Virus record (IMG/VR): IMGVR_UViG_3300009526_000071
Location: 1 to 22,028 of that record
DNA length: 22,028 nucleotides
DNA from: a virus
Direction: 5' to 3' (one strand)
How positions within the stretch are numbered: position 1 is the stretch's first letter; the number at the start of each line of letters is the position of its first letter. Both the position numbers and the translations under genes were made by a program. The notes below the pieces were generated by a model. The model did no database searches, was not told the origin of the DNA, and was given only the letters and a program-made list of their open reading frames with translations. Below are positions 1 through 22,028 of this stretch, piece after piece.

Positions 1-2398
1 CATCATCTAAACTTCCCGTAAACTTGCTTAGAACAGGAGTGTCAGTGCCTCTTGCAAAACCTCCAATTGTAAAGCCTTGTCCTGGAAAGTCAACTCCGTG
101 TATTGTTGGGCCCCAAGCTTGTGAACCAGACTGATTCATATCATATGATGCATCTAGTCCGGTATCATAATCTTTTGTCTCAACTTGTACTCCGTTCCTC
201 CAAAGCTGGATAGCATCAGTAGTTTTTGTTTTGTCTACAGTATACACATAATGATTTAGTGACCCAGTTGCTTCTGAGTTTGTCATTGTATGTTCAATAT
301 AATTTGATGATCCATCCCTTTTGTGAAAGTATAATCTTTGGCTAGACTGCCCAACTTGTTTAACTACAGCAAACCCACAAAAAGTTTCATCACTCCCATC
401 ATTATCTGAGTCTCCGTGAGACCTCCCATCACATATATACATCTCTTTTGGTGCATCAGTCCACTCATCAAACTTAGCCCAGTAAGATAGTGCAAAACTT
501 CCAGAACCTAACCATTTGTCATTATATCCATCTATATTTGTATTAACAGCATAATTTTGAAATGACTCATATGTTGATGTAAATCTTGTTGCAAGGCCGA
601 ATGCTCCTGGTACTGTATTTTGTACCTCAAGGGCAGCCATATTAACATGATCTCCTCCAGCTATATCTTTTGTTTGTGATACATATTTTCTTTTATACTT
701 ACTACTGTCACTATATGAGTATGCTCCGTCAGAGTTTTCATATCCTACCCTTAATAATAGGTCATTATAATATGATTCAATTTCAGTTTCTGGTATATAG
801 CTACCACTTGAGTCTGAGCCTTCTACATATTCCCATAGCTCTGATAGATCGAATCCCGGTTGTAGTGTCCAGCCCATACTTTTTGCAGCTTCATATATTA
901 AATCTTTAGACATGCCATCATATAAGCTTTCATCTCTATTATTTATTTTTGCAATGTGCTTTATATATGTATATATAGAATCAAAGTGGTGCCCTATCAT
1001 GTCAACAAATAATAAATAGTCAGAATTATTTTCATCTAACTTTATATGGTCAGGTATTTGCTCTTTAAGTGTGTGTGGGTTATCATTGTCATGCAGGCTT
1101 GCAGTTGCAAGCTGTCTTGTCATCCAAGCTGTTGCTTCTGGTGATGTAGATGATGCAAGTGTATATGGCTTTAAGCTATTTGTCTTTGGCCAAGTAGAAT
1201 TATAGTATGATACATACCCAACATTAGATCTGTTTTCATCTGTGTCAAGCCTATTTTTGTCTTCACCAGCAGAGTGGGATGAGTAGTATAAGTACTTTTC
1301 ATATCCATCAAAACTTACTTTAATGTCATTTAGCTTTGTCTCATATATTGCTTTATTCTGTAAGAATTCAACTGAGCCAGAAGCTCCACCATGTAATAGG
1401 CCTGAGAGCTGAGAAGATACAAATTCAACTTGTGACTGATAGTATTCTATTTGTTGTGCTTTTAGCTTAAAGTTATTTAGCCTTTCTTTTGCAGAACTAA
1501 AGCATACAAAGTTTTCATAGTTTCTATAGTCTACATTAAGTGTTGCATTTACATTACTTGAGCTTAATATAGAGTTCTTTATACTTTGAGTAACACTACC
1601 AGTTGCATTTAACAGTGAATCTTGATTTTTATATTCTACAGTTCCAGCTTGTGGTAATTCATTATAGTTGTATCTAAATGTTGGCTGTCTAAGCCTGTTA
1701 TGTTCTTCTTCTTGCTCCTCTTGAAGTTGTACATTTATTGTTGTAGTGAATGGTAGTAGCTTTTGATGATAAAGATTTAGTATACTTCCTTCATCAAGCT
1801 CTTCTGGGAGTGGTTGTGCTAGTCTTAATATAGTAGAGTTGCCTTTACCATATTTATCTCTTGCCCAAGATACAACCATGCATTCGTATGTTGCATTAAA
1901 CCAAGCAAGAGCAGTTTGTTGTATTATATCTTCATGTGCATATTCCCCAGCATCCGACCATTGCTTAAACTTTGCAACAGACACTTCGTCATCTGTATAT
2001 GCTAATTCTACTCTTACCTCTCTTCTGTCTGCAGATATTTGAGACATTATAAATGTTGCATCTGTATTAAATATCCTTTGATAGAAATTACCTACGATTG
2101 CATATTCACCATGTGTTATTTGAAATTCATCTGCAACTAAGCCATATAAATCTATCTTAAATTTATTCTCTGAGAAACCAGTGTATTGCTCCTCTGAGTC
2201 CCCAGTATATATAAATTGTATTTCATTGTCTTGATAGAACTTTAGTATAAAAAAGTCATCAGTGTCTGGGCCTAATATCATAGACTCATCTGTAAATCTT
2301 GAGAGTGTTTGATGCCAAATTTGGTGTGGTAGAGAAACTACCCTTTCATCAAATGTATATCTAGGATCTTTTACACCATCATCTAAGAATAGCTTCAT
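1..2398 (-). CDS. Large baseplate/tail protein with C-terminal LamG-like lectin domain (partial)
   Basis: The minus frame is open from an ATG at 2398 to the window edge, about 799 codons without a stop, so the C-terminus is missing. It starts MKLFLDDGVKDPRY, preceded by GGGAG, and its ATG overlaps the stop of the 479-residue gene (ATGA). The first ~580 residues look like a tail structural protein: around 445-475 there is a helical stretch with DYLLFVDMIGHHFDSIY. From about residue 590 the pattern (FALSYWAKFDEW, RLYFHKRDG, HYVYTVD, IQLWRNGVQV, FTIGGFARGT, FTGSLDD) is that of a concanavalin A/LamG jelly-roll, a fold often used to bind glycans. Position after gp25 and gp6 suggests a gp7-like wedge or a baseplate-attached receptor-binding protein. 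The structural role is fairly sure, the lectin call good, the exact T4 equivalent unknown. Confidence 0.8.
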   Translation of the reverse strand, partial: MKLFLDDGVKDPRYTFDERVVSLPHQIWHQTLSRFTDESMILGPDTDDFFILKFYQDNEIQFIYTGDSEEQYTGFSENKFKIDLYGLVADEFQITHGEYAIVGNFYQRIFNTDATFIMSQISADRREVRVELAYTDDEVSVAKFKQWSDAGEYAHEDIIQQTALAWFNATYECMVVSWARDKYGKGNSTILRLAQPLPEELDEGSILNLYHQKLLPFTTTINVQLQEEQEEEHNRLRQPTFRYNYNELPQAGTVEYKNQDSLLNATGSVTQSIKNSILSSSNVNATLNVDYRNYENFVCFSSAKERLNNFKLKAQQIEYYQSQVEFVSSQLSGLLHGGASGSVEFLQNKAIYETKLNDIKVSFDGYEKYLYYSSHSAGEDKNRLDTDENRSNVGYVSYYNSTWPKTNSLKPYTLASSTSPEATAWMTRQLATASLHDNDNPHTLKEQIPDHIKLDENNSDYLLFVDMIGHHFDSIYTYIKHIAKINNRDESLYDGMSKDLIYEAAKSMGWTLQPGFDLSELWEYVEGSDSSGSYIPETEIESYYNDLLLRVGYENSDGAYSYSDSSKYKRKYVSQTKDIAGGDHVNMAALEVQNTVPGAFGLATRFTSTYESFQNYAVNTNIDGYNDKWLGSGSFALSYWAKFDEWTDAPKEMYICDGRSHGDSDNDGSDETFCGFAVVKQVGQSSQRLYFHKRDGSSNYIEHTMTNSEATGSLNHYVYTVDKTKTTDAIQLWRNGVQVETKDYDTGLDASYDMNQSGSQAWGPTIHGVDFPGQGFTIGGFARGTDTPVLSKFTGSLDD

Positions 2399-3834
2399 TT
2401 TTGTATCTCCCTGTAGTCATCAAAGTTTGTTCCGGATGTACTTTCAAATCTAATTTCATTTTCAAATACCCTAAACTTAATGTGTATCTTTCTTATATCG
2501 TTCTTGTTAGCTATTGCAATTGAAGTTGGGCCAGTATTATAGTTTGGTGTAATTTTTCCACCTGCAGTTCTTCCAAGCTTTGTCAGTTCTATTGTTGGTG
2601 GGAATAACATACTTGACCAGCTATAAAAGTTGGTTTCATGTAGCTCTCTAAGGGTATATGTTCTCTTTCTCTCTCTATAATTAACACCTTCAGCATCTTT
2701 CTTAAACCCAAACTTTCCGTACTTTGCTTTTGTTGTGTGGCCAAATTGAGATGCAAATAGGTCAACCTCTATCTTCCATGTGTCTTTATAGTACTCAGGT
2801 ATTGATTCATATTCTAAACACTCAAAGTGTAGCATAAATCTGTGGTGAGCCCAGTAGCCAGACCTTCGGCCTGTAGAGTTTGTCTTTGCCTTGTCTACTA
2901 CAAATAAGCCTCCATGCCTAGTACTTGGCCTAGTCATTAGATCATCCCAAGCCCAAAAGTATTGCTTTTGACTTCTGTATGCTGTAAATTTCTCTGATAC
3001 CCTGAATCTTCTATTTACTGATATACTGCCTAAGTCATTATAAACTTCTGCAGTTAATGTTTGTATTACCTTATCTTTTCCTCGACCTGCATTAAATAGC
3101 TGGACGTATTCATTTCCTCCGTAGTTGCCTTCCTTGATAACATCTCCATCTAAGTAAAACTTATACTTTAGGCCAGTTGAGACACCCTTTTTTGTGTCAA
3201 CGTCAATATAATTAACTGCATCAAATATAAAGAATAGTGCATGGCTATCACCTGAGAATTCATAGATAAAGTCTGTTAGGTTTTCTGCTTCTGGAGAGGG
3301 AGAGTCGGGGTGTACCCAATAGTCAGAATCAGGTATCTTTTGACCTGCCTGGTCAGTTACATCCCTAAAGTTTCTTGCACCTATTTTTATTTGTACTGGC
3401 TTAGAATCTGGAAGGGGATTGTCTGCAAGTAATTCATCAGTGATTTTACAATCAATCTTATCCCTAAATGTTTGAGATTCAAACTCTATATTATTAGGTG
3501 GTACTTCTATAATTGGATATCCATCAGCCTCTTTATCAATTAAAAACCTGCCTTGGTTATCAAATTTATATAGTACATCAGATTCATCTTCAAAGATGCC
3601 TGGTATATTTCCGAATCCAGATTGATTAGTGAATTGTGGCATTTCTGCATTCTCAGTCTCTATTAATGCTTGTGCAGCATCTCTTAGACTTTGGCCTTGA
3701 AGTCGAATACTTGTAACAAGCTTCTCATCTTTCTCAATAACAGCAATCTGGTTTGCAATTGCGTTCTCATCTGTTGGTGCAAGTATCCACTTGCCCCCTG
3801 TAGTCTTCTTTTCTTCTTGTACCTTAATTCTCAT
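2395..3834 (-). CDS. Putative baseplate/tail structural protein, 479 aa
   Basis: I do not recognise a named family. The protein is soluble-looking, with no signal peptide or membrane segment, and is rich in beta-prone stretches. An acidic, proline-containing N-terminal third is followed by a C-terminal half with many aromatic and basic residues (for example YFWAWDDLM and YWAHHRFMLHFECLEYE). It lies between the DNRLRE-like protein and the large LamG protein in the baseplate operon. The ATG at 3834 is one base after the upstream stop and has GAGGTAGTG upstream, while the stop overlaps the next start (ATGA), so the genes are probably translationally coupled. A baseplate wedge or fibre-connector role is inferred from position only. 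Confidence 0.75.
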   Translation of the reverse strand: MRIKVQEEKKTTGGKWILAPTDENAIANQIAVIEKDEKLVTSIRLQGQSLRDAAQALIETENAEMPQFTNQSGFGNIPGIFEDESDVLYKFDNQGRFLIDKEADGYPIIEVPPNNIEFESQTFRDKIDCKITDELLADNPLPDSKPVQIKIGARNFRDVTDQAGQKIPDSDYWVHPDSPSPEAENLTDFIYEFSGDSHALFFIFDAVNYIDVDTKKGVSTGLKYKFYLDGDVIKEGNYGGNEYVQLFNAGRGKDKVIQTLTAEVYNDLGSISVNRRFRVSEKFTAYRSQKQYFWAWDDLMTRPSTRHGGLFVVDKAKTNSTGRRSGYWAHHRFMLHFECLEYESIPEYYKDTWKIEVDLFASQFGHTTKAKYGKFGFKKDAEGVNYRERKRTYTLRELHETNFYSWSSMLFPPTIELTKLGRTAGGKITPNYNTGPTSIAIANKNDIRKIHIKFRVFENEIRFESTSGTNFDDYREIQK

Positions 3835-3835
3835 A

Positions 3836-4990
3836 TTACACTACCTCAAAGTGGTCTTTACTATCAAAGAATTCAATTGAACCTTCTGCAACTCTGTTGT
3901 ATACTTTGATTATTGGTCTATATATTCTATCTTTTGGGAAGCCTTCAAGTGGTAAATCAAAGTACATACCTTCACCGTCTGCAGACACCTTAGTAAATGT
4001 GTCATCAAAGCCTATTATCTCCTCATCTGTCTTTACATCAACAATTGAGTATATTGATCTTGCCTCTGTAAATGTTTTAATATTATCAGCTTGTGGAGAA
4101 GTGGAGTAAGATGCTGTTGGGAATGATTCTCTAACAACAGGCCTTAATCTTATTGTAGACCTACTATCATACTTACCTGAATTTCCCTTATAATATACTG
4201 TTGCTTGAACTGATCCAATTGTTTGCTTAGATGTTGACCAAGTGTAGTCATCATATTTAAGCTCTAGTCTAGGCTGGTATATTGTGTTTGTGTCATTTGA
4301 GAAAAACCTCTTTGGGCCCGCAAATGTTGTGACAAGGTCTCCCTTTTCAGCTGTTGGAGTATGCATAATCATTAAACCATTTATGTCAGATTCTCCATGC
4401 ACTGTTTCACCAGACTCAGTAATTATACCCTGTAATACAGTTACGTCAATTGTTAAGTCCCACTTATCAGCATCTTTATAAGATGTAGAGCTAGGGTATT
4501 GTATTTCTGTGCTACCACTATTACTACCTGTATAGAAAATAGGGCCTGGTGCTGATGATTGATATTGGTAGCTTTGAGTTGTCCCTGCAGCTCTTAGAGT
4601 TGCCTCATCTGCTGCTCCTATATTATGTGGAATTGTCACTAATCTATTAGCCCAGCTTACTCCCCCACCATTTGAAGGAACTTGTGGGCTACTAAAGTAC
4701 TTATCTGTACCTTCAACCCAACTTTCTTTTATTTGGTTTGCCTGAATAGTTGTACTATAGTCACCTATCTGATTCTCTACATTTGCAGCAAACAATCTTA
4801 CACTTGCGCTATTATAATTATTTGTGTGCTTATTCCATGATATTAGAATTCTAGAAGCTTGATTTGTCTCCATACCCCAATCACTTGCCTTCCTAACTCC
4901 TAGCTCTAGTATCTCATCTACACCAGAGTTTAGAGTGTTATTCCATTCATATATTGATGTTGCTCTATCTATTTTCTTTATAGTTATCAT
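3836..4990 (-). CDS. Baseplate/tail structural protein with DNRLRE-like domain, 384 aa
   Basis: The N-terminal ~250 residues resemble the DNRLRE beta-sandwich seen in bacterial surface and phage structural proteins. Strand-like segments SRILISW (46-52) and SASVRLFAA (61-69), then ESWVEGTDKYF (89-99), KWDLTIDVTV (176-185) and the closing FFSNDTNTIYQPRLELKY (229-246) follow the usual order, with the typical closing PRLELKY. The C-terminal ~130 residues are unassigned. ATG 4990 follows the gp6-like stop by a few bases, with AGGGAT as a ribosome site. Its position right after gp6 suggests a part of the baseplate wedge or a short fibre. The domain call is from pattern only and moderately sure. Confidence 0.7.
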   Translation of the reverse strand: MITIKKIDRATSIYEWNNTLNSGVDEILELGVRKASDWGMETNQASRILISWNKHTNNYNSASVRLFAANVENQIGDYSTTIQANQIKESWVEGTDKYFSSPQVPSNGGGVSWANRLVTIPHNIGAADEATLRAAGTTQSYQYQSSAPGPIFYTGSNSGSTEIQYPSSTSYKDADKWDLTIDVTVLQGIITESGETVHGESDINGLMIMHTPTAEKGDLVTTFAGPKRFFSNDTNTIYQPRLELKYDDYTWSTSKQTIGSVQATVYYKGNSGKYDSRSTIRLRPVVRESFPTASYSTSPQADNIKTFTEARSIYSIVDVKTDEEIIGFDDTFTKVSADGEGMYFDLPLEGFPKDRIYRPIIKVYNRVAEGSIEFFDSKDHFEVV

Positions 4991-4999
4991 AATTTATCC

Positions 5000-6865
5000 C
5001 TAGTAGTTAACTACTCTTCCTATAATATCCTTTGAAGGATATTTTATTTCAAAGACACTAGGGTCAAGTGATGGGTATATCATACCTTGTCTAGTAGCTT
5101 CATCCATATCATATTTATTACCAGAGTATCCATCACTTGATCTCCACTTATTTTGATATCTTACATCTATAACAGATTGTACACCTTCAATTGATGCTAA
5201 GTCTAATACTATATCCTTCTTAATAATTGGCTTTCCAAAGTGCTGCTTTTGTGTGTCAAATCTAACCTTTAGCTTTTCTATTGCCCTAAGTAAAACTTCA
5301 TTTGAGTTAAATGAAGGTAGTACAACAATATCAAAGAATATACCAAAGTTAATAATGTAACCATCCTTTATATTTACTGCATCAGTTAGCATTCTGTATT
5401 GTGATAAGTAGTTTTTAAGATTTAGCTTTGTTGCTGAATTTATTTCTGTTAGATTACCTCTAATGTCTTCACCTAGTGTGTATAAATTAACTGCTAATGG
5501 ATTTTTTACCTCATCAGCAGATTGAGCATTAAGCTGTTGATCTTGTATTACATATGCTTTGGATATATGGCCGAATCTTTGTGGTAGAGACATTGCCCTA
5601 AGCATATAATCATCTTTAGTAACTATTCTTTTTTGAGCAGAGAAGTATGCCAGTGCATTTCTTTTAACATCTTCTATAGACTCAGGTCCTGAGCCTCCAG
5701 TTGCAGGTTCCTCATTTATAACAGCAACTGATGCCTTCACTATTGCTGTAGTTGCAGCATTTAGCCCTTGATCATCTAATTGTTTTGTCATTGAATCTAC
5801 AGCATTAATCTCTTTTGAGTTAACATTACTTGAGATGCCACTTCCAACTCTGTATGTTATTGTTAATGTTGTGTTTGTTGGTGCTAGTCCATAGGTTCTA
5901 GAATATAAAAAGTTAGAAGGGTCAAATGCCTTATCTATCTTATTTCTTTCACCTGGTAAACCTGTTGCAAGGTTTTCAGAGTTAGGTAATAGATGTTCAT
6001 CACTATAAGATGATATTCCAGACCCAAAGTGTAGCTTAAAATTATTCTGTTCAGTTATGCTTGTCTTAAACCTTCTTGGTGTAGTTAGCATACTTAATAT
6101 CTTAGGTGTTTGAGTCTTATATTCAGATAGTTGTGGATCAAATTCCCATGAGTTTACATCCTCCTTAAATATAGTGTCTTGTGCTAAGTTGTCAACCTCA
6201 TACCATATATTTCCATCTGAGTCTACAACACTATCAATTGAGATTATGTTATCCTCAACTAGTGTGAATGAGTCATTAGCCTTTCCAGTTCCAAATGATA
6301 CGTCTTGAGTCTTTCTATCTCCGTGTTCTGTGTCTACATACTTTTTTAGTAGGTAGTATTCTGGTGTACCAGTTGTTTGATTAATCTGATACACGCTAAC
6401 ATCAGTTGGAGAGGCAGAAGATGATGCTGCAAAGTCTACTTGTTCCATTGTTTGGAATGCAATACCAGATGGAGTCTTTAATACAGCATCAGAGTTAATT
6501 AGCATACAGTATGAAAAGTCTGGCCTTGATGACGCACCAGTATTTATTGCTGGTATTAATTGATATATTGCAACTCTGCATGTTGCTGGTGATGTTACTC
6601 TAGGTGTGTAACCAAATGTTTGGGCTATTGAATATACGTTTTTTGATTCTTGAGCTCTATCTAAAAGAGTCTCTTTCATTGAGTAGTCTGTGTACATTGA
6701 CAATACATCACCTACATATGCTGCCATCTCAATAAACATCATTCCAGGTGAGGACTCACTAAAGTCATTGTATGTATTTGGAAAGTATGTTTTAGCATAC
6801 TCAATAATTGACTTTTTATAGTCATCAAAGTCTTTAGTTAAATAATTTATATTTTTTTGTGCCAT
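5000..6865 (-). CDS. 6: Baseplate wedge protein, gp6-like (baseplate J family)
   Basis: This 621-residue protein has the hallmarks of the T4 gp6 / baseplate J family, which forms the ring of the inner baseplate around the hub. The N-terminus (NYLTKDFDDYKKSIIEYAKTYFP, then FSESSPGMMFIEMAAYVGD and SIAQTFGYTPRVTSPA within residues 4-96) is the classic gp6 opening. GGSGPESIEDVKRNA near residue 385 is the characteristic J-domain segment before a new beta-sandwich. T4 gp6 is 660 residues, so the length fits a full gene. The ATG overlaps the stop of gp25 (TAATG) and has GGAG at good spacing. It lies directly after gp25, the usual order in contractile-tail phages. Confidence 0.95.
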   Translation of the reverse strand: MAQKNINYLTKDFDDYKKSIIEYAKTYFPNTYNDFSESSPGMMFIEMAAYVGDVLSMYTDYSMKETLLDRAQESKNVYSIAQTFGYTPRVTSPATCRVAIYQLIPAINTGASSRPDFSYCMLINSDAVLKTPSGIAFQTMEQVDFAASSSASPTDVSVYQINQTTGTPEYYLLKKYVDTEHGDRKTQDVSFGTGKANDSFTLVEDNIISIDSVVDSDGNIWYEVDNLAQDTIFKEDVNSWEFDPQLSEYKTQTPKILSMLTTPRRFKTSITEQNNFKLHFGSGISSYSDEHLLPNSENLATGLPGERNKIDKAFDPSNFLYSRTYGLAPTNTTLTITYRVGSGISSNVNSKEINAVDSMTKQLDDQGLNAATTAIVKASVAVINEEPATGGSGPESIEDVKRNALAYFSAQKRIVTKDDYMLRAMSLPQRFGHISKAYVIQDQQLNAQSADEVKNPLAVNLYTLGEDIRGNLTEINSATKLNLKNYLSQYRMLTDAVNIKDGYIINFGIFFDIVVLPSFNSNEVLLRAIEKLKVRFDTQKQHFGKPIIKKDIVLDLASIEGVQSVIDVRYQNKWRSSDGYSGNKYDMDEATRQGMIYPSLDPSVFEIKYPSKDIIGRVVNY

Positions 6866-7428
6866 TATGCAACTCCACTTGTTATTTCTAAGACTTCGCT
6901 TATGTTGTATTCCTTAACTGAAAAGCCTAATACTATATGTATTTTGTGTTCTTTTTGTTCAACTTCTAGATTTTCAATTCTAGCTAAAGGCATATATCTA
7001 TCAAATGCATTTCTAATAGAAGTTCTAATTGTTTCGTCTAATTCTGCAACATTATTTTCAAATAGTAAGTTGTATATATCTGTGCCAAAGTCTGGGTTCA
7101 TTAACCTTTCACCTTTATTGGTTAGTATTAAATTTCTTACATTACTTATAACTTGATCTTTTGTTAGATAGGATAGCTTAAATAGTGATGTACCTTCCTT
7201 AACAGGGTCAGTACCTGTTTGTAGACCAGTTGAACTTGTCTCACCATCAGAATATCCAGACTTAGAATTTGAGTCTGATCCAAAAGGCAATAGTATACCA
7301 ATTGCTTTGCTTTCATCTAAGTCTGCGGGATTTATCAGAGTCGTATCTGGTATAGAAGTTCTCTTTGAGAATCTAGCATTTACAGATGTCTTCCCTGTGT
7401 AGTTTTTAAGTTGTGGTGTCCTAGCCAT
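6865..7428 (-). CDS. 25: Baseplate wedge protein gp25 (GPW/gp25 family)
   Basis: A 187-residue protein whose C-terminal half (about residues 85-185) is the GPW/gp25 domain: YLTKDQVISNVRNLILTNKG, ERLMNPDFGTDIYNLLFE, then a helix with RNAFDRYMPLARIE and an HIVLGFSVK strand. gp25 pairs with gp6 and gp53 in the baseplate wedge and helps nucleate the sheath; despite an old lysozyme-like name it is structural. The N-terminal ~80 residues are a Ser/Thr/Gly-rich low-complexity arm, longer than in T4 gp25 (132 residues). It is followed without a gap by gp6. The start at 7428 is a few bases after the upstream stop, with a weak AGAAG upstream. Confidence 0.93.
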   Translation of the reverse strand: MARTPQLKNYTGKTSVNARFSKRTSIPDTTLINPADLDESKAIGILLPFGSDSNSKSGYSDGETSSTGLQTGTDPVKEGTSLFKLSYLTKDQVISNVRNLILTNKGERLMNPDFGTDIYNLLFENNVAELDETIRTSIRNAFDRYMPLARIENLEVEQKEHKIHIVLGFSVKEYNISEVLEITSGVA

Positions 7429-7434
7429 TTTATA

Positions 7435-7851
7435 TTACTTCTTCTTTTTAGACATTGCCTTTACTAATTCAGAGTAGTCTCTTGTTAGTGCTTTGCCTAC
7501 TGCAGGGTCAATATCTCTACCTTGCATATCCCGAGGTACCATCTGCTGAACTGTTGGCTTACCTCCGCCTATCATATCTTGCATTGATGCAAAACCAGCC
7601 CTAGCATCTCCTGAGTCAAAGGACTTTACTGTCTTGTAGTCTTCATTTGCTGTCTCATTGAGGGCAGCATTAAGAGAAGAATTCTTTGTGTAATTAGTTT
7701 GTGTTGCACCGTAGCTTTCCATCATTTCATTTTGAGCATCTTGTGCATTATTTTTATTCTTATTACCAAAGATTTCAACAAGCTGTTTCTCAACCTCCTG
7801 TTGTACAATCTCTCTTATAACCTTTGATAATTTGTTCTTAGCATTTGCCAT
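7435..7851 (-). CDS. Small conserved-looking baseplate-operon protein, 138 aa
   Basis: Family not recognised. The N-terminal ~30 residues (KLSKVIREIVQQEVEKQLVE) form a charged amphipathic helix, probably a coiled coil. The rest is polar, Asn/Gln/Ala-rich and likely flexible, with PRDMQGRDIDP near the C-terminus and a Lys-rich tail. It has a strong ribosome site (AGGAG, about 9 bases before ATG). It sits between the hub and gp25, so a chaperone, tape-related or minor baseplate role is possible, but that is only position-based. Confidence 0.7.
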   Translation of the reverse strand: MANAKNKLSKVIREIVQQEVEKQLVEIFGNKNKNNAQDAQNEMMESYGATQTNYTKNSSLNAALNETANEDYKTVKSFDSGDARAGFASMQDMIGGGKPTVQQMVPRDMQGRDIDPAVGKALTRDYSELVKAMSKKKK

Positions 7852-7893
7852 ATTATTAACTCCTATCTATATATAAATATCTAATATATTGTT

Positions 7894-8889
7894 TTATTGT
7901 TTAAGCTTAGCAACATCACTCGTTATTTTTACAACTTTTGATGCGTTCGTTGCTGGGAACGTGGGGCCTACCCCAGTATTAAATGTTGCAGTGGCACTAG
8001 TAAGAGCTTTTAGCTCATTACTCATACCTTCAATTATATCCATTAACTTATCTATATCAACCTTCCACTTTTTTGTTGATATACCTACCTTATCTCCAGA
8101 TGATATTAGTACTGAGTCCTTCCTTGAACTTAGTATTAGTCTGTCTGATCTCATTATTATTTGATTTCCACCGTATCTATCAACTTGTTCGTAGTCTTTA
8201 TCTAAGCTTGATTCTAGCTTTAATGTTACAACAGGAGTTTCTGAGCATAGATATATTGAGTTATCATCACCAACTATATCTTCATTGCCTAAGCCTTCCT
8301 CTTCATCTGTGTGACATGTTATCATGATCACTGGTTTGTTCTCTGACTTACCACCAAATAGCTTTCCAAGAAAGCTTTCCTCTGATGTTGAAGTTAACCT
8401 GATTGTTTGGCCTGCCCTGCCTTCAACTATTACATCACCTTCTGTTGGGTCCATCTTTTTTGCAGGCCTGGGCTTTGCAAATAGTCCAGTAAAGAAGTCT
8501 GTTGCATCTGGAAGAATTGATGCACCCTTTACTTGAATATTGTCACCAATCTTCCCTCTTGTATTAATAACATCTGAGTAATAGTATTTTGAATCTTCAC
8601 CTTTTATAACTAGCACCTGTTCACCTGGAAGTGGTACAGATCTAAAGTATGGGTTTAGAGGGGATACTACGTGGCTTTGTGGGGCACCTTGGCCAGCAGC
8701 TTTAATTCCACTTACTGGTGTTACTTGAACTACGTCAGCTCCATAAAATTGATCATCCTCTCTCCTACCAGAGGCAGCCATTACACTACCAATAAATACT
8801 GTTTCACTAGATATAGAAGACCCTGCATTATCATCGCCAGATGATTGTGGAGGTGGGGTTCTCATATTTCCTGTTTTATATTTTGACAT
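7894..8889 (-). CDS. Baseplate hub/spike protein, gp5-like, without lysozyme domain
   Basis: A 331-residue protein that starts with a disordered Pro/Ser-rich arm and then shows an OB-fold-like region (about 30-110: VFIGSVMAASGRRED, FRSVPLPGEQVLVIKG, YYYSDVINTRG), as in the N-terminus of T4 gp5, the spike on the tail axis. A beta-rich part follows (EGDVIVEGRAGQTIRLTS; SDRLILSSRKDSVLISSGD), resembling the stem of spike proteins, and then a helical C-terminus. T4 gp5 is 575 residues with an embedded lysozyme; no lysozyme catalytic motif is visible here. The ATG overlaps the upstream gene by 14 bases and has AGGGAT as ribosome site. Spike assignment is good; how it is tipped is not visible. Confidence 0.8.
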   Translation of the reverse strand: MSKYKTGNMRTPPPQSSGDDNAGSSISSETVFIGSVMAASGRREDDQFYGADVVQVTPVSGIKAAGQGAPQSHVVSPLNPYFRSVPLPGEQVLVIKGEDSKYYYSDVINTRGKIGDNIQVKGASILPDATDFFTGLFAKPRPAKKMDPTEGDVIVEGRAGQTIRLTSTSEESFLGKLFGGKSENKPVIMITCHTDEEEGLGNEDIVGDDNSIYLCSETPVVTLKLESSLDKDYEQVDRYGGNQIIMRSDRLILSSRKDSVLISSGDKVGISTKKWKVDIDKLMDIIEGMSNELKALTSATATFNTGVGPTFPATNASKVVKITSDVAKLKQ

Positions 8890-9238
8890 TTTTCTTATCC
8901 CTGTCAGACCTACCTATATCAGCTACAGCTTCTAATAGCTGTTTCTTTTCGGCATCCGTAAGTAGTGGAGAGTCATTATTTTTATTTTCAGGTCTAGCCA
9001 TAGCTCTTTGAACAATTGCAGCCATCTTAACTAGATGTTCATCATTCTTTACTGAAGCCTCTAGGTACTCCTTTATTAAAGGTACAATTAGAGTTGCATC
9101 ACCTGAGTTCTTAATTAGAGGTTGTAAGTCTGATATTAGTAGTTTTATTTGTCGGTCTTTTGATTTAGAGTTCAAATAAATGTCTTCTAATAAGTTTGAA
9201 AAGGTCTTACCCTTAAATAGTTCTAAATTTCCATCCAT
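8876..9238 (-). CDS. Conserved phage protein of baseplate/late-gene region, 120 aa
   Basis: A helical, acidic, soluble 120-residue protein starting MDGNLELFKGKTFSNLLEDIY, with the segment SGDATLIVPLIKEYLEASVKNDEHLVKMA in the middle (residues 47-75). From memory, similar small proteins lie beside gp5 in T4-like cyanophages and pelagic phages, but I cannot name a function. It is placed between the late sigma factor and the hub gene and overlaps the hub gene by 14 bases. The leader before ATG 9238 has no Shine-Dalgarno site; ATATTTATTATT precedes it. A scaffold or chaperone role is possible. Confidence 0.75.
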   Translation of the reverse strand: MDGNLELFKGKTFSNLLEDIYLNSKSKDRQIKLLISDLQPLIKNSGDATLIVPLIKEYLEASVKNDEHLVKMAAIVQRAMARPENKNNDSPLLTDAEKKQLLEAVADIGRSDRDKKNVKI

Positions 9239-9258
9239 AATAATAAATATCAGTTAGT

Positions 9259-10035
9259 CTAAAACCTACTACCAGACTTGTATGTTTCATACTTTTCCAT
9301 GAAGTGAACCTTAATAGCATTTACAACTCTTGTTATATATTGAGTCTTTACATCTGACATCTCTCTTATCATAATGTATATAGCCTTCTTGTTAAAGTTT
9401 TCAATATCTTCACGCCTCTTAAATATCTCAACAATTGAATGAAGTATCTTTATGTCTCGTTCCTTAGTTACAACCTTCTCAGGGTTCTTTTCCATCCAGT
9501 TTGTAAATTGGTCCATAAATTCAGATAGCTCAGACTGCTCCTTGTCTTTTAGTATCTCATTAGTAACATTTCTTGTCTTATCAATTAAGTCTACACTTCT
9601 CTTCTGAATCATCTTCTTGTAGTTATTATTGTTATGCAAGATTAGCCAATTTTTTGCTACTATACTAAAGTATGAAAAGGCTTTGCCTTTGTCTGCTGTA
9701 AATTTATTTAATTTTTCTAAAAGGTGTACTATCACCTCATGTTGTACTTCCCTAGTTGGGTAGTCAAAGTAATAAAACTTAAACCTGTGAATAAGATTCT
9801 CAGTGAGCTTCATGAATGGGTAGTCCATATGCTCAGCATATAGTCTATTTCTCTTTATTGGATCTGGCTCATTATTATATGCTATAATTGCAGCTTGTGT
9901 TGTCTCTGTAAAGTATTGTTTCTTTGATCTAGGCCTTCCTCTCTTTCTCTTTTGAGGTCCCAGTGCTGCTATTCTTGCCTCCTCAATCTTCTTTGCTTGT
10001 AGCTCATCATAGAACTTATCGACTGCACTTTTCAA
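9259..10035 (-). CDS. 55: Late-transcription RNA polymerase sigma factor, gp55-like
   Basis: A 258-residue protein with the sigma region 2 pattern of phage late sigma factors. Around residues 65-135 it reads LYAEHMDYPFMKLTENLIHRF, then FYYFDYPTREVQHEVIVHLLEKLNKF and GKAFSYFSIVAKNWLILHN. T4 gp55 recognises the TATAAATA late promoter and works with the sliding clamp. It is longer than T4 gp55 (185 residues); the extra N-terminus carries KRKRGRPRSKK (residues 30-39), an AT-hook-like minor-groove-binding motif. The start is TTG at 10035, overlapping the TGA of the upstream gene (TTGA) with GGGAGAG upstream; no ATG lies near it in frame. Being just upstream of the baseplate operon fits its role. 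Confidence 0.88.
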   Translation of the reverse strand: MKSAVDKFYDELQAKKIEEARIAALGPQKRKRGRPRSKKQYFTETTQAAIIAYNNEPDPIKRNRLYAEHMDYPFMKLTENLIHRFKFYYFDYPTREVQHEVIVHLLEKLNKFTADKGKAFSYFSIVAKNWLILHNNNNYKKMIQKRSVDLIDKTRNVTNEILKDKEQSELSEFMDQFTNWMEKNPEKVVTKERDIKILHSIVEIFKRREDIENFNKKAIYIMIREMSDVKTQYITRVVNAIKVHFMEKYETYKSGSRF

Positions 10036-10307
10036 TTAATCTCTCCCTTAAGCTCTTTAATTGTGTCATTCAACTGCTTAAATGTCTGTCCAACCTCATC
10101 ATCCTCTGCAAACATATTCTTAGAGTCTATTCCTTGCATTGTGTCATAGGTCTTAGTAATTGCCTCTTCAAGAGTAATGATTCTGTCTTCTGATTCTAGA
10201 ATTTGATCTACAACAGTCTCATATTTCCTTAGTATGTTCCATGCCACAAAAGCTAACACTAGTATTGAAGTTGAAAGTATTATATATATGTATATATGTA
10301 TATCCAT
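10032..10307 (-). CDS. Small single-pass membrane protein with coiled coil, 91 aa
   Basis: Residues about 5-26 (IYIYIILSTSILVLAFVAWNIL) are one clear membrane segment; the rest is acidic and helical, with heptad-like spacing (EDRIITLEEAITKTYDTMQ and FKQLNDTIKELKGE). It would sit in the inner membrane with a cytoplasmic or periplasmic coiled coil. The ATG overlaps the stop of the HD-domain gene (TAATG) and the stop overlaps the sigma start (TTGA). Function unknown; a holin or spanin is not supported because the topology and length are wrong for a classic two-TM holin and the lysis neighbours are missing. Confidence 0.75.
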   Translation of the reverse strand: MDIHIYIYIILSTSILVLAFVAWNILRKYETVVDQILESEDRIITLEEAITKTYDTMQGIDSKNMFAEDDEVGQTFKQLNDTIKELKGEIN

Positions 10308-11029
10308 TATTTAGCTCCGAATAGTTCATCAAATAACTTTGACTTATCATTTTTTGGACTAGATTCTTTTCTGTATTTCCAGTTTTCAAATTCAATCCTT
10401 GATGCCATATGATCGGCATGGTGCATAACAATTGGTAAGTTTGCCTTAAGGCCTCTTTCAGGTAGGTAAGACTTTAAGTAAGTGTCATTAGAGCCATCAT
10501 AGACTCCGTCATGAGTAAGTATACCAATCATTTCATTCTGAGAAACCTTAATTCCGAACTCTTGTAATAACCAAAGACTTCTGTGAGGTACAGACATGTG
10601 AGTTATATCAGGGTTGTTTGTATAAATCTTCCCTTGATTCTTTCTATGCCATTCACTTGGGTTTGGAATGTAATACTCATTTTCAATATCACCAACCTTA
10701 CCTAGATCATGATTAAGTGCTACAAACATTAGCTCCTCTCGTGTATAATTATCCATATATGCACCCATTTCTCTCCACATATTATATAATCGTTCTGCAC
10801 AATTCATAACATTTAATACATGAGAGACATATCCACCTATGAATGAGTTATGGAAGTGTTCTATTCCAGATGCAGGTGCCATCATAATTTGTTCTTGCAT
10901 CTTTGTATATAAATCTAGTAAAGCTTCTTGCCTTTCACCACTAAAGTTATCTTTAATATTATTTGTTAGATCATTCCAGTTACTAGTTAGTAATTCTGCT
11001 GAAAGATCTTTGCTGTTTTTTGGTATCAT
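10307..11029 (-). CDS. HD-domain metal-dependent phosphohydrolase-like protein
   Basis: The 240-residue protein carries the ordered HD-superfamily motifs: H70 in GGYVSHVLNV, the HD pair H107-D108 in NHDLGK, a His at 149 (PHR), H173 in LTHDG and the late D206 in HHADHMA. HD enzymes hydrolyse phosphate esters such as dNTPs, (p)ppGpp or cyclic nucleotides using one or two metals. No synthetase or regulatory domain is attached, so the substrate cannot be read from sequence. Phage versions may alter nucleotide pools or defuse nucleotide alarm signals; that is inference. It precedes the TM/coiled-coil gene and sigma factor with overlapping junctions. Confidence 0.85.
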   Translation of the reverse strand: MIPKNSKDLSAELLTSNWNDLTNNIKDNFSGERQEALLDLYTKMQEQIMMAPASGIEHFHNSFIGGYVSHVLNVMNCAERLYNMWREMGAYMDNYTREELMFVALNHDLGKVGDIENEYYIPNPSEWHRKNQGKIYTNNPDITHMSVPHRSLWLLQEFGIKVSQNEMIGILTHDGVYDGSNDTYLKSYLPERGLKANLPIVMHHADHMASRIEFENWKYRKESSPKNDKSKLFDELFGAK

Positions 11030-11067
11030 TTGTATTCTCTTTATAATTCTTATTTTATTACTATATA

Positions 11068-11682
11068 CTATCCTATTAGATCTATTAAACCTAACTCCAA
11101 TGCCTCATCTGCAGATACAAACATATCAGTCTTAGTGTTTTCCCTCCACCAGTCTATATCTTTTTTTGTAGAGTCTGCAAGTAGCCTTAAGGCATCTTCT
11201 TCCATCTTTTTATATTGCTTTGCAGAAGCTTGCATATCAGAATTCTTTCCAGACTGATTACCTGAAGCTTGGTGTAACATTATTGTTGAGTGTCTACTAC
11301 AGATTCTTGAACCTGTTGCACAAGCTAGTATCATTGCAGCTGCACTCATGGCTTGGCCTCTTACAATTACATTTACCTTAACTTTAAGTGACTGTATATA
11401 GTCAATAATGCCAAACATCTCAAACATACAACCTCCCGTAGAGTTCATAACAATTGTTATTGGCTCAGCATCTTTAGAGTCTGGTCTTTCTCTAAGTAGT
11501 GTTCTACACTTTGTGCATAGATCATAGAATGTGAATTCTTTTATATCACCTATAATGTAGATGATACTATCATTAATATCTAATCCGTGAGTTATCTCAG
11601 AAAACTTGTCTGTCCCTGAGTCTGTAGTGATACCTTCTGTTGTATCTGTTGCTAGTGGCTTGTCGCCGTAAATTTCTTTCAT
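11068..11682 (-). CDS. clpP: ClpP-like serine protease subunit
   Basis: A ClpP-family protease of 204 residues if translation begins at ATG 11682 (MKEIYGDKPL); a TTG three codons upstream is also open, but this ATG is one base after the previous stop. Catalytic residues are in place: Ser113 in GQAMSAAAM, His137 in IMLHQ and Asp186 in TKTDMF. The oxyanion strand has MNSTGG and the C-terminus FVSADEALELGLID matches ClpP. ClpP needs a AAA+ partner; none is in the window, so it may form mixed rings with host ClpX/ClpA or act as a virion maturation protease. The N-terminal ~30 residues are acidic and unlike host ClpP. Confidence 0.9.
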   Translation of the reverse strand: MKEIYGDKPLATDTTEGITTDSGTDKFSEITHGLDINDSIIYIIGDIKEFTFYDLCTKCRTLLRERPDSKDAEPITIVMNSTGGCMFEMFGIIDYIQSLKVKVNVIVRGQAMSAAAMILACATGSRICSRHSTIMLHQASGNQSGKNSDMQASAKQYKKMEEDALRLLADSTKKDIDWWRENTKTDMFVSADEALELGLIDLIG

Positions 11683-11683
11683 G

Positions 11684-11905
11684 TTAATCAAATAAAAGTT
11701 TTAATTGATCTTTGTCAATTTCGTGTTCATTATTCTTTGGTGTAGGGAATGCATTCTCAACGCTTTTGTCTGCATAGCCTAGTGACTTTGCCATTCTAAC
11801 GCATATATTTCTAAATTCAAATGTAGTTAAGCCATTGCTAAATTCCAATTCAATTTTAGAAGGTTCTTTTGTTGTGTTACCCCTAACATAAGTTAGCTTA
11901 TCCAT
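11684..11905 (-). CDS. Small protein of unknown function, 73 aa
   Basis: Unrecognised soluble protein starting MDKLTYVRGNTTKEPSKIELEFSNG, with one short beta part and a helical middle (FEFRNICVRMAKSLGYAD), then an acidic C-terminus. It has a good ribosome site (GAAGGAGAG) before ATG 11905 and ends one base before the ClpP ATG, so it is probably co-translated with the protease. It could be an adaptor or partner of the protease, but only the position suggests this. Confidence 0.7.
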   Translation of the reverse strand: MDKLTYVRGNTTKEPSKIELEFSNGLTTFEFRNICVRMAKSLGYADKSVENAFPTPKNNEHEIDKDQLKLLFD

Positions 11906-11939
11906 ATTACTCTCCTTCGTGTGTTATTAGTGTATATAG

Positions 11940-11951
11940 TAATATAACAAA
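11940..11951 (-). promoter_or_regulatory. Candidate promoter element TTTGTTATATTA
   Basis: In the short gap between the Zn-ribbon gene and the 73-residue gene, the minus strand has TTTGTTATATTA, the same 12 bases as at 20036-20047 and close to TTGATTATATT found before three other genes. It ends 35 bases before the ATG. Whether it is a promoter is inference from recurrence and position. Confidence 0.35.
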
Positions 11952-11954
11952 AAT

Positions 11955-12506
11955 TTATGAAGAATAAAAATATCCATCAAGGTATTTTTGGATATCTTCT
12001 TGAGAAAACTTACCTTTTAGCAGTCTAGAGTAGTATCTTATATCTCTCATAATAGGCTTCTTATCTTTCTTCCACCTTGTCTTATCTAGAGTCTTTTTAA
12101 GCTTATGTAGATTAGCACCTGCAATTCTTTTTAGATCCTCTTTTTGCTTAGACTTTAACCTAAGTCTTTCTTTTATCTCAGTTGCTGATAAAGTACCTTT
12201 AAGTTCTATTTGCTCTTCACCTTTATGGAATACCCTTCCATCAACATGAACAAATTCCTTCATCCATCTCCAGCCCCTATGGAAGCCTGATGGTTTGTTT
12301 GATTGCTTGTCACTTTCACCAAACTCTTCTTTATATATATCTGATACACATTGATAACATGTAGATGCTATAGTATCCTCAGAGACACAAGTAAACTGAC
12401 CACACTGTCTGCATTCCATGTATTTATACATAGCACCTTCTCTTTGGTTCCATGCTGTTCCAGGTCTATACTCAACCTTGTATGATACTTCTTTAGATTC
12501 TTCCAT
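11955..12506 (-). CDS. Zn-ribbon-like protein, 183 aa
   Basis: The N-terminal part has two Cys pairs, C32-x2-C35 (ECRQCG) and C50-x2-C53 (TCYQC), spaced like a zinc ribbon. The C-terminal half is Lys/Arg-rich and helical (KERLRLKSKQKEDLKRIAG; TRWKKDKKPIMRDIRYYSRLLKG), which would suit nucleic-acid binding. No nuclease or polymerase motif is visible. It overlaps the end of the 4-TM membrane protein gene by 14 bases. Role unknown; a transcription or DNA-handling accessory factor is one possibility. Confidence 0.75.
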   Translation of the reverse strand: MEESKEVSYKVEYRPGTAWNQREGAMYKYMECRQCGQFTCVSEDTIASTCYQCVSDIYKEEFGESDKQSNKPSGFHRGWRWMKEFVHVDGRVFHKGEEQIELKGTLSATEIKERLRLKSKQKEDLKRIAGANLHKLKKTLDKTRWKKDKKPIMRDIRYYSRLLKGKFSQEDIQKYLDGYFYSS

Positions 12507-13467
12507 AGTTCTTTATTCTTTTGGTTAACTTGTCTCTTTCAATTTGTAGGTCCTTAAGTCCCTTTTCTCCATATATATCACCTTGTAAAGTTTTTTCTTC
12601 GACAATAGAAGATTGAACGTCCTCTGGGAATGCAGATATAACCTCATCCATTGTATAAGGTGTGTTAAACTCTAATCCATCTGGCTTAGACATCACAACC
12701 TTTGTAGTAGTCTTAATTTGAGCAAATGCCACATTAGCAGCTATAACCATTGCTATTGCTAGTGGATCAAATACAAATATAATAAGTAACATAAACCAAT
12801 TAACAATACTCTCCATTGGTTGCTCAGTTAGCTGTGACATATACTTTAGTGGTCCAAGTTCTCTAGCAGACTCATTGCCAATTTGCTGCTCTAATATCTT
12901 AGTGTCATATAGTGCTATTGAATCAGTTACTGAACTTAGCTTAAGCTTAGCCTCTGATAATTCAGATTGCTTTAGCTTTCTAACCCTTGATGAGGTTGTA
13001 GTAACTAATTGACCAGATTCTCTGTCAACATATTGTATCATTGTTGGATTTGCAAGAGAGGTAGTTAGCTCCTTAACAATTAATTTATAGTCATCTCTAG
13101 ACTCTATAAATCTAATCCTCTTAGCATCAATTATCTGGACTTGCTTATCTAAAAATTCAGATTGAGTACTGGTCTCTTGAAATGCACCAGATAAGAATCC
13201 GTATATACCACCTGAAGTTATTGCCATTAGTATAAATACAGCCAACACCAAATATGATCTTAGCCACTTATTGATTATGTCCCAGTATTGATACAACAAT
13301 GAGGCCACAATTAATTTTGCAACCTCAAGTGTACCAGCCATAATCATTACTTCAATACTAGCACCAGCAAACAACTTACTTAGTCCTAAGACTGAGTAAA
13401 GAGCTGCAGATGCTGATACTGAAAGTGCTGATATAGCTATTAATAAAGGGAATAGCCTTCTCTTCAT
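12493..13467 (-). CDS. Four-TM membrane protein with coiled-coil loop, 324 aa
   Basis: Membrane segments are visible at about residues 5-28, 36-59, 71-93 and 222-250. Between TM3 and TM4 lies a long charged helical loop (about 100-215), probably a coiled coil, and a ~70-residue polar tail follows TM4. The opening with a Ser/Ala-rich TM1, a FAGASIEVMIMAGTLEVAKLIVAS stretch split over TM2, and TSGGIYGFLSG in TM3 resembles, from memory, membrane proteins of unknown function in other T4-like marine phages. The ATG directly abuts the stop of the preceding coiled-coil gene (TAGATG). Superinfection immunity or membrane remodelling are guesses. Confidence 0.8.
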   Translation of the reverse strand: MKRRLFPLLIAISALSVSASAALYSVLGLSKLFAGASIEVMIMAGTLEVAKLIVASLLYQYWDIINKWLRSYLVLAVFILMAITSGGIYGFLSGAFQETSTQSEFLDKQVQIIDAKRIRFIESRDDYKLIVKELTTSLANPTMIQYVDRESGQLVTTTSSRVRKLKQSELSEAKLKLSSVTDSIALYDTKILEQQIGNESARELGPLKYMSQLTEQPMESIVNWFMLLIIFVFDPLAIAMVIAANVAFAQIKTTTKVVMSKPDGLEFNTPYTMDEVISAFPEDVQSSIVEEKTLQGDIYGEKGLKDLQIERDKLTKRIKNYGRI

Positions 13468-13671
13468 CTATCTTTCTAGGCCAATATAATACCTAATCTT
13501 TTCATTAATTTTATGAATGACATTTAGCTCTTTTCTGATTTCACTAACATGTATATTATCAGAAGCAGACTTTAACATCATCTCTTCAACTTTCTTAACT
13601 TGCATTTCTAGATTTTGTGAAAGTTGCTCCACTTCATCCTTAAATTTCATTGCTGTCCAAACTTGTCCCAT
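13468..13671 (-). CDS. Small coiled-coil protein, 67 aa
   Basis: Almost the whole protein is amphipathic helix with heptad spacing (VEQLSQNLEMQVKKVEEMML; ISEIRKELNVIHKINEK-like pattern at 42-59). Ribosome site GGAGAG precedes ATG 13671. It ends exactly where the 4-TM coiled-coil membrane protein begins, so the two probably act together, for example by coiled-coil pairing. Function unknown. Confidence 0.65.
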   Translation of the reverse strand: MGQVWTAMKFKDEVEQLSQNLEMQVKKVEEMMLKSASDNIHVSEIRKELNVIHKINEKIRYYIGLER

Positions 13672-13673
13672 AA

Positions 13674-14300
13674 CTATTTCTCTCCGTTTCTATCATACAT
13701 TATAGTATGAATTTTTTTGTTATTAAATGGGTTGTTGATAATTTTATATCTTATATCTCCAACACCTTCCTTGATTAATTTTAATTTTACATCTTCAATA
13801 TTTTTGAGGTTATATGAACTCAAAGCAATTGTCTTTGTCTTTTCTAAATATGATACCTTAATAGAATTAAATATATCATTGTCTGAATTTACATCAACAA
13901 TTTTACTGAATATATTATATATGCTATCTGTATCACTAATTATATTTTTTGGCTTAATAGGTACCATCATACTTTCTAATGTTTTTAGAAAGTCAGACTT
14001 TTGGTCTGAATTCATATCTAATAAGCCTGATATAAAGTCATCTAATACATTTTCAAATCTTTTATTGATTATATAGTCCTGATACTTTTCATTATTAGTT
14101 GTCTGAGTATATTCCTGACTATAATTATCATTATAATATCCATTATCACCATAGTCATCTTCACTAGAATATTCTGAATAGTTATCCATATTACTAGTAA
14201 AGGTATGCATACAGTTACTTAGCTTAGAATCTTTAATATAAGGTACACAGCTAATTAAGTCTTTAGGTGCCATTAAAAATAGTTTCACTTTATCATTCAT
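13674..14300 (-). CDS. Unknown protein with acidic Tyr/Asn-rich segment, 208 aa
   Basis: No family recognised. Residues about 38-75 are a low-complexity stretch rich in Asp, Tyr, Ser and Asn, likely disordered; the rest is mixed alpha/beta. No signal peptide, membrane segment or catalytic motif is visible. ATG 14300 overlaps the stop of the preceding gene (ATGA) and has a strong AAGGAG upstream, which supports real coupled translation. Confidence 0.7.
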   Translation of the reverse strand: MNDKVKLFLMAPKDLISCVPYIKDSKLSNCMHTFTSNMDNYSEYSSEDDYGDNGYYNDNYSQEYTQTTNNEKYQDYIINKRFENVLDDFISGLLDMNSDQKSDFLKTLESMMVPIKPKNIISDTDSIYNIFSKIVDVNSDNDIFNSIKVSYLEKTKTIALSSYNLKNIEDVKLKLIKEGVGDIRYKIINNPFNNKKIHTIMYDRNGEK

Positions 14301-14578
14301 TCTGTCTCCTTTAATTTAACTAATTCAGCACATCTTTCATACCATTCACATTCTGTATAATGGAGTATTAATAAGTCTATAATCTTACCATGAGTAACTT
14401 TCTTATTATAAGGATCAAAAGGTAAAGCTATTCTATCAGCATTATCTACAAATAAGGTTTTGAACTCTGATTTTCCTGTAAGTATATTGAATGCATTATT
14501 CATTGCATCATTAACTAGCTCAACCTCATCAGTTTCAAATTTATCATCCTTAAAAAAGTTTTCCATATCTTTATCCAT
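14297..14578 (-). CDS. Small acidic protein of unknown function, 93 aa
   Basis: An acidic, helical protein starting MDKDMENFFKDDKFETDEVE, with a conserved-looking C-terminal part (KVTHGKIIDLLILHYTECEWYERCAEL). No motif gives a function. The start is the first ATG after an intergenic stretch carrying TATAAATA, the T4 late promoter sequence. A second in-frame ATG is four codons in. It overlaps the next gene by 4 bases. Confidence 0.7.
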   Translation of the reverse strand: MDKDMENFFKDDKFETDEVELVNDAMNNAFNILTGKSEFKTLFVDNADRIALPFDPYNKKVTHGKIIDLLILHYTECEWYERCAELVKLKETE

Positions 14579-14603
14579 ATCTTTGATTTTATTTACTTAA
14601 TAC

Positions 14604-14611
14604 TATTTATA
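14604..14611 (-). promoter_or_regulatory. Candidate late promoter TATAAATA
   Basis: The minus strand reads TATAAATA in the gap between the 135- and 93-residue genes, 26 bases before the ATG at 14578. This is the exact T4 late promoter core, and the window encodes a gp55-type sigma that would be expected to read it. AT-rich DNA gives chance matches, so confidence is moderate. Confidence 0.4.
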
Positions 14612-14627
14612 ATAAATATATAATATA

Positions 14628-15035
14628 TTACTTATTAGTTAATAACTTACTAATTCTTTTATGATTACTGTAAATCTTATTGATATCTTTCAAGCATTTA
14701 GCTGCCGGTTTAATGCCAGTTGATTGATATTTTGATTTTATGTTAAAAACAGTATTCTTTTCATTTACGTACTCTTTAGTATCAAAGTTAACATGCCCTT
14801 TTGCTAACTTAGTATTAATCTTAATTAAACTTAAGACTTTATCTATCTTTATTAATATACTATCATTAATACTCTGGCCGGCACTAGAGCTTAATTGATT
14901 GTTTATACTACTAAAGAATTCACTATGGTTAAGACTTGATGTCCTCCCTAGTTTCTTTAACTTTTGGGTTTGTTGATCCTTTTTTAGAAGACCATTTCCC
15001 ATTTGTTGTAGCTTTTTTCTTAGCTCTTTGTCCAT
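14628..15035 (-). CDS. Basic protein of unknown function, 135 aa
   Basis: A Lys/Ser/Asn-rich protein starting MDKELRKKLQQMGNGLLKKD, helical and basic throughout, ending in NHKRISKLLTNK. No family recognised. Its first ~36 codons overlap the end of the preceding 87-residue gene in another frame by 107 bases; if the second ATG (15002) is used, the overlap is 74 bases. A GGAGGAG lies about 15 bases before ATG 15035, rather far for a ribosome site but followed by an A-rich leader. Confidence 0.6.
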   Translation of the reverse strand: MDKELRKKLQQMGNGLLKKDQQTQKLKKLGRTSSLNHSEFFSSINNQLSSSAGQSINDSILIKIDKVLSLIKINTKLAKGHVNFDTKEYVNEKNTVFNIKSKYQSTGIKPAAKCLKDINKIYSNHKRISKLLTNK

Positions 15036-15192
15036 TTTTGTTTTTTCTAGTCTCCTCCGATAGTAGCCTATTCTTAAGCTGACTTGTTCGTAGAAGTTGT
15101 TCTAGGTTAGCAATTCTCCTTTCACTTCTCATGTGAAGCGTAGTGTAAACTCCTAACGCTAGAACTAATAATATACTGTCTATAATAATCAT
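14929..15192 (-). CDS. Small membrane-anchored basic protein, 87 aa
   Basis: Residues 1-20 (MIIIDSILLVLALGVYTTLH) are a membrane anchor or uncleaved signal. A helical, Arg-rich segment follows (RSERRIANLEQLLRTSQLKNR), then a Lys/Asn/Gly-rich tail. AAAGGAGT lies just before ATG 15192, a strong ribosome site. The last third overlaps the next gene in a different frame. The TM-plus-positive-tail layout could be a small phage membrane effector; no function can be assigned. Confidence 0.6.
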   Translation of the reverse strand: MIIIDSILLVLALGVYTTLHMRSERRIANLEQLLRTSQLKNRLLSEETRKNKNGQRAKKKATTNGKWSSKKGSTNPKVKETREDIKS

Positions 15193-15210
15193 GTTTTTGT
15201 ACTCCTTTCT

Positions 15211-15522
15211 TTAATCGCCGTAGTATGTTCCGACATTTTTACCAATCATACCTAATCTAGAAGCAACATTAAATTGATGTTTTGCATCACTTAATACTTC
15301 TATGATTTTATTTGCCTCTGTAAATGTTACATCATGCCTTCTACCATCAATCATTAGCCAACCAATTGTTGTCTGTGTTTGTGGTTCCTGAACATGTTCA
15401 TTATCTGTAAGTCTGAATCCAATAGACGTCCATAGTTTCCCATATTTGTCTCCATTAAATTCCCTCTTTTGATTATGAATAGTTGGTTTACTTTTTTGAA
15501 ATTTCTTATAATTTCTAGCCAT
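15211..15522 (-). CDS. Conserved-looking small protein, 103 aa
   Basis: Basic N-terminus (MARNYKKFQKSKPTIHNQKR) followed by a compact part with beta-strand signs (GKLWTSIGFRLTDNE, TIGWLMIDGRRHDVTFTEAN) and a helix (IIEVLSDAKHQFNVASRLG). No motif recognised. The leader is A-rich (ACTAAAACAAAATG) without Shine-Dalgarno, a style common in Bacteroidota genes. Function unknown. Confidence 0.7.
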   Translation of the reverse strand: MARNYKKFQKSKPTIHNQKREFNGDKYGKLWTSIGFRLTDNEHVQEPQTQTTIGWLMIDGRRHDVTFTEANKIIEVLSDAKHQFNVASRLGMIGKNVGTYYGD

Positions 15523-15550
15523 TTTGTTTTAGTGGTTAAGCCACAAGCTT

Positions 15551-15928
15551 TTAGTGTTTATTAATAAATTCTTTTTGTTTGTATATTGCCATATCTAATT
15601 CCGACATGGACTTTTCATCTTGTATATTGTAACCGCTTTTACTTACGTTGGCTGGTCTTTCACTTTCCGTATTATTAAATGTTATTTTATCTTCTGTTGC
15701 CCCTTTAATCCTTTCATCTGTTATAGATGAATAGATCATATAACCTCTTGGGTATAGATTACTAGGTACATGTATTATATACTGTGGGCATTCATAGTAG
15801 ATTTTATCTCCTACTACATCTCCCATATAAGTTAATTCTACAATTTCACCTTTGTATATACTACCATCAAAGAATTTGAATCTAACAGTTTGTCCAATTT
15901 TGTAAGTATGTTTTTTCTTTTTTGCCAT
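15551..15928 (-). CDS. SH3-like/KOW-like small protein, 125 aa
   Basis: After a Lys-rich start the protein reads TYKIGQTVRFKFFDGSIYKGEIVELTYMG, the pattern of a small SH3-like or KOW-type beta-barrel that begins with a K-x-G-x-x-V-x-F strand. The second half is polar and helical. Such barrels bind proteins or nucleic acids; nothing further can be said. The upstream gap carries AAATTT-N16-TTGATTATATT ending in an A-rich leader, so this gene probably has its own promoter. Confidence 0.7.
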   Translation of the reverse strand: MAKKKKHTYKIGQTVRFKFFDGSIYKGEIVELTYMGDVVGDKIYYECPQYIIHVPSNLYPRGYMIYSSITDERIKGATEDKITFNNTESERPANVSKSGYNIQDEKSMSELDMAIYKQKEFINKH

Positions 15929-15950
15929 TTGTTATTTTTTAATATAGTTT

Positions 15951-15961
15951 AATATAATCAA
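15951..15961 (-). promoter_or_regulatory. Candidate promoter: TTGATTATATT with AAATTT upstream
   Basis: Minus-strand TTGATTATATT begins 33 bases before ATG 15928, and AAATTT lies 22 bases further upstream (15978-15983). The same AAATTT-N16-TTGATTATATT arrangement occurs at 18735-18767 and 19345-19377. It could be an extended -10 type promoter (TG-n-TATA-like) for early genes. Recurrence is seen; promoter activity is inferred. Confidence 0.45.
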
Positions 15962-15999
15962 TTTCTGCTTAATAAAAAAATTTATTGCGTTTTATTTTA

Positions 16000-17277
16000 C
16001 TATAAATTTCTTCCATTTTCAAATACATGTTTAATTACTGGGAATCTTAATGAGTACTTTCCATCTTGATTTTTACTCTCCTCAAAGTATTGTACTGTAA
16101 TTGTCTTGCCAACTATCTTTGAGTGGTCATCTCCAAATTCCTTTCTTTGGTCTAGGGAGAAGCCAGAACCAACACCAACAAGATTGCCTTTATGTTCAAC
16201 AGATATACTACTAAGACAGTTGATTGTTTTCTCAACACCTTCTTCTACCACCCTGATGTCTCCATTGGTTGCTCCAGTGACTACGTATTCTGCATCATGC
16301 ATCTTCTTAACCTTTAGAATATCTCTAGATCTTTTACCTCTGTAGTGTGAATTCTTTCTTAGCATTATGCCCTCATAGCCAAGTGACTCAGCCTCATCAA
16401 CCATACTTTGAAATTCAGTTTCATTATCAACTGGTGTTTGTTCTAGTAGTGTTAGTGTCTTTGTAGATTCTAGATCACATCCTTGAAGATTAATATATCT
16501 ATCCTCAAAAGATTTTGTTCCAATCCTAGTATCAAACTCTTCTAGTGTTAGGTAGTCAAATATAACAAATTTTGGATTATCTATTGTATGATTTTTCTTT
16601 CTAATTTGCTTCATTATACCTTGAAAGTCCTCATTGCCATCCTTGTCCATCATGCAAATTTCTCCATCAAGAACAAAGTCTCCTGGAATTTTTGCAACTT
16701 CATCCAATACTCTTTGTAGTGTGTGAAACTCCTTGCCTTGTCTAGAGTGAGCAGATATTTCATCATGTTCTTTCCTTATGATACACCTTACACCATCTAG
16801 CTTTCTTGATCCTAACCATTGATCATTTTCAAAGTCGCAATACTTTGGATCAAACTTTTCTGCAAGTGCAACCTCAAATGTAGGTATACAAAATGGAATG
16901 ACTTTATTTATTGTGCTTGTGTTAGCCCTAAGTTTTAGATCCTTATCAATCATACAGTAAATTATTAAGGCCTCCTTTTCATTATTAAGAATAAGCCCAT
17001 TTACAAGTCTTATTGCATCATGTCCAGTAGCCTTTTTTGATGCTAGCATCTCTAGAACATCTATAATATCATATTTATGCTCCATAAATAAATCATGCCT
17101 CTTGGCACATTGCTTTGATGAGACACCAAATTGCTTAAAGGGGCTATATGTGTAATGTAATGCTAATTGGATTGCAGAAGAATCCTTATACATTTCTAGT
17201 ATTTCTTTTTTAGCATTTCCACTTGTTGTTGCCTGCATCTCTTGTTGGAACTCAGCAATCATTCTTAGTATATTCAT
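16000..17277 (-). CDS. ATP-dependent DNA ligase
   Basis: A 425-residue ligase that seals nicks by adenylating the catalytic Lys. Motif I is SRKLDGVRC with Lys159 and Arg164. LDGEI (203-207), motif III/IIIa FVIFDYL (237-243), motif IV EGIMLR (302-307) and motif V ILKVKK (320-325) are in order. The C-terminal OB-fold follows, with VTGATNGD, GVGSGFS and KTITVQYFEES near its end. The N-terminal ~150 residues are the helical domain typical of phage ligases of this size. Its start is one base after the stop of the nucleotidase gene. It would serve phage DNA replication and repair; the key residues are intact. Confidence 0.93.
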   Translation of the reverse strand: MNILRMIAEFQQEMQATTSGNAKKEILEMYKDSSAIQLALHYTYSPFKQFGVSSKQCAKRHDLFMEHKYDIIDVLEMLASKKATGHDAIRLVNGLILNNEKEALIIYCMIDKDLKLRANTSTINKVIPFCIPTFEVALAEKFDPKYCDFENDQWLGSRKLDGVRCIIRKEHDEISAHSRQGKEFHTLQRVLDEVAKIPGDFVLDGEICMMDKDGNEDFQGIMKQIRKKNHTIDNPKFVIFDYLTLEEFDTRIGTKSFEDRYINLQGCDLESTKTLTLLEQTPVDNETEFQSMVDEAESLGYEGIMLRKNSHYRGKRSRDILKVKKMHDAEYVVTGATNGDIRVVEEGVEKTINCLSSISVEHKGNLVGVGSGFSLDQRKEFGDDHSKIVGKTITVQYFEESKNQDGKYSLRFPVIKHVFENGRNL

Positions 17278-17278
17278 A

Positions 17279-17764
17279 TTACTTTTTTATAATTTTTTGT
17301 ACAACAGTATTTGTAGTTAGTATTTCAACTATAGCATTCCAATCTAGATCCTTTTGGCCAAAGTGAAAGAAGTGTCCTTTGAAGTCCTTTTGACCTCTGT
17401 ATGTAGTGTCATCAATGAGTACATCTCCCATAAGAAGATCCTTTCTATGAGTTAAGAACATCTTTCTTTTAAGAGCTGGGAAGTGTTCTTCAATCCAGTT
17501 TCTTTTTTGACCCCAAGCATCTGGATTATTCCAGGGTGGAGTAGTAGCAATAAATACATCGTATCCAACTTCTATAAACTTTGCAACTGCATCCTTTGCT
17601 CCTGGCATCACCTCAAAGGTGCTAAAGTCTAAGACTTCATCTGGTTTAATATTACCTAAGTCCATTGGTAACTTTTCCTTTAGTGTTTTAGCTGCCTTTT
17701 CAAAGTTGGCAAGGACACCATCCATGTCTATAAATATAGTTAATTTGTCTTTAGCGTTTGTCAT
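17279..17764 (-). CDS. HAD-family 5'(3')-deoxyribonucleotidase-like phosphatase
   Basis: The 161-residue protein starts with the HAD motif I DMDGVLANFEKA (Asp13 nucleophile, Asp15), typical of the NT5C 5'(3')-nucleotidase family. Motif II is FIATTPPW (71-78), the motif III Lys is in THRKDLL, and motif IV is LIDDT with Asp118-Asp119. This family removes phosphate from dNMPs and could balance the nucleotide pool during phage DNA synthesis. Length matches the bacterial and phage members. The coupled DNA ligase downstream fits a DNA metabolism pair. Confidence 0.88.
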   Translation of the reverse strand: MTNAKDKLTIFIDMDGVLANFEKAAKTLKEKLPMDLGNIKPDEVLDFSTFEVMPGAKDAVAKFIEVGYDVFIATTPPWNNPDAWGQKRNWIEEHFPALKRKMFLTHRKDLLMGDVLIDDTTYRGQKDFKGHFFHFGQKDLDWNAIVEILTTNTVVQKIIKK

Positions 17765-17769
17765 AAGTA

Positions 17770-18009
17770 TTATATTTTAATGTGAGATCTTCTAAGTGTG
17801 TAGTCCCATAATGAACCAGTATCATCATCCTCATCAACAAGGTTTTCAATAGCTTGTATGTAGTGAGGTAGCAATGAGTGTAATTTTTCTAGATCAACAG
17901 AGTTCCAGTATCCAAATCGAATTGTCAATTGATCTCTTGTTTGAGCTCCGATCTCTATAGGTCCTAGTTCCTTGTCTATTTCTCTTAGTGTTGAAAAATG
18001 TATCCGCAT
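17770..18009 (-). CDS. Small protein of unknown function, 79 aa
   Basis: I chose ATG 18009 (MRIHFSTLREIDKELGP), which follows the previous stop by one base; a longer version from ATG 18045 would overlap the previous gene by 35 bases. The protein has a helical N-terminus, a beta part (RDQLTIRFGYWNS) and a helix (LEKLHSLLPHYIQAIENL) followed by an acidic tail. No family recognised. It ends 5 bases before the nucleotidase gene. Confidence 0.65.
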   Translation of the reverse strand: MRIHFSTLREIDKELGPIEIGAQTRDQLTIRFGYWNSVDLEKLHSLLPHYIQAIENLVDEDDDTGSLWDYTLRRSHIKI

Positions 18010-18010
18010 A

Positions 18011-18700
18011 TTATTGTATGTTTTCAGATTCATTAGCCATTTCATTGTCTAGAGCCTTAGAGCATTCAACAGTTGATCCTGTGAATGGAGATAAATACGA
18101 TGTAACTATAACTGGTTCTGGTGTTGCTTTCTTGTATTTAGGGTTTGAATAGTTAGGATTAGCTACCTTTTCAAGTTCATCAGTTAGTTGATCCTCATAG
18201 CAATCATATGTGTTATATACTGAACCATAATAATATTCGTTAGGGAAGCCAACCATCATAGCACCACAACTAGCTCCATAAGAGATATTTTCTTCCATTT
18301 GAGGAACAAGTCCATCATGTTTCATTTCCCCATAACATTCATGTAGTTGCCAATTAGGCATATTTTCCAGATCATTCTTAAAGTCATCATTAACATCTTC
18401 TATAGTAAAACCGGATCCATAACCTGTGAAGCTAATAGCTTTAGATAATTTAGCAAGGTGGGAGTCATCCTCTGAGGTAAATGATGCATCATGGAAAAAG
18501 CTTAGACCTTTTTGGTCTTCCTCTAGGTTATTTTCCCATGTGATAGAAGCATTCTTTAGTGCCTTTTCCCAGATACTTAAGATGGTTGATTTTAATACCT
18601 CAGCAACCTTATCGTTGTGATCATACATTGCAGATGAATGAGGTTTAGTAATTTGGATTCCATATTGAAAGGTTGGAGCCTTTTTGCTTAGTTTAGCCAT
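18011..18700 (-). CDS. Unknown soluble protein, 229 aa
   Basis: No family recognised. It starts MAKLSKKAPTFQYGIQITKPHSS and is acidic and aromatic-rich later on, with a Tyr-dense stretch (FPNEYYYGSVYNTYDCYED, about 152-170) and six Cys/His-containing short motifs but no clear metal site. No signal peptide or membrane segment. The gene follows one copy of the 42-bp promoter-like repeat with an A-rich leader (AACAAATAACAAAATG), so it probably heads a transcript that continues through the nucleotidase and ligase genes. Confidence 0.7.
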   Translation of the reverse strand: MAKLSKKAPTFQYGIQITKPHSSAMYDHNDKVAEVLKSTILSIWEKALKNASITWENNLEEDQKGLSFFHDASFTSEDDSHLAKLSKAISFTGYGSGFTIEDVNDDFKNDLENMPNWQLHECYGEMKHDGLVPQMEENISYGASCGAMMVGFPNEYYYGSVYNTYDCYEDQLTDELEKVANPNYSNPKYKKATPEPVIVTSYLSPFTGSTVECSKALDNEMANESENIQ

Positions 18701-18703
18701 TTT

Positions 18704-18745
18704 GTTATTTGTTAGTTGTTATTATTTATATATAAATATAATCAA
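18704..18745 (-). repeat. 42-bp direct repeat, copy 1, with TATAAATA palindrome
   Basis: This 42-bp segment is identical to 19314-19355. It contains the 16-bp perfect palindrome TATTTATATATAAATA (18723-18738), which gives TATAAATA on both strands, and TTGATTATATT on the minus strand (18735-18745). It lies directly before the 229-residue gene, so it is best read as a promoter cassette rather than a passive repeat. Confidence 0.85.
18723..18730 (-). promoter_or_regulatory. Candidate late promoter TATAAATA
   Basis: Minus-strand TATAAATA 23 bases before ATG 18700, identical to the T4 late core and inside the 42-bp repeat. The gp55-like sigma in this window is the likely reader. TTGATTATATT just upstream (18735-18745) may be a second, overlapping promoter, with AAATTT at 18762-18767. 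Confidence 0.45.
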
Positions 18746-18788
18746 TTCTCCCGTAGGACTTAAATTTATTTCGCGTTATTTTTAGAAA

Positions 18789-18797
18789 GTTATTAAC
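18789..18797. promoter_or_regulatory. GTTA-T-TAAC operator-like site
   Basis: GTTATTAAC is an inverted repeat of GTTA around one central base. It overlaps the stop of the SWIM-finger gene and lies in a 15-base stretch (18786-18800) identical to 19407-19421. It might be a repressor site or a remnant of repeat spread; function unproven. Confidence 0.25.
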
Positions 18798-19098
18798 AAT
18801 CTGCAATGCTAAGTTCCTCTTGGAGCTTTTTAGAGTGCTTACATGAGCCCCTGAATCTACCACCTGGACAATCACAGCTTAATGTATTTCCCCTTTTGGT
18901 AATGGTATATGTATCACCTCTAGAACCAATAGCATGATACGTTAGAGTCTTTATACTAGCCATTGGGTTAATATGTTCTACATCATCAAATGATATATGA
19001 TCCTCTACTGGTGTCCAGCCAGGCATAAGATATTTCTGGCCATTAATAGTTGTAAAGCATGGTGCGAACTGGTGTACTAATTTGTATTTCCTTTCCAT
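18793..19098 (-). CDS. SWIM zinc-finger protein, 101 aa
   Basis: The C-terminal third has TYTITKRGNTLSCDCPGGRFRGSCKHSKKL split around the SWIM signature C-x-C-x(n)-C-x-H: Cys75, Cys77, Cys86 and His88. SWIM domains bind DNA or proteins, for example in Rad51-pathway partners and SWI2/SNF2 proteins. Here the domain stands alone behind a short N-terminal part with beta strands (YKLVHQFAPCFTTINGQKYL). Its start at 19098 lies just after the preceding small gene. A DNA-processing accessory role is likely but not shown. Confidence 0.8.
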   Translation of the reverse strand: MERKYKLVHQFAPCFTTINGQKYLMPGWTPVEDHISFDDVEHINPMASIKTLTYHAIGSRGDTYTITKRGNTLSCDCPGGRFRGSCKHSKKLQEELSIADC

Positions 19099-19107
19099 AT
19101 ACTATGT

Positions 19108-19299
19108 CTAGACAAATACATCACATCCTGAGTTCTCCCATTCTGTAATATGATTAAGAACCTCCTCTATCTCATGGGTGTCCTTATTAAATGATTCAGC
19201 CTTGTCTTCTATTTCAACTCCTTCGAAGACTATAATTGGAGTAATATCCATTCCTCTATCGAAATTGATCTTGATTGTTGTTTCTTGGTAAATGTCCAT
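19108..19299 (-). CDS. Small acidic protein of unknown function, 63 aa
   Basis: A short acidic protein (MDIYQETTIKINFDRGMDIT...) with a beta-strand start, a middle of Glu/Asp-rich helix and a hydrophobic end (WENSGCDVFV). No motif recognised. It is the first gene after the second copy of the 42-bp promoter-like repeat and ends 9 bases before the SWIM-finger gene, so the two are probably transcribed together. Confidence 0.6.
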   Translation of the reverse strand: MDIYQETTIKINFDRGMDITPIIVFEGVEIEDKAESFNKDTHEIEEVLNHITEWENSGCDVFV

Positions 19300-19313
19300 A
19301 TTTTTATATATTA

Positions 19314-19355
19314 GTTATTTGTTAGTTGTTATTATTTATATATAAATATAATCAA
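19314..19355 (-). repeat. 42-bp direct repeat, copy 2, with TATAAATA palindrome
   Basis: Identical to 18704-18745, including the palindrome TATTTATATATAAATA (19333-19348) and TTGATTATATT (19345-19355, minus). AAATTT lies at 19372-19377, the same distance upstream as in copy 1 although the sequence between is not conserved. It precedes the 63-residue acidic gene, and minus-strand TATAAATA (19333-19340) is 34 bases before its ATG. Confidence 0.85.
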
Positions 19356-19397
19356 AAATACGCAAGAAAAAAAATTTCTCACGTACAAATCTAGATT

Positions 19398-19420
19398 GTT
19401 ATTAACAAAGTTATTAACAA
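19398..19420. promoter_or_regulatory. Two tandem GTTATTAACAA sites
   Basis: GTTATTAACAA occurs at 19398-19408 and 19410-19420, 12 bases apart. Each has a GTTA-N-TAAC inverted repeat. They lie just downstream of the 27-residue ORF and upstream of the promoter-like repeat (copy 2), where a regulator could act on the 63-residue/SWIM transcript. Operator function is inference. Confidence 0.3.
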
Positions 19421-19423
19421 TAA

Positions 19424-19507
19424 TTATATGATACTAAGTAAGAACACAGTTACCATTAACAAGATATATAAAACATTCGAAATGTCTTTCTTAGCTTTTG
19501 TTTCCAT
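19424..19507 (-). CDS. Tiny single-TM peptide, 27 aa
   Basis: An ATG at 19507 opens 27 codons to a TAA: a charged start METKAKKDIS, then a hydrophobic segment NVLYILLMVTVFLLSII that ends at the stop. The layout (Lys-rich head, 17-residue hydrophobic tail) is what a tail-anchored or small membrane peptide needs and is unlikely to arise by chance in AT-rich DNA with such clean polarity. It fills an otherwise empty 268-base gap. No ribosome site is seen, only an A/T-rich leader. Function unknown. Confidence 0.45.
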   Translation of the reverse strand: METKAKKDISNVLYILLMVTVFLLSII

Positions 19508-19539
19508 ATTAATAAATAACTGTGTGCATACTATTGATG

Positions 19540-19567
19540 GTTAACTTAGTGTTAACTTTTGGTTAAA
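19540..19567. promoter_or_regulatory. Three 11-bp-spaced GTTAA(C/A) units
   Basis: GTTAAC at 19540, GTTAAC at 19551 and GTTAAA at 19562 repeat every 11 bases, close to one helical turn, so all would face one side of the DNA. They lie between the DUF4494 stop and the 27-residue ORF. A protein-binding site or a simple tandem repeat are both possible. Confidence 0.3.
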
Positions 19568-19759
19568 TTAAAGTACTTTAACTACATCAGACTTCTTAAC
19601 TTCTGTTACTTCAAATTCTGTAGTGTCACCTTCAAACTCTTTATTGATGATAGCTTCTGCATCTGTTACTGATACACCTTCTACTAAATAAACTTCTCTA
19701 ATCCACTTTACACCTTTGCCGGTGTCTGTTGCAATCTTTACTTTTGCTAAATAATACAT
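19568..19759 (-). CDS. DUF4494-like small protein, 63 aa
   Basis: The 63 residues follow the DUF4494 pattern known mainly from Bacteroidota and their phages: an opening strand YYLAKVKIATDT, then VKWIREVYLVEGVSVTDAEAII, then FEVTEVKKSDVVKVL with the closing VTEVKK strand. The family is usually longer (around 150 residues or less) and has no known function; this copy is short but has start, core and closing strand. Leader is A-rich (AAAAAGAAAAACAATATG) without Shine-Dalgarno, in line with Bacteroidota translation. Family call is from recall of the pattern, not a search. Confidence 0.65.
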   Translation of the reverse strand: MYYLAKVKIATDTGKGVKWIREVYLVEGVSVTDAEAIINKEFEGDTTEFEVTEVKKSDVVKVL

Positions 19760-19781
19760 ATTGTTTTTCTTTTTGTTTTTG

Positions 19782-19892
19782 TTAATAATATCTTCTTCGT
19801 TCTTTTGATTTGCTCAATTGAGCTAATAGCTGTTCGCAAACATCAATCGTAATCTTGTCTGCGTAATATAAATCATATATTAGTCTACTCAT
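19782..19892 (-). CDS. Tiny ORF overlapping the preceding one, 36 aa
   Basis: ATG 19892 sits inside the last codons of the 42-residue ORF (ATGAGTAG, 8-base overlap) and opens 36 codons: MSRLIYDLYYADKITIDVCE, then a helix QLLAQLSKSKERRRYY. The overlap style matches the translational coupling of the phage's real genes. No family recognised. Confidence 0.45.
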   Translation of the reverse strand: MSRLIYDLYYADKITIDVCEQLLAQLSKSKERRRYY

Positions 19893-20013
19893 ATCTTTTG
19901 CTTTTATGTTTTGACTTACGATTATACTTCTTCTTATTTTTTACAGGAGTAGGAGTCTTCAATGCCTCCCAAATCTCTTGTATGGTCAGTGTGACCCATT
20001 TTAGTTTGTTCAT
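19885..20013 (-). CDS. Tiny basic protein, 42 aa
   Basis: A 42-codon ORF from ATG 20013: an amphipathic start (MNKLKWVTLTIQEIWEALK), a TPTPV turn, then a strongly basic tail (KNKKKYNRKSKHKSKRYE). It has an A-rich leader (AATACAAAATG) and a TTTGTTATATTA promoter-like element 23 bases upstream. A DNA- or RNA-binding peptide is possible from charge alone. Confidence 0.5.
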   Translation of the reverse strand: MNKLKWVTLTIQEIWEALKTPTPVKNKKKYNRKSKHKSKRYE

Positions 20014-20035
20014 TTTGTATTTAATTATTTACTTA

Positions 20036-20047
20036 TAATATAACAAA
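20036..20047 (-). promoter_or_regulatory. Candidate promoter element TTTGTTATATTA
   Basis: Minus-strand TTTGTTATATTA in the gap after the CHU_C gene, 23 bases before ATG 20013. It is identical to 11940-11951 and related to TTGATTATATT before three other genes; the TTG is 33 bases before the ATG, as at 15961. It probably starts the small-gene transcript. Confidence 0.4.
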
Positions 20048-20072
20048 TTTTATTGATATATGAAAACTTTTA

Positions 20073-21146
20073 TTAATAAAAAACTGTCACATATCCATTT
20101 ACCTCATAGACTTCAGTTGGGTTATATTTTATAGCTTTAATTGTATATACATATACTCCATTAGCTACATCTGCATCCCACACATCATTTGAACTAGCAC
20201 TAATCCAAACCAAGCCACCCCACCTATTGTATATTCTAACTTCCCATCCATCCCAACAATTGTCCGCTAGCACTTGCCAAGTATCATTCCATCCATCTCC
20301 ATTTGGAGTCACAGCATTTGGAGCATATATAGACGTCTCATCACAAGTGCTTTGTGCACAAGGTAGTCCTGTTTCACAATCCATATACTGAGTTAGTGTG
20401 TGAAATTGTGTAATTGTATCTACCTGATATATGAATTCATATACTACTAGCTCATTGTATATTGTATCTGTAACATAATATATTATTGTGTCTACTATAA
20501 CAATATATTCAACTTCAACTAATGTAATAGTGTCTGTAATATAAGTAGGCACATCAACATAAACAGTATCACATGCAGGTAGTGCACAAGTAATAACTGT
20601 ATTGTTATCTAAGTTAACATCAGGATAATTTTGAGTTTGATTTCCGATATTCGGGTTTACTGCCCAACCACCGACATCTGTTGTAGCCGTTTGAGATAAA
20701 TTAATCTGCCATATAGCAAGCTCCATACATAGAGTATCATTGGCAAGCATTTCGGCCCAACAATCATTTGTGTTAGATCCTGAATCATACACATTGGCAC
20801 TCCAACTGTCTCCATCCTCTAAGACTTGATTTCCAAATAGAGTAAACACCTTAAATGTCCAACCTGGATGATTAGTTGTTCCAGTGCATCCCCAATTATA
20901 ATCTAGGCCTGGTGAGTGCAGTCCTAAAACTATATGGCTAACAGTTGTGTTATTATTTATATGAGGGCTAGCACTGTTGTCACAAGTATTGCCGACATTT
21001 GTAAATTCATTGCAGCCACAGTTTTCAGTATTGATAGCTTCAATAGTAATATCTCCAGTTGCTGCATTCCAGCTACTGATCTCTACATCACATTGTGCAG
21101 ATGTAATAGGTGCCCAAAGGGCTAGTAAGTAAATTAGTTTTCGCAT
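20073..21146 (-). CDS. Secreted protein with T9SS type B (CHU_C) sorting domain, 357 aa
   Basis: Residues 1-18 (MRKLIYLLALWAPITSAQ) are a Sec signal peptide with the SA|Q cleavage style of Bacteroidota. Residues 19-190 are a Cys- and Trp-rich ectodomain of unknown family. Residues 193-252 hold a beta stalk of repeated DT(I/V)-Y units (DTVYVDV, TDTITLVEV, VDTIIYYV, TDTIYNEL, VDTITQF). Residues 272-355 are the CHU_C/gliding-motility C-terminal domain: IYAPNAVTPNGDGWNDTW, WEVRIYNRWGGLVW, VWDADVANGVYVYTIKA, and a closing GYVTVF strand. This domain targets cargo to the type IX secretion system and the cell surface. Its ATG lies inside the last codons of the 120-residue gene (13-base overlap). It could coat the infected cell or join the virion; which is unknown. 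Confidence 0.9.
   Translation of the reverse strand: MRKLIYLLALWAPITSAQCDVEISSWNAATGDITIEAINTENCGCNEFTNVGNTCDNSASPHINNNTTVSHIVLGLHSPGLDYNWGCTGTTNHPGWTFKVFTLFGNQVLEDGDSWSANVYDSGSNTNDCWAEMLANDTLCMELAIWQINLSQTATTDVGGWAVNPNIGNQTQNYPDVNLDNNTVITCALPACDTVYVDVPTYITDTITLVEVEYIVIVDTIIYYVTDTIYNELVVYEFIYQVDTITQFHTLTQYMDCETGLPCAQSTCDETSIYAPNAVTPNGDGWNDTWQVLADNCWDGWEVRIYNRWGGLVWISASSNDVWDADVANGVYVYTIKAIKYNPTEVYEVNGYVTVFY
21111..21146 (-). repeat. Duplicated signal-peptide segment, copy 1 (36 bp)
   Basis: These 36 bases, the 5' end of the CHU_C gene, match 21461-21496, the 5' end of the 120-residue gene, at all but a few positions; an 18-base core (AATTTACTTACTAGCCCT on the minus strand) is identical. The duplicated part encodes the hydrophobic core of the signal peptide (LIYLLALWAP). 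It suggests duplication or recombination at the signal-peptide segment. Confidence 0.75.
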
Positions 21147-21496
21147 TGTGTTCCATAATTTTGTAAGATTAATAATAGGTCATTCAAATCAGTAGTACCA
21201 TTCTGATCTATATCAGTTGGGCATTCTATTTGAATACAGGAAGCATATGCAGGGTGTTCTGTAAGTAATGGATAGGCAAACCCATCTCCATTTAGAACAA
21301 ATGCTGTACCAATGTCGGCACATAGTATGATGGTATAACCACCAATTGGCAAATCAAACCAATGTAGAAGACCTTCACAGTCTTGGTATTGGTATTGAGT
21401 GTATTGTGTAGCTCCAACTGATGTGAATACATGTTGGTTACATTGGGCGTAAGTAGCCGGTGCCCATAGGGCTAGTAAGTAAATTAACTTTTTCAT
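21134..21496 (-). CDS. Secreted small protein with dockerin/EF-hand-like loop, 120 aa
   Basis: Residues 1-18 (MKKLIYLLALWAPATYAQ) are a Sec signal peptide almost identical to that of the next gene. Residues 19-90 form a Tyr/Cys-containing ectodomain of unknown family. The C-terminus is CPTDIDQNGTTDLNDLLLIL then QNYGTQC: a calcium-loop pattern D95-x-D97-x-N99-x3-D103 with D106, flanked by Cys92 and Cys118, as in the type I dockerin-like repeats often seen at the ends of secreted Bacteroidota proteins. Only one repeat is present, whereas true dockerins have two. The ATG is one base after the CCA of the tRNA, so no ribosome site outside the tRNA exists. Confidence 0.75.
   Translation of the reverse strand: MKKLIYLLALWAPATYAQCNQHVFTSVGATQYTQYQYQDCEGLLHWFDLPIGGYTIILCADIGTAFVLNGDGFAYPLLTEHPAYASCIQIECPTDIDQNGTTDLNDLLLILQNYGTQCEN
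21461..21496 (-). repeat. Duplicated signal-peptide segment, copy 2 (36 bp)
   Basis: The partner of 21111-21146. It starts at the ATG of the 120-residue gene and encodes its signal-peptide core. Differences from copy 1 are near the ATG and in one base of the Trp-Ala-Pro codons. Confidence 0.75.
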
Positions 21497-21497
21497 A

Positions 21498-21574
21498 TGG
21501 TGAACCAGATAGGAGTCGAACCTATGACCTATTGCTTAGAAGGCAATTGCTCTATCCAACTGAGCTACTGGTTC
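21498..21574 (-). tRNA. tRNA-Arg (anticodon UCU)
   Basis: The 77-nt minus-strand cloverleaf is complete: acceptor GAACCAG/CTGGTTC, D stem GCTC/GAGC with AGTTGGATA loop, anticodon stem ATTGC/GCAAT with loop CTTCTAA (anticodon TCT), variable AGGTC, T stem ATAGG/CCTAT with loop TTCGACT, discriminator A and an encoded CCA. It reads AGA/AGG, which the phage genes use almost alone for Arg (the first nine Arg codons checked in the ligase are all AGA or AGG). The following protein gene starts one base after CCA. Confidence 0.97.
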
Positions 21575-21615
21575 ATTTTTGGAACAGGTTGTTTATTGAA
21601 TCGCCGGCACTACTC

Positions 21616-21834
21616 TCATCCCTCTAACTGGCGCGTATGGCGATTTTTTATCCATCTATCATAAGCATAAGAATAAACCTCTAACTTATTTAGTTGTACA
21701 TCATTAGCAATCATAAACTTTTCAGCCCATTCTTTTACTTGAATGCGTAGTCCATAAGCATTAGCTTCTTCTAAAATTTCTTCTATTTGTTGTTCATCAC
21801 TCATAAAGTCCCATTCACGCCCACTATTAATCAT
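21616..21834 (-). CDS. Small phage protein of unknown function, 72 aa
   Basis: A helical acidic protein. ATG 21834 overlaps the stop of the preceding gene (ATGA), but ATG 21804 (MSDEQQIEEILEEANAYG) gives a more typical start; I kept the longer form because of the overlap. The core (ILEEANAYGLRIQVKEWAEKFM and YSYAYDRWIKN) resembles small proteins seen in other phages, from memory, without known function. It ends 41 bases before the tRNA. Confidence 0.6.
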   Translation of the reverse strand: MINSGREWDFMSDEQQIEEILEEANAYGLRIQVKEWAEKFMIANDVQLNKLEVYSYAYDRWIKNRHTRQLEG

Positions 21835-22013
21835 CGGGCTAATCTTATTATAGTGTCATCCATATTATCTTTGACCCAAGTAGCTATTACATTTCCTTTG
21901 TTATGATCTACAATCTTTTGCATGTAGTGTTTAGGTGAAAATACTCCAGGATATTCTATTGTTTGATTAGTATATTCTACAACAACAGTTTTTCCAGCAC
22001 CACTATGTACCAT
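21831..22013 (-). CDS. Small unknown protein at window edge, 60 aa (start uncertain)
   Basis: From ATG 22013 it reads MVHSGAGKTVVVEYTNQTIEYPG, then VFSPKHYMQKIVDHNKGNVIATWVK and a short polar end. The frame stays open upstream to the window edge, so the true start may lie outside. GAGKT looks like part of a P-loop but the required spaced Gly (GxxxxGKT) is absent, so it is not an NTPase. It is coupled to the 72-residue gene (ATGA). Confidence 0.5.
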   Translation of the reverse strand: MVHSGAGKTVVVEYTNQTIEYPGVFSPKHYMQKIVDHNKGNVIATWVKDNMDDTIIRLAR

Positions 22014-22028
22014 CTCTTGGCTTTTGTC

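Follow-up and report, generated by a model that had tools for sequence, protein, structure and literature searches.

Organization and conservation of the operon

The window analyzed here is a 22,028-nucleotide stretch of viral DNA (IMG/VR record IMGVR_UViG_3300009526_000071). The positions of its open reading frames place o73 and the genes for a ClpP-like protein, an HD-domain protein (HD), a transmembrane (TM)/coiled-coil protein and a sigma factor in a single minus-strand operon (Table 1). A first-pass annotation had described the last four genes as joined by overlaps or short gaps, and this was confirmed: 38 nt separate ClpP from HD, HD and the TM gene overlap by 1 nt, and the TM and sigma genes by 4 nt. 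ClpP probably starts at the ATG (204 aa) rather than at the TTG at 11691, and 1 nt then lies between the o73 stop and the ClpP start.

Table 1. Positions of genes and sequence features at the locus
Feature	Position	Strand	Description
o73	11684-11905	minus	73-aa protein
ClpP	11068-11691	minus	ClpP-fold serine protease; likely ATG 11682
HD-domain protein	10307-11029	minus	YhaM-like fold, likely nuclease
C-terminal tail SKLFDELFG of HD protein	10316-10342	minus	resembles phage SSB (gp32) tail
TM/coiled-coil gene	10032-10307	minus	transmembrane helix and coiled coil by reading
sigma	9259-10035	minus	sigma-70-type factor; probable gp55-like late sigma
g120	8876-9238	minus	first gene of next operon (baseplate); adjacency to sigma conserved
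Early (host-type) promoter word GTTATATT	11941-11948	minus	upstream of o73
Late-type promoter word GATATTTAT	9243-9251	minus	directly behind sigma, upstream of g120
Second late-type promoter word	7873-7881	minus	upstream of 138-aa gene

One scan of IMG/VR contigs confirmed the HD gene at no fewer than 597 loci, showing that the phage group is widespread; the host of the phage in the window is probably a member of the Bacteroidota. Loci for the counts of gene order and promoter words were recruited through ClpP and HD queries and thus form a non-random sample, in which the best 80 of the at least 597 HD loci were used and nine loci (L001, L016-L021, L033 and L090) were excluded because they duplicated the window or contigs already listed. 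In 71 of the 78 loci holding both HD and sigma, the TM gene stood between the two, whereas ClpP was present in only 31 of the 70 loci with o73 and HD. Conservation of the neighborhood, the check suggested in the annotation, held for HD, TM and sigma but not for ClpP. An unrelated gene of about 80 aa occupied the place of ClpP in 38 of the 39 ClpP-less loci (the exception being L081), and no locus carried both; this check covered all loci up to L124, including tiles and repeats of one contig. The 80-aa slot protein had no match in named phages, NCBIfam or PHROGs. On the sigma tree, the ClpP label needed 4 changes against a shuffled mean of 19.2, with deep forks open and long branches for Flavobacterium phage immuto and Microcystis phage Mel-JY01; five rows of the tree had neither slot gene, three of them being cut-off loci. 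ClpP is an exchangeable extra and not a constant part of the operon.

The exchange of ClpP for an unrelated gene is what would be seen if the genes were neighbors without a common job, packed between two promoters in an order that was merely inherited. Other genes too enter the slot position, and in Mel-JY01 HD was not found between ClpP and sigma. Against such an explanation, immuto (NC_055915) has the order HD, 97-aa gene, sigma, g120 and baseplate genes, in which HD, sigma and g120 are retained at 38-48% identity (the 97-aa gene was not recognized by tblastn), and a locus from an assembled bacterial bin (L205) has a similar order by reading. We give mere inheritance of the order a considerable chance, albeit one well short of even. 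The sequence comparisons nevertheless support a conserved and tightly packed operon, with the probable late sigma gene last and a late-type promoter word right behind it.

A candidate late sigma factor and two kinds of promoter word

None of 16 sigma members matched a sigma family in Pfam. Of four members scanned in NCBIfam, the window copy matched TIGR02937 (E 3.6e-4) and the immuto copy SigI models, in both cases below the cut-off, and the other two gave no sigma model. Support came from the fold. The predicted structure was aligned by VIA with sigmaE (sigma-70 region 2) over 100 residues, with an rmsd of 2.7 and a Z of 10.4, a range which according to the tool may mean only an arrangement common in helical proteins; the titles of 50 fold rows were those of sigma factors or sigma-bearing complexes. 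T4 gp55 was absent from the fold-search rows, which is no evidence either way, and a direct profile comparison with gp55 gave a colinear match at E 5.5e-4 and 30% probability, with three controls at 0.35-0.6. A search of the sigma profile against the PDB by sequence gave as its best hit an unrelated eukaryotic protein (E 0.0098), which we took as chance. Fold and profile matches together suggest that the protein is probably a gp55-like late sigma factor.

T4 gene 55 encodes a late sigma factor that has a short late promoter (PMC1524935). The system described here is like that of T4 in the sigma region 2 fold, in a late promoter word that is short and lacks a second box, and in the late structural genes that lie behind it. 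It differs in the word itself, which is TATAAATA in T4 and of the TGATATTTAT type here, in the length of the protein (258 aa, as compared with 185 aa for gp55) and in the placement of the gene, which shares its operon with HD and TM genes and lies immediately upstream of baseplate genes.

The late-type word, searched as [GT]ATATTTAT within 100 bp, preceded g120 in 45 of 47 distinct regions (0.8 expected) and the 138-aa gene in 24 of 30 (0.4 expected). It did not occur in the distinct 100-bp regions upstream of ClpP (0/24), HD (0/54), TM (0/51) or sigma (0/54), and was seen upstream of o73 in 1 of 45. A looser search (GATATTTA, 130 bp) placed it also upstream of zn183 (5/55 regions). In two large relatives GATATTTAT was strand-biased, with 27 vs 1 and 16 vs 2 occurrences (2.4 and 3.0 expected per strand), and immuto carries a late-type word upstream of g120. 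In the window the word lies only 13 bp from the g120 ATG, so that the g120 mRNA would be nearly leaderless.

The host-type word was enriched upstream of genes in the two large relatives (23/119 regions, 1.0 expected). Upstream of o73, TTATATTA was found in 19 of 45 distinct regions against 2.5 expected, and the strict form GTTATATT in 4 of 46; since fewer than half of the o73 regions carry the early word, the upstream border of the operon varies. A host-type word before o73 and a late word behind sigma fit an early operon with a gene for a gp55-like late sigma factor at its end. These promoters are words in the DNA and not mapped starts, and the function, the timing and the reading of the late word by sigma are proposed on that footing.

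With a probability of roughly 0.6, which also covers the readings of HD and ClpP favored below, we interpret the locus as an operon of early or middle expression in a T4-related phage, its last gene encoding the phage late sigma factor. Host-type RNA polymerase would read o73, the optional slot gene (here ClpP), HD, the TM/coiled-coil gene and sigma from near 11948. The sigma factor would then guide the polymerase to short TGATATTTAT-type promoters, the first of which, immediately behind the sigma gene (9251), would start the baseplate genes. The phage group thereby gains a testable late promoter word and a candidate late sigma factor.

The HD protein and its C-terminal tail

Matches of the single HD sequence were weak and below the cut-off (PF01966, 0.01; PF18019 Cas3_HD, 0.0031), but the HD residues were present in all 44 distinct homologues. 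YhaM was the only PDB chain with a Foldseek E below 1e-3 (1.6e-4) and had a VIA Z of 17.0, the next best being 9.7; the match is at the level of the domain, with 16% identity. When 38 HD members were searched (E up to 0.01), 11 matched the YhaM model and 17 the Cas3'' HD model. The matches were nuclease and relaxase HD domains and none was an alarmone hydrolase, a RelA/SpoT-type family being absent among them. The HD profile gave only an unrelated eukaryotic protein against the PDB by sequence (best E 0.27), which was taken as chance. The synthetase domain RelA_SpoT (PF04607) was found in 0 of 9 records; the controls matched in 11 of 14. The annotation was thus right that HD lacks an attached synthetase, and no synthetase partner for it was found in these records, but its suggestion that HD clears nucleotide signals was not supported, since the best fold and sequence matches are HD proteins that act on nucleic acids.

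YhaM homologues have an OB fold (PMC11347170). The HD protein shares with the 3'-5' exonuclease YhaM the HD domain fold and the HD residues, but its model, apart from two short strands, is made up of helices from residue 11 onward and has no N-terminal OB barrel, and the protein has an SSB-like C-terminal tail instead. Most likely it is a YhaM-type, metal-dependent nuclease without an OB fold of its own, the predicted activity being deduced from fold and sequence matches. In a literature search, we found no paper linking YhaM, phage, exonuclease and single-stranded DNA-binding protein.

The tail was present in 43 of 44 HD copies. When a profile of it was run against the C-termini of two large relatives (175 and 208 ORFs), which are related to each other, SSB was the next-best C-terminus in both, and none of 94,730 other 16-aa windows attained the score of the SSB tail; the SSB tails came from 80 loci, the best among 187. 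The pattern is alike in HD (LFDELFGD), in the SSB of the relatives (AFDDLFND) and in T4 gp32 (DLDDLLNDL), although the profile gives the tail of T4 a low score (4.4), and the HD protein, unlike gp32, is not an ssDNA-binding OB protein. In immuto and L205 the HD protein has no tail, whereas the immuto SSB has one, showing that tail and HD domain are separable. The tail would bring HD to the ssDNA machinery of the phage, either by binding the partners of SSB tails or by touching SSB itself; the partner is proposed from this resemblance.

Ribonucleotide reductase small subunits also have an acidic-aromatic C-terminal tail, and HD could instead be a nucleotide-pool enzyme (a dNTP or NMP phosphohydrolase) whose tail binds that reductase. 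Exopolyphosphatases and SAMHD1 are among the VIA rows, at Z 8-9.7, the window has an NT5C-like gene at 17279-17764, and the tail DDNWDEIF of a gene read as NrdB in one large relative (G001) ranked 7th of 175 for the HD-tail profile. YhaM, however, stands far above these folds, and the SSB tail scores 15 vs 3.6 for NrdB, which makes the nucleotide-pool function unlikely in our judgment.

In T4, late transcription is coupled to replication via the clamp. The o73 protein matched nothing in Pfam or PHROGs and has a tail, ...QLKLLFD, that resembles a clamp motif; the pattern used for this tail was matched by 28 of 46 homologues, though it does not capture DQLKLLFD, the version in the window. The sequence QDLFKDLF occurs in several HD tails, and these and the o73 end are near the PIP pattern, given as Qxxhxxaa in PMC3012046. 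The o73 and HD tails could therefore be sliding-clamp motifs in an operon for clamp-coupled late transcription, with o73 as a clamp-sigma bridge like T4 gp33, which joins gp55 to gp45 (PMC1524935). Yet o73 gave no signal against the single T4 gp33 sequence (E 0.31), so that its identification as gp33 was dropped, and the HD tail of the window has no Q; we regard such a clamp-coupled operon as improbable. A clamp search with PF02916 matched nothing, controls included, and shows nothing. Among polymerase tails, clamp-motif patterns did not flag that of G002, the Mel-JY01 polymerase ends in NLSKFFNFK by reading, and G001 had no PolB match.

The ClpP-like protease and the slot it occupies

ClpP matched PF00574 at E 8.3e-33. 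In an alignment of 21 phage rows, comprising the window and 20 of 27 distinct ClpP copies, the triad S97, H122 and D171 was intact in every row, and dN was below dS in 7 of 7 hand-picked pairs. The protein thus resembles bacterial ClpP (S14) in sequence family and Ser-His-Asp triad, and appears to be an active-site-competent peptidase. It differs from it by an unlike N-terminal extension, the lack of a recognized AAA+ partner and a polar ClpX-docking pocket, which was changed in 21/21 rows. At the pocket, in the numbering of E. coli ClpP, positions 48 and 92 are Arg in all rows, 114 is Ser in 20, 60 is Thr or Asn in all and 62 is aliphatic in all, and 90 is retained as Ile in 18. The corresponding hydrophobic IGF-loop pocket is named for Neisseria meningitidis ClpP in PMC6853987. 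Judged by the changed positions, the phage ClpP probably does not dock host ClpX.

The annotation had noted that ClpP lacks its AAA+ partner here, and neither a Pfam scan of 19 proteins of the window nor a reading of the others turned one up. In the relatives PF07724 (AAA_2) matched in 6 of 9 records, which may be fragments. For the two of these six proteins that were examined, the nearest NCBIfam models were GvpN, then ClpA/ClpB, all below cut-off; both look CobS/GvpN-like, and as no model above cut-off made either of them a ClpX, these two were rejected as a phage-borne ClpX. In PHROGs, one AAA_2 protein was nearest to CobS-like proteins. Our literature search found no study of a phage-encoded ClpP; a ClpP ORF is mentioned but not studied in the report on Tenacibaculum phage Larrie (PMC10013915), and clpP variants in jumbo phages appear in PMC13037316. 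The immuto record has no ClpP.

The possibility was considered that ClpP is a second protease of virion assembly, acting on tail, baseplate or scaffold without an AAA+ ring as ClpP-like prohead proteases do. Its PHROG matches are mostly head maturation proteases, the docking pocket is altered and baseplate genes come next. A separate S77 prohead protease, however, is encoded by three large ClpP-bearing relatives (G001, G002 and Mel-JY01), so that ClpP is not their capsid protease, although none was seen in the shorter fragments G005 (55 kb) and G007 (36 kb). In addition, ClpP scored slightly higher in NCBIfam with the housekeeping ClpP model than with that for head maturation (106 vs 89 bits, both below cut-off), and the late-type word is missing upstream of ClpP and almost so upstream of o73. 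An assembly role thus seems improbable. The outcome named in the annotation as refuting its proposal did not occur, as the gene order was conserved and ClpP was not found solely in capsid maturation.

It is very improbable that the locus is a takeover module with ClpP and host ClpX degrading host regulators, HD removing alarmones or cyclic nucleotides and sigma switching transcription: the genes are co-directional and conserved with sigma last, and the triad is complete, but the pocket changes and the patchy occurrence of ClpP speak against ClpX-dependent removal, and the missing RelA_SpoT domain and the nuclease-type HD matches against alarmone clearance. What stands of this proposal from the annotation is a conserved, packed operon ending in a probable late sigma gene.

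Within the early or middle operon proposed above, we tentatively consider it possible that T4-related environmental phages grafted an SSB (gp32) tail onto an OB-less YhaM-type HD nuclease that is made together with the late sigma factor, and that the slot holds a ClpX-independent, phage-only Clp peptidase, replaceable by a small unrelated protein. The tail would then carry the nuclease to SSB-coated DNA or to SSB partners, and co-production with sigma would link the processing of ssDNA to the onset of late transcription. The expected partners of both enzymes, ClpX and alarmones, look wrong. If true, an SSB-type tail on a nuclease would be a simple means of targeting enzymes to ssDNA, and a ClpP that lacks the ClpX pocket would amount to a natural experiment on how Clp works.

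The element [ILV]YG[DE], shared by the ClpP N-terminus, the C-terminus of the 80-aa slot protein and the tail of tm324, was not above chance over two proteomes (4 vs 3.9 and 5 vs 4.4) and is left as an oddity. The TM protein, read as an N-terminal transmembrane helix and a coiled coil, carries an F..DDEVG-type motif in all 48 homologues.

Layout and borders of the operon

In the 22,028-base viral record, the genes lie where the first-pass annotation had placed them, all on the minus strand, and the junctions between o73 (a 73-aa gene heading the operon), ClpP, HD, TM/coiled coil and sigma (gaps or overlaps of 1, 38, 1 and 4 nt, in order) show that they are packed as one operon. Baseplate genes follow downstream of sigma, two of them baseplate wedge subunits according to PHROGs; gp5-, gp6- and gp25-like are our own labels, and the gp5-like gene has no PHROG match. 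The structure is of an ordinary kind, an early operon with a probable late sigma as its last gene, but two of its passengers are unusual: an HD protein that is probably a nuclease and bears an SSB-like tail, and an exchangeable ClpP devoid of the normal docking site.

Operon genes and promoter-word sites in the window
Feature	Position	Strand	Remark
o73	11684-11905	minus	operon gene
ClpP	11068-11691	minus	operon gene; likely ATG 11682
HD	10307-11029	minus	operon gene
TM/coiled coil	10032-10307	minus	operon gene
sigma	9259-10035	minus	operon gene
GTTATATT	20044	minus	
GTTATATT	16566	minus	
GTTATATT	11948	minus	directly upstream of o73
GTTATATT	20121	plus	single site on this strand
GATATTTAT	9251	minus	directly behind sigma, upstream of g120
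GATATTTAT	7881	minus	upstream of o138

We searched for promoter words in 119 regions upstream of genes in two large relatives, G001 (145 kb) and G002 (171 kb). The early word GTTATATT, a candidate host-type promoter, occurred in 23 regions (1.0 expected), and the late words ATATTTAT and TATTTATA, candidate promoters of a gp55-like late sigma, in 42 and 38 (3.3 expected each). The longer late word, GATATTTAT, was found 27 vs 1 and 16 vs 2 times on the coding vs the other strand of the two relatives (2.4 and 3.0 expected), and 17 of the 27 and 11 of the 16 coding-strand sites were at most 110 bp upstream of an ORF. Aligned GTTATATT sites displayed a T-rich stretch with CAA upstream of the word. 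The late-word sites had no strongly conserved second box; T4 late promoters, which are described as being read by gp55, are likewise short (PMC1524935).

Within the window, GATATTTAT occurred on the minus strand only. Among the relatives, [GT]ATATTTAT was frequent at most 100 bp upstream of g120 (45/47 distinct regions) and o138 (24/30), both of which lie downstream of sigma. The corresponding counts were 1/45 for o73, 2/40 for tm324 (a gene upstream of o73), and zero for ClpP (0/24), HD (0/54), TM (0/51), sigma (0/54), gp5-like (0/41), gp25 (0/34), gp6 (0/31) and zn183 (0/53). With a different cut, GATATTTA within 130 bp, the counts were 24/47 for g120, 22/30 for o138, 5/55 for zn183 and 1/40 for tm324. 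Upstream of o73, the early word was found as TTATATTA in 19 of 45 regions (2.5 expected) and in the strict form GTTATATT in 4 of 46, and is less constant than the late word at g120. Thus, the downstream border of the operon is well marked and the upstream border is variable. The late word stands 13 bp upstream of the g120 ATG in the window (9238-9251, minus strand) and 22-26 bp in many other lineages, suggesting that the first late transcript, that of g120, may be nearly leaderless in the window lineage.

For the neighbouring zn183 (11955-12506, minus strand, 183 aa), whose C-terminal half is basic, no family was found; 50 of 53 homologues carry a CxxC...CxxC zinc motif. A 357-aa gene (20073-21146, minus strand) carries a C-terminal CHU_C type IX secretion signal domain (PF13585, E 7.8e-16) and seems built for a Bacteroidota secretion route. 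From this gene and the relatedness to Flavobacterium phage immuto, we infer a Bacteroidota host.

Gene order and exchange at the ClpP slot

Comparison by tblastn of 20 window genes with 91 loci, brought in by ClpP and HD queries (for HD, the best 80 of at least 597 confirmed loci), showed a recurrent order: tm324 - zn183 - o73 - slot - HD - TM - sigma - g120 - gp5-like - o138 - gp25 - gp6, where the slot is the place between o73 and HD. The arrangement that had been read as a possible host-takeover module is conserved, ClpP apart. A recognised TM gene lay between HD and sigma in 71 of the 78 loci having both. In immuto, HD is followed by a 97-aa gene, sigma and g120, and in L205, an assembled bacterial bin, by genes that read as TM-like, sigma-like and g120-like. 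In Microcystis phage Mel-JY01, ClpP and sigma are present and tblastn gave no match to HD.

ClpP proved to be optional rather than a constant member of the cluster: of the 70 loci that have both o73 and HD, 31 carry it. In 38 of the 39 ClpP-less loci (the exception is L081) the slot is filled by a conserved, roughly 80-aa protein, and a tally over all loci up to L124, which also counts tiles and repeats of one contig, was 53 with ClpP, 39 with the small protein and none with both. The small protein, which replaces ClpP in 39 loci (e.g. L035:4220-4462), ends in [FY][SN]LYGE and matched nothing among named phages or in NCBIfam or PHROGs. An [ILV]YG[DE] element shared by the ClpP N-terminus (window 11662-11673), the end of this protein and the tail of tm324 (window 12493-13467) was no more frequent over two whole proteomes than expected by chance. 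The interval between ClpP and HD seems to be a site of gene exchange, since in L006, L009, L014, L015, L060, L061 and L069 it has taken up extra genes: some encode a 2OG-Fe(II) oxygenase (the G001 copy matches PF13640), others were called by eye as transglycosylase-like or M23-like.

The sigma-g120 interval exceeds 300 bp in 46 loci; in six of these (L023, L024, L025, L027, L028, L029) it encodes a protein of 136-144 aa whose start resembles a signal peptide and whose C-terminus is outer-membrane-like. In G002, adjoining GroES-like and GroEL-like genes lie behind the DNA polymerase (L119:7775-8083 and L119:8086-9720, i.e. G002 67775-69720; by reading).

The ClpP and HD passengers

ClpP evolves under constraint (dN 0.012-0.164 vs dS 0.07-1.39 in the 7 pairs tried), and its catalytic triad is complete in 21/21 phage rows. 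In the IGF-loop pocket (E. coli numbering), Arg at 48 and 92, Thr or Asn at 60 and an aliphatic residue at 62 are each found in 21/21 rows, Ser114 in 20/21, Ala or Ile at 112 in 18/21, Ile90 still in 18/21, and Thr49 and Gly189 in 17/21; position 82 is mixed. Three solved bacterial ClpPs have, by reading, Tyr62 and Leu114, where the phage proteins have an aliphatic residue and mostly Ser; a description of pocket residues is available for the N. meningitidis protein (PMC6853987). The altered pocket, with both arginines invariant, speaks against the proposed partnership with host ClpX, and such docking is unlikely. No ClpX was recognised in the records; AAA_2 matches occurred in 6 of 9, some of these without ClpP. 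For two of the six AAA_2 proteins, GvpN was the nearest NCBIfam model, followed by ClpA and ClpB, all below cut-off, and for one the nearest PHROG was a CobS-like family. The PHROG label of ClpP, head maturation protease, does not fit, since the large relatives G001, G002 and Mel-JY01 bear a separate S77 prohead protease besides ClpP; none was seen in the ClpP-bearing fragments G005 (55 kb) and G007 (36 kb).

The predicted HD model (mean pLDDT 81.4, pTM 0.82) had a sole Foldseek match below 1e-3, the YhaM HD domain (E 1.6e-4), and VIA likewise ranked YhaM first (Z 17.0, rmsd 3.8, 185 residues), followed by exopolyphosphatase (Z 9.7). At E <=0.01, the 38 family members matched Cas3'' HD (17), ICE TraI relaxase (14), YhaM (11) and MobH (9) models, all below curated cut-offs for the window copy. 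These match lists held no alarmone hydrolase, HD-GYP or dGTPase model, which argues against the suggested clearing of nucleotide signals by alarmone hydrolysis. With Mn(II), YhaM is described as degrading both ssRNA and ssDNA; an OB fold is present in YhaM homologues (PMC11347170) and absent from the phage model.

In 43 of 44 HD copies, a variable linker leads to a terminal F..[LIM]F. We built a profile from ten distinct HD tails and ran it over all ORF ends of the two large relatives (175 and 208 ORFs). In each of them HD ranked first and the gp32-type SSB next, and none of 94,730 other 16-aa windows reached the score of the SSB. In the best 80 of 187 SSB loci, all 27 distinct tails contain AFD.LFN, and 73 of these loci match a stricter pattern. 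The immuto SSB end, KFDDLFN, scored 9.7 and the T4 gp32 end, DLDDLLNDL, a low 4.4. The acidic C-terminal domain of T4 gp32 is described as binding UvsX, UvsY, gp59, primase, RNase H and Dda (PMC3012046, PMC3016280), and the HD tail would bind SSB partners. The HD proteins of immuto and L205 are without it, so the window's phage group seems to have acquired the tail.

Assignment of the sigma gene

We assign sigma as gp55-like with moderate confidence. The family matched a profile of eight gp55 proteins, drawn from annotated records, at E 5.5e-4 (30% probability) over the region-2 stretch, vs 0.35-0.6 for three controls. By sequence, the window copy reached TIGR02937 at 3.6e-4 and that of immuto SigI models at 0.0013; two other members matched no sigma model, and 16 members matched no sigma family in Pfam. 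The predicted model is all helical (mean pLDDT 85.4, pTM 0.51). Foldseek gave no match below 1e-3 (best 0.049), and its first six row titles are sigma factors, provided that RPSH and RPSD are taken as the UniProt names of B. subtilis sigma-H and sigma-D. In VIA-align, sigmaE region 2 ranked first (rmsd 2.7, 100 residues) at Z 10.4, in the range below about 13 where, as the tool warns, helical proteins may share just a common arrangement; all 50 rows were sigma factors or sigma-bearing complexes by title.

Follow-up and report, generated by a model that had tools for sequence, protein, structure and literature searches.

A mobile two-gene phage cassette encoding a predicted type B cargo for the type IX secretion system of the host

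The paired genes and their products

The window analysed here, a viral contig of 22,028 bases taken as a whole, carries on its minus strand two adjoining genes for predicted secreted proteins, which we refer to as CHU and SP120 (Table 1). The CHU reading frame has exact boundaries, from ATG to stop codon, and the C-terminal end of its product scores over the curated cut-offs of two domain models, CHU_C PF13585 (E=7.8e-16, 58.4 bits against a cut-off of 27, ending two residues before the end of the protein) and TIGR04131 of the type IX secretion system (T9SS) (E=5e-10, 39.4 bits against 35). The first-pass annotation, made from the letters alone, had placed a CHU_C domain at residues 272-355, behind a DT-repeat stalk, a Cys-rich ectodomain and a Bacteroidota-style signal peptide, and each of these elements was recovered: the protein contains 13 cysteines, its DT-rich stalk varies in length and sequence among homologues, and the ectodomain alignment holds the invariant motifs ENCGCNEF, WQIN and TQxYPD.

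The CHU signal peptide, MRKLIYLLALWAPITSA, has readable n, h and c regions and is predicted to be cleaved before QC, the mature protein starting at Q18. A glutamine directly follows the predicted cleavage site in all 53 non-redundant CHU homologues examined (three of which, fusions with an M43 protease, were scored by eye from the listing), and cleavage before Gln is likewise predicted in 25 of 25 SP120 proteins. Gln in this position is known as the Q-rule of Bacteroidetes signal peptides (PMC5837995, PMC10653852).

Residues 19-190, to which no recognised family had been assigned at first sight, found no family in Pfam, NCBIfam or PHROGs, nor was any PDB chain matched by profile search. The structure prediction proposed as a check served for one part of the protein only. 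In an AlphaFold model of the whole CHU protein the CHU_C region is the sole confidently modelled stretch, and the model has an 80-column match to 8glk_D, which is a chain from a substrate-bound T9SS complex (probability 1.00, TMt 0.61, at a modest E of 4e-3). The ectodomain, on the other hand, reached a pLDDT of 38-71 per ten-residue block, and fold matches there were therefore disregarded, the model being too poor for reading function.

SP120, which the first-pass annotation had overlooked, lies directly upstream of CHU, and its signal peptide is near-identical to that of the CHU protein. Within the window, the stretches coding for the two signal peptides (21440-21496 and 21090-21146) agree at 45 of 57 bases, and the SP120 stretch also matches the CHU start of the related record L039, which makes recombination by way of such stretches likely. 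The overlap of the SP120 stop with the CHU start probably couples translation of the two genes, judging from their arrangement. SP120 is well conserved in its alignment; it has neither a HEXXH motif nor a match to an enzyme family, no C-terminal T9SS signal was found in its sequence, and a fold search returned nothing below E=0.3. Its tail resembles dockerins (best E=1e-4 against PDB dockerin chains); dockerins are defined by two calcium-binding EF-hand-like repeats, and most SP120 proteins have one, with a second, degenerate repeat in those of L051 and L064. The ectodomain was considered as a cohesin-like partner of this tail, an idea that found no support.

The pairing of the two genes was recovered from both sides. 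An independent scan with the SP120 alignment yielded 59 loci, and CHU adjoins SP120 in every one of them, its CHU part being cut by the contig end or having a divergent ectodomain in nine; conversely, SP120 lies close by in 52 of 76 checked new loci from a search with the ectodomain alignment. One lineage has the reversed gene order (L055, L057-L061). A tRNA-Arg gene forms the edge of the cassette in the window phage, and the first-pass annotation had proposed to survey other phages of Bacteroidota for the same tRNA-linked gene; the linkage is no general property and holds in only part of the window's phage lineage. The gene described there is real, but the unit to which it belongs is a mobile cassette of two genes rather than a single tRNA-linked gene.

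Table 1. Features of the cassette in the window (positions in the 22,028-base contig)
Feature	Position	Strand	Basis or remark
CHU protein gene, type B T9SS cargo, 357 aa	20073..21146	-	ORF; PF13585 and TIGR04131; 78 phage homologues
Sec signal peptide of CHU protein (predicted), residues 1-17	21096..21146	-	Sequence; Q in 53 homologues
Cys-rich ectodomain of CHU protein, residues 18-189	20580..21095	-	Alignment; 94 viral loci
DT-rich stalk, residues 193-256 (about)	20379..20570	-	Alignment; low pLDDT; identity table
CHU_C / type B T9SS C-terminal domain, residues 275-355	20082..20324	-	PF13585; TIGR04131; 8glk_D structure match
SP120, secreted 120-aa partner (predicted)	21134..21496	-	ORF; alignment; CHU gene adjoining in 59/59 loci
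SP120 stop / CHU start overlap, 13 nt	21134..21146	-	ORFs; same spacing in most SP120-first loci
Dockerin-like EF-hand tail of SP120 (CPTDIDQNGTTDLNDLLLILQNYGTQC)	21143..21223	-	Profile matches to PDB dockerins
tRNA-Arg(TCT)	21498..21574	-	CCA end one base before SP120 start; cassette edge in window phage

Phage restriction and horizontal spread

The window carries phage genes for baseplate wedge proteins, a ClpP-like head protease, a DNA ligase and a nucleotidase, and comes from a contractile-tailed phage. It has 14 genes in common with L002, nearly all at 98-100% identity, and the gene order around CHU is the same in the 145-kb record L039, in which a terminase and baseplate proteins are encoded. 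Bacteroidota genomes typically encode CHU_C proteins, and a contig of host DNA or a chimera bearing the gene of a bacterial surface protein was accordingly weighed, as the first-pass annotation had asked; but the gene order conserved in L002 and L039, together with an ectodomain confined to viral loci (see below), refutes this for the family, and we give it practically no credence. The baseplate protein at 5000-6865 has its nearest named counterparts in Microcystis phage Mel-JY01 (45% identity) and the Flavobacterium immuto phages (40%); by this protein Mel-JY01 is nearer than the Flavobacterium phages, and its host label may merit a check. A large protein encoded at 2-2398, close to the genes for the baseplate, has a weak LamG-like domain (Laminin_G_3) and is possibly a receptor-binding protein.

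A first homologue search gave 78 phage loci with a CHU gene, and a search with the ectodomain alignment brought up 94 encoding loci among 2.9 million viral contigs (IMG/VR), some loci being near-identical contigs, so that these are counts of loci and not of independent phages. Exactly one CHU_C is present in each of 40 phage records examined; in six records without it the contig ends inside the gene. The same ectodomain query had one match in 84,980 bacterial and archaeal species genomes, in a scan that relies on the short exact motifs ENCGCNE or QTQxYPD and could therefore miss distant cellular relatives. This match, L085 (WLWP01000006.1), is a 61.6-kb contig binned in a Pseudomonadales MAG, which has no other CHU_C match; the contig carries genes for GroEL, SP120, an LRR-type protein and CHU, together with tail-like genes. 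L085 is a misbinned phage contig, and no true bacterial locus of the ectodomain was found in the genomes scanned. One podovirus-type lineage has GroEL-like and small co-chaperonin-like genes immediately upstream of the cassette (L020:4781-6367; L085:1947-3563). In the phage collection searched, neither isolates nor named phage records carried the cassette, the latter search giving isolated CHU_C-like matches in three uncultured phage records.

Together with the window, the 78 loci of the first search fall into 11-17 gene-content groups, depending on the threshold (average linkage was used; connected-component clustering chained too much). Some carrier groups have the podovirus-type terminase phrog_6681, with relatives that infect Flavobacterium, Cellulophaga, Tenacibaculum and Maribacter, and the largest group has a terminase that matches phages of these four genera. 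Contractile-tail baseplate genes and phrog_2 terminases occur in other groups. Related phages of Flavobacteriaceae suggest a candidate host for the window phage and, likewise, a putative T9SS in that host; a marine setting is our reading of the related phages and the sample series. The tree of the ectodomain mixes these phage types. Podovirus and myovirus labels need six changes on it, and well-supported branches force six changes for the window's own lineage alone, where labels of unsampled loci were taken from their gene-content group.

Pairwise comparisons locate the breaks. The window and L003 belong to different gene-content groups, yet from 21445 to 20062 their DNA agrees at 83%, a stretch that opens within SP120 and closes 11 bases past the CHU stop. 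Against its close relative L039, similarity ends at the tRNA end (21497) and comes back where the signal peptide is encoded; the ectodomain shows none, and it resumes at 20473 inside the stalk. This pair has 93% in common over CHU_C and 29% over the ectodomain; L044 and L055 present the reverse, with 97% over the ectodomain and 58% over CHU_C. These data indicate that modules are exchanged, and the comparisons as a whole indicate that the cassette spreads horizontally among phages with unrelated hallmark genes. The ectodomains of the L039 and L043 types have retained WQIN close to a Cys that is itself conserved; we therefore take them as probable distant alleles and not as unrelated domains. 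The ectodomain dN/dS is about 0.1 where close pairs have diverged measurably, a value indicative of purifying selection; this ratio and the 78 homologous phage loci argue that the CHU gene is more than a chance reading frame.

Predicted export, probable exchange of partners and proposed purpose

Type B domains need shuttles of the PorP/SprF family, which also seem to act as surface anchors, and orphan type B cargos use a shuttle encoded elsewhere (PMC12618676, PMC9143113). Such orphans make up three of the 12 type B cargos of F. johnsoniae (PMC12618676), and an adjacent shuttle gene is thus usual, not obligatory. A PorP/SprF gene is absent from 34 of 36 carrier records, including the close kin of the window, so the CHU protein of the window phage would depend on a shuttle of its host. 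Two large T4-like phage contigs (270 kb for L212 and 115 kb for L210), which encode a 998-aa distant CHU_C homologue, do encode PorP_SprF (E about 1e-46); in the 270-kb record the shuttle gene lies at L218:17459-18433, 6.8 kb from the CHU gene, and the record has a phage terminase and lacks ribosomal protein S12. The phage PorP/SprF is the strongest independent hint that such phages may work via the type B route.

Seven of the 37 carrier records encode proteins with type A T9SS tags. Type A tails (Por_Secre_tail) are found on large phage proteins encoded close to tail-fibre-like genes (L027:4419-6557, L010:18900-21140). Several unrelated phages also have in common a conserved secreted outer-membrane-like protein of about 345 aa (L003:1993-3090, L027:2150-3193, L071:2468-3499, L024:15224-16318, L032:15916-16953), which matched no Pfam family in the three scanned; it was considered as a hidden PorP and rejected, having no profile similarity to the PorP of the jumbo phage.

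The central claim of the first-pass annotation, that the phage encodes a cargo for the T9SS of its host, is supported by domain scores, the Q-rule signal peptide, phage restriction, purifying selection, PorP/SprF in a jumbo-phage relative and the additional proteins with T9SS tags in these phages. On these grounds, T9SS export of the CHU protein to the surface of the infected cell, and its display there, appear highly probable, and anchoring on that surface would follow by analogy with published type B work (PMC9143113, PMC12618676).

An M43 protease is encoded in nine of the 37 carrier records. In L066, L067 and L069 the ectodomain and CHU_C form a fusion protein with a pappalysin-like M43 domain, and an M43 gene adjoins CHU in L040, L071 and L204, the M43 proteins of L040 and L071 combining a dockerin-like tail that resembles the one of SP120 with a type A-like end. 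M43 (nine) and SP120 (about 20) never occur together in the 37 records (P about 2e-4, relatedness ignored), and in the window cassette neither the CHU protein (P0001) nor SP120 has a Pfam M43 match. In L020 a BspA-type LRR protein is encoded between SP120 and CHU, and a shorter similar protein is found in L085. Given these varied partners, the ectodomain probably stays constant in a surface assembly whose other members can be exchanged.

From these data we infer secretion, anchoring, a partnership of the two proteins and a purpose as follows. Upon infection, the CHU protein would be exported by Sec and its signal peptide cut before Gln; the type B C-terminal domain would then carry it through the T9SS translocon of the host, and a host shuttle of the PorP/SprF type would keep it on the outer face of the cell, the ectodomain borne on its stalk. 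SP120, probably made from the same message and also exported by Sec, would act with the ectodomain. To this explanation as a whole, in which a mobile module of phages uses the host T9SS to put one of their proteins on the surface of the infected cell, we assign a probability of roughly 0.55. Against it stands the absence of a T9SS signal in SP120, which would leave its crossing of the outer membrane unexplained, and that of PorP/SprF in the close kin of the window, where the type B domain would need to suit a shuttle of the host. The likeliest purpose, proposed tentatively and at somewhat less than even odds, would be exclusion or receptor masking: the altered cell surface would keep other phages from adsorbing, or the phage's own progeny from being lost on debris. 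With the same reserve, we suggest that phages of Bacteroidota-type, presumably marine hosts have in common a phage-only mobile module, consisting of SP120 and a type B cargo with an exchangeable ectodomain and joined in some lineages by PorP/SprF or M43, which would remodel the surface of the infected cell and so exclude other phages.

The sequence does not point directly to exclusion over adhesion, gliding or proteolysis, and surface proteolysis and interference with gliding are the main rivals. The fusions, the M43 genes beside CHU, the mutual exclusion and the tail common to SP120 and two M43 proteins would all suit an ectodomain that holds or targets a secreted M43 protease trimming surface proteins of the host or its neighbours, with SP120 as a non-catalytic replacement for the protease. 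Yet SP120 has neither HEXXH nor an enzyme family and most carrier records are without M43, and we regard this account, including the role it gives to SP120, as unlikely, if the most serious of the alternatives. Gliding or adhesion of the infected cell might instead be altered, as the first-pass annotation had also considered, if the CHU protein competed for shuttle and track with SprB-like adhesins of type B; in F. johnsoniae, a type B domain is able to steer its cargo onto the gliding track (PMC12618676). No direct evidence speaks for such competition, which seems to us distinctly improbable. Known gliding adhesins are far larger than the CHU ectodomain.

A protein that dresses the released particle, also raised at first sight, is less likely still. 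The CHU gene does lie near terminase, portal and tail-fibre-like genes in several podovirus-type phages, as would befit a tail or head decoration or an adhesin of the virion that happens to bear CHU_C; but all homologues examined have the Q-rule signal peptide, the partner is predicted to be secreted, a relative encodes PorP/SprF, M43 partners have type A-like ends, and in the window the gene lies away from the structural genes, leaving this reading very doubtful. Display on the infected cell remains the reading we prefer.

Relation to known systems

Among cellular proteins, the closest parallels are type B cargos such as SprB, Fjoh_3952 and the orphans (PMC12618676, PMC9143113), which likewise combine a signal peptide with a C-terminal TIGR04131/CHU_C domain, the window gene resembling an orphan in having no adjacent shuttle. 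SprB-type cargos, however, are cellular adhesins encoded on bacterial chromosomes, whereas those described here are phage genes with a shuttle in large relatives only. Sorting domains in Bacteroidota phages have precedents: a 2019 paper described ORFs with BACON and T9SS sorting domains in crAss-like phages (PMC6949934), in which neither an SP120 pair nor this ectodomain was reported. Q-rule signal peptides were noted earlier in phages of Porphyromonas gingivalis (PMC10367356), proteins that are alike in their adaptation to Bacteroidota Sec export, with no T9SS domain described and at most a putative kinship. Nearest is the Bacteroidetes Cryophage of Bellas et al. 2020 (PMC7468147), with three type A T9SS cargo genes for which the authors suggested superinfection exclusion. 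It is similar in its phage-encoded T9SS sorting domains and highly variable cargo, but there type A domains are borne by an endoglucanase, a GH39 protein and a PA14 protein of one phage, whereas here a type B domain carries an ectodomain without recognised family, is paired with SP120 and is spread over unrelated phages.

T9SS cargo in phages has therefore been in print since 2020. In the literature searched, which covered few subscription journals, we found no description of the ectodomain, of SP120 or of a phage PorP/SprF, and what looks new is the two-gene type B cassette confined to phages, together with the shuttle encoded by phages. If the explanation is true, use of the host T9SS would be a common strategy, horizontally shared among unrelated Bacteroidota phages, and not the curiosity of one phage; the cassette would offer a defined two-gene unit for studies of surface exclusion in Bacteroidota, and phages with a functional PorP/SprF shuttle would bring part of the secretion pathway themselves. 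In its supposed working the CHU protein would be comparable to surface exclusion proteins such as Llp of phage T5, a lipoprotein that blocks one receptor: in both, a phage protein at the cell surface would prevent adsorption, the likeness being one of description, and the architecture of the two differs.
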